Source: Pseudoxanthomonas sp. GM95 (GTDB taxonomy: Bacteria; Pseudomonadota; Gammaproteobacteria; Xanthomonadales; Xanthomonadaceae). Taken from it: a stretch of 64,000 nucleotides of DNA. Shown here one piece after another: positions 1-64,000 of the stretch. A program made the translations under genes and the position numbers. Under the pieces are notes generated by a model. The model had not been told where the DNA came from. It searched no databases and was given only the letters and a program-made list of their open reading frames with translations. Location: assembly GCF_900109775.1 (NCBI RefSeq), contig NZ_FOAX01000002.1:186001-250000 (forward strand), read 5' to 3'. Numbering within the stretch: position 1 is the stretch's first letter; each line of letters opens with the position of its first letter.

Positions 1-180
1 CTTGGGCCGCAGCGGCGGCGCGAGGATCTGTTCCGCCTGCTGCCGCCGTCGGCGACCGATGCGCTGGGCAAGCGGCTGCGTTCGCCGGTTGGACTCGATT
101 TGGGCGGGCGCGGCGCGCATGCCATCGCCCTGAGCATCGCCGCGCAGCTGCAGGCCTGGCACCACGGGCGCGCCGCGTGA
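1..180 (+). CDS. XdhC/CoxI family protein, C-terminal fragment
   Basis: Only the last 59 codons are inside the window; the reading frame is open from base 1 to the stop at 178-180. The end reads RSPVGLDLGGRGAHAIALSI, which matches the conserved C-terminal Rossmann segment of XdhC/CoxI proteins (typically SPIGLDIGA..PEEIALSI). XdhC-type proteins bind molybdenum cofactor and promote its sulfuration and insertion into xanthine dehydrogenase or aldehyde oxidoreductases. The stop overlaps the GTG start of the mocA-like gene by 4 bases, indicating translational coupling; a molybdo-hydroxylase operon probably lies to the left of the window (inference). Confidence 0.75.
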   Translation, partial: LGPQRRREDLFRLLPPSATDALGKRLRSPVGLDLGGRGAHAIALSIAAQLQAWHHGRAA

Positions 181-791
181 CCGAGCACGTGGCGGTGGTG
201 CTGGCCGCCGGCGGCAGTCGCCGGCTGGGCGGCAAACCCAAGCAGCTGATCCAGCGCGACGGCGAGCCGCTCGTGCACCGCGCGCTGCGCCTGGCGCGTG
301 CGACGTCGCCGCGTCGCCTGGTGCTGGTGGTCGGCGCGCGTGCGACCCAGATCGCCGCGTCCGCGCGCGCGCCGGACGTGCAGGTGGTGCGCAACGGTGA
401 CTGGCGCGAAGGCCTGGCCTCCAGCGTGCGCGCCGCGCGCGATGCGCTGGCGCAGGACGCGGCCGGGGCGACGCAGTGCCTGCTGCTGGCCTGTGACCAG
501 CCCGCGCTGGAAGTGCCGCATCTGCAGGCCTTGTTGAACGCAGCCGCGCAGGCGCCGTCAGGCTGCGCCGGCACCGTGCATGGCGCGCGGATCGGGATTC
601 CCGCCGTGGTCACGCTGGCGCGCCTGCTGCAGGCCCAGCCGCAGGGCGATGCCGGCCTGCGCGAAGTGCTCAACGCGCTGCCGCCGGATCAGGTCGGCCA
701 GCTGCACGCGCCGGATCTGCTGCTGGATCTGGATACGCCGCCGGACCTGCTGGAGGCGGCGCGACGCGGCTGGATCGACGCGCAGATCTAA
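177..791 (+). CDS. MocA-like molybdenum cofactor nucleotidyltransferase
   Basis: 204-residue protein of the MobA/MocA NTP-transferase family. The N-terminus carries the nucleotide-binding loop VLAAGGSRRLGGKPKQL (residues 8-24), followed by NGDWREGLASSVRA (73-86) and CDQPA (106-110), where the Asp is the expected metal ligand. Family members such as MocA join CMP to molybdopterin to give the cytosine dinucleotide form of the cofactor used by xanthine-dehydrogenase-like enzymes. Start is GTG, overlapping the stop of the xdhC-like gene by 4 bases. The pairing with XdhC favours MocA over MobA (guanylyl) activity or over a pure sugar-nucleotide transferase, but the specificity is inferred from context. 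Confidence 0.8.
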   Translation: MTEHVAVVLAAGGSRRLGGKPKQLIQRDGEPLVHRALRLARATSPRRLVLVVGARATQIAASARAPDVQVVRNGDWREGLASSVRAARDALAQDAAGATQCLLLACDQPALEVPHLQALLNAAAQAPSGCAGTVHGARIGIPAVVTLARLLQAQPQGDAGLREVLNALPPDQVGQLHAPDLLLDLDTPPDLLEAARRGWIDAQI

Positions 792-801
792 CGCTGCGGT
801 T

Positions 802-1914
802 TCAGTGCGCGCTGGCCACCAGCGCGGCGGGCGCGACCGGCATCAGCGGCTGCGGGGTCGGGCAGCGCGTGCCGGTATTCGCCGTCTCGCGGAACCAGTC
901 ATCGACGGTCGGCGCCAGCCGGTCCAGCCGCATCGGCAGGCTCAGGTGGGTCTCGCCCGGCACTTCCAGATAGGCATCGCGCGGCGCAGCGGCGGCGAGC
1001 ATGCGACCGTGCGCGACCGGGATGTGGTGGTCGTTGCGGCCATGCACGATCAGCACGCAGGCCGGCGTGTCGCGTAGCGCACCGGCCACGTCTACATCGT
1101 CCAGGTTGAGCTTGAGCTGCGCGTCGGCCGCGGCGATCACCGCATCCAGGTTCTGGCGGCCGTAGGTGGCCTGCGCGATCAGCGTGGTGGCCGCGGTCTT
1201 CCAGGTATCGGGACGGCTGGCGAGCATGTGCGGGACCATGTCGCGGATGCCGCGCCCGGCATTGGCGAAGGACTCCATCGCCACCACGCCAGTGACCTGA
1301 TCGCCCAGGTCATGCGCGGCGAAGATCGCCGTGGCTGCGCCATAGGACACGCCGAACAGATACAGCGGCCCGGCGATCTCGCCACGCGCGCGCAGTTCGC
1401 CGACCACGCGCGCGACGTCCTCGCCTTCGCGGGTGCCGTAGCCGGCCGGGCCGGTGCCCGAGCGGCCGTGGTTGCGCAGGTCCAGGCTGATCGTGCGATA
1501 GCCGGCCTGGGCCAGTTGCAGCGCCCACGGCATCAGCGAGTCGCCATCCATCATCCAGCCGTGCAACAGCACGACCGTGCCACGCGGCGCCGGTGCGGCG
1601 GTCGGCTTGGCGAAGCCCACGTCGAAGGCGACCTGCTGCATCGCCGTGCCATCCGGATTGCCGGTGTAGCGATAGTCGAGCTGGTAGTTGCCCGGGTCCA
1701 GTGCGCGCCAGAAGATCGGCACGCCGCCTTCGCCGGCCAGCTTGCCGCTGCGCGTGGGCAGGCGCGCCATCAGCGTTTCCACGTGCGCGCTGTCCAGCAA
1801 CGGCGATACGCCACCGGGCGCGACGATGCGGGTGCTGAGCGAGGTCGAAGTGGGCGGGATGCAGGCGGCCAGCCAGATGCAGCAGGCGACCACCAGCAGG
1901 AGCAAGCGGGACAT
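802..1914 (-). CDS. lipoprotein alpha/beta hydrolase, copy 1
   Basis: 370 residues from the ATG at 1914, chosen because it gives a lipoprotein signal peptide (MSRLLLL..., lipobox LAAC, Cys18); the frame is open for 29 codons further upstream but that part has no signal sequence character. An alpha/beta hydrolase fold follows: VVLLHGW (oxyanion region, about residues 114-120), DLRNHGRS, nucleophile elbow GVSYG with Ser190, later VHGRNDHH (acid) and GETHL (His). Substrate unknown; probably an outer-membrane-anchored esterase or peptidase. It is a clear paralogue of the gene at 2030-3130, and the two lie in tandem behind an ABC export operon on the same strand. It ends 10 bases from the convergent mocA-like gene. 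Confidence 0.8.
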   Translation of the reverse strand: MSRLLLLVVACCIWLAACIPPTSTSLSTRIVAPGGVSPLLDSAHVETLMARLPTRSGKLAGEGGVPIFWRALDPGNYQLDYRYTGNPDGTAMQQVAFDVGFAKPTAAPAPRGTVVLLHGWMMDGDSLMPWALQLAQAGYRTISLDLRNHGRSGTGPAGYGTREGEDVARVVGELRARGEIAGPLYLFGVSYGAATAIFAAHDLGDQVTGVVAMESFANAGRGIRDMVPHMLASRPDTWKTAATTLIAQATYGRQNLDAVIAAADAQLKLNLDDVDVAGALRDTPACVLIVHGRNDHHIPVAHGRMLAAAAPRDAYLEVPGETHLSLPMRLDRLAPTVDDWFRETANTGTRCPTPQPLMPVAPAALVASAH

Positions 1915-2029
1915 GGGCGTGGGGTGACAACAAGCGGCCGCGCAGCCTAGCGCCGGCGTTCGCCGCCGCGCTATCGCATTGGCGTGACATTCCCATGACA
2001 CCGGCGATCCATTCAGATCGGCGGCCTGT

Positions 2030-3130
2030 TCAGGATGTGCTGCCTGTGACGGAGATCGGTGCGAGCAGGGGCGTAGGACAGGGTTGACCGCGCGGTGGTG
2101 TCGCTGACAGCCAGGCCAGGAGGGGCTCGGCCAGCAGGTCCAGGCGTAGCGGGGCGCTGATGTGATCGTCCTCCGGCAGCATCAGCAGCGCACTGCGCGG
2201 CGAAGCCGCATGAAGATGCTCTGCCTGGCGAGGCGCGATCCAGCTGTCCCGGGCGCCGTGCACCAGCAGTACGCATGATGACGCGCTGGCGATCGCCTGG
2301 GTCGTGTCGACCTGCTCCAGATCGAGGTGCAGGCGTCGGCTGGCATCGTCGATGGCGGCGTCCACATCCACCTGCCCATAGCGCCACTGCATCCACCGTC
2401 GGGTCAATGCCTGTCGAAGACCCGAAGCCGGCGTGTCGCGGATCGCAGGGACCATGCCGCGAATGGCATCGGCGGCATTGTCGAACGAGGCGATCGAGAT
2501 CACACCGTCGATTTGACCAGGTTGCAGTGCCGCGGCGAACAGCGCCGTCGCCGCGCCATACGACACGCCCAGCACGTGCAGCGAGCCGGTGATCTCGCCC
2601 TGCGCGCGAAGTTGCGAGATCAGCGCATTCACATCGCGTGCTTCGCGCATGCCGTAGCCCATCGGGGCTCGTGACGATCGGCCGTGGTTGCGCAGGTCGA
2701 CCGTGATCGTGCGGTAGTCGTGCTGCGCGAGGAACAGCGCCCACGGCAGCATCGAACTGCTCTCCATTCCCCAGCCATGAAGCAATAGCACCGTGTCGCG
2801 CGCGGGCACTGCAGGAAAGGTATTGGGATCGGCGGGAAGGCCCGCGACGCTGAATCCGAACTCGGAGCGGCCATCCGCACTGCGATAGTGCGACTCAAAT
2901 CGGTAGTCGCCGGCAGGAAAAGCACGCCAGAACAGACGGACCTGCTCAGGCGTGATGACGGTTCCGGTGTGCTGCGGCAAACGTTCGAACAGCGCTGCGC
3001 TGTCACGTGGCGTCCAGGCTTGAACGGCCGTCGGGTGCGATAGGCGATTGCCTAGCGAGATATGCGATGCGCATCCGCCAAGTAGGCACATGCACATCAT
3101 GATCAACAGCCATCGCGCAGGTCGTTCCAT
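2030..3130 (-). CDS. lipoprotein alpha/beta hydrolase, copy 2
   Basis: 366 residues from the ATG at 3130. The start is set by the lipoprotein signal MERPARWLLIMMCMCLLGGC (lipobox LGGC, Cys20); the same frame stays open far into the upstream permease gene as an out-of-frame artefact. It shares with copy 1 the segments VLLLHGW, MLPWAL, DLRNHGRSS, the nucleophile elbow GVSYG, VHGARDSWI and the terminal His region. The gene begins 23 bases after the ABC permease stop and could be read through from that operon. The gap to copy 1 is 115 bases. Tandem duplication is the simplest origin. Substrate unknown. Confidence 0.78.
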   Translation of the reverse strand: MERPARWLLIMMCMCLLGGCASHISLGNRLSHPTAVQAWTPRDSAALFERLPQHTGTVITPEQVRLFWRAFPAGDYRFESHYRSADGRSEFGFSVAGLPADPNTFPAVPARDTVLLLHGWGMESSSMLPWALFLAQHDYRTITVDLRNHGRSSRAPMGYGMREARDVNALISQLRAQGEITGSLHVLGVSYGAATALFAAALQPGQIDGVISIASFDNAADAIRGMVPAIRDTPASGLRQALTRRWMQWRYGQVDVDAAIDDASRRLHLDLEQVDTTQAIASASSCVLLVHGARDSWIAPRQAEHLHAASPRSALLMLPEDDHISAPLRLDLLAEPLLAWLSATPPRGQPCPTPLLAPISVTGSTS

Positions 3131-3153
3131 GACCTGCACGATGCTAGCAGCCC

Positions 3154-4479
3154 TTACACCTCGCGCAGGGCGACGGTGATCGGCAGGCGGGCGGCGCGCA
3201 GGGCGGGGAACAGGCCGCCGACGAAGCCGATCGCCAGCGCCCACTTGATGCCGGTCCACAGCACGTCGGGCGAGACCTCGAAGGCGAAGGTCAGCTGGCC
3301 GATGCCGCCGGCTAGCGTGGAGGCGGTGAAGCCGTTGAAGATCACCCACGCCAGCACGCCGCCGAGCACGCCGCCCACCAGCGCCAGCAGCATCGTCTCC
3401 AGCATCACCGCCACCACCACCGGCACGCCGCGGAAGCCGATCGCACGCAGCGTAGCGATCTCGCGGGCGCGCGCAGCGACGGTGGCGAACATGGTGTTGA
3501 GCGCGCCGAACACCGCGCCGATGCCCATGATCCCGCCGACCACCATGCCGATGGCGCGGATGATCTTGGTCATCGTCTCGGACTGCTTGCTGAAGTAGGA
3601 CAACGTGGTGTCGGCGTCCACGTCCAGCTGCGGGTTGCCGGCCAGCGCGGCCTTGAAGCCGGCGAACGCGCCCGGATTGGTCAGCTTGGCGGTTACCGAG
3701 GTGCGCGTGCTGCCGCGGCGATAGGTGGTGGCGACCACTTCCGCATCGGCCCACAGCTCCGAGTCGGTCGCATCGCCGGACTGGAAGATGCCGGTCACCG
3801 TCCACAGCTGGCTGCCCAGGCGGATCTGCTTGCCCGGTTCCAGCCCCTTGAACTGCCGCTGCGCGCCGACGCCGGCCATCAACTCACGACGGCCGGGCGC
3901 GAACTTGGCGCCCTGCACGACCTTGACGTTGGGCCGCACCGTCCACGCCGCTGCGCCGACGCCGCGCAGCTGCACGCTGCCGTCTTCGTCCGGGCCGCCG
4001 TTGCGCACCGGCAGGTTGGCGGCGACGACCAGCTCGGGCGACATGAGCGCGCGGTTGTCGGCATCGCGGGCTACGCCCGGCGCCTGCGCGATCTGGTTGA
4101 CCGCATCGTGCGAGAGCGTGGACATCACCTCGGCCGAGGACGCGCCGCGCAGCACGATGGCGGTGTCCTCGCTGCCACTGGCGCGCAGCGTGGCGCGGTA
4201 GCCCTCGGCCATCGCCAGCAGCGCGACCAGCACCGCCACCACGCCGGCGATGCCGATCACGATCACCGACGAAGAGCCGATGCGCTGGCGCAACGTGCTC
4301 AGGCCCACCTGCGTGACCGAACCGGCCTGGCGGCCGCGCCGGGTCAGCAGCATCCACAGCGCGAACACGATGACCAGCGGCAACAGCACGAACCACGGCA
4401 GCGCCAGCCAGGCGGCCAGGCCGATGAGCACGACCAGGAACAGGCCCAGGCCGCGTGCGAAGGATTTCAGGAATCGCAT
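3154..4479 (-). CDS. ABC transporter permease, MacB/FtsX type (second permease)
   Basis: 441 residues from the ATG at 4479; a TTG two codons upstream is also possible, but AGGAG sits 8 bases before the ATG. The architecture is an N-terminal membrane segment (FLVVLIGLAAWLALPWFVLL), a second near residue 80, a long periplasmic MacB-PCD-like region, then three C-terminal helices of the FtsX domain with the conserved REIATLRAIGFRG coupling segment and a closing FPALRAARLPI. Such permeases pair with a cytoplasmic ATPase to export or mechanically transmit across the inner membrane. It is the last of four co-oriented genes (adaptor, ATPase, permease, permease), 12 bases after the first permease. The cargo is not evident. 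Confidence 0.88.
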   Translation of the reverse strand: MRFLKSFARGLGLFLVVLIGLAAWLALPWFVLLPLVIVFALWMLLTRRGRQAGSVTQVGLSTLRQRIGSSSVIVIGIAGVVAVLVALLAMAEGYRATLRASGSEDTAIVLRGASSAEVMSTLSHDAVNQIAQAPGVARDADNRALMSPELVVAANLPVRNGGPDEDGSVQLRGVGAAAWTVRPNVKVVQGAKFAPGRRELMAGVGAQRQFKGLEPGKQIRLGSQLWTVTGIFQSGDATDSELWADAEVVATTYRRGSTRTSVTAKLTNPGAFAGFKAALAGNPQLDVDADTTLSYFSKQSETMTKIIRAIGMVVGGIMGIGAVFGALNTMFATVAARAREIATLRAIGFRGVPVVVAVMLETMLLALVGGVLGGVLAWVIFNGFTASTLAGGIGQLTFAFEVSPDVLWTGIKWALAIGFVGGLFPALRAARLPITVALREV

Positions 4480-4491
4480 GATCAAGTCTCC

Positions 4492-5658
4492 TTAGCGCCC
4501 GGCCAGGGCATCGACGATGTTCAACCGCCCGGCGCGTAGCGCGGGCAACAGGCCGACCAGCAGGCCGATGCCCACCATCAGCGACAGGCCCAGCGTCCAG
4601 CTGCGCAGGCCCACCGGCGGCATGGTGATCGCTCCGCCGGTGGCGGTGGTCAGCATCGGCCCCAGCAGCGCGGCGATGCCCAGTCCCAGCACGCCGCCCA
4701 GCAGCACCTGCAGGACCGATTCGGCCAGCACCAGGGCCAGCACCGCGCCATCGCGGAAACCGATCACTTTCAGCACCGCCAGCTCGGAGGTGCGTTCGCG
4801 CACGGCCAGCGCCATCGTGTTGCCGGTGAGCAGCAGCAGGGTGAAGAACACCGCGCCCATGATCGAGCCGACGATCAGGCCGATGTCGGCGGTCTGCTTC
4901 ATCCACGAGGCCATCGCGGCGGATTCGGTCTGGGTCTTGGTTTCGTGGTCGGAGTTGGCCGACAGCGCATCGATGGCCTTGGCCACGCGATCGGCCTGGT
5001 TGGCATCGGCCACGCCGGCCACGTACCAGCCCACGTCACCATCGATGTAAGGCGAGGACTCCTCGAAATACTTGTAGTGCATCAGGATCATCTGGTCGTC
5101 CCAGCCAGCCGTGCTTTCATTGCTGCTGCGCAGGACGCCGACGATGTCGAAGGCCCAGTTCTTGGTGCCGTCGCTGTTGGGGAAGATGGTGGACAGCAAC
5201 GGGATCTTCTGCCCGACCTTCCAGTTGAAGCGCTTCATCAGCCCTTGCCCGACCAGGATGCCGGTGCGGGTGTTGGCGAAGGCCTCGCGCTGGGCCTGGT
5301 CGACCTCGATCTCCGGATACAGGTCCAGGTAGTTGGGCGCCACGGCGAAGCTGAAGATCTGGTTGCGCGCATCCTGGTAGGCGCCGCCGAACCAGTTGGC
5401 GTAGGTCACCTTGGTCACGCCATCGACGCGCGCGATGCGGTCGTTGAGCGACAGCGGCAAGGTATCGATGAAGGACAGGCGCGAGCCGGTCTGCAGGCGC
5501 TTGGCGCCCTGTGCGCTCTGGCCGGCCTGGGCGAAGCTTTCGCGCACGCCGTTGAGCAGGCCGAACAGCAGGAACGCGGCCAGGATCGAGACCAGGGTGA
5601 GGATCGTGCGGGTCTTGCGCCGGAACAGCGCCGCCCAGATCAGGTGCAGGTATTTCAT
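4492..5658 (-). CDS. ABC transporter permease, MacB/FtsX type (first permease)
   Basis: 388 residues. N-terminal membrane helix (ILTLVSILAAFLLFGLLNGV), a periplasmic domain of about 220 residues, and a C-terminal FtsX domain with three helices, including RERTSELAVLKVIGFRDG, the usual cytoplasmic loop contacting the ATPase, and the closing LLPALRAGRLNIVDAL. This is the DevC/MacB/LolE-like topology. It lies 19 bases downstream of the ATPase gene and 12 upstream of the second permease, so the two would form a heterodimeric channel (inference). The four-gene set resembles xanthomonad putative ABC exporters of unknown substrate rather than MacAB, because in MacB permease and ATPase are fused. Confidence 0.88.
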   Translation of the reverse strand: MKYLHLIWAALFRRKTRTILTLVSILAAFLLFGLLNGVRESFAQAGQSAQGAKRLQTGSRLSFIDTLPLSLNDRIARVDGVTKVTYANWFGGAYQDARNQIFSFAVAPNYLDLYPEIEVDQAQREAFANTRTGILVGQGLMKRFNWKVGQKIPLLSTIFPNSDGTKNWAFDIVGVLRSSNESTAGWDDQMILMHYKYFEESSPYIDGDVGWYVAGVADANQADRVAKAIDALSANSDHETKTQTESAAMASWMKQTADIGLIVGSIMGAVFFTLLLLTGNTMALAVRERTSELAVLKVIGFRDGAVLALVLAESVLQVLLGGVLGLGIAALLGPMLTTATGGAITMPPVGLRSWTLGLSLMVGIGLLVGLLPALRAGRLNIVDALAGR

Positions 5659-5677
5659 GGCGAAGGCCTCCGAAGGC

Positions 5678-6367
<690 letters not shown>

Positions 6368-6451
6368 GGCGGTGCCTCGTGCGATCGACTCGGGTGGACG
6401 GCCCGAACGGGACGAAGATGCGCGCACGGAAGTCCGGCTCCGGCGCGTGGC

Positions 6452-6470
6452 CCGGCGCAGGCAGCGCCGG
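6452..6470. other. hairpin in the adaptor-ATPase intergenic gap
   Basis: The 188-base gap inside the ABC export operon (6368-6555) contains no recognisable gene. It holds a perfect 7-bp inverted repeat, CCGGCGC/GCGCCGG with a 5-base loop. There is no T-run on the minus-strand side, so it is not a normal terminator; it might attenuate or protect the downstream mRNA, or be chance in a GC-rich sequence. Confidence 0.35.
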
Positions 6471-6555
6471 TCTTGCTCAAACGGAACGACGGTCGGGCAG
6501 GGCGGGGATCGACATCACGTGGTGCGATTCCCCCGTCCTCCTTGTTGCGGTGGTG

Positions 6556-7812
6556 CTACGACTTGTCTGCGGCGCCAGTGCTGACCGCGTCGCCATCCTT
6601 CAGCGTTGGCGGCGGATCGAGCACGACGCTTTCCCCGGCCTGCACGCCGCCGAGGATCTGGCGATCGTTGGCCAACGTGGCGCCGGCCTTGAGCGTGCGC
6701 TGCTGCACCTTGTCATCGACCACGACGAAGGCAGCCGGTGCGCCATCGCGCTCGGTCACCGCTGCGGCCGGCACGCGCACGCCCTTGGGCGCGGCGTCCT
6801 GGGCCTTTGCGGTTTCGTCGTCGGCGCGTTCGAGGAAGCTCACGTTGACGCCCATCTCCGGGACGATGCGCGGGTCCTTGGACTTCAACGCGATGCGCAC
6901 CTTGACCGTGGCCTTGCCGCGATCGGCGGTGGGAATCACCGCGATGACCTCGGCCGGGATCTTCCAGTCCGGATACGCGTTGAGCGTGGCTTCGACCGGC
7001 ATCTTGGGCTGCACGCGGCCGATATACGCCTCGCCGACGTCCACTTCCACTTCCAAGGAGTCCATGTCGACGATGGTGCCGATGCCGGTGCGGGTGAAGC
7101 CGCCGCCGGCCGACAGCGGCGACACGATTTCGCCCGGCTGCGCCGCCTTGGCGGTGATCACGCCAGCGAACGGCGCCCGCACCACGGTGTAGTCCTTGCC
7201 GATGTTGGAGATCTTCAGCTGGTCGCGCGAGACCTGCACGTTGCGGCGCGCGGTTTCCAGCTGCGCGCGTAGTGCATCGCGGTCGGCGACCTGCTGGTCG
7301 TACTGCGAGCGCGACACCAGCTGCTGCTGCACCAGGGAATCCAGGCGCTTGGCCTCGGCTTCGGCGCGGGTGAGCTGGGCCTGCACGTTCTGCACCTGGC
7401 TCTGCGAGGACGAGAGTTGCGACTGGGCGAGGCTGCGTTCGGCATCGGCATTGATCGGGTCCAGGCGGGCCAGGATCTGGCCTTCCTCCACACGTTGGCC
7501 TTCCTCGATCATCACTTCCTCCACCCGGCCGGTGATCTGCGCCGAGACCGTGGCGGTGCGGCGCGCCACGACATAGCCGGTGGCATCGAGCACCGAAGCC
7601 GCGCTGCTGTCCGCGCCGCCCATCGCCATCGCGGTGGCGGTGCGCACCTGCACCGGCTTGGCCCGGCCCAGCACGAACCACGCGCCGGCGCCCACGGCCA
7701 GCAGCACCAGCACGACGATCAAGGCGATCCACACGCCCTTGCCCGAAGACGGCGGCGGGGCCTTGCTGCGGTCGATGCGCAATTCCTTGAGGAGTTCTGC
7801 AGAAGCGTTCAT
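6556..7812 (-). CDS. periplasmic adaptor (MacA/HlyD-like membrane fusion protein)
   Basis: 418 residues from the ATG at 7812 (MNASAELLKEL), chosen because it precedes a single N-terminal membrane anchor (IALIVVLVLLAVGAGAWFVLG); the frame is open for 48 more codons without membrane-protein features. Then a first barrel-sandwich half (GYVVARRTATVSAQITGRV), an alpha-hairpin rich in Ala/Gln/Glu (about residues 125-195), the second half (VRAPFAGVITAKAAQPGEIV) and a C-terminal beta-barrel. It is the first gene of the operon with the ATPase and permeases downstream, and would link them to the outer membrane or collect cargo in the periplasm. It is transcribed divergently from the second ABC system at 8027. 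Confidence 0.9.
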   Translation of the reverse strand: MNASAELLKELRIDRSKAPPPSSGKGVWIALIVVLVLLAVGAGAWFVLGRAKPVQVRTATAMAMGGADSSAASVLDATGYVVARRTATVSAQITGRVEEVMIEEGQRVEEGQILARLDPINADAERSLAQSQLSSSQSQVQNVQAQLTRAEAEAKRLDSLVQQQLVSRSQYDQQVADRDALRAQLETARRNVQVSRDQLKISNIGKDYTVVRAPFAGVITAKAAQPGEIVSPLSAGGGFTRTGIGTIVDMDSLEVEVDVGEAYIGRVQPKMPVEATLNAYPDWKIPAEVIAVIPTADRGKATVKVRIALKSKDPRIVPEMGVNVSFLERADDETAKAQDAAPKGVRVPAAAVTERDGAPAAFVVVDDKVQQRTLKAGATLANDRQILGGVQAGESVVLDPPPTLKDGDAVSTGAADKS

Positions 7813-8026
7813 AGGTCCATCAATGACGTCGTTGAAGCCCGAATGTGACCACACCGGGATGATTCGCACCAAGCTGCCGGAAGTCACAACTTGTCGCGGG
7901 GCAGCGAGGCGCAGCATGCGCGGCGCGGCCTGGCCCTCGCCAGTGACAGGTGTCACCTGGAATGCCTGATGTCGGCCACTGCCGCCTGCTGCCCCCCGCG
8001 GCGCAGGCTAACCGCACCCTCCGGTA

Positions 8027-8947
8027 ATGGTTGATACGTCCATGCCTCCGATACTCGATCCCGCACCTGCTTCCCTGGAAAACGCCCACAAGCGCTACGG
8101 CGCGCTGGTCGCGCTCGATGGCGTGGACCTGTCGCTGCAACCCGGCCGCGTGCTGGCCCTGCTTGGCCCCAATGGCGCCGGCAAGAGCACCGCGGTGTCA
8201 TTGATGCTGGGTCTGCAGCGTTCCGATGCGGGGCGCGCCTTACTGTTCGGTCAGTCGCCCGACGCCATCGCCATGCGTCGCCGGGTCGGGGTGATGCTGC
8301 AGAGCGCCGCGCTGCCGGACACGCTCACCGTCGGCGAGCTGCTGGCGCAGACGCGCGGCTATTACTCGCAAGCCTTGAGCATGGCCGACTGCGCGGCCAT
8401 CGCCGGGCTGGAAGGCCTATTGCCGCGCCGCTACGGCGCGCTGTCCGGCGGCCAGCAGCGGCGCGTGCAGTTCGCGCTGGCCATCTGCGGGCGGCCGGAG
8501 GTGTTGTTCCTCGACGAGCCGACCACCGGGCTGGATATCCAGGCGCGCCGCCAGCTATGGGCGGCGATCCGCGAGCGCGCCGCCGCCGGCTGCGCGATCC
8601 TGCTGACCACGCATTACCTGGAAGAAGCCGAAGCCTTGGCCGACGACGTCGCGGTGCTGCAGGCCGGGCACATCGTCGCGCGCGGCAGCGTCGCCCAGAT
8701 CCGCGCCAGCGTGCTGCAGCGCTGCATCCGTGCGCAGACCGACCTGGATGCAGACGCGGTCGCAGGCTGGCCCGGCGTGCATGGCGCACGCCGCGATGGC
8801 GCAGTGCTGGAAATCCAGGCCGAACCGGCCGAACCCATCGTCGCGCGCCTGCTGCAGGCCGATCCGCAGCTGGCCGACCTGGAAGTCCGCCGCGCCGGCC
8901 TGGCCGACGCGTTCCTTGCCATCACCCAGTCTCAGGAGGCCGCATGA
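8027..8947 (+). CDS. ABC-2 type transporter ATP-binding protein
   Basis: 306 residues (an ATG five codons on, at 8042, is an alternative start). Walker A LLGPNGAGKST, signature ALSGGQQRRVQFALA, Walker B VLFLDEPTTGLD and the H-loop TTHYLEEAEALADD are intact; about 90 C-terminal residues after residue 215 form the accessory domain seen in DrrA/NodI/CcmA-like drug-export ATPases. Its stop overlaps the permease start by 4 bases. The unit is followed by a two-component system, the arrangement of DesK/LiaS-like systems that sense membrane or antibiotic stress and control an adjacent exporter (inference). Confidence 0.92.
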   Translation: MVDTSMPPILDPAPASLENAHKRYGALVALDGVDLSLQPGRVLALLGPNGAGKSTAVSLMLGLQRSDAGRALLFGQSPDAIAMRRRVGVMLQSAALPDTLTVGELLAQTRGYYSQALSMADCAAIAGLEGLLPRRYGALSGGQQRRVQFALAICGRPEVLFLDEPTTGLDIQARRQLWAAIRERAAAGCAILLTTHYLEEAEALADDVAVLQAGHIVARGSVAQIRASVLQRCIRAQTDLDADAVAGWPGVHGARRDGAVLEIQAEPAEPIVARLLQADPQLADLEVRRAGLADAFLAITQSQEAA

Positions 8948-9714
8948 ACACTCTCGCATCCAGCACCAATTCGCCCGCGCCGTCGCTGCTGGGCGTGTAT
9001 GCACGCGAGGCGCGCTATGAATTCATCCGCCTGCTGCGCACGCCTTCGTTCGCGCTGCCGACGCTGATCTTCCCGCTGATGTTCTACGTGCTGTTCGGCG
9101 TGCTGCTCAATCGCGGCAATCCCGGTGCCAGCCAGTACCTGATGGCCAGCTACAGCGTGTTCGGGGTGATGGGGCCGGGCCTGTTCGGCTTCGGCGTGAG
9201 CCTGGCGCTGGACCGCGAGCGCGGACTGCTCACGCTCAAGCGTGCGCTGCCGGTGCCAGCCGGCGCACCGCTGGTGGCCAAGATGGTGATGGCGATGGTG
9301 TTCGCCACCTGCATTGGCGCGTTGCTGATGCTGGCCGGGCGCCTGCTCGGTGGCGTGCAGCTGTCGCTGATGCAGACGGGCGCGCTGCTGCTGGTCGACG
9401 TGCTGGGCGTGTTGCCGTTCTGCGCGCTGGGCCTGCTGATCGGCAGCCTGGTCAGGGGCAGCGGTGCGCCTGCGGTGGTCAACATGGTCTACCTGCCGAT
9501 GGCGCTGCTGTCGGGGCTGTGGGTGCCGCTGTCGATGCTGCCGGCGTTCTTCGGCCAGGTCGCCTCGCTGTGGCCGGCCTGGCACCTGGGCCAGCTGGCG
9601 CTGAAGGTCGTGGGCCACGATGCTGGGCATTCGGTGTGGCTGCATGTCGCGGTGCTGGCCGCGTTCACCGTGATCTGCTTCGCCCTGGCCCAGCGCCGGC
9701 TGCGCCGCGCATGA
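8944..9714 (+). CDS. ABC-2 type transporter permease
   Basis: 256 residues starting at the ATG that overlaps the ATPase stop (ATGA). About six hydrophobic segments are visible: LPTLIFPLMFYVLFGVLL, VFGVMGPGLFGFGVSLAL, MVMAMVFATCIGALLMLAG, GALLLVDVLGVLPFCALGLLIGSLV, VVNMVYLPMALLSGLWVPL and the C-terminal LHVAVLAAFTVICFALA. This is the ABC-2 (DrrB-like) membrane subunit. Together with the upstream ATPase it would form a complete half-size exporter; substrate unknown. The two-component genes follow on the same strand 53 bases later. Confidence 0.9.
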   Translation: MNTLASSTNSPAPSLLGVYAREARYEFIRLLRTPSFALPTLIFPLMFYVLFGVLLNRGNPGASQYLMASYSVFGVMGPGLFGFGVSLALDRERGLLTLKRALPVPAGAPLVAKMVMAMVFATCIGALLMLAGRLLGGVQLSLMQTGALLLVDVLGVLPFCALGLLIGSLVRGSGAPAVVNMVYLPMALLSGLWVPLSMLPAFFGQVASLWPAWHLGQLALKVVGHDAGHSVWLHVAVLAAFTVICFALAQRRLRRA

Positions 9715-9766
9715 AGTCCTGGCGCGTGCGGTGGCAAGATCGACGCTTCGTACAGGACTGGATGCC

Positions 9767-11002
9767 ATGAACTTTTCGTTTCCTGCATGGCTGCGGCCTG
9801 CGCCGGGCTCGTACTCCGCCGATCAGATCGCCCAGGGCAAATCGCCGTGGACGGAAACCGTCCACCTGATCTGGTCGTTGTGGGTGTTCGTCACCCCGGT
9901 GTTTACGCCGAACGGTTACGACCTGCACTGGTGGCTGTGCACGCTGGGTTCGTATCCGCTGTTCCTGCTGCTGTACACGCTGACGCTGGTGTCGCCGCCG
10001 CGCCGCGCGAATGCTTGCGCGCTGGGCATGATCGTCATGGCGACCGCGCTATCGCCGCTGTATCCCTCGGGCATCAGCTATTTCATCTTCGGCTGCCTGA
10101 CACTGCGCCTGGGCGGGCCGTACCCGATCCGTCGCTACCTGCTGGTGATGGTCGCGCTGAATCTCGCGTTCCTGGCGTGCACGCTGGCGGTCGGCTATCC
10201 GTGGCAGGTGGTGGTGTGGATGCCGGTCACCACCATCGGCACCGGCCTGGTGATCTCGGTGCAGCGGCTCAACCATCGCAAGGACGCCGCGCTGCGCCTG
10301 AGCCATGACGAGGTGCGCCGCCTGGCCGCGGTTGCCGAACGCGAACGCATCGGCCGCGACCTGCACGACCTGCTCGGCCACACGCTGTCGCTGGTGGCAC
10401 TCAAATCCGATCTTGCGCTGCGCCTGGTCGAACGCGATCCGGCCGCCGCACGGCGCGAGATGGAGGACGTCAGCACCGTCTCGCGCGAAGCCCTGGCGCA
10501 GGTGCGGCGTGCGGTGAGTGGCATCCGTTCGGCGCAGCTCGCCGCCGAGCTGGCCTCGGCCAAGCTGTTGCTGGAAACCGACGGCATCGCGCTGGACTAC
10601 CGCATCGCCGATACGCCGCTGCCGGCCGAGGTGGAAACTGCCTTTGCCCTGGTCCTGCGCGAGGCGGTGACCAATGTGCAGCGCCATGCCCGCGCCCGCG
10701 CGGTGCGCATCGTGGTTGCGTGCATCGAAGACGCACTGGTGCTGGAAATCCATGACGACGGCCGCGGCGGCGACATGGTCCCCGGCAACGGCCTGGACGG
10801 CATGCGCGCCCGCGTGCAGGCTTTGGGGGGCACGCTGCAGGTCGACGGCGTGCGCGGACGCGGCACCACCGTGATTGCGCGCGTGCCGCAAGCGCAGCCA
10901 GCCGAGCCTGCCGCGGACGCGATGCCCTCCGCCGCTTCGCCTCCTGTGGGAGCCGCCCGACGTGGCCTCGGGCCATCAGCGGCGATGACGCCTTCCCAGT
11001 AA
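9767..11002 (+). CDS. sensor histidine kinase, DesK/LiaS-like (HisKA_3)
   Basis: 411 residues from the ATG at 9767. Five or so N-terminal membrane helices (residues 30-165) with only short loops, so the signal is probably sensed in or near the membrane. The HisKA_3 box RERIGRDLHDLLGHTLSLVAL contains the phospho-acceptor His200; the ATPase part has the N-box LREAVTNVQRHARA and the G1 box DDGRGG. The last ~25 residues, after IARVPQA, have no kinase character and are encoded by the edge of a palindromic extragenic-type element (10944-11063), suggesting that an insertion has rewritten the C-terminus. The response regulator follows 107 bases later. A role in regulating the upstream exporter is inferred from position. 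Confidence 0.9.
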   Translation: MNFSFPAWLRPAPGSYSADQIAQGKSPWTETVHLIWSLWVFVTPVFTPNGYDLHWWLCTLGSYPLFLLLYTLTLVSPPRRANACALGMIVMATALSPLYPSGISYFIFGCLTLRLGGPYPIRRYLLVMVALNLAFLACTLAVGYPWQVVVWMPVTTIGTGLVISVQRLNHRKDAALRLSHDEVRRLAAVAERERIGRDLHDLLGHTLSLVALKSDLALRLVERDPAAARREMEDVSTVSREALAQVRRAVSGIRSAQLAAELASAKLLLETDGIALDYRIADTPLPAEVETAFALVLREAVTNVQRHARARAVRIVVACIEDALVLEIHDDGRGGDMVPGNGLDGMRARVQALGGTLQVDGVRGRGTTVIARVPQAQPAEPAADAMPSAASPPVGAARRGLGPSAAMTPSQ

Positions 11003-11063
11003 AGCCGCATCGCTGCTGAAGCAGCTCCTACAGCAGGTAGCTTGCACAACCGCAGCTCCCACA
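10944..11063. repeat. REP-like palindromic element overlapping the kinase 3' end
   Basis: Contains TGTGGGAGC at 10945-10953 and its exact complement GCTCCCACA at 11055-11063, plus an intermediate half-site GCTCCTACAG at 11024-11033. GTGGGAGC/GCTCC(T/C)ACA ends are typical of the paired palindromic repeats (REP/BIME) of Pseudomonas and xanthomonads. The left end lies inside the histidine kinase frame and supplies its last codons. Confidence 0.65.
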
Positions 11064-11109
11064 ACCGCGACCGCTAGAATCCCGCCATGCCGCCTTCGAC
11101 TCCCGTCCC

Positions 11110-11712
11110 GTGATCCGCGTCCTGCTGGCCGAAGACCAGGCGATGGTCCGCGGCGCGCTTACCGCGCTGCTCGGCCTGGAGGCGGACATCGAGGTGCTGG
11201 CTGCCGCCGCCGATGGCGAAGCGGCCTGGCGCGAGCTGCAGCGGCTGCAGCCGGACGTGCTGGTGACCGATATCGAGATGCCTGGCCTGTCCGGCCTGGA
11301 GCTGGCCCAACGGGTCCAGCGTCACCAACTGCCCACCCGCGTCGTGATCGTCACCACCTTCGCCCGGCCCGGCTTCCTGCGCAGGGCCTTGGATGCGGGC
11401 GTGGTCGGCTACCTGCTCAAGGACGCGCCGCCCGAGCACCTGGCCGATGCCCTGCGCAGCGTCCACCGCGGCGGCCGCGCCATCGCTCCGGAGCTGGCGC
11501 TGGAAGCCTGGTCCGAACAGGACCCGCTCAACGAACGCGAACGCCAGGTCCTGCGCCTGGCCGGCGACGGCGCCACCGCGGCGGACATCGGCAAGCAGCT
11601 GCACCTTTCGCACGGGACGGTGCGCAACTACCTGTCCGAGGCGATCAGCAAGCTGGGCGCCGGTAACCGGATCGAGGCCTTCCGGCTGGCCCGACAAAAG
11701 GGCTGGTTGTAG
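11110..11712 (+). CDS. response regulator, NarL/DesR family
   Basis: 200 residues with a GTG start. Receiver domain residues 1-118: acidic pocket LLAEDQ, phospho-acceptor Asp54 in LVTDIEMPGLSG, Thr in VIVTTFARP and Lys in GYLLKDAPP. LuxR-type helix-turn-helix at the C-terminus: LNERERQVLRLAGDGATAADIGKQLHLSHGTVRNYLSEAI. Partner of the DesK-like kinase immediately upstream. In homologous systems (DesKR, LiaSR, YxjML) the target is often the adjacent ABC exporter, which here lies just upstream of the kinase; that link is inference. Confidence 0.93.
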   Translation: MIRVLLAEDQAMVRGALTALLGLEADIEVLAAAADGEAAWRELQRLQPDVLVTDIEMPGLSGLELAQRVQRHQLPTRVVIVTTFARPGFLRRALDAGVVGYLLKDAPPEHLADALRSVHRGGRAIAPELALEAWSEQDPLNERERQVLRLAGDGATAADIGKQLHLSHGTVRNYLSEAISKLGAGNRIEAFRLARQKGWL

Positions 11713-11794
11713 GGGGTTTTTGTAGGGGTTGATGCGAGAAAAAGTGACGGAACGCAAATTCGGCCGGAGTGCCGTATCGCGGAAAGCGCTACCA

Positions 11795-11813
11795 TTGGCA
11801 CACACTTTGCTTT
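11795..11813 (+). promoter_or_regulatory. sigma-54-type promoter of the GGDEF gene
   Basis: TTGGCACACACTTTGCTTT carries the GG (11797-11798) and GC (11809-11810) pairs separated by exactly 10 bases, with near-consensus surroundings (TGGCAC-N5-TTGCT). The expected transcription start, about 12 bases after GC, falls at 11821-11823, directly before the ATG at 11824. Confidence 0.6.
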
Positions 11814-11823
11814 CGTGTAATTC

Positions 11824-13530
11824 ATGTTCTCAGCACGTCGCATCGTCAACCAGATCGGACCGCTGTTCGCGGCCCTGATTTTCGTCGCCATCGGACTGGG
11901 CGTGCTCCAGGGCACCGAGCGGTTTGCGACGGATGCCCGCTGGGTCTCGCACACCAACGAAGTCATCGCCCGCATCGACGAGATCGAAGCGCGCCTGCGT
12001 GACGCCGAGTCGGCCCAGCGCGGTTACCTGCTGACCGGGCAGGTGGATTACCTGGCCGAATACCAGTCCGGCAAGACCCAGCTGCCCGAGCTGTTTTCCA
12101 ACATCAACGTGCTGGTGCGCGACAACCCAATGCAGCGCCAGCGCATCGTCCAGTTGCGCACCCTGATCGACCACCGCCTGCGCCAGACCGACAACGTCGT
12201 GCGCATCTACCAGGCGCAAGGCCAGGCCGCGGCGCAGGCCGCCATCGGCACCGATGCGCGCATCACCTCCGATGCGATCCGCCGCCAGGCGCGGCTGATG
12301 GCCGAGGCCGAACAGGCGCTGCTGGTCGAACGTGCCGCTTCCAGCGATCGCAGCGCGCTGCTGCTCAAGGGCCTGGCTATCGCCGGCATTCCCTTCGGCA
12401 TCGCGGTGATCGCGATGGTCTACGTGCTGATGATCCGCGAGATCCGCGGCCGTGGCCGGGCCGAACACCAGACCATCGAAGCCAACGCCCGCCTCACCGC
12501 CTCGGTCGAGGAGCTGGAGCACACCGGCGCGGACCTGCGCGAGCTGAGCCACTTCGCCAGCATGCTGCAGAGCTGCGTGCAGGTGGACGAAGCCCTGGCA
12601 CTGACCACCCAGCTGATGGAACGCCTGCTGCCGGGTACCGGCGGCACGGTCTACCGCATCCGCGCTTCCAAGGATTACGCCGAGGCGATGGCGCACTGGG
12701 GCACGCTGGTGGCGCCCAGCGCGCAGATGCTGCCGCCGGACCAGTGCTGGGCGCTGCGCCGCGGCCAGCCGCAGCTGGTCCACGGCCCCGGCGACACCGT
12801 GCGCTGCCGCCACATCGAATCCACGGTCGGCGCCACCGCCTGCATCCCGCTCAACGCCCAGGGCAACCAGCTCGGGTTCCTGTATGTGTCCTCGGCCGAC
12901 GACGCTTTTTTGTCACGCGTGCAGCTGATCGAAACGGCGGCCGAGCAGCTGGCGATGGCGCTGTCCAACCTGCAGCTGCAGGAGCGCCTGCGTATCCAGT
13001 CGATCCGCGAGCCGCTGACCGGCCTGTTCAACCGCCGCTATCTGGAAGAGTCCCTGTCGCGCGAGCTGTCGCGCTGCGAGCGCCGCGGCCTGCCGCTGGC
13101 GGTGATGATGCTGGACCTGGACCACTTCAAGCGCTTCAACGACACCCATGGCCATCCCGGCGGCGATGCGCTGCTGGCCGGCTTCGGCAAGCTGCTGCAG
13201 AGTCTGTCGCGCGAGGAAGACATCGCCTGTCGCTATGGCGGCGAGGAATTCACCCTGATCCTGCCCGAAGCTGCACCGCAGGCCGCGCTGGCCCGCGCCG
13301 AGCAGATCCGCGCCGCTGTCGAAGCCATGCGCGTCCAGCACCTGGGCAAGGATTTGCCGCCGGTCACCGTGTCGATCGGCCTGGCCTTCGCGCCCGACGA
13401 TGGCGGCGATCCGGAATCGCTGGTGCGCCATGCCGACCGCGCGCTGTACAAGGCCAAGTCGCGCGGCCGCAATCGCGTCGAAAGCAATCGCGACCCGCGC
13501 CAATCCACCGACGTCAGCGTCGCGATCTGA
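11824..13530 (+). CDS. CHASE3-GAF diguanylate cyclase
   Basis: 568 residues. Membrane helix 12-30, a periplasmic CHASE3-like four-helix region (35-180, with IARIDEIEARLRDAESAQRG), second membrane helix 183-204, a short coiled coil, a GAF-like domain (about 245-385) and a GGDEF domain (395-550). The active site GGEEF is at 472-476 in CRYGGEEF, and the RxxD product-inhibition site (REED, 463-466) lies the canonical five residues before it, so an active, feedback-inhibited cyclic di-GMP synthase is expected. No Shine-Dalgarno is seen before the ATG; a sigma-54-like promoter ends about there. A second c-di-GMP gene, an EAL phosphodiesterase, is at 28238. Confidence 0.92.
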   Translation: MFSARRIVNQIGPLFAALIFVAIGLGVLQGTERFATDARWVSHTNEVIARIDEIEARLRDAESAQRGYLLTGQVDYLAEYQSGKTQLPELFSNINVLVRDNPMQRQRIVQLRTLIDHRLRQTDNVVRIYQAQGQAAAQAAIGTDARITSDAIRRQARLMAEAEQALLVERAASSDRSALLLKGLAIAGIPFGIAVIAMVYVLMIREIRGRGRAEHQTIEANARLTASVEELEHTGADLRELSHFASMLQSCVQVDEALALTTQLMERLLPGTGGTVYRIRASKDYAEAMAHWGTLVAPSAQMLPPDQCWALRRGQPQLVHGPGDTVRCRHIESTVGATACIPLNAQGNQLGFLYVSSADDAFLSRVQLIETAAEQLAMALSNLQLQERLRIQSIREPLTGLFNRRYLEESLSRELSRCERRGLPLAVMMLDLDHFKRFNDTHGHPGGDALLAGFGKLLQSLSREEDIACRYGGEEFTLILPEAAPQAALARAEQIRAAVEAMRVQHLGKDLPPVTVSIGLAFAPDDGGDPESLVRHADRALYKAKSRGRNRVESNRDPRQSTDVSVAI

Positions 13531-13562
13531 TTCGAGCAGGCGATTTCAGCAGGTGATAAGAA

Positions 13563-13589
13563 AACGGCGCGTCCGAAAGGCGCGCCGTT
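13563..13589. terminator. bidirectional terminator between GGDEF and aminopeptidase genes
   Basis: Perfect 9-bp stem AACGGCGCG/CGCGCCGTT with a 9-base loop between two convergent genes. Read on the minus strand it is followed by TTTTCTTAT, so it is a good intrinsic terminator for the aminopeptidase operon; the plus-strand side has a weaker T content. Confidence 0.75.
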
Positions 13590-13595
13590 GTCGTG

Positions 13596-14969
13596 TCAGC
13601 GGCCGTAGCGCGCGCTGAGCATCTCGAACGCCGCACGTAGCGCCATTGCTTCGCCGCCGGCCGGACGGCCCGGGCGATCGCTGTCGTTCCACGCGTACAC
13701 GTCCAGGTGCGCCCACGGCGTGCCGGCCGGGACGAAGCGCTCCAGGTACAGCGCCGCGGTGACCGCGCCAGCCATGCGCGAACCGGCATTGGCCAGGTCG
13801 GCCACGGTGCTGGTGAGGTAGCGCAGGTAAGGGCGCCATAGCGGCAGGCGCCACAGCGGATCGCGGGTGCGCTCGCCGGCTTCCAGCCAGGCGTTGGCCA
13901 GCGCATCGTCGTTGGAGAAGAGCACCGGCACTTCCGGCCCCAGCGCGATGCGCGCCGCGCCAGTAAGCGTGGCGAAGTCCAGCAGCACCTCGGGCTTGTC
14001 CTCGCCGGCGTAGGCCAGCGCGTCGCCCAAGATCACCCGGCCTTCGGCGTCGGTGTTGTCGATCTCCACGCTCACGCCGGTGCGGGTGGCGATGACTTCG
14101 CCGGGGCGGAATGCATCGGGGCCGATCGCGTTTTCCACCGCCGGCACCAGCAGGGTCAGGCGCACCGGCAGCTGCTGGCGCATGACCAGTTCGGCCAGCG
14201 CGATCGCGTGCGCGGCGCCGCCCATGTCCTTCTTCATATTGCGCATGCCGTCGGCTGGCTTGATGTCCAGGCCGCCTGTGTCGAAGCACACGCCCTTGCC
14301 GACCAGCGACACCTTGGGCGCGTCTTGAGCACCCCAGCGCAGCGCGATCAGGCGCGGCGCGCGATGCGAGGCGCGGCCGACCGCATGGATCGCAGGGAAA
14401 TTGTGGTCCAGCAGCCCCTGGCCTTCGAACACTTCGAGCTGCGCGCCGTGGGTCTGGCCGATCTGGCGCACCACGGCTTCCAGCTCGGCCGGGCCCATGT
14501 GCTCGGTCGGCGTGTTGACCAGGTCGCGCACGCGCAGCGAGGCGGCCAGCAGCGCGTCGGCCTGGGCATCGGCCGATTCCAGCAACAGGCGCGCCGGCGT
14601 GCGCGCAGGCGTCTTGTAACGGTCGAAGCGATACGCGCCCAGACCCCAGCCCAACTGCAGCGCGGCGCGGGCCTCGTCGGACAAGCTGCCTTGCGCGCGC
14701 CAGCTCGTGCCGGTCGGCAGGCCGGTTGGTGCGTGGCCGTAGCTGAGCGGATCGGCCGCATCGCCGATGCCGATCACCGCGCCGACGATGCCGGCCTCGC
14801 CCGGCAGCAGCGCCAGCGAACCAGGCGCCGCACTGAAGCCCTGCGCCAGCAGCCAGGCGCGGATCGCGGCCGGTTGCTGCGCGTTCCAGTCGGCGAACTG
14901 TTCGCGCTGCAGGATGTGCAGCGGCAGGGTGGTCGCATCGGCGGTGTCGAGAAAGGCGGGAGCGCTCAT
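13596..14969 (-). CDS. M17 family leucyl aminopeptidase
   Basis: 457 residues. The C-terminal catalytic domain shows the M17 signatures: VGKGVCFDTGGLDIKPADGM (metal-binding Lys/Asp), the KKDMGGAAHAI stretch, and EIDNTDAEGRVILGDALAYA, containing the diagnostic NTDAEGR. The N-terminal domain is shorter and diverged from PepA, as in the PepB-like 'leucyl aminopeptidase family protein' group. It would release N-terminal residues from peptides in the cytoplasm using two divalent metals. Upstream HAD phosphatase overlaps its start by 4 bases (TCAT), so the two are translationally coupled; a terminator follows 7 bases after the stop. Confidence 0.92.
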   Translation of the reverse strand: MSAPAFLDTADATTLPLHILQREQFADWNAQQPAAIRAWLLAQGFSAAPGSLALLPGEAGIVGAVIGIGDAADPLSYGHAPTGLPTGTSWRAQGSLSDEARAALQLGWGLGAYRFDRYKTPARTPARLLLESADAQADALLAASLRVRDLVNTPTEHMGPAELEAVVRQIGQTHGAQLEVFEGQGLLDHNFPAIHAVGRASHRAPRLIALRWGAQDAPKVSLVGKGVCFDTGGLDIKPADGMRNMKKDMGGAAHAIALAELVMRQQLPVRLTLLVPAVENAIGPDAFRPGEVIATRTGVSVEIDNTDAEGRVILGDALAYAGEDKPEVLLDFATLTGAARIALGPEVPVLFSNDDALANAWLEAGERTRDPLWRLPLWRPYLRYLTSTVADLANAGSRMAGAVTAALYLERFVPAGTPWAHLDVYAWNDSDRPGRPAGGEAMALRAAFEMLSARYGR

Positions 14970-15685
14970 GCGGCAGCGGTGTCCTTGGTGTCCAGGTGCG
15001 TGTCCAGCCAGTCGGCCAACGCGGTGAGGGTCGAGAATTCCAGGTCGGGCTGTGCCTCATCCAACGGCCAGGCCACGCCTTCGCGATTGAGCCAGCAGGC
15101 GCGAAGGCCCGCGCGCATCGCGCCGGCCGCATCCATCAGCGGATGGTCGCCCACGTGCAGCACGTTGACCGGCGGCACGGCCAGGCGCTCGCACGCCGCA
15201 TGGAAGATGCTGGCGTCCGGCTTGGCCGCGCCGTGTTCACGCGAGCCCAGCTGGAACACGAAATGCTGGTCCAGCCCGCAGCGCGCCAGGTCGGCGTTGC
15301 CGTTGGTCAACGCCGCCACCGGCAGGCGCGCGGCAATGCGTTCCAGCGCTTCGACCGCATCGGGATAGCATTCGACCTTGTTGCGCTCGGCATAGAAGAT
15401 CTCGAACGCCGGGTCCAGCAGCGCCATGTCCGCGCCACTGCGGCGCAGCGCATGTTCCAGCGTGAGTTTGCGCAGCGCCGACAGGTCGTGGATCAGCTGC
15501 GGGTTCTCGGCGAACACCTGCTCGCGCAATGTGCGCATCGTCGCCACCGGGAACTGCGCGGCCGTGGCCGGGCTATGGGTTTCCAGCCAGGCATGCATCA
15601 CCTGCTCGATGCGGGCCCCGATCGGCGCGAACGGCCACAGGGTGTCGTCCAGGTCCAGGGTGACAGCGCGGATATCGAAGTTCAT
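14966..15685 (-). CDS. HAD superfamily hydrolase (YigB/GSP-like phosphatase)
   Basis: 239 residues. Motif I VTLDLDDTLWPF with nucleophile Asp near residue 11, motif II ALTNGNADL, motif III Lys in GAAKPDASIF and motif IV VGDHPLMDAAGA are all present, with a helical C1 cap between motifs I and II. This is the subfamily I HAD group including YigB (5-amino-6-ribitylamino-uracil phosphate phosphatase). Substrate cannot be deduced. First gene of a two-gene minus-strand unit with the aminopeptidase. Confidence 0.88.
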   Translation of the reverse strand: MNFDIRAVTLDLDDTLWPFAPIGARIEQVMHAWLETHSPATAAQFPVATMRTLREQVFAENPQLIHDLSALRKLTLEHALRRSGADMALLDPAFEIFYAERNKVECYPDAVEALERIAARLPVAALTNGNADLARCGLDQHFVFQLGSREHGAAKPDASIFHAACERLAVPPVNVLHVGDHPLMDAAGAMRAGLRACWLNREGVAWPLDEAQPDLEFSTLTALADWLDTHLDTKDTAAA

Positions 15686-15850
15686 CTGGGTATTTTAGCG
15701 TGCCTCGGGCAGGTGGGCTTTTGACGGGGATTTGCTTGTCCTTTCATCTGGACGTAGCTGGAGCTGGGTTTGGCTCTTGCCGCTGCTTTTGAGGCTTTTG
15801 CCCTTAGGGATTGCTCTGGCTTTGGCTGTTGTTGCCTTTGATTTTCTGAC
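15686..15850. other. gene-free stretch with degenerate CTGTTG-type repeats
   Basis: No gene seen. The sequence is unusually pyrimidine/T-rich for this genome (GGCTTTGGCTGTTGTTGCC around 15820-15838), and on the opposite strand resembles a decayed version of the CAACAG repeat found at 16361-16396. It borders repeat copy A in the same relative position that the CAACAG tract borders copy B. Confidence 0.5.
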
Positions 15851-16055
15851 CGAGCCGTCAAAGCACGCCGAGCACCGGAGCAAAGCAGGGCCGAAGAGGC
15901 GCCCTGTCTGAGCGAAGCGAGTTTGGGCGCCGTGCCCTGCTTTGTGAGGAGCGCAGAGGACCGATGCGGAGCATCGGCGTGCGTCCGGCGAGAAGCGGTT
16001 TTGGTGACTTTTGCCGCGACAAAAGGAAGTCGTGCCGCGAAGCGGCGCGAAAGCT
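15851..16055 (-). repeat. structured ~200-bp intergenic repeat, copy A (inverted)
   Basis: On the minus strand this segment matches copies B (16131-16330) and C (26467-26670) over its whole length. Conserved landmarks: a 17-23-base hairpin near TTTTGTCGCGGCAAAA, then CAAAACCGC, a small hairpin CCGATGC-TCC-GCATCGG, the core GGCGCCCAAACTCGCTTCGC, ACAGGGCGCC, and GGTGCTCGG near the far end. It lies head to head with copy B, 75 bases apart. It has no convincing coding capacity; similar sequences are often annotated as spurious small proteins in Xanthomonadaceae (established general observation, not checked here). Confidence 0.8.
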
Positions 16056-16130
16056 CTGCACTTGCTTCGGCTACATCGCTATCGCTTTGTCGTGTGCAAG
16101 GCGATGCAGGATCTCAAAACAGGATCAAGG

Positions 16131-16330
16131 GCTTTCGCGCCTGAAGGCGCGACTTCCTTTTGTCGCGGCAAAAGGAAGCAAAACCGCCTTCGCTGGACAC
16201 TCGCCGCCGCGTTGCGGCGGTGCCCTGTGCTTCTCGGAAGTCAGGGCACGGCGCCCAAACTCGCTTCGCTCAGACAGGGCGCCTCTTCGGCCCTGTCTTC
16301 CTGCGATGCTCGGCTCGCTTTACGGCTCGA
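16131..16330 (+). repeat. structured ~200-bp intergenic repeat, copy B
   Basis: Inverted relative to copy A and in the same orientation as copy C. Contains stem CTTCCTTTT/AAAAGGAAG with an 8-base loop, stem CCGCCGC-GTT-GCGGCGG, and the conserved core GGCGCCCAAACTCGCTTCGC through ACAGGGCGCC. The second stem differs in sequence from copies A and C but keeps full pairing. Followed 30 bases later by a CAACAG repeat tract. Confidence 0.8.
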
Positions 16331-16360
16331 CACGTCAACCGCACAAAGCAACATCACGAG

Positions 16361-16396
16361 CAACAGCAACAGCAACAGCAACAGCAACGGCAACGT
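16361..16396 (+). repeat. CAACAG hexanucleotide tract
   Basis: Four perfect CAACAG units (16361-16384) followed by CAACGG and CAACGT. Two CAACAG units also follow repeat copy C at 26683-26694, and a degenerate inverted version precedes copy A, so the tract seems to be a flank of the repeat element. Confidence 0.8.
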
Positions 16397-16444
16397 CAGA
16401 AGCAACAGCAGACGGCGTCAGCGTGCGCGCCCAAGGTCGATGGA

Positions 16445-17551
16445 TCACTCCATTAACCGCGCCCATCCCTCCATGCCCTGCACCTTGGCCAGCACCAGCT
16501 TGATGCACACCAGCATCGGCACCGCCAGCAGCAGGCCGATGATCCCCCACAGCGAGCCGAACACCATCAGTGCCAGGATCAGGATCAGCGGCGAAAGCCG
16601 CATCTGCCGGCCCAGCACGATCGGGGTGACCAGCTGACCTTCCAGGGTGTGCAGGCCCAGGTAGATCGCCGCAGGCAGCAGCGACTGTAGGCCGTCGTCG
16701 AACGTGGTCAGGCCAACCACCAGCATCATCACCATGCCGATCAGCGGGCCCACGTACGGGGCGAAGTTGAGGAGCGCCACCAGCGTGCCCCACAGCAGCG
16801 CGTCGGCGACCGGCAGTTCCATTAGGTAGAGCGCGCCGGCGAACAACATGCCCACGACGAAGTTGATGATGCTGATCGTCAACACGTAGCGCGAGACCGA
16901 GCGCTCGATGGAATGCAGGATGCCGAAGGTTAGTTTCTGTTGCTGTCGCCTGGGCAAAAGTGCAATCGCATGCCGCTGGAGCGTTTCGCCATAGACCATG
17001 AAGAAGAACGTCAGCAGCACCACGGCCAGCACCGAGGCGACCATGCGTGGCGTGGTGGTGAGCGTGCGATACGGATCATCGGCCGTGCGCATCACCTGCG
17101 GGCGGCGGCTGGTGTCGCCGGAGGCGGCGCGGGCGAAGTTTTCGGCGGCCTGGTTGGCGTCGTAAACCGGCTTGGCCAGCAGCTGCAGCTTGGGCGCGAG
17201 CTGGCGCAGCTCGCGCGGCGCGGCCTTGGCCCAGGCCGCGGCCGGCGGCACCATCTGGTAAGCCAGCGCCGCGGTGGCGGCCAGGCCCAGGACCAGCACG
17301 AAGATCGCGCCGAGGAAGCGCGGAATGTAGAGCTTCTGCAATCCGCGGATGATCGGGTTGCCGATCAACGCCAGGAAGCACGCCAGCAGCACCGGCAGGA
17401 TCACCGCCTGCGCGGCCCACAGCGTGTAGCCGCAGGCCAGGAACGCCAGGATCACCAAGGACAACGGCCCGCGCGGACGCGGTGCGGGTGGGGCGGGCAG
17501 GGGGCTGACCAGCGCCTGGTCGGGCGGGAGGTCGGAGGGCGGGATGGCCAT
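16445..17551 (-). CDS. AI-2E family transporter (PerM-like membrane protein)
   Basis: 368 residues from the ATG at 17551; the frame is open far upstream but that part overlaps another gene and is not membrane-like. Seven to eight hydrophobic segments in the AI-2E/UPF0118 pattern: LSLVILAFLACGYTLWAAQAV, VILPVLLACFLALIG, GAIFVLVLGLAATAALAYQ, a soluble segment of about 120 residues, VASVLAVVLLTFFFMVYG, ISIINFVVGMLFAGALYL, LWGTLVALLNFAPYVGPLIG and the closing IIGLLLAVPMLVCIKLVLA. The family includes TqsA and PerM as well as Na+/H+ antiporters; the actual substrate is uncertain. It lies 9 bases downstream of the hypothetical gene at 17560, as the end of a minus-strand series of envelope genes. Confidence 0.88.
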   Translation of the reverse strand: MAIPPSDLPPDQALVSPLPAPPAPRPRGPLSLVILAFLACGYTLWAAQAVILPVLLACFLALIGNPIIRGLQKLYIPRFLGAIFVLVLGLAATAALAYQMVPPAAAWAKAAPRELRQLAPKLQLLAKPVYDANQAAENFARAASGDTSRRPQVMRTADDPYRTLTTTPRMVASVLAVVLLTFFFMVYGETLQRHAIALLPRRQQQKLTFGILHSIERSVSRYVLTISIINFVVGMLFAGALYLMELPVADALLWGTLVALLNFAPYVGPLIGMVMMLVVGLTTFDDGLQSLLPAAIYLGLHTLEGQLVTPIVLGRQMRLSPLILILALMVFGSLWGIIGLLLAVPMLVCIKLVLAKVQGMEGWARLME

Positions 17552-17559
17552 GAGGCGCT

Positions 17560-18141
17560 CTAGCGTTCGGAAACGTCGGTGGCAGCCTCGGCGGGGCGCG
17601 GTGGATGCGCCGCCCATTGTTCGGTTTCGCCACGCGCCTCGGAGGAGCGTGGATAGGATGACATGTGCGGCACGCGCTGGTGGCCGCCATCGTCGGCGGT
17701 GGCCATGCCCGCGGCGCGGGTGGTGGCGGCATGGCGCGCGGCCTGTTCGGCCGAGTCGTCCGCGCTGCTTGCCGCGTGATGGGTCGCGGCAGCGGCCTGC
17801 TGGGTGGCGCCGGCCGCGGCTTGTGCGCTGTCGGCGGCATCGTCGGCCTTGTCCGCGGCCTGGTCGGCCTGCCACGCAGCAACCGCGGCCTGGAGCGAAG
17901 TAAAGACACCCGACATCGAGCCGGCCATCTTCAGCCACTTGGCCGCGCCCATTGCCCGCGACGGACGCGACTGCCCGGTCAGAAAGCCAAGCCCTAAGCC
18001 CACTGCGACGATCCGCCACGGCGTCCAGCCGCGATGCCAGTGCTTCACCAGCGCATCGGCGTGTTCGACCGTCTGCTTGCGACGGCCTTCGACCAGTGCC
18101 TCGGCGCGCGCGACGCGATGCTTGAGCGCGTCGAACTTCAC
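17560..18141 (-). CDS. hypothetical protein with helical Ala/Asp-rich tail (YqjK-position)
   Basis: 193 residues of unknown function. N-terminus is charged and helical (MKFDALKHRVARAEALVEGR), followed by one weak hydrophobic segment (RIVAVGLGLGFLTG, about 43-56), then a long Ala/Asp/Gln-rich helix (residues 85-150) and a disordered tail. Its start overlaps the YqjE-like holin-family gene by 4 bases. In enterobacteria the third gene after yqjD and yqjE is yqjK, which is likewise small and poorly conserved, so this may be a positional counterpart; there is no sequence evidence for homology. Confidence 0.6.
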   Translation of the reverse strand: MKFDALKHRVARAEALVEGRRKQTVEHADALVKHWHRGWTPWRIVAVGLGLGFLTGQSRPSRAMGAAKWLKMAGSMSGVFTSLQAAVAAWQADQAADKADDAADSAQAAAGATQQAAAATHHAASSADDSAEQAARHAATTRAAGMATADDGGHQRVPHMSSYPRSSEARGETEQWAAHPPRPAEAATDVSER

Positions 18142-18638
18142 GGCGCGCTTCCGCCGGGCATCGACACCGGCTGCGTCAGCGGCGCGGAGGGTTCACCGGC
18201 GCCGTGCGTGTCCTGCTCGTCGTCGCCGAAGCCCATGGCCTTGAGCTGGCGGCGGGTGGCATCCATGCGGGTGTGTTCGAAATAGCTCAGCGTCTTGAGC
18301 ACGCCCAGTGCGGTGATCAGCAGGCTCAGGCCCGCAGCAATGGACAGCGAGGTCAGCCAGGACATCCCCAACCGCTGCAACAGCGCGATCAGCGCGCCCA
18401 TCAACAGCAGCCAGCTGGAGACCCCGAACACCGCGGCGATCGACATCCAGACCATTGCCCGCGCCAACGAGACGCGGGCCAGGGCAAAGTCGGCCAGGAT
18501 CAGCGAGCGCAACGCGCGCGCCGTGTCCACGGCCGAACCCAAGCCCTCCTTGCCGGCCTTGCCTACGTTGCGCAGGCTTTCGTCCAGTGACGGAGGCGGA
18601 TCGGGCTGTGCGGCCCGGTCGTGGTCTGCTTCGCTCAC
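18138..18638 (-). CDS. phage holin family protein (YqjE-like)
   Basis: 166 residues with two membrane helices, MVWMSIAAVFGVSSWLLLMGALIALL and TSLSIAAGLSLLITALGVL, separated by a short loop, and charged cytoplasmic ends: an N-terminal LRSLILADFALARVSLARA helix and an acidic C-terminal tail. This is the YqjE/Holin-X topology; despite the family name these are cellular inner-membrane proteins, often stationary-phase or osmotically regulated. It sits between the YqjD/ElaB-like gene upstream (24-base gap) and the hypothetical downstream gene (4-base overlap), an arrangement matching the yqjDEK order. Confidence 0.8.
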   Translation of the reverse strand: MSEADHDRAAQPDPPPSLDESLRNVGKAGKEGLGSAVDTARALRSLILADFALARVSLARAMVWMSIAAVFGVSSWLLLMGALIALLQRLGMSWLTSLSIAAGLSLLITALGVLKTLSYFEHTRMDATRRQLKAMGFGDDEQDTHGAGEPSAPLTQPVSMPGGSAP

Positions 18639-18662
18639 GCGTTCCCCAGCGCAGCTCGCGAC

Positions 18663-19025
18663 TTAGTCGCTGCTGCGACCCAGCTTGGCGATAACCCAGC
18701 CGGCGGCCAGGGCGATGCCGAATGAAGCCAGCGGACGCTCGCGGATCAGTTCGGCGGCGCTGTCGATCAGGTCGCGGCCCTTGTCCATCAGCGCGTCCAT
18801 CTGCTCGCGTGCGGCTTCACCACCGAACTCGGCGGCGCTGATGCCGGCCAGGGCGCTGTCGGAGAGTTCCGACTTCACCTGCGCCTTGCCCAGCTTGAGT
18901 TCGTCGGTGGCCACGCCGGCGGCGCCGCGCACGGCATCGGAGGCGGCGGACGCGGCGGACTTCAGGTGTTCGCCCACCTCGCCCAAGTTGTTCTTCATGT
19001 TGTCTGCGGCGTTCGGCATGTTCAT
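18663..19025 (-). CDS. DUF883 family protein (YqjD/ElaB-like)
   Basis: 120 residues from the ATG at 19025, chosen because GGAG stands 6 bases before it. A long amphipathic helix rich in Ala, Lys and Asp (residues 10-90) ends in ERPLASFGIALAAGWVIAKLG, the typical C-terminal tail anchor of the YqjD/ElaB/YgaM family. E. coli members are inner-membrane, ribosome-associated, stationary-phase proteins. First gene of the short minus-strand envelope operon. Confidence 0.85.
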   Translation of the reverse strand: MNMPNAADNMKNNLGEVGEHLKSAASAASDAVRGAAGVATDELKLGKAQVKSELSDSALAGISAAEFGGEAAREQMDALMDKGRDLIDSAAELIRERPLASFGIALAAGWVIAKLGRSSD

Positions 19026-19126
19026 GGGCGTCTCCAGAAGTGGGTCGATTGACCGGCCGAACATACCCCAGACCGGCATGAACGCCCTGTTAGTTTGCCG
19101 CGTCGTTTCCGCACGCGGCGCTCACG

Positions 19127-20590
19127 TCAGCGCATCAGCAGGCGGCCTTCGCCAGTGCCGTCGCGCCAGACATTCAGCAGCAACTGCGCGGGCGGTTTGC
19201 TAAAGCCGGAGCGGAAGCTCGCCAGGTCGGTGAAATTGCCGGTGCTGCCCGCGTACACGATGTCGCCGCTGCGCAGGCCGCTGTTCCAGGCGCGGCTGCG
19301 CTCGGTGACCGTGCCGACCTGCACGCCGCCGTTGGCGCCCATGCCGCGCAGCTGCTGGCGTGTGGCCTCGTCCAGCTCGTCGAAGGTCGCGCCGGTCAGG
19401 CGCGCGTCCAGCGTGGCGCCGCTGACTTCGCGCAGCTGCTCCTTGAGCGTGGCGTCGAGTTTGAGCGCCTTGCCATCGCGGCGCACGTCCAGCGTGACCT
19501 TGCTGCCCACGCCCTGCAGGCCTTCGAAGTTGTGCAGCGCCGCGCCGTTGGTGATGCGCTGGCCGTTGGCCTGCAGCACCACGTCACCGGCCTGCAGCCC
19601 TGCTGCCGCGCCGGCCGAACCCGGATACACGCCCGTGATCAGCGCGCCGCCCGGCGTGTCCAGGCCCAGGCCGTCGGCCAGGCGCTGGGTGACATCCTGC
19701 GTGGTCACGCCTAGCGTGCCGCGGCGGACCACGCCCTTGTTGGTATAGAGCTGCTCGGCGATGTTGCGCGCCAGGTCGATCGGGATCGCAAAGCCCAGCC
19801 CGATGTTGCCGGCCATCGAGCCAGACGGGTTGAAGCTGGCCGTGTTGATGCCCACCAGCTGGCCCTGCAGGTTGACCAGCGCGCCGCCGGAATTGCCCGG
19901 GTTGATCGACGCATCGGTCTGGATGAAGTTCTGGAAGCCTGCCACCGGGATTCCGCTGCGGCCCACCGCCGAGACGATGCCCGAGGTCACCGTCTGCCCC
20001 AGACCGTACGGATTGCCCACGGCCACCACGAAATCGCCGACCTGCAGCTGATCGCTGTCGCCCAGCGGGATCTGGGTCAGGTCCTTGGCGGGGATGCGGA
20101 TCAGGGCCACGTCGGTGTCCGGATCGGAACCGAGGAACTCGGCTTCCACCGTGCGTCCGTCGCCCAGCGTCACCGAGACGCCATCGGCGTTTTCGACCAC
20201 GTGGTGGTTGGTGAGGATCAGGCCGCGCTGCGCATCGATCACCACGCCCGAGCCCAAGGCGCGCTGCACGCGCTCGCGCGGCATGCTCGGCACGCCGAAC
20301 AATTCCGCGAACGGCCCCAGCGGGCTGGCCACGCGCACGGTCTGGCGGCTGTAGACGCTCACCACCGCCGGCGTGACCCGCTTGAGCATCGGCGCCAGTG
20401 ACGGCAGCGGCTGGCCTTCGACGGCGGCCGGCAACGCGGCCGCGGCGGTGGTCGGCAGGATCGATGACGAAGGCGGCGCGTCTTCGCGTGCCAGGGCGGG
20501 CCGGTCCAGCGCCTGATACAGGCCAAGGGCAACAAAGCCGCCAAAGGCAGCGGCGGCGGTCAGGGCAAGCAGGGTCGGCAGAGGGCGCAT
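19127..20590 (-). CDS. DegP/DegQ-like periplasmic serine endoprotease
   Basis: 487 residues from the ATG at 20590, giving a membrane/signal segment (LLALTAAAAFGGFVALGLY); upstream in-frame sequence is promoter-region artefact. Trypsin-like protease domain with the complete triad: His130 (LTNHHVV), Asp160 (DTDVALI) and Ser234 (NPGNSGGALVN). Two C-terminal PDZ domains follow (VTTQDVTQRLADGL... and a second from about 390 with LRSGDIVYAGS). It degrades or holds misfolded envelope proteins. The gene is divergent from nrdJa, sharing a 501-base intergenic region, and precedes the envelope operon on the same strand. Confidence 0.93.
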   Translation of the reverse strand: MRPLPTLLALTAAAAFGGFVALGLYQALDRPALAREDAPPSSSILPTTAAAALPAAVEGQPLPSLAPMLKRVTPAVVSVYSRQTVRVASPLGPFAELFGVPSMPRERVQRALGSGVVIDAQRGLILTNHHVVENADGVSVTLGDGRTVEAEFLGSDPDTDVALIRIPAKDLTQIPLGDSDQLQVGDFVVAVGNPYGLGQTVTSGIVSAVGRSGIPVAGFQNFIQTDASINPGNSGGALVNLQGQLVGINTASFNPSGSMAGNIGLGFAIPIDLARNIAEQLYTNKGVVRRGTLGVTTQDVTQRLADGLGLDTPGGALITGVYPGSAGAAAGLQAGDVVLQANGQRITNGAALHNFEGLQGVGSKVTLDVRRDGKALKLDATLKEQLREVSGATLDARLTGATFDELDEATRQQLRGMGANGGVQVGTVTERSRAWNSGLRSGDIVYAGSTGNFTDLASFRSGFSKPPAQLLLNVWRDGTGEGRLLMR

Positions 20591-20776
20591 GGCGTCGTCG
20601 GGTCGAGGTCGGTCTTTGAAAGAAGGGTGGTGCAGGCGCACAAAACGGCCACGCCAGAAACCTGAACGAGTGTGCTGTCCCGCGCCTAAACCGGCAATGA
20701 AATCGGCCTTTCCAGCGGTCGCGTGGTTCCATGCGCGGCGCACTGCGCGGTTCCACGCAAAACCGCTTCCGGGCGG

Positions 20777-20805
20777 TTGACACACCCCAAACGCAGGATT
20801 AACGT
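20777..20805 (+). promoter_or_regulatory. candidate sigma-70 promoter for nrdJa
   Basis: Perfect -35 TTGACA (20777-20782) with a weak -10 TAACGT (20800-20805) at 17 bases spacing. If used it gives a leader of about 280 nucleotides before nrdJa. Confidence 0.4.
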
Positions 20806-20850
20806 CGCCGGCTTGTGGCCCAAGATGTAGCGAGCGGGTCATGCAGAGGC

Positions 20851-20875
20851 CCCAAGCAGTAGGGTTTGGCTTGGG
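20851..20875 (+). other. hairpin in the nrdJa leader
   Basis: CCCAAGC (20851-20857) pairs perfectly with GCTTGGG (20869-20875), 11-base loop. It would be within the leader transcribed from the promoter candidate at 20777. Function unknown. Confidence 0.35.
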
Positions 20876-21091
20876 AACACCAGCGCCACAGGGGAACCGG
20901 CGCATGCATCAGGTCGTGAGCGCGGGATGGATGTCCTGCCAACACAATCGGCATCACCTACGCAGCCCCTTTCCGGGTGGCCAGGCCAGCGGCACCTTGC
21001 CGTCGCCCAGCGCGTCCCCGGCCAGCACATCACCACGCTCCCGTGCGATCCCGCGCGGCGGCATCATTTTCACTAGGGAGAGCTCCAACCC

Positions 21092-23245
21092 ATGAGCACG
21101 GTGCGCCTTGAGGCGGTCAAAACAGAACAAGCGGCCCGCATCATTCCGATGCAGCCCGCATCCCAGGACATCTGGGACAAGAAGTACCGCCTGAAGAGCA
21201 AGGCCGGCGAGGCCATCGATGCCGACATCGACGGCACCTACCAGCGCGTGGCCCGCGCCCTGGCCGATGCCGAGCCCACGGCCGAAAAGCGCACCTACTG
21301 GTACGAGCGCTTCGTCTGGGCGCTGCGCCGCGGCGCGATCCCGGCCGGCCGCATCACCTCCAACGCCGGCGCGCTGGAACACAAGCCGGCCACCAGCACG
21401 ATCAACTGCACCGTGTCGGGCACCATCACCGACTCGATGGACGGCATCCTGGAAAAGGTCCACGAAGCCGGCCTCACGCTGAAAGCCGGCTGCGGCATCG
21501 GCTACGAGTTCAGCACCCTGCGGCCCAAGGGCGCGTTCGTCGCCGGCGCCGGTGCATACACCTCCGGCCCGATGTCCTTCATGGATATCTTCGACAAGAT
21601 GTGTTTCACCGTCTCCAGCGCCGGCGGCCGCCGCGGCGCGCAGATGGGCACCTTCGATGTCTCGCACCCCGATGCCAAGGATTTCATCCGCGCCAAGCGC
21701 GAGGATGGCCGCCTGCGCCAGTTCAACCTGTCGCTGTTGATCACCGATGGCTTCATGCAGGCGGTGGACAACGACACCGACTGGCCGCTGGTGTTCCCGC
21801 TGAGCAAGAAGGAAGAAGGCGACTTCGACCTGGCCGACACCAGCAAGATCCTGTGGCGCGAATGGCCCACCTCTGATGCCTACATCAGCCGCGACGACGG
21901 CCTGGTGGCCTGCAAGGTCTACGGGCAGATCCGCGCCCGCCACCTGTGGGACATGATCATGGTGTCCACCTACGACTACGCCGAGCCGGGCTTCATCCTG
22001 ATCGACCGCGTCAACGAAATGAACAACAACTGGTGGTGCGAAAACATCCGCGCCACCAACCCCTGCGGCGAGCAGCCGCTGCCGCCCTACGGCGCCTGCC
22101 TGCTGGGCTCGGTCAACCTGACCACCTTCGTGCGCGATGCCTTTACCGACCAGGCGCGGTTCGACTGGGAGGAATACAAGGAAGTCGTGCGCGTGTTCAC
22201 CCGCATGCTCGACAACGTGGTCGAAGTGAACGGCCTGCCGCTGGAGCAGCAGCGCAACGAGATCCTGCGCAAGCGCCGCCACGGCATGGGCTTCCTCGGC
22301 CTGGGCAGCACCCTGACCATGCTGCGCATGAAGTACGGCAGCGCCGAGTCCTGCGAATTCACCGAAGCCATCGCCCGCGACATGGCCGTGGCCGGCTGGG
22401 AAACCGGCCTGGCCCTGGCCAAGGAAAAGGGCGCCGCCCCGATCATGGAAGAGCGCTTCGAGGTCACTGCCGCGATGCTGCGCCAGCGCCCGGAGATGGA
22501 AAAGGACGGCTGGCGCGTCGGCCAGCAGATCGAAGGCAAGGTCCTGCACGCCAAGTACAGCCGCTACATGCAGCGCATCGCCACCGTCGCGCCCGAGCTG
22601 GTGGACGAGCTAGCCGATGTCGGCGCGCGCTTCACCCACCACAGCTCCATCGCCCCGACGGGCACCATCTCGCTGAGCCTGGCCAACAACGCCTCCAACG
22701 GCATCGAGCCGTCCTTCGCGCACCACTACAGCCGCAACATCATCCGCGAAGGCAAGAAGTCCAAGGAGAAGGTGGACGTGTTCTCCTTCGAGCTGCTGGC
22801 CTACCGCGAGCTGATCAACGCCAAGGCCATGCCGTTCTCGGAAGAAGCCGAGGCCAAGCTGCCCGACTACTTCATCGCCGCCGACGACATCCACCCGAAG
22901 GAACACGTCGACGTGCAGGCCGCCGCGCAGAAGTGGGTGGACAGCTCCATCTCCAAGACCGCGAACGTGCCCACGGATTACCCGTACGAGCAGTTCAAGG
23001 ACATCTACCGCTACGCCCACCAGCAGGGCCTGAAGGGCTGCACCACCTTCCGCTTCAACCCGGCTGCCTTCCAGGGCGTGCTGGTCAAGGAAGCGGACCT
23101 GGAGAACACCACCTACCGCTTCGAGCTGGAGGATGGCTCCTTCGTCGAAGTGAAGGGCAACGAGCAGATCGAATACGACGGCGAGATGCACACCGCCGCC
23201 AATCTGTTCGACGCGCTCAAAGAGGGTTACTACGGCAAGTTCTGA
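21092..23245 (+). CDS. nrdJ: adenosylcobalamin-dependent ribonucleotide reductase, NrdJa part
   Basis: 717 residues. Class II ribonucleotide reductase catalytic subunit: first redox Cys in STINCTVSGTI, thiyl-radical Cys325 in NPCGEQPLPPYGACLLGS, and the phosphate-binding PTGTIS loop (522-527). It reduces ribonucleotides to deoxyribonucleotides using 5'-deoxyadenosylcobalamin, without oxygen dependence. The protein stops shortly after GCTTFRFNPAAF and lacks the C-terminal TSCPD/cysteine tail of one-piece NrdJ; that part is encoded separately at 24113 (as in Pseudomonas NrdJa/NrdJb). Two GC hairpins follow the stop. Unusually, a histone-like gene separates the two halves. Confidence 0.93.
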   Translation: MSTVRLEAVKTEQAARIIPMQPASQDIWDKKYRLKSKAGEAIDADIDGTYQRVARALADAEPTAEKRTYWYERFVWALRRGAIPAGRITSNAGALEHKPATSTINCTVSGTITDSMDGILEKVHEAGLTLKAGCGIGYEFSTLRPKGAFVAGAGAYTSGPMSFMDIFDKMCFTVSSAGGRRGAQMGTFDVSHPDAKDFIRAKREDGRLRQFNLSLLITDGFMQAVDNDTDWPLVFPLSKKEEGDFDLADTSKILWREWPTSDAYISRDDGLVACKVYGQIRARHLWDMIMVSTYDYAEPGFILIDRVNEMNNNWWCENIRATNPCGEQPLPPYGACLLGSVNLTTFVRDAFTDQARFDWEEYKEVVRVFTRMLDNVVEVNGLPLEQQRNEILRKRRHGMGFLGLGSTLTMLRMKYGSAESCEFTEAIARDMAVAGWETGLALAKEKGAAPIMEERFEVTAAMLRQRPEMEKDGWRVGQQIEGKVLHAKYSRYMQRIATVAPELVDELADVGARFTHHSSIAPTGTISLSLANNASNGIEPSFAHHYSRNIIREGKKSKEKVDVFSFELLAYRELINAKAMPFSEEAEAKLPDYFIAADDIHPKEHVDVQAAAQKWVDSSISKTANVPTDYPYEQFKDIYRYAHQQGLKGCTTFRFNPAAFQGVLVKEADLENTTYRFELEDGSFVEVKGNEQIEYDGEMHTAANLFDALKEGYYGKF

Positions 23246-23255
23246 GCCGTGCCCC

Positions 23256-23301
23256 GGCAGGCCGGCATGGCCTGCCGTGTCGCCCGGCGCCACACGCCGG
23301 G
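23256..23301. terminator. two consecutive GC hairpins after nrdJa
   Basis: First stem GGCAGGCC/GGCCTGCC (23256-23263, 23269-23276; 5-base loop), second stem CCCGGCG/CGCCGGG (23283-23289, 23295-23301; 5-base loop). Neither is followed by a T-run, so they may pause or stabilise the message rather than fully terminate; this bears on whether nrdJb is co-transcribed. Confidence 0.5.
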
Positions 23302-23413
23302 TTGGCACAACCCAAACGCCGCTTCAACGCGTCGTGCAATACCACCCAAGGCTTCACCCCCGCTGCACTAGCATCAACGTCGTCATCAACTTCAACGCCC
23401 TAATGGAGGGCAC

Positions 23414-24004
23414 ATGAGCACAGGAACGGATATCACGGCGACGCTGTCCGATGCAGCGGACAGCGTGAAAGAGAAAACCAGCGAGATCGCCACCGTCGTG
23501 GCCGAGACCGCCAGCGTCACCGTCGACAAAGTGGCCAAGCGCGCGGCCAAGGCCAAGAAGACCATCGGCAGCAAGATCGCCGAGGCCAAGAAAGCCCTGA
23601 CCAAGCGCACCACCAAGGTGACCAAGGCCGTCAAGAAGACCGTGGATACCACCAAGAAGAAGCTCGCCACTGCCAGCACCAACGGCAAGACCGAAGCCGC
23701 CGCGCTCAAGTCCGCCGGCGTGGGCAAGAAGGTCGCCGCCAAGAAGGCTGCGAAGAAAGCCGTCAAGAAGGCCCCGGCCAAGAAGCTTATTGCCAAGCCG
23801 GCAGTGAAGAAGGCCGCCGCCAAGAAGGCTGTAGCGAAGAAGGCTGCAGTCAAGAAAGCGCCCGCCAAGAAAGCCGTGACCAAGGCTCCCGCCAAGAAGG
23901 CCGTCGCCAAGAAAGCCCCGGCCAAGAAAGTCGCAGTGAAGAAGGTCGCCAAGAAGGCGCCCGCCAAAAAAGTCGCAAAGAAAGCCGTCAAGAAGTCGAA
24001 GTAA
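23414..24004 (+). CDS. histone H1-like Lys/Ala-rich DNA-binding protein
   Basis: 196 residues. Residues 1-60 are a mixed amphipathic helix (SDAADSVKEKTSEIATVVAE); from about 105 to the end the protein is a low-complexity run of KKA, KKAPAKK and KKAV units, strongly basic. This resembles bacterial H1-like proteins (AlgP/AlgR3, Hc1) that bind DNA non-specifically and bend or compact it. Repeat number varies readily between strains in such genes. It lies between nrdJa and nrdJb on the same strand, with a strong hairpin 10 bases after its stop. Confidence 0.85.
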   Translation: MSTGTDITATLSDAADSVKEKTSEIATVVAETASVTVDKVAKRAAKAKKTIGSKIAEAKKALTKRTTKVTKAVKKTVDTTKKKLATASTNGKTEAAALKSAGVGKKVAAKKAAKKAVKKAPAKKLIAKPAVKKAAAKKAVAKKAAVKKAPAKKAVTKAPAKKAVAKKAPAKKVAVKKVAKKAPAKKVAKKAVKKSK

Positions 24005-24013
24005 GCCGCACCG

Positions 24014-24036
24014 CCCTTCCCCGTGACGGGGAAGGG
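24014..24036 (+). terminator. strong hairpin after the histone-like gene
   Basis: Perfect 10-bp stem CCCTTCCCCG/CGGGGAAGGG with a 3-base loop, 10 bases downstream of the stop. No T-run follows, so its termination efficiency is uncertain. Confidence 0.55.
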
Positions 24037-24112
24037 CCGCCGGCCTGGACGCGCCCGCGCGCCGCCGGCCCACCATTCCCTCGCCTCACCCCAGCATCCA
24101 GGACACCAGGCC

Positions 24113-24964
24113 ATGGCCGTCAAGATCGACAAGAAAATCAAGGGCTACAGCGTCCTCACCCCGGAAGACAAGGCGCGTGACGCCGCCCCGCCGGTGCCCG
24201 CAGAGTCCATCAGTCGCGCCACGGCCGAGGCCGAACTCCCCGTTGCCGAAGTCATCCAGATGCACGAGCGCATCGAGCGCCCGGACGTGCTGATCGGCAG
24301 CACCTACAAGATCAAGTCGCCGATGGTGGAGCACGCCTTCTACGTGACCATCAACGACATCGTGCTCAACGCCGGCACCGAGCACGAGCATCGCCGCCCG
24401 TTCGAGATCTTCGTCAACTCCAAGTCCATGGAGCACTTCCAGTGGATCGTGGCGCTGACCCGCATCATGTCCGCCGTGTTCCGCAAGGGCGGCGATGTGA
24501 CCTTCGTGGTCGATGAGATGAAGGCCGTGTTCGACCCGCGCGGCGGCTACTTCAAGGCCGGCGGCGTCTACATGCCCTCGCTGGTGGCCGAACTCGGCGC
24601 CATTGTCGAGGAGCACATGAAGTCCATCGGCCTGCTGCACGACCCGGAGATGAGCGAGCACCAGCGCGCCCTCCTGGCCGAAAAGCGCAAGCAGTACGAA
24701 GACCGCTCAAAAAAAAACACTGACGTAACCGCTTCTGCTCCCTCCCTTACGCGCAGCGAAGGGGAGGGCCGGGGTGGGGTCGCTTCTGCGCCAACCATCA
24801 TCCCCAACAGCACCGCCGACCACGAAGAGGACATCGCCGTCACCGGCGAGGGCGCCTCGTTCCCGCCCAGCGCCACCATGTGCCACAAGTGCAACACCAA
24901 GGCCCAGGTGATCATGGATGGGTGTGCGACGTGCTTGAACTGCGGGTATTCGAAGTGCGGTTGA
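24113..24964 (+). CDS. nrdJb: NrdJb: C-terminal part of split class II ribonucleotide reductase
   Basis: 283 residues from the ATG at 24113. Residues 1-195 correspond to the TSCPD-type C-terminal domain found in long NrdJ proteins (MAVKIDKKIKGYSV..., VNSKSMEHFQWIVALTRIMS). A poorly conserved linker (about 200-245) follows, then a cysteine cluster CHKC...CATCLNC..KC (Cys257, 260, 271, 274, 277, 282) that provides the zinc ribbon and the redox pair delivering electrons to the active site. In Pseudomonas aeruginosa NrdJb is required for NrdJa activity (established). The linker contains a 51-bp palindromic insertion in frame (24731-24789). Confidence 0.88.
   Translation: MAVKIDKKIKGYSVLTPEDKARDAAPPVPAESISRATAEAELPVAEVIQMHERIERPDVLIGSTYKIKSPMVEHAFYVTINDIVLNAGTEHEHRRPFEIFVNSKSMEHFQWIVALTRIMSAVFRKGGDVTFVVDEMKAVFDPRGGYFKAGGVYMPSLVAELGAIVEEHMKSIGLLHDPEMSEHQRALLAEKRKQYEDRSKKNTDVTASAPSLTRSEGEGRGGVASAPTIIPNSTADHEEDIAVTGEGASFPPSATMCHKCNTKAQVIMDGCATCLNCGYSKCG
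24731..24789 (+). repeat. in-frame palindromic insertion in the nrdJb linker
   Basis: A stem CTCCC/GGGAG-type palindrome (CTCCCTCCCTT ... AAGGGGAGGG) with an 8-base direct repeat GCTTCTGC at both edges (24731-24738 and 24782-24789). The unit from one repeat to the next is 51 bp = 17 codons, encoding ASAPSLTRSEGEGRGGV, so the frame is kept. Sequence of the type PSLTRSEGEGRGG is known to me as a recurrent insertion peptide in xanthomonad and related proteins. Confidence 0.7.
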
Positions 24965-24980
24965 GGTAGGACGCCTAGAG

Positions 24981-26381
24981 ATGGCTCGCAGAATTTTCTC
25001 AGTAGGCTTGGAGATTCCAGGTGGCGAGGCGAAAAGTATAGATTTCTTGTCTTCGCAGTCTCTTCTGGATGCGGATATCGTTCTGTTTTCCCCCGAAGTT
25101 CCCTATCACCACGAGCCAGAACGATACCAAGGAAAGCCCTGCCTTTCAGACGACTCCTCATTCCGTGCAAAAAACGCCATTGCTCATTGGCGTCGGGAGC
25201 TTGATGCGGCATTAAAGGCGGGGAAATTAGTTGTAGTTTTTCTGCAAGCGCCGGAGATAGTGTACGCAGCCACAGGCCAGGTTGATTATTCCGGAACTGG
25301 GCGTAACGCGCGCAAGACTAGGATAGTAGGCGAGTTGAATTCCTACGAAGCTCTGCCGGTCACCTGGAGAGTGCGAGCAGCTTCTGGGGCGGAGATGCGT
25401 CTTGCGCAAGGAGCGAACTTCTTCTCAGGATTTTGGTCGCAATTTTCTAAGGACATGGAGTACCAGCTCTATCTCGACGGTGTGCCTGCAGATTCCCTGC
25501 TAATGACGCGTGCTGGTGAGAGAGTTGTAGGTGCCTTCCTCAGAGTTGGGTCGGGGGCATTGGTTGCTATCCCGCCAGTGTCTTTCGATGATGAGGAATT
25601 TACGCGTGTTGAGGGGGAGGGCTACCAGCAGGAAGTATTCTGGACGGAGAGGGCAGTTAGTTTCGGAAGGAAATTCATTAATGCACTGTGCGTGGTCGAT
25701 GATGAGCTTTCATCAGAGGTAAAATTGACGCCGCCACCAGATTGGGTTCAATCAGGTGCGTATGAAATGCCTGCGGAGCTGGCTCTTAGAGAAGAGATAC
25801 TTTCGTTGAATGCTGAAATTGAGGCGCTCGATAGGCGAAAGAACGCTCTTGAAGAATCTCTTATTCAGGAGGGCGAGTTGAAGGCTTTGCTTTACGAGCA
25901 AGGGAAAAAGCTCGAGAAGGCAGTTCTTATTGCTCTCGGTCATTTCGGGTTCGAGGCGGAGAATCACTCTGATGGAGACTCGGAGTTTGATGCAGTTTTT
26001 TTAAGTGATGAAGGGCGGTTCTTGGGTGAAGTTGAAGGGCGCGACAACAAGGCGATAAATATCGAAAAATTCAGTCAGCTCGAAAGAAATCTAAGCGAAG
26101 ATTTCCAGCGAGATGAAGTCGATGAGTATGCTAAAGGTGTTCTTTTTGGGAATCCTTACAGGATTAGCCCCCCGCTTGATAGGTCTGCGCCGTTTACGGC
26201 GAAATGTGTCAGCGCTGCAAAGCGACTGGGCGTGGCCTTGGTAAATACTCCAGACATGTTTGAATCTGCGCGTTACTTGAGCGCAGTCAACGATCCTGGG
26301 TATGCGTTGCTTTGTCGCAAAGCGATCCGTGATGCAAATGGCGAGCTTGTGGTTTTTCCCGTTGTCCCAGGTGCTCAATAG
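24981..26381 (+). CDS. unknown protein: Rossmann-like N-terminus, coiled coil, nuclease-like C-terminus
   Basis: 466 residues, not recognised as a named family. Residues 1-235 look alpha/beta (strands ADIVLFSPEVP at 31-41 and GKLVVVFLQAPEIVY at 81-95, with a conserved-looking FRAKNAIAHWRRELDAAL helix between). Residues 265-312 are a heptad-like coiled coil (LREEILSLNAEIEALDRRKNALEES). The C-terminal domain has the arrangement of a PD-(D/E)xK fold: SEFDAVFL (Asp337), then RFLGEVEG (Glu350, Glu352) and a helix with FSQLERNL; the usual Lys is Glu. Base composition and codon use are clearly more AT-rich than the neighbours, indicating horizontal acquisition. It starts 16 bases after nrdJb and is followed by repeat copy C. 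A stand-alone anti-phage or DNA-directed effector is a reasonable hypothesis but unproven. Confidence 0.75.
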   Translation: MARRIFSVGLEIPGGEAKSIDFLSSQSLLDADIVLFSPEVPYHHEPERYQGKPCLSDDSSFRAKNAIAHWRRELDAALKAGKLVVVFLQAPEIVYAATGQVDYSGTGRNARKTRIVGELNSYEALPVTWRVRAASGAEMRLAQGANFFSGFWSQFSKDMEYQLYLDGVPADSLLMTRAGERVVGAFLRVGSGALVAIPPVSFDDEEFTRVEGEGYQQEVFWTERAVSFGRKFINALCVVDDELSSEVKLTPPPDWVQSGAYEMPAELALREEILSLNAEIEALDRRKNALEESLIQEGELKALLYEQGKKLEKAVLIALGHFGFEAENHSDGDSEFDAVFLSDEGRFLGEVEGRDNKAINIEKFSQLERNLSEDFQRDEVDEYAKGVLFGNPYRISPPLDRSAPFTAKCVSAAKRLGVALVNTPDMFESARYLSAVNDPGYALLCRKAIRDANGELVVFPVVPGAQ

Positions 26382-26466
26382 GCTGTCGCGCAAACAGCAA
26401 AGTTAGGGGGCACTTCCAAGGTGCCGGGGTCGATTTCAACTTCTAGCTCTGGAAGCAGAAGCAAGG

Positions 26467-26670
26467 GCTATCGCGCGATGCGTGCGAGCTACTTTTGTCT
26501 TGGAAAAAGTAGCCAAAACCGCCAGCGCCTGACACTCGCCGATGCTGCGCATCGGTGCCCTGCGCTCCTCGCCTGATCGGGCACGGCGCCCAAACTCGCT
26601 TCGCTCAAACAGGGCGCCTTTTCGGCCCGATCAGCCTGCGGTGCTCGGCTCGCTTTGAAGACGCTGAAGA
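26467..26670 (+). repeat. structured ~200-bp intergenic repeat, copy C
   Basis: Third copy of the element found at 15851-16330. Contains stem GCTACTTTT/AAAAGTAGC (8-base loop), stem CCGATGC-TGC-GCATCGG, the conserved core GGCGCCCAAACTCGCTTCGC and ACAGGGCGCC, ending with GGTGCTCGGCTCGC. Followed by two CAACAG units (26683-26694). The surrounding 396-base stretch 26382-26777 has no other feature than this and the ribosome-binding site of the next gene. Confidence 0.8.
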
Positions 26671-26777
26671 TCGAAAGCTGAGCAACAGCAACAGCAGGCC
26701 CGGCATTGATCTGGTTATTAGGTGCCGGGCACACTAGGCCGGCCACAGGGGTGTGGCGCTTACAGGGGGATAACTGG

Positions 26778-27212
26778 ATGAAACGATTCGTGTTTGCTGT
26801 GTTGGCCGCGGCATTGATGGTGCTGTCTGGCTGCGCGACGCATAGCCGCGTGGTGGTCAATCCGGGTCATCACATTGTGGTCAAGTCCGCTTACGTCGTG
26901 CTGCATGGCGGAAGCTCCGAAGACATGGATGCCCATGTGCAGCAGGAATTGATGGCGCACGGCATCCAGGTGAAGGCGGGGCCTGAGACGCGCGATCCTG
27001 GAACCGATGTGGTGGTGCGCTACACGGACAATTGGCGCTGGGATATGGCCATGTATCTGCGCTCGCTGGACATCCAGGTTTACAACGGTGCTTCGGGAAC
27101 GCTGGTCGCGAGCGGGTCGTGGAAGAATTCCGCTTTGCACGGTTACCACTCCGGCGCCAACGTCACGAAAAAAGTGATGGACGAGGTATTCGCCAAATTG
27201 GACGCAGGCTGA
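26778..27212 (+). CDS. small lipoprotein of unknown function
   Basis: 144 residues from the ATG at 26778, which has AGGGGGA 7 bases before it. Lipoprotein signal MKRFVFAVLAAALMVLSGC (lipobox LSGC, Cys19). The mature part alternates beta-strand and charged segments (ETRDPGTDVVVRYTDNWRWDMAMYLRSLDIQVYN, given here only by its key residues R, Y, W) in the style of DUF4136-like lipoproteins, but membership is not certain. It is somewhat less GC-rich than the flanking operons. Two further small unknown genes follow on the same strand. Confidence 0.7.
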   Translation: MKRFVFAVLAAALMVLSGCATHSRVVVNPGHHIVVKSAYVVLHGGSSEDMDAHVQQELMAHGIQVKAGPETRDPGTDVVVRYTDNWRWDMAMYLRSLDIQVYNGASGTLVASGSWKNSALHGYHSGANVTKKVMDEVFAKLDAG

Positions 27213-27244
27213 GCGGCAAGTTGCAAGCGACAGTGGCTAAGTCA

Positions 27245-27715
27245 ATGCAAAGCGCATTTCCTGAAGATGTCCAGCATGAAACGGCTGCGGCCTACTTCTG
27301 GGCGGGCGTCGTCACGGGTGTCTTGCATTTCGAAGACGCCAGAGCTTGGGCGTTCTCGGTCATCGAGGCGTTGGATGCACCGCCAATCGAAGTGATCGAA
27401 GTGGCGACGGCCAGAGATCGGGTGGCGTGCATCGATGCGTTGCAAGCGGCCGCACATGGCGGTGATCTCCTCTGTGCTGGCCCTTGGCTCTTCGCTGACC
27501 TCTTGAATCAGCTGGAAGCCGGGGCGCGTCCGGTGCCCGAAACGATTTATGCAGCGATGCGCGTGGCGAGCACGACAGGGCTTCCAGACGATTGCTACTA
27601 CGCGTTCGATGCGCTGGACGATGAGCTGCAAATGGCGATCAACAATGTCTGCTTTACGGTGGATCAGGCTCGGCACGATTTGATCAAGACGCTAGTGCAG
27701 TACGCTAATCAGTAA
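27245..27715 (+). CDS. hypothetical acidic cytoplasmic protein
   Basis: 156 residues from the ATG at 27245; no family recognised. The protein is acidic and predominantly alpha-helical, with no signal peptide or membrane segment. Segments ETAAAYFWAGVVTGVLHFEDARAW and DDCYYAFDALDDELQMAINN give it an SMI1/immunity-protein-like feel, but there is no decisive motif. It lies 32 bases after the lipoprotein gene and 45 before a small membrane protein gene, possibly one transcription unit. Confidence 0.6.
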   Translation: MQSAFPEDVQHETAAAYFWAGVVTGVLHFEDARAWAFSVIEALDAPPIEVIEVATARDRVACIDALQAAAHGGDLLCAGPWLFADLLNQLEAGARPVPETIYAAMRVASTTGLPDDCYYAFDALDDELQMAINNVCFTVDQARHDLIKTLVQYANQ

Positions 27716-27760
27716 GGCCCGCCCTCTCGACGCTTGTCTCAATTTCTGGTGGACCAAAGC

Positions 27761-28084
27761 ATGGACTTCTGGATTGCCATTCCGATTATTGCGTTCATCG
27801 TGTTGGCGGTCATTTGGGGTTTCCGCATCGCCAGGTTTGGCGGCACGTCCGGTGCGCTGTTCAAGTCACGGATCACGCGGACGGCGGGCTCGCTCAACGT
27901 GGTGAATACGCCGCTGGAGCTTCGCGTCAAAGTGCACGTGCTGGGCAGGGCGGAGCCTGGCTGGGTGGGTGTGGAGTTCGAGCGGTTCAACGGCGATGCG
28001 TTGCAAGTCAGCCCGATGACCTTGAGCAAGACCGAAGCACTCGCGTTGGCGGATCTGCTGAAAGACGCCGCGACCAGCAAGTAG
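27761..28084 (+). CDS. small membrane-anchored hypothetical protein
   Basis: 107 residues from the ATG at 27761 (GGTGGA stands 10 bases upstream); a TTG nine codons earlier is possible but less likely. One N-terminal membrane helix (IAIPIIAFIVLAVIWGFRIA) and a C-terminal beta-rich domain of about 65 residues (LELRVKVHVLGRAEPGWVGV), presumably cytoplasmic. No family recognised. It is last in a run of three small genes and is followed by the EAL gene 153 bases later. Confidence 0.6.
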   Translation: MDFWIAIPIIAFIVLAVIWGFRIARFGGTSGALFKSRITRTAGSLNVVNTPLELRVKVHVLGRAEPGWVGVEFERFNGDALQVSPMTLSKTEALALADLLKDAATSK

Positions 28085-28237
28085 AGCCGAGAGCAATGCG
28101 CTGCTTGGCTGTTCCTGGCCGGGATTCCATACGCGCGCGCGTCACGCAGGCGGCACCACGGCGTAATGTGACTCCGGTCGCGGTCAGCCTCTACGCCGCT
28201 GCTATAACTCCGTCGGGGCCAAGGGAACAGGGATGCC

Positions 28238-29836
28238 ATGCCGCTGCGACGCAGAAAAATTCTATGGGTGGGGGTCGGGCTGGCCTGCGTGGCGGCGATG
28301 GCGCCGATCGCGGGGGCGTTCTGGTTTGCCCAGCAGCGCGCGCAGCGCAATGAAAATCGCCACCTGGCCGAGTACGCGCAGTGGGTGCTGCTGCGGGCCG
28401 GCGACACGCTGGACAGTGGGGCGCAGGTGCTGCGCCAGTTGGACAAGGAAGGCTGGGACCGCTGTTCGCCCGCGCACGTGGCGCGGATGCGCGAGCTCAC
28501 CGTGTCCAACACGGCCGTGGACGAGGTCGGCTACTTCCAGAAAGGGCGCCTGGCTTGCACCTCGTGGGGCAAGGTGGACGTGGACGTGGAGCAGAAGCCG
28601 GCGCCGTACGCGCTCGGCGACGGGCTTGGCCTGGATGTGACCCTGGCGCCGCGGCTCAATCCGTCCGGGCCGATGGTGGTGCTGTCGTACGGGCCGTACA
28701 ACGCGCTGATTCCGCCGGCGCGGCTGGTGGACGTGCTGTCCGATACGCGCATGGCGTTCGGCATCGCGATGCCCGATGGCCGGCTGATCGCCCAGTCCGA
28801 CCATCTCGATCCGGCGCTGCTGGACACGCTGCTGCGCCAGGACATGGCCGGCGTGGTCGGTGAGCAGACCTATGCCTCGCAGCACGGGCCGTTCTTCCGG
28901 GCGGTGGCGGTCGGCCGCACCGAAGACCTGCAGGAGCGACGCACGCAGGAGCTGTTCCGCTGGATGCCGATCGGCGTGCTGGTGTCGCTGTTGCTGGCGG
29001 GCCTGATCGTGCTGGCCACGCGCTGGCAGCTTTCGCCCGCTCGCGAGCTGTCCGCCGCGATCCGCGGCAAGAAGCTGGCGGTGTTCTACCAGCCCATCAT
29101 CTCGCTGGAGTCCGGGCGCTGCACCGGCGCGGAGGCGCTGCTGCGCTGGCCCAAGAGCCGGCCGGACCTGGCTTCGCCCGATGTCTTCATCGCGCTGGCC
29201 GAGCAGGCCGGCTTGATGGAACGGCTCACGCAATTGGTCGTCGACCGGGTCGCGGCCGACCTGCCGCGCATCCTGGCCTTGGATGGCGCAATGCACGTGG
29301 CCATCAACGTCAGCGCCGACGACCTGCGCAGCGGCAGCGTGGTCACCCAGCTGGCCCGCGCGACCAAGCGGCACGACCTCAAGCCGGCGAACTTCTGGAT
29401 CGAGGCGACCGAGCGCGGCTTCATCGATGTGCGCGCCGCCACCGCCACATTGGCCCAGCTGCGCGCGCAGGGCTACAAGATCGCCATTGATGATTTCGGC
29501 ACGGGCTATTCCAGCCTGTCGCTGCTGCAGTCGCTGCCGCTGGATTGTTTGAAGATCGACAAATCCTTCGTCGATGCGATCGGCCTGCAGACCGCGACCA
29601 GCGTGGTGACGCCGCACATCATCGAGATCGCGCGCAGCCTGGAGCTGGAGATCGTGGCCGAGGGCGTGGAGACCGAGCTGCAGGCCGAGTTCCTGAGCCT
29701 GGCCGGCGTTGCCTATGCGCAGGGCTGGCGCTACGCCAAGGCGCTGCCGCTGGAGGAGTTCATCGCCTTCGTCCAGCAGCACGCCGCGCGCCTGCGCAGC
29801 GAGGGCGATGCGGTGATCGAGCTGGAATACGACTAG
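28238..29836 (+). CDS. CSS-motif EAL cyclic di-GMP phosphodiesterase
   Basis: 532 residues. Two membrane helices (10-30 and about 245-265) enclose a periplasmic CSS-type sensor domain, with the characteristic Cys-Ser at WDRCSPAH near residue 87 and a second Cys in LACTSWG; in CSS proteins a disulfide here controls activity. The EAL domain has Glu299 in EALLRW, VAINVSADDL, IEATERGF, IDDFGTGYSS (Asp418/419), KIDKSFV and EGVETE, so hydrolysis of c-di-GMP is expected. The end of the domain reads AQGWRYAKALP, a slightly altered QG motif. It would act against the cyclase at 11824. Confidence 0.92.
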   Translation: MPLRRRKILWVGVGLACVAAMAPIAGAFWFAQQRAQRNENRHLAEYAQWVLLRAGDTLDSGAQVLRQLDKEGWDRCSPAHVARMRELTVSNTAVDEVGYFQKGRLACTSWGKVDVDVEQKPAPYALGDGLGLDVTLAPRLNPSGPMVVLSYGPYNALIPPARLVDVLSDTRMAFGIAMPDGRLIAQSDHLDPALLDTLLRQDMAGVVGEQTYASQHGPFFRAVAVGRTEDLQERRTQELFRWMPIGVLVSLLLAGLIVLATRWQLSPARELSAAIRGKKLAVFYQPIISLESGRCTGAEALLRWPKSRPDLASPDVFIALAEQAGLMERLTQLVVDRVAADLPRILALDGAMHVAINVSADDLRSGSVVTQLARATKRHDLKPANFWIEATERGFIDVRAATATLAQLRAQGYKIAIDDFGTGYSSLSLLQSLPLDCLKIDKSFVDAIGLQTATSVVTPHIIEIARSLELEIVAEGVETELQAEFLSLAGVAYAQGWRYAKALPLEEFIAFVQQHAARLRSEGDAVIELEYD

Positions 29837-29912
29837 CGCGGCCGATGGGGACGCCTGCGTTGTCGCGTCCGGGCGGGCTAGACTTCCGCCCTCACCAACC
29901 AGGGGATACAGG

Positions 29913-30998
29913 ATGATCACTTACAGGACGTTGCGCGTCGCATTGCTGTCGGCCGCGCTTGTCGTCGGCACCGCGCAGGCCAAGGAGCCGTCGCTGCCGC
30001 CGGAGCAGGCGAGCCTGCTGTCGAGCATTTCGGCCGATGCGATGCGCGGGCATCTGTCCTTCCTGGCGTCCGATGCGCTGGAAGGCCGTGGCACGCCGTC
30101 GCGCGGGCTGGATATCGCGGCCGAATACATCGCCTCGCAGTTCCGCGCGGCCGGCCTGGAGCCGTTGGGCGACGATGGCTATTTCCAGACGGCCGACTGG
30201 CGCAAGATCGCGCCGGAGAAGGAACGGGCCAAGTTCGCCGACGCGCCCGAGCCGCTGACGGTGCGCAACGTGGTGGGCGTGCTGCGCGGATCGGACCCGG
30301 CCCTGAGCAAGACCTACATCCTGGTGACGGCGCATTACGACCACCTGGGCATCCGCAAGGACAAGGGCGACGACCCGATCTTCAACGGTGCCAACGACGA
30401 CGGCAGCGGCACGGTCTCGGTGATCGAACTGGCACGCGCCTTCGCCGCGCAGAAGGAGCGGCCCAAGCGCAGCATCGTGTTCATGACGGTGTTCGGCGAG
30501 GAACACGGCCTGGTGGGTTCGCGCTATTACGGCGCCCATCCGCTGGTGCCGGTGGCCGACACCGTGGCCAACATCAACCTGGAGCAGATCGGCCGTACCG
30601 ACGACAGCGAGGGCCCGCAGGTGCGCGCCGCGGCGATCACCGGCGCCGACTACTCCGAGGTGGCCGACGTGCTGCGCAAGGCTGGCGAGCTGACCGGCAT
30701 CCGCATGACCAAGCACCCGGTCAACAGCGACCGCTATTTCGCCTTCAGCGACAACCAGGCCCTGGCCGACCTGGGCGTGCCCGCGCACACCATCAGCGTG
30801 GCCTACGACTATCCGGACTATCACGGCGCCGCCGACACCTGGGACAAGATCGACTACCCCAACATGGCCGCCGTTGACCGCACCGTCGCCCTCGCCATCT
30901 GGACCATCGCCAACAACCCCACCGCCCCGCGCTGGAACGACAAGAATCCGAAGGCGGCGAAGTACGTGGAGGCTGCGAAGAAGTTGCGCGGGGAGTAA
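29913..30998 (+). CDS. M28 family zinc aminopeptidase, secreted
   Basis: 361 residues with a signal peptide (VALLSAALVVGTAQA, cleavage near residue 23). The two-zinc site of M28 peptidases is visible: TAHYDHLG (His141, Asp143), GANDDGSGTVSVIELARA, the catalytic Glu pair in FGEEHGLVGS, the Asp/Glu ligand region NLEQIGR, and DYHGAADTWDKI with the last His. It removes N-terminal residues from peptides in the periplasm or outside the cell. Start ATG follows GGGGATACAGG. A strong palindrome stands after the stop. Confidence 0.92.
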   Translation: MITYRTLRVALLSAALVVGTAQAKEPSLPPEQASLLSSISADAMRGHLSFLASDALEGRGTPSRGLDIAAEYIASQFRAAGLEPLGDDGYFQTADWRKIAPEKERAKFADAPEPLTVRNVVGVLRGSDPALSKTYILVTAHYDHLGIRKDKGDDPIFNGANDDGSGTVSVIELARAFAAQKERPKRSIVFMTVFGEEHGLVGSRYYGAHPLVPVADTVANINLEQIGRTDDSEGPQVRAAAITGADYSEVADVLRKAGELTGIRMTKHPVNSDRYFAFSDNQALADLGVPAHTISVAYDYPDYHGAADTWDKIDYPNMAAVDRTVALAIWTIANNPTAPRWNDKNPKAAKYVEAAKKLRGE

Positions 30999-31022
30999 GC
31001 GTGCAAAGCCTTTCTAGGCGCA

Positions 31023-31049
31023 CCACCACGTCTGGGCCAGACGTGGTGG
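31023..31049 (+). terminator. terminator-like palindrome after the M28 gene
   Basis: CCACCACGTCTGG and CCAGACGTGGTGG form a perfect 13-bp inverted repeat around a single central base (effectively a hairpin with a tiny loop), followed by CCTTACTCTC. It lies between the M28 peptidase stop and the next gene. Confidence 0.6.
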
Positions 31050-31077
31050 CCTTACTCTCATTCGGAATCGCAGCACC

Positions 31078-31479
31078 ATGAAAATGATCCTTGTGATCTT
31101 CTTTCTGTCGATACAGAGCAGTTACTCGGAGGACATCGAGCTTCCGGCGACAAAAGAGGCGTTCGATACGGTGCAGTTCTATGCGGGCAATGGCATGAAT
31201 TGGCGCATCAAGACCTACGCCAAGGACCAGGACGTCCACATCTGGTCAATCGGCGACAACGTGGATGACCTGGTGGCGCTGGCCAAGGCCAATACGGAGA
31301 AGCACTACGGCGACGTGCTCTCGGAGGCATACGTCATCGAAACCGATGACGGTCTGGACGGTTTGCGGCGTGCATTGGAACAGCGTGGCTTGGCCGCCAA
31401 TCTGGAGCTTCCGCCCTCTGGAGCGGTGTTCTGGGCGCCGCCGGGTTCAACGTACCGGTCCAAGTCGACGCCGCGCTGA
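31078..31479 (+). CDS. hypothetical exported protein
   Basis: 133 residues, no family recognised. N-terminal hydrophobic signal-like segment MKMILVIFFLSIQSSYSED; the mature part is short and mixed alpha/beta (GMNWRIKTYAKDQDVHIWSI, LVALAKANTEKHYGDVLSEA). Composition is less GC-rich than the flanks. It ends 4 bases before the convergent stop of the rhamnosidase gene. An ATG two codons on (31084) is an alternative start. Confidence 0.55.
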   Translation: MKMILVIFFLSIQSSYSEDIELPATKEAFDTVQFYAGNGMNWRIKTYAKDQDVHIWSIGDNVDDLVALAKANTEKHYGDVLSEAYVIETDDGLDGLRRALEQRGLAANLELPPSGAVFWAPPGSTYRSKSTPR

Positions 31480-31483
31480 GGCT

Positions 31484-34219
31484 TTAACGATGCGTGCCGG
31501 CGAACCGGTACCGCCCCGACGCCAATACGAAACAAACGTCCTCCCCGCACGCGTGCACATCGCGGACCCCTTCCACGCGACGCAGCGGCTGGCCTGATTC
31601 TTCCAGCGGCGCATCGGGACTGACCGGCAGGCGGACATCGGCTTCCGCGCCGACGGGGATGTCGATGGCGATGCGGAACTGGGTGGGCGTGCGGGTCCAG
31701 TCGACGGACGCCTTGCCGTAGGGCGTCAGCGTGTCGGCGGCGGCGTGGTCGAGCTGGCGCGTCAACGCCGGCTGGATGCCGATGCGCTGCCAGCCGGGCG
31801 CGAGCGGGCGCAGGCCGGCGACATCGTCGTAGAGCCAATCGTCGATGGTGCCGAGGAAGTAGTGCCCGCGCGAGCGCGAGGCGAGTTTCCAGTGTTCCCA
31901 CAGGCTGGTGGCGCCGTTGGCGTGCCAGAACCCCCAGCCGGGGAACGTGGTCTGCGTGGCAACCTTCATCGCCAGGTCGGGATGGCCGGTGTCGGTCAGC
32001 GTCGGCAACAGCAGCTTGGTGCCCAGCGCGCCGGTGTCGAGGTGATCGTCATGCGCGTGCACGGCGTCGACCAAGGCATCGGCCACGCGCGTGCGCTGCT
32101 CGTCCGACACAAGGCCGAAATCGAGTGCCAGCAGCTGGTGTGTCTGGCGCACGCCGTCGTCTCCTTCGCCGCGATAGCGCCCGGTCGCGGCATCGAAAAA
32201 GCGCGCGTTAAACGCCGTTCGCACGGCCGCGGCGCGCGTGGCGAAGTGCCGTGCCATCGCCGCATCGTCCAGCGCGGTGCCGACATCGGCCATCGCGATG
32301 GCCATGCGATAGAGATAGGCGGTGGCGGCGATGCGCTTGTCTTCCGGCGCGTTCTCGCCATCGGGCGCGGTGCTGGGGCTGACCCAGTCGCCCAGGTCGG
32401 TCTCGGCGATGCCGTCGGGCGAGCGCTGGTCTTCCAGGTCGACATAGCGCGCCATGCCGGGCGCGTGATCGGCCAGCACCTGGTGATCGCCGCGCTGCCA
32501 GTACAGAGACCACGGCACCAGCACATAGGCGGCATGCCACGGCGGCGCGCGGCCGGTGCCCCAGCCGGGGTTGGGGGCAATCAGCAACGGCGCGCCCTGC
32601 GGGGTGCGCGTGTCGGCGATGTCCTGCACCCACTTGGCCAGCAGCGGGGCGGCGGCGAGATTGCGCAGCATCATGTCCGCGCCGAGCATGCCGTCGCCGG
32701 TCCAGCCGTTCTTCTCGTACATCGGCGTGTCGGTGGGCAGGCCGTAGAGGTTGTTGAGCAGCGTGTCGACCGTCGCGGTGTGGATCCAGTCGAGCAGCGT
32801 GTTGCTGCTGGAGAAATGCCCGATCACCTTGGCATCGGTATGCACCACCTGTGCGGTCACCGCCTCAAGCGATGGCGGCGTGTCGCCGGGCCAGCCATCA
32901 AGTTGCACGTAGCGGAAGCCCTTCCACGAAAAGCGCGGATGCCAGGTTTCCTCACCCGTGCCGGCCAGCGTCACGCGATCGGTCTGGAAGCCCTGCTTGA
33001 AGTAGTGATGGTCATCGCGCGCATCGACGCTGCCATTAGGCAGCAGCTTCTCGCCGTAGGTCATCGTCACGGTGTCGCCAGGCTTGCCGTGCACCTTCAG
33101 CGTGGCCCAGCCGGCGATCACGCGAGGAAAGGCGAACACGTAGACGCCGGGCCTGGGCTGGCTGACCGCCGTGGCCGCCAGGGTCTGCGCCACGCGGATC
33201 GGCGGTTCCACCTGCGCCTGCAGCACGCCCTTGGGCGCTGGCAGCAGCGCGGCGTGCGCCCAGCGGCGATCGTCGAACTCAGGCCGGTCGAAGCCGGGTT
33301 GCGCGGCGCGCGCATCGTAGGTTTCACCGCCGTAGACATCGTCCAGCAGGGTCGGGCCAACGTGCGCCTTCCAGTCCGGGCCGGTGCCGACGGTCTGGCA
33401 GCGGCCGTCGTCGTAGCAGAGCCGCAGCAGGGCGCGCACACGCGGCTCGCCATGCCAGGGGGCCTTTTCCCAATGCCAGACATTCGGGTTGGTCAGGCCG
33501 TAAAAGCCGCGCCCCAGCACGATGCCGATGGCGTTACGGCCCGGCACCAGGCGATCGGTCACGTCATGCGCCTGGTAGAGCACGCGCTTGTCGTAATCGG
33601 TGAAGTCGGGCGAGAGCACCGCATCACTGGCAGGCTGGCCGTTGATCGACACGTCGGCATAGCCGCCGGCCGCGACATAGAGCCGCGCCGTGCGCAGGCC
33701 CGGCGCTACGGTGAAGCCTGTGCGCAGCAGTGGTGCGGCAGTGGTGCCGTTGGCCGGCTTGCTGATCCATGCGCTGGCCGACCAGTCCTCGCCTGTCATC
33801 GGGCCACGCTCGAACCACGATTGCGCGCTGACGCGGCCCTGCGTGGTGGTCGCGACGACTTTCCAGTAGTAGCGGGTGAACGGCTGCAATGCTGGCCCTT
33901 CATAGGCCACGCCGAAGGAAGCATGTGACGTCACGTCGCCGCTGTCCCACACATCGGGCTGATCCTGATCCAGCGCCTGGCGACTGCGCGCCACCTCGAT
34001 CCGATAGGCCACCGGGGCGGTGCCGCGCGGCGCGTCCTGCACCACCCAGGCGAACCTCGGGTGTTCGGTCGCCAGGGCCAGCGGACGGTCCGTGCTTTCG
34101 ACGGACAGGCTGGCGAGGTGCATGCCGGCATTCGTCTGGGTCGATGCTTGCGCCAGCGCAAGAGACGCGGCTGTGAGCAGAACCAGGCAGGCGCCCGTGC
34201 GCCACCGCGTCGATCTCAT
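31484..34219 (-). CDS. GH78 alpha-L-rhamnosidase, secreted
   Basis: 911 residues from the ATG at 34219, preferred because GGAAAG stands 7 bases before it and the product then has a signal peptide (RTGACLVLLTAASLALAQA). Beta-sandwich N-terminal domains (Ig-like, then the Bac_rhamnosid_N part with VAAGGYADVSING and YDAR AQPGFDR), then the (alpha/alpha)6 catalytic barrel. The catalytic region LPTDTPMYEKNGWTGDG, about residue 500, and ATSLWEHW further on contain the general acid and base positions. It removes terminal alpha-L-rhamnose from glycosides or polysaccharides. There is no sugar-uptake gene next to it. Confidence 0.9.
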   Translation of the reverse strand: MRSTRWRTGACLVLLTAASLALAQASTQTNAGMHLASLSVESTDRPLALATEHPRFAWVVQDAPRGTAPVAYRIEVARSRQALDQDQPDVWDSGDVTSHASFGVAYEGPALQPFTRYYWKVVATTTQGRVSAQSWFERGPMTGEDWSASAWISKPANGTTAAPLLRTGFTVAPGLRTARLYVAAGGYADVSINGQPASDAVLSPDFTDYDKRVLYQAHDVTDRLVPGRNAIGIVLGRGFYGLTNPNVWHWEKAPWHGEPRVRALLRLCYDDGRCQTVGTGPDWKAHVGPTLLDDVYGGETYDARAAQPGFDRPEFDDRRWAHAALLPAPKGVLQAQVEPPIRVAQTLAATAVSQPRPGVYVFAFPRVIAGWATLKVHGKPGDTVTMTYGEKLLPNGSVDARDDHHYFKQGFQTDRVTLAGTGEETWHPRFSWKGFRYVQLDGWPGDTPPSLEAVTAQVVHTDAKVIGHFSSSNTLLDWIHTATVDTLLNNLYGLPTDTPMYEKNGWTGDGMLGADMMLRNLAAAPLLAKWVQDIADTRTPQGAPLLIAPNPGWGTGRAPPWHAAYVLVPWSLYWQRGDHQVLADHAPGMARYVDLEDQRSPDGIAETDLGDWVSPSTAPDGENAPEDKRIAATAYLYRMAIAMADVGTALDDAAMARHFATRAAAVRTAFNARFFDAATGRYRGEGDDGVRQTHQLLALDFGLVSDEQRTRVADALVDAVHAHDDHLDTGALGTKLLLPTLTDTGHPDLAMKVATQTTFPGWGFWHANGATSLWEHWKLASRSRGHYFLGTIDDWLYDDVAGLRPLAPGWQRIGIQPALTRQLDHAAADTLTPYGKASVDWTRTPTQFRIAIDIPVGAEADVRLPVSPDAPLEESGQPLRRVEGVRDVHACGEDVCFVLASGRYRFAGTHR

Positions 34220-34422
34220 CCGTTGGCTTTCCATGTGCAGGGCCGCTTGCGATCGTAGTGCCTGCCTCGGGCAAGGCAACACCACCCGGTCACGGGTCGA
34301 TCAACTGGCCGGCAGATTCCCTGGCGCAGGGAACCGGTTGCCTGGACGCGCCGGGTGACGCCTGATCCTTTGCGCCGGTTACGCTATGCGCCTCGTTTGC
34401 CGGCAATCGCAAGGTCCCGCCC

Positions 34423-34896
34423 ATGTCACTCCATCCTGATTTCCCCGTCGTCGAAGGTCTGCACCCGCTCACGCCCGAGTGGGCGATCACGCTGGATGCG
34501 CCCTACAACCGCCGCATCGAAGACGGCGATCTGGTGCTGTGGAACCCGCGCATCACCATCTGGATGACGATCTGGCACAACGACGAGCACGCCAGCATCG
34601 CCGAGCGCCTGGAAGACCTGAAGCAGCACATGTCGCCCGACGCGGAAGGCGTCGAGCAGGCCCAGGACGGCGAGACCCTGTTCTACGCCTACCGCCTGGC
34701 CGAGGAAACGGACGAGGATGCCGACGAAGACGCCGATGAAGACGACCAGCGCATGCCCGGCTACTACGGCTATGCCTTCGCCGAGACCAGCCATGTGCAG
34801 ATGGCCGTCTACTTCGACGACGAAGCCGACGTGGAGATTGCCCGCGCCCTGCATCGCAGCCTGGCGTATACCGCGCCTGGGGCGGCCGAAGGCTGA
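34423..34896 (+). CDS. hypothetical acidic protein
   Basis: 157 residues, no known function. Opens MSLHPDFPVVEGLHPLTPEW and contains a highly acidic low-complexity loop (DEDADEDADEDD, about residues 98-109), then GYYGYAFAETSHVQMAVYFDD. No signal peptide or membrane segment. The ribosome-binding site is weak. A terminator follows the stop. It is separate from the rhamnosidase, divergent with a gap of about 200 bases. Confidence 0.7.
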   Translation: MSLHPDFPVVEGLHPLTPEWAITLDAPYNRRIEDGDLVLWNPRITIWMTIWHNDEHASIAERLEDLKQHMSPDAEGVEQAQDGETLFYAYRLAEETDEDADEDADEDDQRMPGYYGYAFAETSHVQMAVYFDDEADVEIARALHRSLAYTAPGAAEG

Positions 34897-34917
34897 GCCA
34901 AGCGCCCGTCTTGAATG

Positions 34918-34947
34918 GCGAAGGACGCGCAAGGTGTCCTTCGCTTT
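34918..34947 (+). terminator. intrinsic terminator
   Basis: Perfect 9-bp stem GCGAAGGAC/GTCCTTCGC with a 9-base loop, followed by TTTGTGTT. It terminates the hypothetical gene at 34423. Confidence 0.75.
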
Positions 34948-34977
34948 GTGTTGAGTTGGATCTAAGGCATCGATGAC

Positions 34978-35694
34978 ATGGAGCGTCAGGAAATGGAGCC
35001 GCTTTCCTTCGCGTTGCTCGACGCGCGGATCAAACAGTTGCCCGAGTGCCCGCTGGAAGTCCTCAAGCATCCGGCCTGGATCGTGCGCCTCAGTGTGGTC
35101 GGCGCCGCAGGCGCCATCGTGGGCATCCTGCCGTCGCTGCTGATCAAGGTCATGGCGCCGGAGCTTTGGATGCTGTGGATGGCGCGGGTGGGCGTGGTCG
35201 TGACATACGCAGCGTGGGCGCCGGCCATTTTGCGCGGTGGCTTTGTTCTCATTCGCGACATCGTCCACCACCGCACGACGTGGATCGCGCAGCTCGATCA
35301 CGACCGGCCGCTGTTCGCCGAGCTGAAACAGTGGCTGGCAACCTACCCGCGCGAGGCGCTGCAGGATCACCTGCAGTTCGCCCAGCATGCGCAGGTGCGC
35401 CTGTCGGCCAAGCTCGGGCTGCTTGCGGGTGGGGCGGAAAAGCTCGGCCTGCTGCCGGCTTTCATCGCCGCATTAATCGCATTGCGCAGCTGGCATGACC
35501 TGTGGGCGTTGCCGTCCTGGCTCACGGGGCTGGGCCTGTTTCTCGTGGTGACCTGGGTGATCGGCCTGGTCGCGGTCAACATGCGTTTGCGCATCCAGCT
35601 CTACGAAATGCTGCTGGCCGATGCGCTCAAGCTGCAGGACGCGACATCGGTGGCAGGCCTGACACACAACGTGCGCGATCTGCGTGCATCGTGA
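34978..35694 (+). CDS. hypothetical membrane protein
   Basis: 238 residues with four hydrophobic segments: AWIVRLSVVGAAGAIVGILP (about 39-58), LWMLWMARVGVVVTYAAWAPA, LGLLPAFIAALIALRSW and LTGLGLFLVVTWVIGLVAV. Between the second and third is a soluble, charged segment. No transport or enzyme motif is recognised. It is read in the same direction as the neighbours and preceded by a terminator, so it probably has its own promoter. Confidence 0.65.
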   Translation: MERQEMEPLSFALLDARIKQLPECPLEVLKHPAWIVRLSVVGAAGAIVGILPSLLIKVMAPELWMLWMARVGVVVTYAAWAPAILRGGFVLIRDIVHHRTTWIAQLDHDRPLFAELKQWLATYPREALQDHLQFAQHAQVRLSAKLGLLAGGAEKLGLLPAFIAALIALRSWHDLWALPSWLTGLGLFLVVTWVIGLVAVNMRLRIQLYEMLLADALKLQDATSVAGLTHNVRDLRAS

Positions 35695-35799
35695 GGCGGC
35701 GGGAAGCGGCGTACCGTCGGCGCATCCCGCATGACTGAACGCGGTCACATCGGCTGATGCATCAGCGTGTGACGCCACGATATCGAGAAGGAGCAACGC

Positions 35800-36207
35800 A
35801 TGGGCGCCTGGGGACATGGATCATTCGAGAACGACGACGCAGCGGATTTCATCGCCGATGTGGTCGATGGCAATGATCTGAACGTGGTCGGCGAGGCGTT
35901 GGCGGCCGTGCTCGCCGCGGGCGACGCGCTGGAGGCGCCCGAAGCCTGCTACGGCCTGGCCGCTGCCGAAGTGGTGGCCGCGGCCATCGGCCGTCCCACC
36001 GCGGCCGCGCAGGCCGACGAGGAACTGACCGAATGGCTGGCGCGCACCAGGCCGGCCGCTAGCGATGACCTGGTCCAGCTCGCGTTGGCCGCGCTGGCGC
36101 GTATCGTCGGCGAAGGTTCCGAGCTGAAGGAACTCTGGGACGAGGTCGACGAAACTGCCGCCTGGGAAGCAACCGTCACCGAGATCAAGACCAGGCTGAA
36201 AGGCTGA
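35800..36207 (+). CDS. DUF4259 domain protein
   Basis: 135 residues. Opens with MGAWGHGSFENDDAADFI, the diagnostic start of DUF4259 proteins, and continues with helical segments including ACYGLAAAEVVAAAIGRP and ELKELWDEVDETAAWEATV. Function of the family is unknown; it is widespread as a single small cytoplasmic gene and is sometimes linked to contact-dependent or immunity loci. AAGGAG stands 6 bases before the ATG. Confidence 0.85.
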   Translation: MGAWGHGSFENDDAADFIADVVDGNDLNVVGEALAAVLAAGDALEAPEACYGLAAAEVVAAAIGRPTAAAQADEELTEWLARTRPAASDDLVQLALAALARIVGEGSELKELWDEVDETAAWEATVTEIKTRLKG

Positions 36208-36278
36208 GCGCGCGTTGACGCAACGCGGGCGCCTTGGTGCAAGCTGCGTTCGTGTCCGCGCGAAAAGGGAAAAGTGCG

Positions 36279-36806
36279 ATGTCGAGTGAAGTGACGATCC
36301 GGCCCGCGATCGCAAGCGATGCCGCAGCACTTGCTTTGGTCGGGCAAGCAACGTTCCTGGAAACTTTCGCCGGCGTGCTGGGCGGCGCGGACATCGTGGC
36401 GCATTGCGCGAAAGCCCACGCGCCGAGTCTCTACACGCAGTGGCTCGCCACGCCGCGCCATGCGCTGTGGCTGGCCGAACTTGCACCGGGCGCGGCGCCG
36501 GTGGGGTATCTGGTCGTGGCGCCCGCGCAGTTGCCGCTAGCTGATCTGGATGCCAGCGATCTCGAGTTCAAGCGCATCTATCTGCTGGACAAGCTGCGCG
36601 GCCAGGGCGTGGGCAAGCGGCTGATGCGTACCGCGATCGACCATGCGCGCACGGCCGGCGCGCGGCGCCTGTTGCTGGGTGTCTACGCCAACAACTCAGA
36701 TGCGATCGCCTTCTACACGCGCTTGGGCTTCGACCAGGTAGGCACGCGCCAGTTCAATGTCGGCGGCCGGGACTACGACGACCGCATCCTGGGCTTGGTG
36801 CTGTGA
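36279..36806 (+). CDS. GNAT family N-acetyltransferase
   Basis: 175 residues from the ATG at 36279 (AAGGGA 8 bases upstream; the frame extends further but without a ribosome-binding site). The GNAT fold is seen in VTIRPAIASDAAALALVG at the start, VGYLVVAP (beta 4), the acetyl-CoA-binding motif A RIYLLDKLRGQGVGKRLMRTA with the (Q/R)xxGxG/A pattern, and the motif B strand LLLGVYANNSDAIAFYTRLGF. Substrate unknown; likely a small amine or a protein N-terminus. The gene follows the DUF4259 gene by 71 bases on the same strand. Confidence 0.88.
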   Translation: MSSEVTIRPAIASDAAALALVGQATFLETFAGVLGGADIVAHCAKAHAPSLYTQWLATPRHALWLAELAPGAAPVGYLVVAPAQLPLADLDASDLEFKRIYLLDKLRGQGVGKRLMRTAIDHARTAGARRLLLGVYANNSDAIAFYTRLGFDQVGTRQFNVGGRDYDDRILGLVL

Positions 36807-36865
36807 GCGGTGGTGGGTCACAAGGCCAGCGTGTTGCTTGCGCCGGCCCCGTGATAGCGCAACGG

Positions 36866-37732
36866 CTAACCGGCGATGGCATCCAGCTTGCCGACCGCTT
36901 CGGATGGCAGCGTGAGCGTGGCGGCCTTGAGGTTTTCGCGCAGATGCGCCACTGAGGACGTGCCCGGGATCAGCAGCAGGTTGGGCGAGCGCTGCAGCAG
37001 CCAGGCCAGCGCGACTTGCATGGGCGTGGCATCGAGCTGCCGGGCGACGTCGGAGAGCGCATCGGATTGCAGCGGGCTGAAGCCGCCCAGCGGGAAGAAC
37101 GGCACGTAGGCGATGCCATCAGCGGCGAGCGTGTCGATCAACGCGTCGTCGTGGCGGTTCGCCAGGTTGTACATGTTCTGCACGCAGACGATCTCGACCT
37201 GCGTCCGCGCCTGCGCGACCTGCGTGGGCGTGACGTTGCTCAAGCCGATGTGGCGCACCAGGCCTTGCTTCTGCAGCTCGGCCAGGGTGTCGACCTGCTC
37301 GGCGATGCTGCCTTCGCTGGGGCCATGCACCGAGAACATGATCCGCAGGTTGACCACGTCCAGCACGTCGCGGCCCAGGTTGCGCAGGTTGTCGTGCACG
37401 GCGCTGGTCAGTTCGGCCGGCGAGTAGGCGGGCTGCCAGGAGGCATCGCTGCCGCGCTTGGCGCCGATCTTGGTGACCAGGGTCAAACTGTCGGCATAGG
37501 GATGCAGTGCTTCGCGGATCAGCTGGTTGGTGACGTGCGGGCCGTAGAAATCGCTGGTGTCGATGTGATCGATCCCCAGTGCGGCCGTTTCGCGCAGGAC
37601 CGCCAGCGCGGCATCGCGATCCTTGGGTGGGCCGAAGACACCCGGTCCGGCCAGCTGCATCGCGCCGTAGCCGAGGCGCTTCACGGTGCGGCTGCCGAGG
37701 GTGAACGTGCCGGCGTGATCGATGGATGTCAT
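36866..37732 (-). CDS. aldo/keto reductase
   Basis: 288 residues from the ATG at 37732. The (beta/alpha)8 fold and tetrad of AKRs can be followed: Asp and Tyr in DTSDFYGPH, Lys in LVTKIG, and the His of FSVHGPS. The sequence RLGYGAMQLAGPGVFG is the N-terminal motif of the AKR11/12-type bacterial group, and IPGTSSVAHLRENL is the C-terminal NADPH-binding element. It reduces aldehydes or ketones with NADPH. It is divergent from the SDR gene at 38070 across a 337-base region. Confidence 0.9.
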   Translation of the reverse strand: MTSIDHAGTFTLGSRTVKRLGYGAMQLAGPGVFGPPKDRDAALAVLRETAALGIDHIDTSDFYGPHVTNQLIREALHPYADSLTLVTKIGAKRGSDASWQPAYSPAELTSAVHDNLRNLGRDVLDVVNLRIMFSVHGPSEGSIAEQVDTLAELQKQGLVRHIGLSNVTPTQVAQARTQVEIVCVQNMYNLANRHDDALIDTLAADGIAYVPFFPLGGFSPLQSDALSDVARQLDATPMQVALAWLLQRSPNLLLIPGTSSVAHLRENLKAATLTLPSEAVGKLDAIAG

Positions 37733-38069
37733 GGGCGTGTCTCCGTCAGGGCGAGGTCGCGTCACAGGATAGGGAGGCGCAAAGGGGATTTGAATTCGCA
37801 TTCCCGCGAGCGCTTCAGGCTTGGAGAAACACAGGGAAAAGAGCACGTTTTGATGGCGTTACGTGCAAATTCTCGGCGCTTGCCTGCGGGGACTTTCAGG
37901 TTTCACGGGTAAGGGGCGCAGGTCTGAGCGATGGAGCACCGACCGCCTTGCATTGCCAGCGTTCGAGACGGGCCGCCAGCCTGTTAGTCGCGATACCGGG
38001 ATAACGTCACGGCTGGTACGGCGTGGCGGGCGGGCCGATGCTGCGGGCCGACTTCAATGGAGATGTCCC
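37733..38069. other. divergent intergenic region
   Basis: 337 bases between the aldo/keto reductase and the SDR gene. I see no gene, hairpin or strong palindrome here; promoters of both genes are presumed to lie within it. AATGGAGATG near 38056 supplies the ribosome-binding site for the SDR gene. Confidence 0.5.
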
Positions 38070-38975
38070 ATGCGTGTGTTTCTTACTGGTGCGACCGGCT
38101 TCATCGGCTCGCGCGTTGTTCCCGAACTGCTGAAGGCCGGTCACGACGTGCTGGGCCTGACCCGTTCCGATGCGGGCGCGCAGGCGTTGCAGGCCGCCGG
38201 TGCCGACGTGCATCGCGGCACGCTGGAAGACCTGGACAGCCTGCGCGCCGGCGCGGCGCAGGCCGATGCGGTGCTGCACACCGCGTTCGACCATGACTTC
38301 GCCAACTTCGTCGCCAACTGCGAGAAGGACCGCCGCGTCATCACCGCGCTGGGCGAAACGCTCAAGGGCTCGGATCGCCCATTGATCATCACCTCCGGCG
38401 TGGGCATGGGCGCGTTGCAGCCCGGCCAGGTCGCCACGGAAGAGGTGTTCGACACACAGTCGCATCATCCGCGCGCGGCGTCGGAACAGGCGGGCGAAGC
38501 GCTGCTGCAGCAGGGCGTCAACGTCTCGGTCGTGCGCCTGCCGCAGGTGCATGACACGCAGAAGCAGGGCCTGATCACGCCGTATATCGCGCAGTGCCTG
38601 GCCCAGGGCCAGGTGGCGTATGTGGGCGAGGGCGGCAATCGCTGGTCGGCCGCGCACGTCGGCGATGTTGCGCGCCTGTATGCGTTGGCGCTGGCCCATG
38701 CACAACCCGGCCTGCGCCACAACGCGGTCGCCGAGGAAGGCGTGTCGATGCGCGCGATGGCCGAGGTGATCGGCGCCGGCCTGGGCTTGCCGGTGGTGTC
38801 GGTGCGTGGCGAGGCAATCGCCGCGCATTTCGGCTGGATGGCGATGTTCGCCGATGCGGACATGATTGCCTCCAGCGCGATCACGTGTGCGCGGCTGGGC
38901 TGGACGCCGACCGGGCCGACGATCCTGGAAGACCTCAGGGCGATGGACTACACGCAGGTCGCGGCGCACGGTTGA
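38070..38975 (+). CDS. NAD(P)-dependent epimerase/dehydratase-type SDR
   Basis: 301 residues from the ATG at 38070, chosen because it starts directly with the Rossmann motif MRVFLTGATGFIGSRV and has GGAG before it. Later IITSGVGMG marks the beta-strand before the active site; the usual YxxxK is not evident, as in atypical extended SDRs that modify sugars or act as flavin/NAD(P)-binding regulators. AHVGDVARLYALAL and GWTPTGPTILEDL are the standard C-terminal segments of the family. Substrate unknown. Divergent from the aldo/keto reductase, and convergent with the exported protein gene at 39030. Confidence 0.85.
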   Translation: MRVFLTGATGFIGSRVVPELLKAGHDVLGLTRSDAGAQALQAAGADVHRGTLEDLDSLRAGAAQADAVLHTAFDHDFANFVANCEKDRRVITALGETLKGSDRPLIITSGVGMGALQPGQVATEEVFDTQSHHPRAASEQAGEALLQQGVNVSVVRLPQVHDTQKQGLITPYIAQCLAQGQVAYVGEGGNRWSAAHVGDVARLYALALAHAQPGLRHNAVAEEGVSMRAMAEVIGAGLGLPVVSVRGEAIAAHFGWMAMFADADMIASSAITCARLGWTPTGPTILEDLRAMDYTQVAAHG

Positions 38976-38983
38976 GTCGATAT

Positions 38984-39013
38984 GCGGCGGCGGCCCACAA
39001 GTGCCGCCGCCGC
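38984..39013. terminator. GC hairpin between convergent genes
   Basis: Perfect 11-bp stem GCGGCGGCGGC/GCCGCCGCCGC with an 8-base loop, midway between the SDR stop (38975) and the end of the convergent gene (39030). It lacks T-runs. Confidence 0.5.
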
Positions 39014-39029
39014 GTAGCGCGTGTCGGGC

Positions 39030-40166
39030 TCAGTCGCCGCTGCGTGGCGTATAGCGGCTGCTTTTCGCCTGCTCCGGCGAGAGCCCGAGCTGCTGGACCG
39101 CGTCGTAGTTGAAGCGCTCGGTCATCACCTTCCAGATCGCGGTTTGCGATGGGCCCGAGGGCGTGTCCGGTCCGATCTTGCTCAGCCTGACGGCCGGAAA
39201 ACTCACGCTCATCCACATCGGCGTGTTGCTGCGCGTGCCGGCGTAGATCTCGGGCGCGATGGTGTAGATCGGCCAGCGCACACCCTTGAAGCCAGCGCCG
39301 AACGGATCGTAGTCGGCATCGCCGGTGCCATCGAAGGCGTAGGGGCCGAATTGCTCGGTGTTCAACGCCGCCGGCTGGTCCAGGCTGTCTCGATACTTGT
39401 TGCGCGTGCGCTCGATGACCTGCAGCTGGCGGGCGAGCGCGTCGTCGGGGTTGTCGCCTTTGGCGTTGGCGCGGCGGCAGCCGGCTTCGGCCACGTCCAA
39501 CGCTTGCCGGCGGGTGATCGGCGTCAGCGGGATGTGGTCGATGCCCAGCAGCACGTGGATGGATTGCCCGGCCAGATACGTCAGCCGGCCATCGGTCACG
39601 CGCCGGGCCTGGGCCAGCGGTTCGGCATAGACGGCCGCGGCTTCGGGATCGGTGGGTTCGCCGCTGAGGCTGGCGGGGAAGGTCACGTACAGCGCGGTCG
39701 GCGTATCGAACCAGCCGGTGCCGATCAGCCCGGGAATCACGTTGGCGCCGACGCGGATGTCGTACGAGGCGGCCGGCTGCGCGGGTTTGAGCCTGGCGAT
39801 ATTGCGGCTGGCGTCGGCGTAGGCGGGGTTCCAGAAGCGCAGGTTGGTCGACCAGCTGGTCGGCATATAGAACTTGGGGTTGGCTTTTTCCGGATACACC
39901 TCGAACCACGGCTCGGCCACGGCGCCGACCGGTGCGGGGTAGCTCTGCCGGATCCACGCAGCGTAGTCGGCCATCATCGCTTGCCGCGCGGCGTTGTAAC
40001 TGGGATTGCCGGCGGCCCGCGCCGGCGTGGCGGCATTGCCCTTCGGCGGCAGCTGCGCCGCCCAGCCGATGACCTGGGTGCGCAGTTCGCGCATGCCGGG
40101 ATTGGCTTCTTGTGCGCCAGCGGCGTGGCTGGCCAGGAACAACATCAACAGCAGCCGGCGTTTCAT
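39030..40166 (-). CDS. hypothetical exported protein
   Basis: 378 residues from the ATG at 40166, with signal peptide MKRRLLLMLFLASHAAGAQE. The mature part has no recognised domain; it contains many aromatic and Pro-rich loops (WFEVYPEKANPKFYMPTSWS, WFDTPTALYVTFPASL, YAFDGTGDADYDPFGAGF), two short Cys positions, and a TPITRRQALDVAEAGCRR helix. Probably periplasmic or secreted. No partner genes can be assigned. Confidence 0.7.
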   Translation of the reverse strand: MKRRLLLMLFLASHAAGAQEANPGMRELRTQVIGWAAQLPPKGNAATPARAAGNPSYNAARQAMMADYAAWIRQSYPAPVGAVAEPWFEVYPEKANPKFYMPTSWSTNLRFWNPAYADASRNIARLKPAQPAASYDIRVGANVIPGLIGTGWFDTPTALYVTFPASLSGEPTDPEAAAVYAEPLAQARRVTDGRLTYLAGQSIHVLLGIDHIPLTPITRRQALDVAEAGCRRANAKGDNPDDALARQLQVIERTRNKYRDSLDQPAALNTEQFGPYAFDGTGDADYDPFGAGFKGVRWPIYTIAPEIYAGTRSNTPMWMSVSFPAVRLSKIGPDTPSGPSQTAIWKVMTERFNYDAVQQLGLSPEQAKSSRYTPRSGD

Positions 40167-40372
40167 CGGTGCGTGGGCCGGTGGTGGCGTTGCCGATGGA
40201 TCACGCAAAACGACAGCACCAAGGGACACGGCGGCGTGGCGCCGCGCGCAACATGAATGCCCGGCCATCCGGCGTGCGACGCGCTGTGGCGTAATCGCGC
40301 CTTTTATGTGCCGCTCCGTTAGCCTGTGGCACGGCGCAACGACCGCCGTCCCCACGCGCAGGCTTTTTTCGA

Positions 40373-40645
40373 ATGTTTCCGCCGGATGCCATCAAGACCT
40401 GGGATATGGAGGTCGAGTACCGCCATTGGTGCCAGGTGGCCGAGCTCAAGGGCTGCCCGGCCGAACAGTTCGCCTTCCGCTGGGAACAGATGCGCAAAAT
40501 CTATGCGATGGCCACCGATACGCGGCTGCCGATGGAGCAGGCGTGCGAGGCGTTTCTGGTGCAGGCCCGCGCGGAGCTGGGCGAGGATGTGGCGCGGCTG
40601 GTGTTCGGCTGGACCTGGGCGCGGATCCTGTCGCGCGCCGAGTGA
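40373..40645 (+). CDS. small conserved-looking hypothetical protein
   Basis: 90 residues, mostly helical, with several Trp and Cys (VEYRHWCQVAELKGCPAEQFAF, LVFGWTWARILSRAE). No signal or membrane segment. Not recognised; the regular amino acid pattern and codon bias suggest a real gene. The next gene is on the opposite strand, its end 13 bases away. Confidence 0.6.
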   Translation: MFPPDAIKTWDMEVEYRHWCQVAELKGCPAEQFAFRWEQMRKIYAMATDTRLPMEQACEAFLVQARAELGEDVARLVFGWTWARILSRAE

Positions 40646-40658
40646 ACGCGTCGAAGCG

Positions 40659-40910
40659 CTAGTGCAGCTTGCGCAGCGGCTTCATGTCCACGTTGTAGGA
40701 CCAGTCCGCTTCGACGCCTTCCTCCAGCGGTGGTTGCTTCAGCAACAGATCCGGGTCCAGCGGCAGGCGCTTGCGCGGGATGCCGATCTCCTCGTTCTCC
40801 CATTCCAGCACCAGCCAGGGCTGGCCGTAGGAAACGATAGCCTGGCCGACGTACAACATGGTCCGTTGGCCGTCGCGATGGACATAGATCGCCACCCGAT
40901 AAATCCGCAT
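40659..40910 (-). CDS. small hypothetical protein
   Basis: 83 residues from the ATG at 40910 (MRIYRVAIYVHRDGQ). Beta-strand-rich N-terminus, then LVLEWENEEIGIPRKRLPLD and LKQPPLEEGVEADWSYNV. No recognised domain, no signal peptide. Upstream in-frame codons look like intergenic repeat sequence, hence this start. Confidence 0.55.
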   Translation of the reverse strand: MRIYRVAIYVHRDGQRTMLYVGQAIVSYGQPWLVLEWENEEIGIPRKRLPLDPDLLLKQPPLEEGVEADWSYNVDMKPLRKLH

Positions 40911-41286
40911 CACGTGCTGCTTCGATCCTGCTGTGCTGTCATGCCGGCCCGTGCAGGCCATGCGGGAATGCGACGGCCTGGAGCAGCGACGGACGCACGT
41001 TGAAGGATTGTGCGCTGGGGTGCAAGGCGCGCTGCAGCCACGCAACGCAAGGAAAACGCGCTAAAGTCCGACCCGGTCCCGGCTGAGTCCGGACCCAGGG
41101 AGGGGAAGATGGATCTGGCGCGGGTGCGGCCCGCGAAGACCATGGCGGCGAGGGAAGCGCAGCGAACGCGCTCGTACAGACCTCGCGCGGCCTCGCCGCT
41201 ACCTCCTTGTTTAAGCCTGCTTTGGGCGCGTGTGTCGTCCGCGCCTGCAGCCTGCAAGGCCGTTTCTGTGGTGTTCTGCGATGGCG
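40911..41286. other. gene-free interval with palindromic fragment
   Basis: 376 bases with no gene I can support. The first 70 bases resemble the recurrent extragenic type GTCAT-CC...GGCCATGCGGGAAT and may be a degenerate palindromic repeat; no terminal repeats or complete element are visible. Confidence 0.35.
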
Positions 41287-42210
41287 TCATGCCTCGACGG
41301 TTTCCTGCTCGCGCGCATAGCGCATCGGCGGCCGGCCCACGTGCCGGGCAAAGGCCACGCTGAAGGTGCTGGCCGAGCTGTAACCCACGCGCTCGGCCAC
41401 CTGCGCCACACTGCCTTCGCGCCGGCGCAGCAGGTCCTTGGCCAGCGCCATGCGCCAGGCCAGCAGGTATTCCATCGGCGGCACGCCCACGGTGCGGTTG
41501 AAGCGCTCGAAGAACGCCGAGCGCGATAGCGCCGCTTCGCCGGCCAGTTGCGCCACGGTCCACGGCTGGGTGGGATGGGCGTGCATCGCGCGGATCGCCT
41601 GGGCCAGGCGTTCGTCGGCCAGGCCGTTGAGCAGGCCGGAAGATGCCTCGGTGCCGGTGGTCGCACGCAGTGCTTCGATCAGCAGGACTTCCAGCAGGCG
41701 CGACAGGATGACCTCGCGCGCGGGCCGCGCCGCGCGCGATTCCTCGCGCACCAGCTGCACCAGCGTGGCCAGGCGTGGCTGCCCGCGCACGTGCAGCAGC
41801 CGCGGTAGCAGCGAGACCAGCAGCGCGGCATCGGGCGAATCGAATGCGCAATAGCCCAGCAGCGACTGCACCGACAGCGGCTGTTGCGGATCGCCAACGC
41901 GCACATGCCCGTCGCGCACGATGAAGGTCGCCGGATCGGTGTCTTCCATCGGCACCGGGTCCACACTGGACATGCTGAAGTGATTGGCCGCCGGGATCAG
42001 GATGAAGTCGCCGGCCTCCAGCGCCAGCGGACTGCCGCCTTCCACCGAGAGCGCACACGCGCCTTCCAGCACCACGCAATAGAACGGCCGGCCGACCTCG
42101 GTGCGGGTGACGCGCCACGCGCCGCTGGCGCTGACCAGCTTGGACAGCGACGCGCGTGGCTGCAGCAGGGTGACGACGTCGGTCAGCGGATCGGTCAAGG
42201 CCGGACTCAC
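41287..42210 (-). CDS. AraC family transcriptional regulator (cupin_6 type)
   Basis: 307 residues. N-terminal cupin sensor (VLEGACALSVEGGSPLALEAGDFILIP, about residues 48-75) and a C-terminal double helix-turn-helix: WTVAQLAGEAALSRSAFFERF and GSVAQVAERVGYSSASTFSVAF, ending with the usual HVGRPPMRYARE. Divergent from the SDR gene at 42300 with 89 bases between the starts, so it probably regulates that gene. Confidence 0.9.
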   Translation of the reverse strand: MSPALTDPLTDVVTLLQPRASLSKLVSASGAWRVTRTEVGRPFYCVVLEGACALSVEGGSPLALEAGDFILIPAANHFSMSSVDPVPMEDTDPATFIVRDGHVRVGDPQQPLSVQSLLGYCAFDSPDAALLVSLLPRLLHVRGQPRLATLVQLVREESRAARPAREVILSRLLEVLLIEALRATTGTEASSGLLNGLADERLAQAIRAMHAHPTQPWTVAQLAGEAALSRSAFFERFNRTVGVPPMEYLLAWRMALAKDLLRRREGSVAQVAERVGYSSASTFSVAFARHVGRPPMRYAREQETVEA

Positions 42211-42299
42211 GCGAAAGAATCTTGGACTTGTGAGTGTAGTGAGTCCTGGTGACGGTGCCTATCGTGGACGTGTCGTTTTTTCCACCAAGGAGTCAATCC

Positions 42300-43055
42300 A
42301 TGAACACCGTCCTGATTACCGGCTGCTCGTCCGGCTTCGGCCTGGAGACCGCCCGGCACTTCCTGGCGCAGGGCTGGCAGGTCATCGCGACCATGCGCAC
42401 GCCCAAAGCCGATCTGCTGCCGCCTTCCGACCGGCTGCGCGTGCTGGCGCTGGACGTGACCGACGCCGACAGCATCGCGCGCTGCCTGGCCGACGCCGGG
42501 CCGATCGACGTGCTGGTCAACAATGCCGGCATCGGCGTGCTCACGCCGCTGGAAGCCACCTCGATGGACATCGCGCACGAGGTGTTCGCCACCAACACGC
42601 TGGGCACCATTGCCATGACCCAGGCGGTGCTGCCGCAGTTCCGCGCGCGCAAGGCCGGCGTGGTGGTCAATGTGACCTCGACCGTCACGCTGCGCCCGCT
42701 GCCGTTGGTCTCGGTCTACACCGCGAGCAAGGCCGCGGTGAATGCCTTTACCGAATCGCTGGCCGTGGAACTGGCGCCGTTCAACGTGCGCGCCACGTTG
42801 GTGTTGCCCGGCGCTTCGCTGACCACCAAGTTCGCCGAGAACGCTGGTCCGCGCATGCAGGGCAGCGTGCCCGACGACTACGCGCCGATCGTGCAGGCGG
42901 CGCTCGCCGGCATGCGCGAACCCGGCCGCCCGATGACCCAGGCCGAAGACGTGGCCATCGCCGTGTATCGCGCAGCAACCGATCCGGCCACGCCGATGCG
43001 CCTGCCGGCCGGCGCCGATGCGGTGATCTGGGCAAAGGAAGCCGGCTTGCCGTAA
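42300..43055 (+). CDS. short-chain dehydrogenase/reductase
   Basis: 251 residues from the ATG at 42300, preceded by AAGGAG. Classical SDR: TGCSSGFGLETARHF (TGxxxGxG cofactor site), DVTDAD, NNAGIGVL, Ser in VNVTSTVT and the catalytic YTASKAAVNAF (Tyr and Lys four apart). It oxidises or reduces a hydroxyl/keto group with NAD(P). The divergent AraC regulator next to it suggests induction by an unknown small molecule. Confidence 0.92.
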   Translation: MNTVLITGCSSGFGLETARHFLAQGWQVIATMRTPKADLLPPSDRLRVLALDVTDADSIARCLADAGPIDVLVNNAGIGVLTPLEATSMDIAHEVFATNTLGTIAMTQAVLPQFRARKAGVVVNVTSTVTLRPLPLVSVYTASKAAVNAFTESLAVELAPFNVRATLVLPGASLTTKFAENAGPRMQGSVPDDYAPIVQAALAGMREPGRPMTQAEDVAIAVYRAATDPATPMRLPAGADAVIWAKEAGLP

Positions 43056-43271
43056 GTCGGCCTTTCAGATGCGAACTACGCAGCGTCCATCGGGCGCCGC
43101 GTCGGGGTGAAGCAGCTGCGACAATCGGAGAAGTCTCGAACGAGCCGCGCTGCCGCATGTCCTTCTTCCCTGTTGCGCCATTGCCTGTTGGATCGTGCGT
43201 ATGCACCGGCCTTGCGCGCGCCTGCGCCGTGCTGGCGAATGTTGTGATTGACGACTGACGCGTTCGAATCC

Positions 43272-43694
43272 ATGGACTACCTGGGCCTGTTCTTCGCCGC
43301 GCTGATTGCGGCCACCTTGCTGCCGCTGCAGTCCGAAGCGGTGCTGGTCGGCATGTTGCTCTCCGGTCGACCGGCGCTCTGGCTGCTGCTGGTGGCCAGT
43401 ACGGGCAACGTGCTGGGCTCGCTGATCAACTGGTGGCTCGGTCGCGGCATCGAGCGCTTCCGCGAGCGGCGCTGGTTTCCGGTCGGGCCCAAGGCGATGG
43501 CGCGCGCGCAGCGCTGGTATGCGCGTCATGGCCGCTGGACGCTGCTGCTGAGCTGGCTGCCGATCGTTGGCGATCCGCTCACCTTGGTCGCAGGCGTGAT
43601 GCGCGAGCGGTTGCCGGTGTTCCTGCTGCTGGTCACCCTGGCCAAAGTCGGGCGCTATGCGGTGCTGATCTGGCTGACGCTGCGCTTGCGCTGA
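43272..43694 (+). CDS. YqaA/DedA-type (VTT domain) membrane protein
   Basis: 140 residues from the ATG at 43272; a TTG eight codons upstream is possible. It opens with MDYLGLFFAALIAATLLPLQSEA, then LWLLLVASTGNVLGSLINWWLGRGIERF, with the GNxxGxxxxxxLGR pattern of the YqaA subgroup, a cytoplasmic amphipathic stretch AQRWYARHGRWTLLLSWLPIVGDPLTL, and a last membrane helix FLLLVTLAKVGRYAVLIWLTL. VTT-domain proteins translocate phospholipids or undecaprenyl phosphate across membranes; for YqaA proteins the role is unproven. Confidence 0.88.
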   Translation: MDYLGLFFAALIAATLLPLQSEAVLVGMLLSGRPALWLLLVASTGNVLGSLINWWLGRGIERFRERRWFPVGPKAMARAQRWYARHGRWTLLLSWLPIVGDPLTLVAGVMRERLPVFLLLVTLAKVGRYAVLIWLTLRLR

Positions 43695-43934
43695 TCACGA
43701 CTGCAAGGCGTGTGCGATCGCGCGCGCTACGTTGGCCCGCAGCCGCTAGCGCGTGACTTCGTCCAGGCGCGTGTCGGTCGGGAATGCGGCCACCTTCCCA
43801 TTGGGCGCGGTGACCATGCCGATTTCGTTCCACGGACCGGTGCGCCTGTCCACGCACCCGCCAGCAACGCGCCGTTGTGCAGCTTGCGCAGCAATAAGCG
43901 GCGCAGTGTCCGTTCCCCGTTCAGGCCTGCGTTC
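43692..43934 (-). pseudogene. degenerate serine beta-lactamase-like C-terminal fragment
   Basis: On the minus strand one frame reads RTLRRLLLRKLHNGALLAGA, then a shift to the next frame gives DRRTGPWNEIGMVTAPNGK, and after an in-frame TAG (43746-43748) the same frame continues RLRANVARAIAHALQS to TGA at 43692-43694. This order (a helix, then a K/R-T-G strand with NEIGMV, then a C-terminal helix) corresponds to the end of class A beta-lactamases and related serine hydrolases. At least one frameshift and one stop indicate a relic. It lies between the membrane protein and amidohydrolase genes, both on the other strand. The family assignment is tentative. Confidence 0.42.
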
Positions 43935-44002
43935 AGATGAAAGCTCGCTGCGACGCAACCGTTGCTTGCAGACCGATGCCTGCCGCTTTTGGGGAAACGT
44001 GC

Positions 44003-45007
44003 ATGACCACTCGTCTGCTGATGTGCGCGATGCTGTGCCTGCAGGGTCGATTCCTGATGCCTGGCGTGCTGTGCCTGCTGGTTGCCAGCATCGCCTGGGC
44101 CGCCGTGGCCGAACCGGAGCGGCGCCCGCCGATCATCGACATGCACTTGCATGCTTCGGTGCCGGCGTCCCCGGCCAAGCACGACACATGCGCAGGTGCG
44201 ATGGGCGCGCAGACGCAGGACGCTTGCCTGCCGGTGAGCTGGTCGCCCAAGGCCGAAGCCGCGATGCGCCAGCGCACGCTGGCCCAGCTGCAGCATTACA
44301 ACGTGGTCGGCGTTCTGCATGCCGAACAGGCCGATGCCATACCTGCGTGGCGACAGGCCGCGCCGGGCCGGATCATCCCCAGCACGTTGCCGCTGGATCC
44401 GCTGCAGATCGACCGGCAGACCGTGGCGCGGGTCAAAGCGATGAAGGCCGCCGGCACGCTGGCCGTGCTGGGCGAAGTGGGCCTGCAGCATCACGGCATC
44501 GGCCTGGACGATCCGCGCATGGAAGCCTTCTGGGCGCTGGCCGATGAGGTTGATCTTCCGGTCGGGATTCGCGTCACCGGCCCCGCGCCGGACGCGCGGC
44601 ACCACAGCGCGGTGCGCGGCGGCCCGCAGACGCTTGCCCATGTATTGGCGCGCCATCCGCACCTGCGCGTGTATCTGATGCATGCCGGCGAGCCGACCCT
44701 GGACGAACTCCTGGCGGTGCTGGATGCGCATCCGCAGGTGTATGTCGATGTCGGCCAGCTGGCCTACACGCAATCCAGGCCGGCGTTCTATCGCGACCTG
44801 CAGGCGATGGTGGAAGCGGGCTTCGGCAACCGCGTGATGTTCGGTTCGGGCAGTCGCGTGTGGCCAGAATCGATCGGCCGTGCGATCGAGACGGTCAACC
44901 GCGCACCGTTCCTGGATGCCGGGCAGAAGCGCGACATCTTCTACAACAACGCCGCGCGCTTCCTGCGGCTCAGCGAACAGCAACGCGCGCAGCACCAGAC
45001 GATCTGA
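44003..45007 (+). CDS. amidohydrolase_2-like protein lacking the usual catalytic Asp
   Basis: 334 residues from the ATG at 44003 (GGGGAAA 5 bases upstream), with a signal/membrane segment LMPGVLCLLVASIAWAAVAE. The metal-binding HxH of the amidohydrolase barrel is present (IDMHLH, His48 and His50), as is GEVGLQHHG and the His of LMHAGEPT. In family members the final barrel strand reads FGSD, the Asp being the catalytic/metal ligand; here it is FGSGSRVWPESIG, Gly283 in its place. The protein may therefore be inactive, or use another metal arrangement. Probably periplasmic. A weak hairpin follows the stop. Confidence 0.8.
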   Translation: MTTRLLMCAMLCLQGRFLMPGVLCLLVASIAWAAVAEPERRPPIIDMHLHASVPASPAKHDTCAGAMGAQTQDACLPVSWSPKAEAAMRQRTLAQLQHYNVVGVLHAEQADAIPAWRQAAPGRIIPSTLPLDPLQIDRQTVARVKAMKAAGTLAVLGEVGLQHHGIGLDDPRMEAFWALADEVDLPVGIRVTGPAPDARHHSAVRGGPQTLAHVLARHPHLRVYLMHAGEPTLDELLAVLDAHPQVYVDVGQLAYTQSRPAFYRDLQAMVEAGFGNRVMFGSGSRVWPESIGRAIETVNRAPFLDAGQKRDIFYNNAARFLRLSEQQRAQHQTI

Positions 45008-45024
45008 TCCGCGTCCTGCAAAAC

Positions 45025-45050
45025 GCGAAGGGACGCATTGCGCCTTTCGC
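45025..45050 (+). terminator. weak terminator-like hairpin
   Basis: GCGAAGGG/CCTTTCGC pair over 8 bases with one G-T pair and a 10-base loop, 18 bases after the amidohydrolase stop, followed by TTG. No real T-run. Confidence 0.4.
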
Positions 45051-45106
45051 TTGAACACGATGTCCAACGATGCGCGCCGATGCCTGCGGCGCGCATCGCC
45101 ATGACC

Positions 45107-46201
45107 TCAGCTTGCGTAACGCTCCAGCCAGTGCGCGTACGGCGCCGGCAGCGTCCACGACGGCTTTTCCACGCCCAGCTGCTTGGCGGCGGCGAAGGTC
45201 CAGTGCGGATCGGCCAGGTGCGAACGGCCCACCATCACCAGGTCCAGCGACTCGCTGGCCACCGCCGCTTCCGCGGCCTCCGGCGTGCCGAAGCCCCAGG
45301 CCGAGGACACCGGCAAGCCGGTTTCCTGGCGCACGCGCTTGGCGATCGGCGCCAGGAACGATTGGCCCCAGGGAATCTTCACGTCGGGAATGGTGAAGTT
45401 GACGCTGACGCTCAGCATATCCAGGCCTTCACGCTTGAAGTCCTGCACCAGCGCGATCGACTCGGCCAACGTCTGCTCGTCGCGGCCGTCGTATTCGATC
45501 ACGCCGAAGCGCGCGGTCAGCGGCAGGTGTTCGGGCCACACCTTGCGCACGGCGGCCAGCGTTTCCAGCAGGAAACGGCCGCGGTTTTCGGCGCTGCCGC
45601 CGTACTGGTCGTCGCGCTGGTTGGCATGTGGCGAGAAGAAGCTCTGGCCCAGATAGCCGTGGGCGAAGTGCAGTTCCAGCCACTGGAAGCCTGCCTCATG
45701 CGCGCGCTTGGCCGCGGCCACGAAGTCCTCGCGCACGCGCTGGATGTCGGCCAGGGTCATCGCCTTGGGCACGCGCGGCAGGCCCTGGCCGAAGGCGATC
45801 GCCGACGGTGCCAGGGTTTCCCAGTAGCGCGGATCGTCGTGGGCGATGTGGTCGTCGCCATCCCACGGCCGGTTGGCGTTGGCCTTGCGGCCGGCGTGGC
45901 CGATCTGGATGCCGGGCACGGCGCCGGCGGCCTGGATCGCGGCCACCATCGGCTTGAGCGCTTCGGCCTGCTGGTCATTCCACAGGCCCAGGCAGTTGGG
46001 GGTGATGCGGCCTTCGGGCGAGACGCCGGTGGCCTCGACGATGACCAGACCGGCACCGCCGCGGGCAAGGCCGGCCAAGTGGACGTGGTGCCAGTCATTG
46101 GCCAGGCCATCGACGGCCTCGTACTGGCACATCGGCGGCACCGCCACGCGGTTGCGCAGGGTGACGTCCTTCAGGGTGAAGGGTTGGAAGAGCGCGGACA
46201 T
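45107..46201 (-). CDS. old yellow enzyme family NADH:flavin oxidoreductase
   Basis: 364 residues from the ATG at 46201. FMN-binding TIM barrel of the OYE/YqjM type: LFQPFTLKDVTLRNRVAVPPMCQYEA with the Cys of the thermophilic-like class, GLARGGAGLVIVEATGVSPEGRI, FQWLELHFAHGYLGQSFF (His/His substrate-binding pair), SAENRGRFLLE, and VMVGRSHLADPHW near the end. It reduces activated C=C bonds with NAD(P)H, a detoxification role. Divergent from an ArsR regulator across 98 bases containing a palindrome. Confidence 0.92.
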   Translation of the reverse strand: MSALFQPFTLKDVTLRNRVAVPPMCQYEAVDGLANDWHHVHLAGLARGGAGLVIVEATGVSPEGRITPNCLGLWNDQQAEALKPMVAAIQAAGAVPGIQIGHAGRKANANRPWDGDDHIAHDDPRYWETLAPSAIAFGQGLPRVPKAMTLADIQRVREDFVAAAKRAHEAGFQWLELHFAHGYLGQSFFSPHANQRDDQYGGSAENRGRFLLETLAAVRKVWPEHLPLTARFGVIEYDGRDEQTLAESIALVQDFKREGLDMLSVSVNFTIPDVKIPWGQSFLAPIAKRVRQETGLPVSSAWGFGTPEAAEAAVASESLDLVMVGRSHLADPHWTFAAAKQLGVEKPSWTLPAPYAHWLERYAS

Positions 46202-46256
46202 CGGATTCCTTTGGGGGGGAGGGCAGGCGGCAGGAGAGCGTGTCGCCGCCATTAAT

Positions 46257-46278
46257 TCGATAATAGTCGAACTATCGA
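46257..46278. promoter_or_regulatory. palindromic operator between OYE and ArsR genes
   Basis: TCGATA (46257-46262) and TATCGA (46273-46278) flank the perfect inverted repeat ATAGT-CGA-ACTAT (46263-46275). The position, between the two divergent starts, fits an ArsR-type operator controlling both genes. Confidence 0.7.
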
Positions 46279-46299
46279 TTCTATGTCACCCCGGGTACC

Positions 46300-46611
46300 A
46301 TGACCGTCATGCGCCCGTACAAGCATCCCGATCCGTCGACCTTCGCGCTGGAACGCATTTTCCATGCGCTCAGTGACCCGGCGCGGCTGGACATCGTTCG
46401 CCACCTGGACAGCGTGGAACGGGCGACGTGTGGCGAGCTGGAGTTCGGCCGGCCCAAATCCAGCATGTCGCATCACTTCCGTATCCTGCGCGAGGCGGGC
46501 CTGGTGCATACGCAGACCGCCGGGACCACGCACCTGAACACCTTGCGCCGGCAGGAGCTGGACGCGCGCTTCCCCGGCCTGCTCGGCGCGGTGCTGAAGC
46601 AACCGCGCTGA
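46300..46611 (+). CDS. ArsR/SmtB family regulator
   Basis: 103 residues. Winged helix: FHALSDPARLDIVRHL, SVERATCGELEFGRPKSSMSHHFRILREAGLV (recognition helix SSMSHHFRILR), and the wing TQTAGTTHLNTLRR. No metal-binding Cys is seen at the alpha3 position (ATCGELE has a single Cys), so the effector is probably not a metal; it may sense an electrophile through this Cys, given the linked OYE. It begins immediately after the palindromic operator. A second ATG lies three codons downstream. Confidence 0.88.
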   Translation: MTVMRPYKHPDPSTFALERIFHALSDPARLDIVRHLDSVERATCGELEFGRPKSSMSHHFRILREAGLVHTQTAGTTHLNTLRRQELDARFPGLLGAVLKQPR

Positions 46612-46707
46612 CGCACGCGGCCGCGGCGTTGCGCGCGGTTCATCGGATTCACGGCATCGCCCCGCAGGGGCGCCTACGGTGGGCACGAACCTGCCATTGG
46701 ATTTGCC

Positions 46708-47076
46708 ATGCCTACCGACGCCTCGCCCCTGTCCCCTGATTTCATCGCCACGCAGAAGCAGCGCCTGCTCGACCTGCGCGCGGAGCTGCGCGGCGATACG
46801 CAGGCCTCGCAGCAGGAAGAAGACACGCTGCAGGAGGAGACCATGAACGAGGCGGAGAGCTCCGGCGACGGCGCGCAGAAGAACACCTTGCGCGACAACG
46901 ACACCGCACTGATCGCGCACAACGCGGTGCGGATTCGCGACGTAGAGCGCGCGCTGCAGAAGATCGAGGACGGCACCTACGGCCTGTCCGATCGCAGTGG
47001 CCAGCCGATTCCGAAGGCGCGCCTGGAGGCATTGCCCGAAAGCCTGCTCACCGTGGAAGAAAGCGGCCAGGACTGA
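46708..47076 (+). CDS. TraR/DksA-like protein without zinc-finger cysteines
   Basis: 122 residues. Coiled-coil N-terminal part (LSPDFIATQKQRLLDLRAEL to about residue 80, Glu-rich) followed by EDGTYGLSDRSGQPIPKARLEALPESLLTVEE. In DksA/TraR proteins this last part holds four zinc-binding Cys (GTYGxCxxCGxxI...ARLEAxPxxxxCxxC); here they are Ser94 and other residues, so no zinc finger can form. The fold is still recognisable. It may bind the RNA polymerase secondary channel, but its response to ppGpp cannot be predicted. Independent short gene between ArsR and a flavin-type oxidase. Confidence 0.85.
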   Translation: MPTDASPLSPDFIATQKQRLLDLRAELRGDTQASQQEEDTLQEETMNEAESSGDGAQKNTLRDNDTALIAHNAVRIRDVERALQKIEDGTYGLSDRSGQPIPKARLEALPESLLTVEESGQD

Positions 47077-47184
47077 AGCACCGCCGCATCTGTTGCGGTG
47101 CCGTCAATATCCGGCGACTGCATCACCACAGTGGATGAGCAGGTGGGTGCGGACACTGGCGGCACCTTTTCGCAGGAGCGCCAC

Positions 47185-47676
47185 ATGACCAGCACGCCGC
47201 AGGACCTGGAACAGCAGTTCTGGAAAGCCCTCAAGTCCGACCGCACCGTCATGCTCGGGCTGGAGGGCGTGGACGATGGCCACACGCGGCCGATGACCGC
47301 GATGATCGAAGGGGATGCGGGCGGGCCGATCTGGTTCTTCACCGCCACCGACAATGCGATGGTGCAGCAGCTGGCCCAAGGCCATCGCGCGATCGCCGCC
47401 TTTGCCGCCAAGGATCACGCGCTGTTCGCCAGCGTGCGCGGCAGCCTGCATCGCGATGACGATCGCGCGGTGATCGATCGCTTGTGGAATCCCTTCATCG
47501 CCGCCTGGTACGAAGGCGGCAAGGACGATCCCAAGCTCGCACTACTGCGACTGGACCCGGAGCAGGCCGAGATCTGGCTCAATGGATCGAGCCTGCTGGC
47601 GGGTTTGAAACTGCTGCTCGGCCGCGACCCGAAGCACGACTACAAGGACAAGGTCGCCAAGGTGTCGCTCGACTGA
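47185..47676 (+). CDS. pyridoxamine 5'-phosphate oxidase-like stress protein
   Basis: 163 residues from the ATG at 47185 (CAGGAG 6 bases upstream). Split-barrel FMN-binding fold of the general stress protein 26/YzzA type: KALKSDRTVMLGLEG, HTRPMTAMIEGDAGGPIWFFTATDNAMV, AIAAFAAKDHALFASVRGSL, RLWNPFIAAWYEGGKDDPKLALLRLDPEQAEIW. Such proteins bind flavin or F420-like cofactors; physiological substrate is unknown. It is followed by a strong terminator shared with the convergent DUF3597 gene. Confidence 0.85.
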   Translation: MTSTPQDLEQQFWKALKSDRTVMLGLEGVDDGHTRPMTAMIEGDAGGPIWFFTATDNAMVQQLAQGHRAIAAFAAKDHALFASVRGSLHRDDDRAVIDRLWNPFIAAWYEGGKDDPKLALLRLDPEQAEIWLNGSSLLAGLKLLLGRDPKHDYKDKVAKVSLD

Positions 47677-47710
47677 GCGCGGCGGCCAGTTGGCCAAGTT
47701 GAATGACGCA

Positions 47711-47747
47711 AACGACGATGCCCGGACCTGGTCCGGGCATCGTCGTT
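47711..47747. terminator. long perfect bidirectional terminator stem
   Basis: AACGACGATGCCCGGAC (47711-47727) and its exact complement (47731-47747) form a 17-bp stem with a 3-base loop, between the convergent stop codons of the stress-protein and DUF3597 genes. There is no long T-run on either side, but the stem is strong enough to stop both transcripts. Confidence 0.75.
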
Positions 47748-47770
47748 CTGTGTGGCGCCTGGAGGCGCCT

Positions 47771-48202
47771 TCAGTGCTTGAGTTCTTCCGGCACCTTGCC
47801 GCCGTTGTCGGCCAGCTTCTTCATCACCGCCTTGTGCAGGGCGATGTTCTGCTCGGCGCTGCCGTGGTCGCCGGCGTGCACGTCGAGTTCGGCCGCCAGT
47901 TCCTTGCGCGCGGCCAGGCTGGAATCCAGGTCAAGCAGCTTGAGCAGGTCGACGATGGAATGCTGCCAGTCGCTCTTGCCGCCCTTGGCCTCAGCCATCG
48001 CGGTCAGCACCGCGGCCACGTCCACCGGCTCGGCCGGCGGGGCGACGGGTTCGGGTGTGCGTGCCGGCGGGGCGATGCCGGCGGTGGCCTCGGAGCCATC
48101 AACGATGATCACCGCGGGCTTCGGCGCGGCGCTGGGCGTGGCCACCGGCGGCGTGCTCGGGTGGCCGAAAATCTTGTTGACGATGCTGGAGAAGATGCTC
48201 AT
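47771..48202 (-). CDS. DUF3597 domain protein
   Basis: 143 residues from the ATG at 48202. MSIFSSIVNKIFGH at the N-terminus and the C-terminal DWQHSIVDLLKLLDLDSSLAARKELAAEL...NIALHKAVMKKLADNGGKVPEEL are the two diagnostic segments of DUF3597 (LysM-like/helical, function unknown). The middle is Pro/Ala-rich and disordered. Cytoplasmic or peripheral; no partner is evident. Confidence 0.88.
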   Translation of the reverse strand: MSIFSSIVNKIFGHPSTPPVATPSAAPKPAVIIVDGSEATAGIAPPARTPEPVAPPAEPVDVAAVLTAMAEAKGGKSDWQHSIVDLLKLLDLDSSLAARKELAAELDVHAGDHGSAEQNIALHKAVMKKLADNGGKVPEELKH

Positions 48203-48393
48203 CGCAATGTCCTGGTTGGTCGGGGGAACCGCGAGCCTACGCCGGCCCGCACGCACGCGGGATGAAAGCGCGGTTGCACGCAGGTGAAGTCGCCGGGCGC
48301 GATTGCTGCGTAGTCTTCAATCGCCCGCAGGTGCGCCAGTAGAATGCCGACCCTGCCCAATCGCGGCACCCGCTTCCTCTGGATCGCTTCCTC

Positions 48394-48861
48394 ATGGCCA
48401 CGTCCTTCGTCACCGCTGTTTCGCTCTCGCTGCTGCTGGTTGCCGGCAGCGTCCATGCGGCCGAGCCCGCGCGCGTGATCCACCCCGATGACCTGCCGGC
48501 CGTGACGGTGTCCGAAGGCGTGCAGCTCAAGGAACTCACTGGCCGCGTCGCACCGGCAGGTGCGCGTTCCAGCCAGGGCAGCGTGGCGCTGTTCCAGTTG
48601 GCGGCTGGCAAGGCCAGCGCGTGGAGCCACAACAAGGTGGGCGAGGAGTCGTTCTTCATCCTCGAAGGTCATGGCGAAGTCTGGGTGGATGGCGCGCCGC
48701 ATGCGGTCGGCCCGGGCGACTACATCCTGGTGCAGCCGCAATCGGTGCGCTCGATCCGCGCCTCGAGGGGCGAGCCGCTGAAGTTCTACGCGATCACCAC
48801 GCCGGCCTGGAGCCAGGACGATGACGTGCTGGTGCCCGCACCGGCTGGCGCGCCGAAGTAG
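48394..48861 (+). CDS. exported cupin domain protein
   Basis: 155 residues with a signal peptide (SLSLLLVAGSVHAAE). Cupin motif 1-2: ASAWSHNKVGEESFFILEGHGEVWVDGAPHAVGPGDYILVQP; His and Glu positions of motif 1 are partly present (WSHNKVGEE) so metal binding is likely. Function unknown; periplasmic cupins of this kind are often found beside detoxification genes. A terminator or partner gene is not clear; the next gene is on the other strand. Confidence 0.85.
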   Translation: MATSFVTAVSLSLLLVAGSVHAAEPARVIHPDDLPAVTVSEGVQLKELTGRVAPAGARSSQGSVALFQLAAGKASAWSHNKVGEESFFILEGHGEVWVDGAPHAVGPGDYILVQPQSVRSIRASRGEPLKFYAITTPAWSQDDDVLVPAPAGAPK

Positions 48862-48897
48862 GCCCGCGCGCCGCCGGTCGCAACTGCACACATCGCG

Positions 48898-49488
48898 TCA
48901 GTAAGGCGGGGCCTTGCGTTCGCGCTGCGCGCGGGCGGCCTCGCTCCACCAGGCCAGGTCGTCGGCGAAGCGCGCGAAGCTCTTCTCCAGCGATTTGCCC
49001 GCTTCATCGATGGGCGCGCCCTGTGCATCCAGGGTCTTGCCGATCGGGCCGACGGTGACCGTGCTGGAGATCACCACCATGCCCATCTCCGAGAGCGTGC
49101 CGTGCCAGGCGACGCTGGCGTGCGCACCGGACAGGCGCCCGGCGGAATAACTGACGATGCCGGCCGGGCGCCAGAACCACTCTTCCAGGTAGTGGTCGGT
49201 GAGGTTCTTCAGGCCCGGCTGGACGCCCCAGTTGTATTCGCCGGTGACGAAGATGAAGCCATCAGCCTGGCGGATCTTGTCGGCCAGCGCTTCCATCGCG
49301 GCCGGCGCCTGGCCCTTCGGATATTCCTTGTACATGCGGTCGAGCATCGGCAGGTCGACCGCCTTGGCGTCGATCAGCTCGGCCTGCGCGCCGCGCGCGT
49401 TGAGCGTGCGCACGCAGTAGTCGGCCAGGCGGATGCCCATGCGGTCGGCGCGATAGGAGCCGTAGAAGACGAGGATGCGGTCGGACAT
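48898..49488 (-). CDS. NADPH-dependent FMN reductase
   Basis: 196 residues. Flavodoxin-like fold: ILVFYGSYRADRMGIRLAD (FMN phosphate loop), VDLPMLDRMYKEYPKGQAP, and the signature GEYNWGVQPGLKNLTDHYLEEW, which is diagnostic of the SsuE/ChrR/YieF family. Such reductases act on free flavin, quinones, azo dyes or chromate. The gene is convergent with the cupin gene and divergent from the ArsR-SRPBCC pair. Confidence 0.9.
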   Translation of the reverse strand: MSDRILVFYGSYRADRMGIRLADYCVRTLNARGAQAELIDAKAVDLPMLDRMYKEYPKGQAPAAMEALADKIRQADGFIFVTGEYNWGVQPGLKNLTDHYLEEWFWRPAGIVSYSAGRLSGAHASVAWHGTLSEMGMVVISSTVTVGPIGKTLDAQGAPIDEAGKSLEKSFARFADDLAWWSEAARAQRERKAPPY

Positions 49489-49612
49489 CGGGAGGCCTGT
49501 GTGGAAGAGGGGGCGAGCCCGAGCATGGCATCGCCGGTGGAAGGGCGTTGTCGAGGCGTATGCCCATGCGCGGATGCCGTTCGTCGGCGCGGCAGAATAA
49601 ATTTCACCTTTC

Positions 49613-49657
49613 GGTTGAATATCGCCGCGATCCGGGTAAATTCAACCGCATGGTTGA
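49613..49657. promoter_or_regulatory. repeated operator half-sites of the ArsR-SRPBCC unit
   Basis: GGTTGAAT (49613-49620), ATTCAACC (49640-49647) and GGTTGA (49652-49657) form an inverted pair and a second, closely spaced inverted pair (TCAACC-GCAT-GGTTGA) that overlaps the ArsR start codon. The arrangement fits autorepression by the ArsR protein. Confidence 0.7.
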
Positions 49658-50042
49658 GAAAACGTCCGATGCACTCGATGCCGTGTTCCGCGCGCTGGCC
49701 GATCCCACGCGCCGGGCGATGCTGCAGGCCTTGTCGCGCCAGCCGCGCACGGTGGGCGAACTGGCCGCGCCGTTCGCCATCTCACTGGCCGGCGCGTCCA
49801 AGCACATCCAGATGCTGGAGCGCGCGGGGCTGATCCGACGCGAGGTGCAGGGCCGCGTCCACACCTGCCGGCTGGAAGCGCAACCGCTGCACGCTGGCGC
49901 CGAGTGGATCCGCCACTACGAACGCTTCTGGAACCAGCAATTCGACGCCCTCGATGCCGTGCTCAAGGCCGAGGACGCCGCCACGCCAACGCCGCCCGCC
50001 ACACGCAGCGGCACCACCCGCAAGCCCAGGAGGACACCATGA
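49650..50042 (+). CDS. ArsR family regulator of an SRPBCC gene
   Basis: 130 residues from the ATG at 49650. Winged-helix segments FRALADPTRRAMLQALSRQPRTVGELAAPFAISLAGASKHIQML and ERAGLIRREVQGRVHTCRLE, with a C-terminal Ala/Pro-rich tail. No metal-binding Cys motif. The pair ArsR + SRPBCC (AHSA1) is widespread and the two are co-regulated; the stop overlaps the SRPBCC start by 4 bases. The start codon lies within its own presumed operator. Confidence 0.9.
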   Translation: MVEKTSDALDAVFRALADPTRRAMLQALSRQPRTVGELAAPFAISLAGASKHIQMLERAGLIRREVQGRVHTCRLEAQPLHAGAEWIRHYERFWNQQFDALDAVLKAEDAATPTPPATRSGTTRKPRRTP

Positions 50043-50590
50043 CCCTTGCCTCGACCGACGCCGATTACGGCGTGTTGACCGCGCCCGACACCGTCCGTGT
50101 CGAACGCCTGCTGCCCGGCCCGATCACGCGCGTCTGGCGCTATCTGACCGAGCCCGACTTGCGTGCGCAGTGGTTTGCCGGCGGCCCGATGGCCCCGCAT
50201 CCCGGCGGTGCCGTGGCGCTGGTGTTCAAGAATTCCGAGCTGACCGAGCACGACGATCCGGCACCGGCCAAATACGCCAGGCAGGCCGGCACCGTGCATT
50301 CGAGCGGCACGATCACCGACTTCGATCCGCCGCACCTGCTGGGTTTTTTGTGGGGTGAGGGCGAGGATGCCTCGCACGTGCGGTTCGAGTTGAGCGAACG
50401 CGGTGAGCAGGTCCGGCTGGTGGTGATCCACAGCCGCCTGTCGTCGGCCGGCATGATCCTCAGCGTGTCCGGCGGCTGGCACACCCACCTGGACATCCTG
50501 GGCGACTGCATCGCCGGCCGCACGCCGGAAGGCTTCTGGCGCAAGCACACGCGGCTGGAAGCCGAGTACGCAAAGCGGCTTGGTCTCTAG
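50039..50590 (+). CDS. SRPBCC (AHSA1) domain protein
   Basis: 183 residues from the ATG that overlaps the ArsR stop. START/AHSA1 fold: RVERLLPGPITRVWRYLTEPDLRAQWFAGGPM at the N-terminus, GTITDFDPPHLLGFLWGEGED, and SAGMILSVSGGWHTHLDILGDCIAGR at the end. These proteins bind a hydrophobic ligand in a deep pocket; with an ArsR partner they are thought to function in stress or xenobiotic responses. No catalytic residue can be assigned. Confidence 0.9.
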   Translation: MTLASTDADYGVLTAPDTVRVERLLPGPITRVWRYLTEPDLRAQWFAGGPMAPHPGGAVALVFKNSELTEHDDPAPAKYARQAGTVHSSGTITDFDPPHLLGFLWGEGEDASHVRFELSERGEQVRLVVIHSRLSSAGMILSVSGGWHTHLDILGDCIAGRTPEGFWRKHTRLEAEYAKRLGL

Positions 50591-50662
50591 CGAAGACGGC
50601 TGTACCCAGGGCGAGTAAGGTGCAAGGGCAGGCCGTCCCGCTTGGACGGCACGGAGTGCGCC

Positions 50663-51703
50663 ATGCGGATACGGCTCATCGGCACGATCGTCCTGGCGGC
50701 GGCAAGCCTGCTGTCGGCCGGCAATGCCGCGGCCGCCGACCGCATCAGCCAGGGCGAGCGCGACGCGCTGATCGACGCGATCGCCACGCGGTTGCGTGAC
50801 GAATACATCGCGCTGGCGTTGGTCCAGCCGATGGCTGAGGCACTGCGGGAAAATTCACGCCGCGGTGCTTACGCCACGCTCGAAGATCCGGTCGCGCTCG
50901 GCCAACGCCTGACCGAAGACCTGCGTGCGGTCAGTCATGACGGACACCTGTGGCTGGAATACCACCCGGAAGGCGCACGTGACGAGCCGATCCGTCCCTC
51001 GTTGGAAGACCTTGAACGCTGGCGCGACGCCGTGGCCCGCGATGGCTTCGGCTTTGATCGGGTCGAACGCTTGGCAGGCAACATCGGCTACGTGAAGTTC
51101 CGCGTGTTCGCCTACCCGGAACTGGGCGCGCAGGCCGCGAGCCAGGCGATGGGCCTGGTCGCGCACACCGATGCGCTGATCCTGGACCTGCGTGACAACG
51201 CGGGCGGTGACCCGCAGATGGTGGCGTACCTGGCGAGCTACGTGCTGGACGGGCCGGTGCATCTCAACGATCTGGTCTTCCGCAAAGGGGGCGTGGTGGA
51301 GCAGGCGTGGACCATGCCGGTGCCAGGTCCGCGTTTTGGCGGACGCAAGCCGCTCTACCTGCTGACCAGCAAGGCGACATTCTCAGCGGCGGAAGACTTC
51401 GCCTATGCACTGCAACAGCAAGGGCGCGCCACCATCGTGGGCGAACCCACCGGCGGTGGCGCGCATCCGAGCCGTGCATTCAAACTGACCGAGCACTTCG
51501 CCATTGCCATCCCGTATGCGCGCTCGCGCAGTCCGATCAGCCAGACGAATTGGGAAGGCACGGGCGTGGTGCCAGAGCGCCCGGTACCGGCCGGTGATGC
51601 GCTGCAGGTGGCGCATCGCGCGGCGCTCGAACGCCTCGCGCAGGCCAGTGCCGATGTGGGGGAACGAGAGCGCCTGCGCGCGTTGATGCCCGCGGCGGAT
51701 TGA
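50663..51703 (+). CDS. S41 family (C-terminal processing-like) peptidase
   Basis: 346 residues from the ATG at 50663, with a signal peptide (LIGTIVLAAASLLSAGNAAA). An N-terminal three-helix domain precedes the S41 tail-specific core: VKFRVFAYPEL, LILDLRDNAGGDPQMVAYLASYVL, LTSKATFSAAEDFAYALQQQGRATIVGEPTGGGAHPSRAF. The Ser of TFSAAE is the catalytic nucleophile; no PDZ domain is present, as in the retinoid-binding-protein-like subgroup. Probably a periplasmic peptidase of unknown substrate. Confidence 0.9.
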   Translation: MRIRLIGTIVLAAASLLSAGNAAAADRISQGERDALIDAIATRLRDEYIALALVQPMAEALRENSRRGAYATLEDPVALGQRLTEDLRAVSHDGHLWLEYHPEGARDEPIRPSLEDLERWRDAVARDGFGFDRVERLAGNIGYVKFRVFAYPELGAQAASQAMGLVAHTDALILDLRDNAGGDPQMVAYLASYVLDGPVHLNDLVFRKGGVVEQAWTMPVPGPRFGGRKPLYLLTSKATFSAAEDFAYALQQQGRATIVGEPTGGGAHPSRAFKLTEHFAIAIPYARSRSPISQTNWEGTGVVPERPVPAGDALQVAHRAALERLAQASADVGERERLRALMPAAD

Positions 51704-51713
51704 CGGCCCCAGC

Positions 51714-52505
51714 TCAGTCAGTGGCCGCGGTGCTCACATGCGCGGCAAAGCCGGTCTGCCCCGGCGCGATGCCATCGTGCAATGTCAGTGCGGGGATCAC
51801 GTAGTCGCCGCCGTTCTGCTTGCGGAAGGCGATCGGGGGTGTCGTGAACAGTGCGTCCAGGCGCTGGCCGAGTGCGTCGCGGATCTGCACGAAGCGCGCC
51901 TCGTCGGCGCGGTCGGTGCGATAGGCGACGTACGGCGGCAGCACGTCGAAGCCTGGGTAATGCAGCACGCCGTGCTGGATCGGGAACAGCAGGTCGTTGA
52001 TCGGCCCGTTGATGCCGCGCGCGCTGTAATGCGGTTCCCAGCCGCCGGTGGTGACCACCAGCATCGCGCGCTTGCCGGCCATCATGCCCTCGCCATAGCG
52101 GTCGCCCCAATGTCGGTCCGAGTGCTCGCCCACGCCGTAGGCAAACCCATAGGCATACACGCGCTCGACCCAACCTTTCAGGATTGCCGGCATCGAAAAC
52201 CACCACAGCGGGAACTGCAGGAGCAGCGCATCGGCCCAGCGCAGCTTGTCCTGCTCGGCCACGATGTCCGGCGTCTGCAGGCCGTGTTCCAGCGCGTGCC
52301 TGGATGCACACGAGGCGTTGAAGCGTGCGGGCGGCTGCGGGTCCAGCGTGTCGCGTGCGTCCAGTGGCGCCTTCCACTGCATGGCGTACAGATCCGAGAC
52401 CTGCACCTGGTGTCCGGCGGCCTGCAGGCGCTGGACGGCGAAGTCCTTCAGCGCGCCGTTCAGGGACTGCGGCTCGGGATGGGCGTAGACGATCAGGACG
52501 TTCAT
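51714..52505 (-). CDS. NAD(P)H dehydrogenase (quinone), MdaB/NQO1-like
   Basis: 263 residues from the ATG at 52505. Flavodoxin-2 fold: MNVLIVYAHPEPQSLNGAL, VSDLYAMQW, LLLQFPLWWFSMPAILKGWVERVYAYGFAYG and VVTTGGWEPHYSARGINGP. This is the typical signature of the NQO1/MdaB/YwrO group, which reduces quinones by two electrons with an FAD/FMN cofactor. It is divergent from the LysR regulator at 52593 across an 87-base gap containing a perfect palindrome. Confidence 0.92.
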   Translation of the reverse strand: MNVLIVYAHPEPQSLNGALKDFAVQRLQAAGHQVQVSDLYAMQWKAPLDARDTLDPQPPARFNASCASRHALEHGLQTPDIVAEQDKLRWADALLLQFPLWWFSMPAILKGWVERVYAYGFAYGVGEHSDRHWGDRYGEGMMAGKRAMLVVTTGGWEPHYSARGINGPINDLLFPIQHGVLHYPGFDVLPPYVAYRTDRADEARFVQIRDALGQRLDALFTTPPIAFRKQNGGDYVIPALTLHDGIAPGQTGFAAHVSTAATD

Positions 52506-52555
52506 GGCGTGGCACCTGGGAAGAAGATGCAGCGCACCGTAGGCAGGCGCCCGGT

Positions 52556-52579
52556 ATATTGGAAATGAATTTCCAATAT
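52556..52579. promoter_or_regulatory. perfect LysR-type palindrome between quinone reductase and regulator
   Basis: ATATTGGAAAT (52556-52566) and its exact complement ATTTCCAATAT (52569-52579) with a 2-base centre. This contains the T-N11-A core of LysR-type boxes. It lies 13 bases upstream of the lysR start and 51 upstream of the reductase start. Confidence 0.8.
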
Positions 52580-52592
52580 TCCAGGTATAGCC

Positions 52593-53486
52593 ATGACCAA
52601 TCTGAGGACGCTGGACCTCAACCTGCTGCTGACCCTGGATGCGCTGCTGGCCGAGCACAACGTCACCCGTGCCGCACAGCGGCTGCACCTGTCCCAGCCC
52701 TCGGTGAGCGTGCACCTGGCCAAGCTGCGCGCGGTGTTCGACGATCCGCTGCTGCTGCCCGGGCCGCGCGGGATGCGCCCGACCGCTCGCGCCGACGCGC
52801 TGCGTGAGCCCCTGCGCCAGGCGCTGGAAGGACTGGAGCGCGCGGTCTCGCCGGCAGCGCCGTTCGATCCGGCCCAGGCGCGCCACCGCTGGCGCGTGGT
52901 GGCGTCCGACTACACCGAGACCACGGTACTGTTGCCCGCGCTGGCCGCGCTGCGTGCTGCAGCGCCCGGCACGCAACTGGCGATCCTGCAGAAGCAGCCG
53001 GCGCAACTCGCGCGCCTGGCCGAGCAGGGCGATATCGACCTGGCCCTGCACACCACCGAAGGCGCGCCGCCCGGCCTGCGCCGCCGCGCGCTCTACACCG
53101 AGCGCTATGTGCTGGCCGGCCGTGCGGATCATCCGCGCCTGCAGCGCAAGCCGACGCTGGCGCAGTTCTGCAAGCTGGAGCATGTGATCGTCTCGCCCGA
53201 CGGCGGCGGCTTCCACGCGGGCACCGATGCCGCGCTGGCCGAGCTGGGCAAGGCGCGCCGCGTGGTGCTGTCGGTGCCGCACTTCCGCTTCGTACTGTCG
53301 GTGCTGGCCCGCACCGACCTGGTCGCGTTGCTGCCGCAGCGGCTGATGTGCGGGCAACCGTCGCTGCGCGTGGTCGAGCCGCCGCTGGCGGTGCCGGGGT
53401 TCGAGATGTCGATGCTCTGGCACGAGCGCGTGCATCGCGATTCAGCGCACCAATGGCTGCGCGCGCAGCTGGCGGCGAGCGTGTGA
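52593..53486 (+). CDS. LysR family transcriptional regulator
   Basis: 297 residues. N-terminal winged helix: LDLNLLLTLDALLAEHNVTRAAQRLHLSQPSVSVHLAKLRAVFDDPLLL (helix-turn-helix VTRAAQRLHLSQPSVSVHLAKL), followed by a linker helix and the two-lobe co-inducer domain with WRVVASDYTETTVLLPAL and LVALLPQRLMCGQPSLRVVEPPL. The divergent orientation and shared palindrome make the NQO1-like gene its probable target, presumably in response to quinones or electrophiles. Confidence 0.92.
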   Translation: MTNLRTLDLNLLLTLDALLAEHNVTRAAQRLHLSQPSVSVHLAKLRAVFDDPLLLPGPRGMRPTARADALREPLRQALEGLERAVSPAAPFDPAQARHRWRVVASDYTETTVLLPALAALRAAAPGTQLAILQKQPAQLARLAEQGDIDLALHTTEGAPPGLRRRALYTERYVLAGRADHPRLQRKPTLAQFCKLEHVIVSPDGGGFHAGTDAALAELGKARRVVLSVPHFRFVLSVLARTDLVALLPQRLMCGQPSLRVVEPPLAVPGFEMSMLWHERVHRDSAHQWLRAQLAASV

Positions 53487-53616
53487 GTACACGCCTGCCG
53501 GCTGGTGGCAACGAATTCGCGCCGACGTGTCGTCAGGCTGCATCACGGTTCGCGGGCCGCGTTAGCATCGCGCTTCGGCGCGTCCTTGACGGTGCCGATG
53601 ACACTGCCGCATCGAG

Positions 53617-54597
53617 ATGGCCCGCATGACTGCATCGTCCCTGTTGAACGAACTCCGCCTGCTGCTGGGCATCGAACGCGGGACCACGCGTGCGGGAGAG
53701 AAATGGATCTCCGGCCTGGGTGCGCTGTTCGGCATCCTGGCGGTGTACGGCCTGGCGCGCTGGTGCGCGCCGCAGGGTTCGCCGATGGGCGGGCCGATGG
53801 TGGCCTCGATGGGCGCCTCGGCCGTGTTGCTGTTCGCGGTGCCGCAGGGCGCGCTGTCGCAGCCGTGGGCGGTGATCGGCGGACATCTGCTGTCGGCCTT
53901 CATCGGCGTGAGCTGCCAGCGGCTGTTGCCTGGACATGACCTCACGCCCGCGCTGGCGGTCGGCCTGGCCGTCTGCGCGATGGCGTTCGCGCGCTGCATC
54001 CATCCGCCGGGTGGTGCAACCGCGCTGACGGCCGTGATCGGCGGCGATGCGGTGCATGCGCTGGGCTATCACTACCTGCTGATGCCGGTGTTGATCAATG
54101 TGGTCGCGATCCTGGCGATTGCGGTGCTGTTCAACGCACTGTTCGGCTGGCGGCGCTATCCCGCGCACTTGAATCATCGCGCCCGGGCCGCAATGGTGAC
54201 GCCGCCGGCGCAACGCCAGTTCGACCTGACCCAGGAAGACTTCCACGCGGCGATGGCCGAACTCAACGCCTACGTGGACGTGACCAGCGAACAACTGACC
54301 GAGTTGCTGGAGCTGGCCAAGCAGCACGCCGAGCGCGACGCGATCCATCCGCAGGACATCGTCGTCGGTCACTGCTACAGCAATGGCCGCCTGGGCCGCG
54401 CCTGGGGCGTGCGCGAAGTGCTGGAAGAGGCGTCAGCCAATACGGCGACCGCGCAGGTGCATTACCGCGCCGTCGCTGGCGCCGAGGCGGGCCAGACCGG
54501 CAGCTGCACGCGCGAGATGTTCCGCCAGTGGGCGCGTTTTGAAGTCAGCGCGCAGGCCGATGGCCGCTGGCACAAGGCCGGTCGCGACACGCGCTGA
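53617..54597 (+). CDS. HPP family membrane protein
   Basis: 326 residues (an ATG three codons on is an alternative start). Four membrane helices in the HPP pattern: GLGALFGILAVYGLARW, GGPMVASMGASAVLLFAVPQGALSQPWAVIGGHLLSAFIG, LTPALAVGLAVCAMAFARCIHPPGGATALTAVIGG (containing the HPPGGA motif that names the family) and LINVVAILAIAVLFNALFGW. The C-terminal 130 residues are soluble and acidic. Some HPP proteins are nitrite transporters in plants and cyanobacteria; in most bacteria the substrate is unknown. Confidence 0.9.
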   Translation: MARMTASSLLNELRLLLGIERGTTRAGEKWISGLGALFGILAVYGLARWCAPQGSPMGGPMVASMGASAVLLFAVPQGALSQPWAVIGGHLLSAFIGVSCQRLLPGHDLTPALAVGLAVCAMAFARCIHPPGGATALTAVIGGDAVHALGYHYLLMPVLINVVAILAIAVLFNALFGWRRYPAHLNHRARAAMVTPPAQRQFDLTQEDFHAAMAELNAYVDVTSEQLTELLELAKQHAERDAIHPQDIVVGHCYSNGRLGRAWGVREVLEEASANTATAQVHYRAVAGAEAGQTGSCTREMFRQWARFEVSAQADGRWHKAGRDTR

Positions 54598-54619
54598 CCG
54601 GCCGGTTGCGGGTGCGCGA

Positions 54620-56227
54620 TTACTGCTTCGGCCGCGCCACGCCGTACATCTCCCACGCGATCTTCTTGAGCAGGGCGTTGCTGTCCTCGCCCTCTTTGTA
54701 CAAATCGAAGTGGGTGCGGCCGTCGAGGTAGCGGAAGTCACTCTTCGCCTTCAGGCCATCGAGCACCGCCTGGAACCTGTGCGCCGCGCCATCCAGGTAG
54801 AACGTGTCGGCGGTGCCGACGATCAGGTGGATCTTGCCGTCCAGGTCGGGCTTGAGCGACGGCCATTGCGCCGCCACGCGCGCGGCGATGTCGTAGTGGT
54901 CGTGCCAGTAGGCGACCACGGCCGGATCGACCTTGCCGGTATCGCGGTCGAACATCGGCACCGGGCGGCCATCGGCGCCGCGCGGCGAGAACACCCATTC
55001 GAACGAGGCCATCTGGCCGCCATAAGGGCCCAGCACGCGCTCCAGCTTGGCGAAGGTTTCGACGTCGGCGATGACCTCGCCCTGGTCGCGGATCAGCGGC
55101 ACCTGGCTGCCATCGGGCTTGCGATACATGTTGGCATCGGGCGCGTACAGGTCCACGCCGGTGAAGTCGTGGAAGTCGCTGGGATCAGGCGAGGTCGACC
55201 AGGTGCCGCCGAACAGCTTCGGATAGCGGGTCTGCAGCCACAGCGTGGCCCAGCCGCCGGACGAATGCCCGTTGAGGAAGCGCCCGCTGGCCTTGGCGTC
55301 CATGCGGTAGTTCTTTTCCAGCGCAGGAATCAGCTCTTCCGTCAGCGCCGTGCCCCACGGCCCGTTGTTGACCGAGTCGGCGAACTCGTGGGTGCCGGTC
55401 GGCGTGGCCTGGTCCAGGAACACCCAGATCATCGCCGGCATCTGCTTGGCCGCCATCGCCTGCCACACCGAGGCGATGCTGCCGGCGAAGCGGTTGTAGT
55501 TGCCGGTGTAGCCATGGGTGAAATACACGGTGGGATAGCGCGTGGCGGCCTTGGCGTCGTAACCGGGCGGGGTCAGCACACGCGCGCGGATCGACACCGG
55601 ACGGCCCCAGAAGGCACTCAGCGCCGGGCTCACCATCGAGGCATCGGTGGTGTGCGCCTTGGCTTCGGGCAAGGCGTCGCGCGCGGCCTGCGGGGCGCGT
55701 GGCGAGAGCTGCCAGGGATCGTCGCTGACCGGCACCTGCTGGGTCAGTGCCAGCGTCGGCAGCGGCTTGCCCTTGGCCAGCGCGACCGGCGTGACGGCGC
55801 TGATCAGGTCGCCGCCATCGCGGCCGATGTAGTTGTAGCTGTGATCGGGGTCGAGCACCGCCTGCATCAGGTAGTCGCCAGCCGGCAGGGCGGAGAAACC
55901 GCTGGGGAAGGCCACGTCGTCCAGATCGATCTCGACGCTGGCGCCGGGCTTGAGCGCGGTCACTTCCTGCGCGGCCACGGCGACCGAGGTGGGGTGGAAG
56001 GGATTCATGTCCACTTCCTCGACCTTGTCGTCCTTGGCCTGCGCTTTGGCTTCGTCGGCCTTGGTCGCGAACACCAGCAGGCGACCGGACGTCGGCTGCT
56101 GGCTGGCGCCATCAAGCGTGACGCGCAGCAGGCGGTGCGAGGTGGCCGGCTCGGCCGCATGCACGCAGGAGGCGCACAGCAGGCTGACGGCCAGGCCCAG
56201 GGTTGGGGCAAGACGATGCAGATACAT
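54620..56227 (-). CDS. secreted esterase of the EstD/Fes-like alpha/beta hydrolase type
   Basis: 535 residues from the ATG at 56227 (AGGGAC stands nearby; signal peptide LAPTLGLAVSLLCASCVHAAE). N-terminal Ig-like domain (residues 25-180), then an alpha/beta hydrolase: VYFTHGYTGNYNRF, nucleophile Ser in LNGHSSGGWATLWLQ, VGTADTFYLDG (acid) and DGRTHFDLYKEGED (His). The organisation matches secreted esterases that act on polysaccharide-linked or aryl esters. It follows the GH16 gene on the same strand (195-base gap with a terminator between), so it is a separate unit in the same locus. Confidence 0.85.
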   Translation of the reverse strand: MYLHRLAPTLGLAVSLLCASCVHAAEPATSHRLLRVTLDGASQQPTSGRLLVFATKADEAKAQAKDDKVEEVDMNPFHPTSVAVAAQEVTALKPGASVEIDLDDVAFPSGFSALPAGDYLMQAVLDPDHSYNYIGRDGGDLISAVTPVALAKGKPLPTLALTQQVPVSDDPWQLSPRAPQAARDALPEAKAHTTDASMVSPALSAFWGRPVSIRARVLTPPGYDAKAATRYPTVYFTHGYTGNYNRFAGSIASVWQAMAAKQMPAMIWVFLDQATPTGTHEFADSVNNGPWGTALTEELIPALEKNYRMDAKASGRFLNGHSSGGWATLWLQTRYPKLFGGTWSTSPDPSDFHDFTGVDLYAPDANMYRKPDGSQVPLIRDQGEVIADVETFAKLERVLGPYGGQMASFEWVFSPRGADGRPVPMFDRDTGKVDPAVVAYWHDHYDIAARVAAQWPSLKPDLDGKIHLIVGTADTFYLDGAAHRFQAVLDGLKAKSDFRYLDGRTHFDLYKEGEDSNALLKKIAWEMYGVARPKQ

Positions 56228-56373
56228 GAAAGTCCCTTGAAGCAGCGGTGGCAAGGGCAGGGCGCGCTGCCCCGCGGACGCTGACGTTATCCGCTTTTTT
56301 CTGGCTCCGCGCATGACGCGATGGACACCATGACTTCCTTCCCATGTACCGCTTGCGTCGCTCTGATGCAAAA

Positions 56374-56396
56374 GACCGCGGGAGCGACCCGCGGTC
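56374..56396 (-). terminator. intrinsic terminator of the GH16 gene
   Basis: Perfect 9-bp stem GACCGCGGG/CCCGCGGTC with a 5-base loop, followed on the minus strand by TTTTGC. It lies 27 bases beyond the GH16 stop. Confidence 0.8.
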
Positions 56397-56422
56397 CTGG
56401 AGCATGCACTTCGATGTCGCGC

Positions 56423-57784
56423 TTACGGGCTCTGGTAGTAGACGTTGTCGATGGCGAAATCCACATCGGCCGGCGGCGGATCGGAGACCACCATGAAAGG
56501 CTGCTTCACCGCGGTGAGGTCCAGGTCGTAGAACGCGCTGAAGGGCACGGTGACTTCATGCCACTGGCCGTCGCGGACCAGGCCGTAGTTGTTGCCGCCG
56601 CTGACGAAGTCCACCCAGCTATCGCCGAAGGAGGTATTGATGCCGATCTTGAAGGTGCCGGTGGCATTGGTCTTCATCTGGAACTTGAGCGATCCGCCGG
56701 CGTAGTGGCTGAAGTTCATGAAGCCGGTGCTGATGCCCAGCCCGTACCAGTTGTTGGCCGCGGCGTGGTACGACATCACCTCGCTGCCTTCGAACGCGGC
56801 GCCGTTGTTGGGCGTGAGGTTGTTCCACAGGAACAGGTCGGTGCCGTTGCCATAGGTCAGCTGGCCATTGAGGCCGGACTGCTCGGAAAACAGCCCGAAC
56901 TTGCCGGCCGGCGCGGCGTTGGCCGAGCCCACGTACAGCTCCGCGCCGGGCGTGTCCTGGTACAGGCGGATGTAGTCGACCTCCATCTTGCCGGGGATCG
57001 GTGCGGTGATGCCGGCCACGTCGTGGATGCCCGGATAGTTGCCGCCCACGGCCAGGTTGAGCAGCAGGAACTGCTGGGCATGGAACTCATCCAGCGAGCC
57101 GCCCTGGATATCGGAAATGGCGAACTCGAAGTACTGCTGTCCATCGATGGACATGCGCAGGTAGTTCGCGTCCCAGGTCAGCTTGTAGGTGTGGAAATCG
57201 TTCTGCAGGTCCACCGGGCTGTTGTAGTCGCTGCCGTAGTCGGCTTGCGAGCCGTTGTAGTCCCAGTGCACCGCGGCGCCGACGCGGCGGTTGGCCATGC
57301 CGTCGGCGATGGCCTGCGCCGAGCCGGCTTCCATCATGTCGATCTCGCCGCGGGCCGGCCACACGCCGACCGCGCCCAGCATCCAGTACGCCGGCCACAG
57401 GCCATTGCCGGCCTGCGGGATCTTGATCCGCGCTTCCAGCGTGCCGTACTTGAAGTGCATGCGGCCCTCGGTCTTCAGCCGCGCGGAAGTGAAGGGCTTG
57501 CCGCCGAAGTCTTCGCGACGCGCTTCGATGATCAGGTTGCCGTTTTCCACGCGGGCGTTTTCCGGGCGACTGGTGTAGTACTCCAGCTCGGCGTTGCCCC
57601 AGCCGCAGTTGCCGATCTGGCAGCCATCGCCGACGTCATAGGTCCACTTGTTGCCGTCGATGGCGGTGCCATCGAAGTTGTCTTCCCAGACTAGCGTCTG
57701 GGCCTGCGCAGCCGGCACGTGCGTGGCGCAGGCAGCGCCGATGAGCACGGCGGATGACACCGCCAGGGCACGGAATAAGGTCAT
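56423..57784 (-). CDS. GH16 endo-beta-1,3-glucanase (laminarinase) with C-terminal binding module
   Basis: 453 residues with a signal peptide (LFRALAVSSAVLIGAACATHVPAAQA). GH16 jelly roll residues 30-285: WEDNFDGTAIDGNKWTYDVG, ELEYYTSRPENARVENGNLIIEA, and the catalytic signature WPARGEIDMMEAGS with nucleophile Glu147 and acid/base Glu152, the five-residue spacing of the laminarinase type. Residues 290-453 form a beta-sandwich carbohydrate-binding module of the ExoP/CBM6-like kind. It cleaves laminarin or similar beta-1,3-glucans outside the cell. Divergent from the GH13 gene. Confidence 0.92.
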   Translation of the reverse strand: MTLFRALAVSSAVLIGAACATHVPAAQAQTLVWEDNFDGTAIDGNKWTYDVGDGCQIGNCGWGNAELEYYTSRPENARVENGNLIIEARREDFGGKPFTSARLKTEGRMHFKYGTLEARIKIPQAGNGLWPAYWMLGAVGVWPARGEIDMMEAGSAQAIADGMANRRVGAAVHWDYNGSQADYGSDYNSPVDLQNDFHTYKLTWDANYLRMSIDGQQYFEFAISDIQGGSLDEFHAQQFLLLNLAVGGNYPGIHDVAGITAPIPGKMEVDYIRLYQDTPGAELYVGSANAAPAGKFGLFSEQSGLNGQLTYGNGTDLFLWNNLTPNNGAAFEGSEVMSYHAAANNWYGLGISTGFMNFSHYAGGSLKFQMKTNATGTFKIGINTSFGDSWVDFVSGGNNYGLVRDGQWHEVTVPFSAFYDLDLTAVKQPFMVVSDPPPADVDFAIDNVYYQSP

Positions 57785-57854
57785 GCGGTTCTCTCCTTTG
57801 GGTGGTGGAGCGGCCTGCCTGGGCGGCGGGCCGGCAGCGACCCTCGACCCGGCA

Positions 57855-57868
57855 TGACAGCGCTGTCA
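57855..57868. promoter_or_regulatory. perfect palindrome, LacI-family-like operator upstream of GH16
   Basis: TGACAGCGCTGTCA, a perfect 14-bp palindrome 71 bases upstream of the GH16 start, within the 411-base divergent region shared with the GH13 gene. Central CG with flanking AG/CT is the usual form of LacI-family operators. No lacI gene is in the window. Confidence 0.7.
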
Positions 57869-58001
57869 AAGCCTGATTTGCGCGATGTGCGGAACTGAAG
57901 GCTCTGTCACAGCGAGTCGTTCACGGCGCATGAAAAGCACGGTCAGATTCGCCGGGTCTTGCTGCATGACAACAGCGCGCCATCGGTGCAAGTCCTTGAT
58001 A

Positions 58002-58015
58002 TGGAAGCGTTTTCG
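58002..58015 (+). promoter_or_regulatory. candidate LacI-type operator upstream of the GH13 gene
   Basis: TGGAAGCGTTTTCG matches the degenerate cre/LacI-type consensus TGWNANCGNTNWCA at all but two defined positions. It lies about 180 bases before the GH13 start. Other than this and the palindrome at 57855, the divergent region (57785-58195) shows no gene. Confidence 0.4.
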
Positions 58016-58195
58016 GTGGCGTTTCCCAGCGCGCGAGCGCCCTGTGCGGACCAGGCGCCGGCGGGAACCAAAACGCGGCGTGCGCCAGCGCTAGCGCGAA
58101 CCGGCGGTTACGGCGCGTTGAAGCGGCGCTCGGTAAGTTGGCGTGCGTCGGCGTTCGCTGGAAAGCCGATGCTTCTTCCGCAACCCAGGGCCTGC

Positions 58196-59896
<1,701 letters not shown>

Positions 59897-59962
59897 CGCT
59901 TGCTTTCACTGCAGAGACGGCGAGACGCACGCATCGATCGCGTGCGTTGCGTGTCGCGGCGA

Positions 59963-60346
59963 TCAACCCCGGCGGCGTGAGGTCGCGCGCGGCTTGAGCG
60001 CATCCAGTGCGGAGGCATTGCGCCGCGCCCAGTCGTAGATCAGTTCGATCGGTTCGACCAGCTGCACGCCCAGTGGCGTCAGGGTGTAATCGACCGCCGG
60101 CGGCACGGTCGGATGCACGGTGCGCAGCAGCGCGCCGGCGTCTTCCAGCTCGCGCAGGGTCTGGGTCAGCATCTTCTTGGAGATCGCCGGCAGGCTGCGA
60201 TGCAGCGCGCCGGTGCGCGCGCTGCCGCCGTGGCGCACCGACAGCGTGTGCAGCACCATCGAGGTCCATTTGGTGCTGAACAGCTCCAGCACGCGCCGTG
60301 GCGCGCAATCCTCGCGCCAGTCTTCTTCGGGCGAACCTGACTTCAT
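59963..60346 (-). CDS. HxlR family transcriptional regulator
   Basis: 127 residues from the ATG at 60346 (a GTG 13 codons upstream is possible). HxlR winged helix: LELFSTKWTSMVLHTLSVRHGGSARTGALHRSLPAISKKMLTQTLRELEDAGALLRTVHPTVPPAVDYTLTPLGVQLV, with the family motifs ISKKMLTQTLREL and YTLTPLG. A Cys in DWREDCAPRRV near the N-terminus occupies the position used by some HxlR proteins (YodB, CatR) to sense electrophiles. Divergent from the PRISE-like reductase gene. Confidence 0.9.
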   Translation of the reverse strand: MKSGSPEEDWREDCAPRRVLELFSTKWTSMVLHTLSVRHGGSARTGALHRSLPAISKKMLTQTLRELEDAGALLRTVHPTVPPAVDYTLTPLGVQLVEPIELIYDWARRNASALDALKPRATSRRRG

Positions 60347-60429
60347 GGGGTGGTCACCATTTCGTGCCTGCTTGGAAGCGTCCACCGCCTTGTCTATGGT
60401 GGCGCCCTGAATTTTTCGGAGTCCACATT

Positions 60430-61494
60430 GTGACCCAACACGCCTTGGTCGTCGGCGCCACCGGCATCACCGGCAGCGCGCTCATCGATCTGCTGCTTGA
60501 ACACGGCTGGCAGGTGAGCGGGCTTGCGCGTCGTCCCGACACCTTGCGCGCCGGCGTGGCCCGCATCGCCGCCGATCTGCAGGACGCGGTCGCCACGCGC
60601 GCGGCGCTGGACGGCATCGCCCCGACGCACGTGTTCATCACCACGTGGGCGCGCCAGGCCAACGAGGCCGAGAACATTCGCGTCAATGGCGCGATGGTGC
60701 GCCACCTGCTCGACGCACTGCAGCCGGCACGCAGCGTGCAGCATGTTGCGCTGGTGACGGGGTTGAAGCATTACCTCGGGCCGTTCGAAGCCTATGCGCA
60801 GGGCGCGCTGCCACAGACGCCGTTCCGCGAGGAACAGGGCCGCCTGGACGTGGACAACTTCTACTACGCGCAGGAAGACGAAGTGTTCGCCGCGGCCAAG
60901 CGCGACGGCTTCCACTGGAGCGTGCATCGCCCGCACACGGTGATCGGTGCGGCGGTCGGCAATGCGATGAACATGGGCACCACGCTGGCCGTCTACGCGG
61001 CGCTGTGCAAGGCGCGCGGCCGGCCGTTCTATTTCCCCGGTTCGCTCGCGCAGTGGAACGGCCTGACCGACATGACCGACGCGCGCCAGCTGGCCAAACA
61101 GCTGCTCTGGGCCACGCAGACGCCGGCGGCGTTCGACCAGGCGTTCAACATCGTCAACGGCGATGTGTTCCGTTGGAGCTGGATGTGGCAGCGCCTGGCG
61201 CAGTGGTTCGATGTCGAGGCTGCGCCGTTCAACGGGGAAGTGCGGCCGCTGGAACAGCAGATGGCCGATGACGCGCCGCACTGGGCCGCGCTGGCGGCCG
61301 AACACGGCCTGGCCGAGCCCGACATGGCGCGCCTGGTCTCGCCCTGGCATACCGATGCCGACCTTGGCCGTCCGCTGGAAGTGATGACCGACATGTCCAA
61401 GAGCCGGCGCATGGGCTTCCTCGATTACCAGCCCAGCGACGATGCGTTCTTCGACCTGTTCACGCGCCTGCGTGCGGAGCGGCTGATTCCCTGA
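60430..61494 (+). CDS. PRISE-like (progesterone 5-beta-reductase type) SDR
   Basis: 354 residues with a GTG start (GGAG 8 bases upstream; earlier in-frame codons overlap the divergent gene). Rossmann motif ALVVGATGITGSALIDLL, the VTGLKHYLGPFE segment, catalytic Tyr in NFYYAQEDEVF (Tyr145/146), and WSVHRPHTVIGAAVGNAMNMGTTLAVYAALCK. These are the PRISE motifs (NFYY.QEDI, W..HRP), a group that reduces enones such as 3-oxo-delta-4-steroids or small electrophilic enones with NADPH. Divergent HxlR regulator fits an electrophile-induced gene. Confidence 0.82.
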   Translation: MTQHALVVGATGITGSALIDLLLEHGWQVSGLARRPDTLRAGVARIAADLQDAVATRAALDGIAPTHVFITTWARQANEAENIRVNGAMVRHLLDALQPARSVQHVALVTGLKHYLGPFEAYAQGALPQTPFREEQGRLDVDNFYYAQEDEVFAAAKRDGFHWSVHRPHTVIGAAVGNAMNMGTTLAVYAALCKARGRPFYFPGSLAQWNGLTDMTDARQLAKQLLWATQTPAAFDQAFNIVNGDVFRWSWMWQRLAQWFDVEAAPFNGEVRPLEQQMADDAPHWAALAAEHGLAEPDMARLVSPWHTDADLGRPLEVMTDMSKSRRMGFLDYQPSDDAFFDLFTRLRAERLIP

Positions 61495-61512
61495 GCGGAC
61501 GCCGCCGGGGCC

Positions 61513-62544
61513 TTAGCGTGCGGGCACCCCGTCGCGCCATTGCGGCCAGTGGGCGACGATGTGGTCGACCACGCGGGCGCCCACGGCCTCGATGTTCTGC
61601 ACGGTTTCGGGGAAGCCGCCGGCGGTTTCGCCCGGCGCGGGATCGAGGTGCTGCAGCGTGGTTTCGTGCGGATTGCCCTGGTCGAAGTTGACCGCGCCGC
61701 GCAGGCTGAGGATGCGGTCGGTGCCATGGGTACGCTGGATCACCAGGACCAGCGCGGCCGCTTCCATCTCGGTGATGACGTAATCGTCGGCGCCGTAGAG
61801 CTTGGCGATGTACTGCGCCTGCTGCGAAAAGCCGGGACCGTGGAAAAACGTATCGCCGGTCATGTGCGTGCCGGTGCCCACGAACGGCGCGCGCCGCGCG
61901 GCCGCATCGGGATAGCGCAGGCGATAGGCGCGTGCGGCGTCGGAATCGGCCAGCGGCACGCCTTGCGAGAGCTGCAGCGCCCAGCCGACCAGCGCCGGGT
62001 TGAGCTGGAACACGCGGTAGGCCTCGTAGCCCTTGCGCGGCATGAAGGTCGGTGCGCCCGGGGTGTTTTCCTCCGGCGCCCAGCGATGGCCCAGATCGAA
62101 ATCGACCAGCCAGCTGGCCCAGTTGACCTCGCCGATGGTCCCGCGCGATGGCGGCGTGCCACCGACGCCGGACAGCAGGTAATAGCTGCGAGAGAAGTCG
62201 AACGCGGGATTCAGCAGGATCGCCTGCATCGACGCGGATGAATTCACCTTGCCCATGCCCAGCACCGCGCCGCACACGCCATCGGTGTTGCAGTAGACCG
62301 GGTTGAGCGCGCCGGGCACGGCGATCGGTGTGGCGTTCTTCCAGTAGCGCTCGTACCAGTGCTGGAACTCGCCGGCGCGGTCGCCCGTGTTGGCGCCGAT
62401 CTCGAACATCGCCGCCACGAACACCTTCACCTGTATCGGCTGCTGTGGCGTGGCCGCAGGCGCGGCGCGCGCCAGGCACAGCGCGGCGAGCGTCCACAAG
62501 GCGGTGCAGGAAACCTTCAAGGCGAAACGGGGCATGGCAGGCAT
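61513..62544 (-). CDS. purine nucleoside permease (NUP family)
   Basis: 343 residues from the ATG at 62544 (a GTG one codon earlier and an ATG three codons later are alternatives). Signal peptide LKVSCTALWTLAALCLARAAPAA. NUP-family signatures: VKVFVAAMFEIGANTGDRAGEFQHWYERYW, YCNTDGVCGAVLGMGKVNSSASMQAILLNP, TGTHMTGDTFFHGP and the terminal DQGNPHETTLQHL. Family members, despite the name, resemble nucleoside phosphorylases and act in the periplasm on purine nucleosides. It is followed downstream by no partner gene on this strand. Confidence 0.9.
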   Translation of the reverse strand: MPAMPRFALKVSCTALWTLAALCLARAAPAATPQQPIQVKVFVAAMFEIGANTGDRAGEFQHWYERYWKNATPIAVPGALNPVYCNTDGVCGAVLGMGKVNSSASMQAILLNPAFDFSRSYYLLSGVGGTPPSRGTIGEVNWASWLVDFDLGHRWAPEENTPGAPTFMPRKGYEAYRVFQLNPALVGWALQLSQGVPLADSDAARAYRLRYPDAAARRAPFVGTGTHMTGDTFFHGPGFSQQAQYIAKLYGADDYVITEMEAAALVLVIQRTHGTDRILSLRGAVNFDQGNPHETTLQHLDPAPGETAGGFPETVQNIEAVGARVVDHIVAHWPQWRDGVPAR

Positions 62545-62605
62545 CACGACGTGCGGGCCGCCAAGCCTATCCCGCGCGGCGTTGGCCGGGCAGGGGATGC
62601 ACGCT

Positions 62606-63079
62606 TCAGCCGGCCGGGCGCAGTCGCATGGTCAGGCCCTTGAGGAAGTTGCGCAGCAGCTGGTCGCCGCAGGGGCGGTAGTTCTTGTGGTCGGGCTGGC
62701 GGAACAGCGCCGACAGTTCCGGCTTGGACACCGGGAAACCGGCCGCGTCGAAGATCGCGTGCATATCCACGTCCTTCAGCTCGAAGGCCACGCGCAGCTT
62801 CTTCAGCACCAGGTTGTTGGTGACGCGCTTTTCGACCGGGCGCAGCGGCGCGGATTCGTCGCGGCCGCGGCACTGCACGATCAGGCCGTCGAGGAAATGC
62901 GCCAGCAGCGCGTCCGAGCACGGCGCGAAGCCATCCTCGTCTTCCTTCTTCAGCGCCGCCTGCACGTCGCTGCGCTCGATCGCAAAGCCGGGATCGGCCA
63001 ATTGCGCGATCTCGATGATCTTGGGTTCGCTCAGATCCAGCATGTAGCGGATGCTGCGCAGGACGTCGTTGGTGATCAT
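62606..63079 (-). CDS. DUF1456 (YehS-like) protein
   Basis: 157 residues. Two related repeats of about 65 residues, MITNDVLRSIRYMLDLSEPKIIEIAQLA and VTNNLVLKKLRVAFELKDVDMHAIFDAAG, each ending in a short charged loop and a C-terminal LAHFLDGLIV/LRNFLKGLTMRLR segment: the diagnostic duplication of DUF1456. Function unknown; cytoplasmic. Short gap of 61 bases to the nucleoside permease gene on the same strand. Confidence 0.9.
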   Translation of the reverse strand: MITNDVLRSIRYMLDLSEPKIIEIAQLADPGFAIERSDVQAALKKEDEDGFAPCSDALLAHFLDGLIVQCRGRDESAPLRPVEKRVTNNLVLKKLRVAFELKDVDMHAIFDAAGFPVSKPELSALFRQPDHKNYRPCGDQLLRNFLKGLTMRLRPAG

Positions 63080-63171
63080 GGGGTTCCATCAGGACTGCCC
63101 GGCCCAGCGGCCGGAATCGCACAGTTTAGCCTCCTGCGCCTGTCTGCCCGCCGACGCGGCGCTGTGGGACC

Positions 63172-63888
63172 ATGCGCGCCATGTTCAATCCGCAGCCCAA
63201 GCTCTCCACCGTGGCCATCCCCGGGCGCGCGCCCTGCGTGGTGGTCGACGACGCCCTGCTGGAGCCGCAGCGCCTGCGCGACTACGCGCGGGAGCGACGC
63301 GCCGAGTTCAGCTGGCCGACCCACAACGCCTATCCCGGGCGCGAACTGCGCATGCCCGACGGGTTCTCCGCGCAGCTGGACGATGTCTTCCGCCAGCATG
63401 CGCGGACGCTGCTAGGCGCACGTCGAACGCTGGCCCTGTACAGCCGCCTGTCGATGGTCACCCTGCGGCCGGAGCAGCTGCAGCCGGGCCAGTCGGTCTG
63501 TCACCAGGACCGATTGCTGGTGGCGCCGGAGCAGCTGATCGCTGCCTCGGTGCTGTACCTGTTCGACGATCCGCGCCTGGGCGGGACCAGCTTCTACGCC
63601 CCGACCCGCAGCCCGGCCGAGGTCGGCCAGCTGATGGGCGATGCAGGACGCATGGACCCGGCCAGCTTCCAGGCGCGTCATGGCGTGGCGCAGGGCTATA
63701 TGACCACCGGCAATGCCTACTTCGCGGCGCTGGCGAGCGTGCCGGCGAAGTTCAACCGGTTGATCTTCTACGACGCCAGCATCTTCCACAGCGGCCAGAT
63801 CGATCACCCCGAGCTGCTGCGCGACGATCCGGAGACCGGCCGGCTCACGCTCAATGGCTTTTTCACCTGCAGTCGCGCGGCAGCCTGA
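63172..63888 (+). CDS. DUF6445-like protein, possible 2OG-Fe(II) oxygenase fold
   Basis: 238 residues (an ATG at 63181 is an alternative start). CVVVDDALLEPQRLRDYARERRAEF at the N-terminus, then SVCHQDRLLVAPEQLIAASVLYLFDDPRLGGTSFY and LIFYDASIFHSGQIDHPELL followed by GRLTLNGFFTCSR. A His/Asp pair (CHQD), a late His (FHSGQI) and an Arg (GRLTLNGF) reproduce the order of the 2-oxoglutarate/iron double-stranded beta-helix, as in the DUF6445 group often seen in Xanthomonas. Substrate unknown. Confidence 0.75.
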   Translation: MRAMFNPQPKLSTVAIPGRAPCVVVDDALLEPQRLRDYARERRAEFSWPTHNAYPGRELRMPDGFSAQLDDVFRQHARTLLGARRTLALYSRLSMVTLRPEQLQPGQSVCHQDRLLVAPEQLIAASVLYLFDDPRLGGTSFYAPTRSPAEVGQLMGDAGRMDPASFQARHGVAQGYMTTGNAYFAALASVPAKFNRLIFYDASIFHSGQIDHPELLRDDPETGRLTLNGFFTCSRAAA

Positions 63889-63983
63889 TGCGCTTTGACG
63901 TGCGTTGATGCTGCACTGCCTGATGCCCGCGCCTCCGCTGGCCGCTACGCTCGCCGGCCTCGATCACGAGCGAAGGACAGGCG

Positions 63984-64000
63984 ATGGCACGACGCGCAGC
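63984..64000 (+). CDS. start of a gene that continues beyond the window
   Basis: AAGGA stands 6 bases before an ATG at 63984, followed by codons for MARRA up to the window end. Only five residues are visible, so the product cannot be named. Confidence 0.4.

Follow-up and report, generated by a model that had tools for sequence, protein, structure and literature searches.

A conserved run of nine A's beside a REP-like linker repeat in nrdJb: a probable transcriptional slippage site in a split class II ribonucleotide reductase

Introduction

How does a gene for a ribonucleotide reductase (RNR) subunit come to hold a palindromic DNA element in frame between direct repeats, and is that element the most important feature of its surroundings? 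The gene, nrdJb, lies in the window, our name for the whole 64,000-nucleotide stretch of Pseudoxanthomonas sp. GM95 DNA that was analysed. A preliminary description of the locus drew attention to the palindromic element. The more important feature is one that it missed: a run of nine A's (A9) in the coding sequence just upstream, with stop codons close behind it in both of the other reading frames. Below we first place the gene in its context and trace the repeat, and then turn to the A9 run, its conservation, the readings that could explain it and its distribution in genomes.

nrdJb and its ribonucleotide reductase context

The features discussed here are collected in Table 1. The gene can be assigned to NrdJb, the redox subunit of a split class II RNR: nrdJa lies upstream, and the protein combines a TSCPD body with a C-terminal array of six cysteines, all of which are invariant in alignments of 18 and of 35 rows. 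The C-terminal part of model NF006417 was also matched, below the cut-off of that model. The mechanically called ORF starts at a GTG at 24023 (313 aa), and the TSCPD match covers residues 95-199 of that version; residue numbers in this paper count from the ATG, which puts the match at about 65-169. The structure model, which is of modest overall quality (pTM 0.41), has a disordered linker flanked by a helix that ends at residue 205 and by a confidently predicted C-terminal domain. No fold in the PDB resembled this model at E <= 0.001, and positions 24000-25200 matched no known structured RNA in Rfam.

In the available parts of the relevant papers, the main role of Pseudomonas aeruginosa NrdJb is disulfide exchange for NrdJa (PMC4520616), and both this protein and the CRD of Stackebrandtia NrdJd resemble the protein studied here in their C-terminal six-cysteine array (PMC5704485, PMC4520616). 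Those same parts describe neither slippage nor a natural short NrdJb, and the truncations that they mention are laboratory-made or cleavage products (PMC5704485, PMC4520616). The gene had been called essential, which is unproven: because genes for the large and small subunits of a class I RNR are also present in the window's own genome, essentiality of nrdJb is not established.

The ORF between nrdJa and nrdJb is repetitive and Lys/Ala-rich, and it had no NCBIfam match. Runs of AAG/GCC-type codons also lie 5' of nrdJb in loci L044 and L047, where the frame printed is another one.

Table 1. Positions of the features of the nrdJ locus within the window
Feature	Position	Strand	Support or remark
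nrdJa, encoding the catalytic subunit of the split class II (B12) RNR	21092..23245	+	TIGR02504 NrdJ_Z, E 3.2e-174; PF02867
Lys/Ala-rich ORF between nrdJa and nrdJb	23414..24004	+	sub-cut-off Pfam match only
nrdJb, redox subunit, 283 aa from ATG	24113..24964	+	PF12637 TSCPD; alignment of starts
A9 run (codons TCA AAA AAA AAC, residues 199-202), candidate site of transcriptional slippage	24709..24717	+	
TGA reached after gain of one A; would give a 203-aa product ending SKKKH	24721..24723	+	
TAA reached after loss of one A; would give a 204-aa product ending SKKTLT	24726..24728	+	
Left GCTTCTGC copy	24731..24738	+	missing in L002-L004, which have the same repeat
Predicted disordered linker, residues 208-246	24734..24850	+	pLDDT < 50
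Imperfect palindrome of the REP-like repeat	24740..24768	+	arms 24740-24752 / 24756-24768
Conserved part of the repeat family (right half with G-rich tail), GGGGAGGGCCGGGGTGGGGT	24761..24780	+	
Right GCTTCTGC copy, companion octamer of the repeat family	24782..24789	+	like octamer on the right in 26/58 sampled copies
C-terminal six-cysteine array (C257, C260, C271, C274, C277, C282)	24881..24958	+	

The linker segment as a dispersed repeat

From comparison with its other copies, we read the segment at 24731-24789 as one copy of a REP-like dispersed repeat. The preliminary description of it as an in-frame palindromic element with flanking direct repeats in the NrdJb linker was borne out in coordinates, arms and reading frame. 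The two GCTTCTGC copies are spaced 51 nt; the inverted arms between them are 13 nt long and 85% complementary around a 3-nt loop (the palindromes in L002 and L004 have 12 pairs); and the segment, which sits between the TSCPD match and the six C-terminal cysteines, translates in frame as ASAPSLTRSEGEGRGGVAS. Five of the six frames of the repeat element are open.

The preliminary description had proposed a search for the same palindrome at other sites in the genome, and the further copies show that the element is no chance palindrome. Allowing at most one mismatch, the repeat core GGGGAGGGNCGGGGNGGGGT has 7 copies in the window's own genome, a low count for a REP, and 97, 49 and 22 copies in genomes G004 (a member of the same genus), G009 and G017, respectively; the reversed control pattern matched once in G017 and not at all in the other three. 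In the relative that we surveyed, G017, the repeat is mostly intergenic: by a crude composition test for coding ORFs, only the nrdJb copy among the 22 (in 19 stretches) lies well inside an ORF with gene-like composition, and 5 others lie within 20 residues of the end of an ORF flagged as gene-like. REPs near stop codons are said to stall ribosomes. A Y1_Tnp domain (RAYT-type) was matched once in the window's own genome (C5:210707-211027), on a contig for which no repeat copy is listed, and there was no such match in G017 with its 22 copies. A separate region, G000:C9:249500-253500 (L223), holds three matches to the window's type of repeat, in both orientations and within about 600 bases, resembling a BIME cluster.

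The insertion had been thought unusual, a view that the published record does not support: in the part available to us, PMC3733652 describes in-frame intragenic REPs, many of them in DNA-metabolism proteins and some plausibly in linkers. The GTAG/CGTC-tagged REPs and Rickettsia RPEs treated there are, as here, short palindromes in frame inside genes (PMC3733652). The present repeat differs from them in its few copies in its own genome. Its ends may differ as well: in the copies viewed, neither GTAG nor CGTC is evident there, and GTAG occurs inside some loops only. The NrdJb linker is thus a further example of a protein linker colonised by DNA repeats.

The direct repeats had been taken for the footprint of an insertion, and here our reading departs from the earlier one. 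We rejected a target-site duplication, the mark of a simple transposon insertion, on two counts: L002-L004 carry the same repeat without the left GCTTCTGC octamer, and a like octamer accompanies the repeat elsewhere. Among 58 distinct sampled copies, a GCTTTTGC-like octamer was found on the right in 26, on the left in 8 and on both sides in 5, where chance would give about 1% per side. The octamer travels with or beside the repeat.

Turnover of the linker among relatives

Near relatives with an empty linker exist: L005 and L006, whose proteins are 93% and 92% identical, have no repeat there, so the segment is not a feature of all homologues. The window's repeat (type 1) is also found in L002-L004, a second type with a peptide like AGEGARRADEG in L007-L009, L011-L021 and L041, and the sister species L010 and L015 carry type 1 and type 2, respectively, at the same place. 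Within the genus, 20 of 34 loci have a linker repeat and 14 have none. In the wider set, palindromic repeats lie in the linkers of 23 of 112 genes from at least four genera, other genera being represented by Stenotrophomonas (L131), Luteimonas (L130 and L132) and L043; genus codes g26 and g27 and locus L259 also have linker repeats, as judged by the peptide alone.

On a tree of the 112 genes, made by a quick search from the sequence upstream of the linker and containing many weak forks, a minimum of 15 changes is required to account for which genes have a repeat, and 16 for the repeat type. With that many presence changes, even on such a tree, we rejected the insert as a datable single event, and its proposed use as a datable marker falls with it, since the linker turns over to the point that sister species carry different repeat types at one place. 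Because relatives carry different palindromic repeats there, the simplest reading is that the linker is a tolerant site, hit repeatedly, in which GC-rich and nearly stop-free repeats persist. We explain the survival of the repeat within nrdJb by its entry into a linker predicted to be disordered, to which it brought neither stops nor a change of frame.

Nine A's with out-of-frame stops close behind

The A9 run ends 13 nt upstream of the repeat segment, and the two out-of-frame stops end 6 and 11 nt after it. The locus thereby shows the features of a Thermus dnaX-type slippage site, namely a homopolymer of at least nine A's in coding sequence and nearby stops in both non-zero frames. Products of slippage (203-204 residues) would lose all six cysteines and keep the folded body.

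According to the available parts of PMC5009743 and PMC1088944, slippage on nine consecutive A's or T's is highly efficient in bacteria, for nine A's also in vivo, and Thermus dnaX makes about 50% short product by means of an A9 run with a stop in each of the other frames. The likeness to Thermus thermophilus dnaX (tau/gamma) is close: there, as here, an A9 run on the sense strand is followed directly by stops in both frames, and the short product lacks the C-terminal domain (PMC5009743, PMC1088944, same parts). nrdJb differs in that it encodes an RNR redox subunit, in that its short form would lose a redox/zinc array, and in that here we infer slippage from sequence, together with its rate, RNA polymerase rather than the ribosome as the slipping enzyme, and a role for the short form.

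Our proposal, which we consider likely to be correct, is that a REP-like repeat occupies a tolerant linker and that the adjacent A9 is a programmed transcriptional slippage site giving a short NrdJb.

Conservation and selection on the run

Within the genus, the run is exactly nine A's in 30 of 30 loci, a stop ends 6 nt after it in all 30, and a stop in the other frame ends at 11 nt in 28. The wider set started from 135 loci, of which 118 could be parsed; 5 identical copies were dropped, leaving 113 distinct genes (112 of them kept in the repeat tally and 110 in the analysis of hairpin distances). Among the 17 unparsed loci, L041 has A9 and the other 16 are distant, with runs of at most 7. At least nine A's are present in 75 of the 113 genes (A9 in 72 and A10 in 3). 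A stop follows within 6 nt in 74 of these 75, and both stops lie within 12 nt in 64, as against 1.8 expected when synonymous codons are redrawn at the frequencies found in the gene concerned.

The run is conserved at the nucleotide level beyond what the protein requires. Given the peptide, the mean chance of a nine-A run is 0.007, and elsewhere in the same 75 genes lysine is encoded by AAG 1078 times versus 143 times by AAA. Across 33 Pseudoxanthomonas genes with a mean GC3 of 0.876, only 6 of 258 codon columns have a GC3 of at most 0.1. Four of them (192, 193, 194 and 196) make up the slip site, and the other two (1 and 11) are close to the start codon. The codon preceding the lysines has A as its third base in all 33. 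The motif scan described below points the same way.

The site is not universal. It is missing from 38 of the 113 genes, including those of Dyella, Frateuria and some Stenotrophomonas, and the short form would therefore be dispensable there. One stop is missing within 12 nt in 11 of the 75 genes with at least nine A's; the stops lie at 14 and 142 nt in Arenimonas maotaiensis (L154), which has A9. In families f7 and f9 the A9 run stands in another codon phase (GAA AAA AAA ACG in L055 and L059), yet both stops are kept (L055, L057 and L059), which suggests that the site arose independently in these families; in L198 the stops lie at 6 and 16 nt. On the 112-gene tree, presence of A9 needs at least 14 changes.

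Some further loci deserve mention. In Frateuria L168 and in L048 the sequence reads TCA AAC ACT GAG where relatives have TCA AAA AAA AAC ACT GAG, and the slip site looks to have been erased there by the in-frame loss of six A's. Locus L163, on a contig titled Bacillus subtilis SK7B5, has a Stenotrophomonas-like nrdJb and is likely mislabelled or contaminated.

Alternative readings and the role of the repeat

A short NrdJb could also come from ribosomal -1 frameshifting or sliding on AAA AAA AAC, with RNA polymerase not slipping at all. A_AAA_AAC does fit the X_XXY_YYZ heptamer in frame, and ribosomes slide on iterated AAA (PMC4363877, in the part available), but we think this unlikely. The nine A's kept by selection include one at a third codon position outside the heptamer, stops are kept in both non-zero frames, and the codon phase of A9 differs in several homologues. 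Slippage by RNA polymerase is favoured because a ribosomal shift needs neither the A of the preceding codon nor stops in both frames. Nor is there a fixed stimulator for the ribosome: the distance from the run to the palindrome ranges from 17 to 50 nt, and some genes have no palindrome. In the window the palindrome begins 11 nt after the second out-of-frame stop. In the repeat-bearing genes listed, hairpins of the repeat begin at a distance of 17-50 nt from the run, in many relatives at about 17-31 nt, and many genes have none (the finder assigned other hairpins to L018 and L021 and did not flag L043). Since the distances vary, we rejected the palindrome as a fixed-distance stimulator.

Linker repeats occur in 23 of 74 genes with A9 and in none of the 38 others. 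With phylogeny taken into account, however, the difference comes down to 2 independent pairs (p 0.5), and we therefore claim no association between the two features. We treat the repeat as a passenger beside the A9 site, although linker palindromes may further tune the slipped mRNA. The opposite view, that only the repeat matters and regulates NrdJb through an mRNA hairpin or a Pro/Gly/Glu peptide while A9 is incidental, strikes us as improbable. It can draw on the recurrence of linker palindromes across genera (with g26 and g27 added by peptide), but it has to accommodate the genus loci without any repeat, the variation in type, position and peptide, and an A9 that is kept with or without repeats.

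We give least credence to phase variation, in which A9 would be a hypermutable contingency tract and slippage during DNA replication would turn full-length NrdJb on or off. A and T runs are likely hypermutable in this way (PMC1088944, in the part available), but no off-frame allele was seen, which is weak evidence at one genome per species: the frame of the cysteine array is the same in 73 of 74 genes with A9, the exception, L180, degenerates into a proline run, no gene among the 113 has a run of 8, and no internal stop was seen in the nrdJb homologue-search matches. Phase variation also has no need of two guarding stops.

Proposed consequences of slippage

Under transcriptional slippage, RNA polymerase would slip on the nine A's, some nrdJb transcripts would have one A too many or too few, and ribosomes on these transcripts would stop a few codons after the run. 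The linker 3' of A9 would be translated only from unslipped mRNA or after slippage by a multiple of three. The cell would make full-length NrdJb together with a form consisting of the TSCPD body, without the linker and the six-cysteine electron-shuttling array. The likeliest role of the short form would be to join NrdJa and full-length NrdJb in mixed complexes that have fewer redox tails, and so to tune turnover, which may slow, balance or protect the enzyme.

A broader proposal, which we put forward tentatively and rate as possible rather than likely, is that slippage in the Lysobacterales (Xanthomonadales) encodes a fixed cysteine-free fraction of NrdJb that assembles with NrdJa, and hence a class II RNR of mixed tailed and tailless subunits, that the slip ratio sets electron delivery, that the site arose more than once, and that linker palindromes may tune the slipped mRNA.

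Our literature search, which covered few subscription papers, found no paper that couples nrdJ with slippage and, among the papers listed, no title on transcriptional slippage in an RNR, and the word 'ribonucleotide' is absent from the available parts of three papers on slippage (PMC5009743, PMC3711429 and PMC1088944). The users of slippage surveyed in the available part of PMC1088944 have insertion sequences as their largest group and dnaX as a cellular case. If confirmed, this would be, as far as the literature searched shows, the first RNR with a slippage-encoded second form of a subunit, and it would raise a testable question: do class II RNRs need, or are they restrained by, subunits without a redox tail?

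Specificity of the motif in genomes

The window's own genome (4.69 Mb) has 5 exact A9 runs; in our judgement, nrdJb is the one evident gene with such a run on its sense strand. The other runs (L226-L229) were set aside as lying off the sense strand of any evident gene; that of L227 is in a 425-aa open frame judged non-coding (GC3 0.68, with a GC-rich hairpin after the run). Two places in this genome have ten or more A's, both beside GC-rich hairpins.

We then scanned 299 genomes of the order for an exact motif of A9, TGA at positions 4-6 and TRA at positions 9-11 after the run. It matched in 56 of the 299, once in each, and the reversed-pattern control matched in none; as the motif omits TAG and other phases (e.g. 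G018), a genome without a match may still have the site, or may lack nrdJb. The 56 matches comprise 53 in nrdJb, 2 in dnaX and 1 other (L254), which lies 24 residues into an unrelated open frame. Nine fall inside matches of the nrdJb homologue search; the other 47 were all fetched, and 44 of them proved to be nrdJb. A run of nine A's with two close out-of-frame stops is a cheap genome-wide rule, and here it picked out only nrdJb, dnaX and one stray match. Because this unprompted search returned dnaX, the classic slippage gene of Thermus, it supports the slippage reading of nrdJb.

The first dnaX match (L233, 69-1301, minus strand) was identified by the NCBIfam gamma/tau models, below their full-length cut-offs (400 residues were given), and the second (L234, 3-1187, plus strand) by the similarity of its protein. 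Both come from genomes of family f8, and in both the A9 run and the stops in both frames lie in the linker that follows the conserved N-terminal part of DnaX. From this arrangement, gamma is probably made by slippage in these two genomes too.
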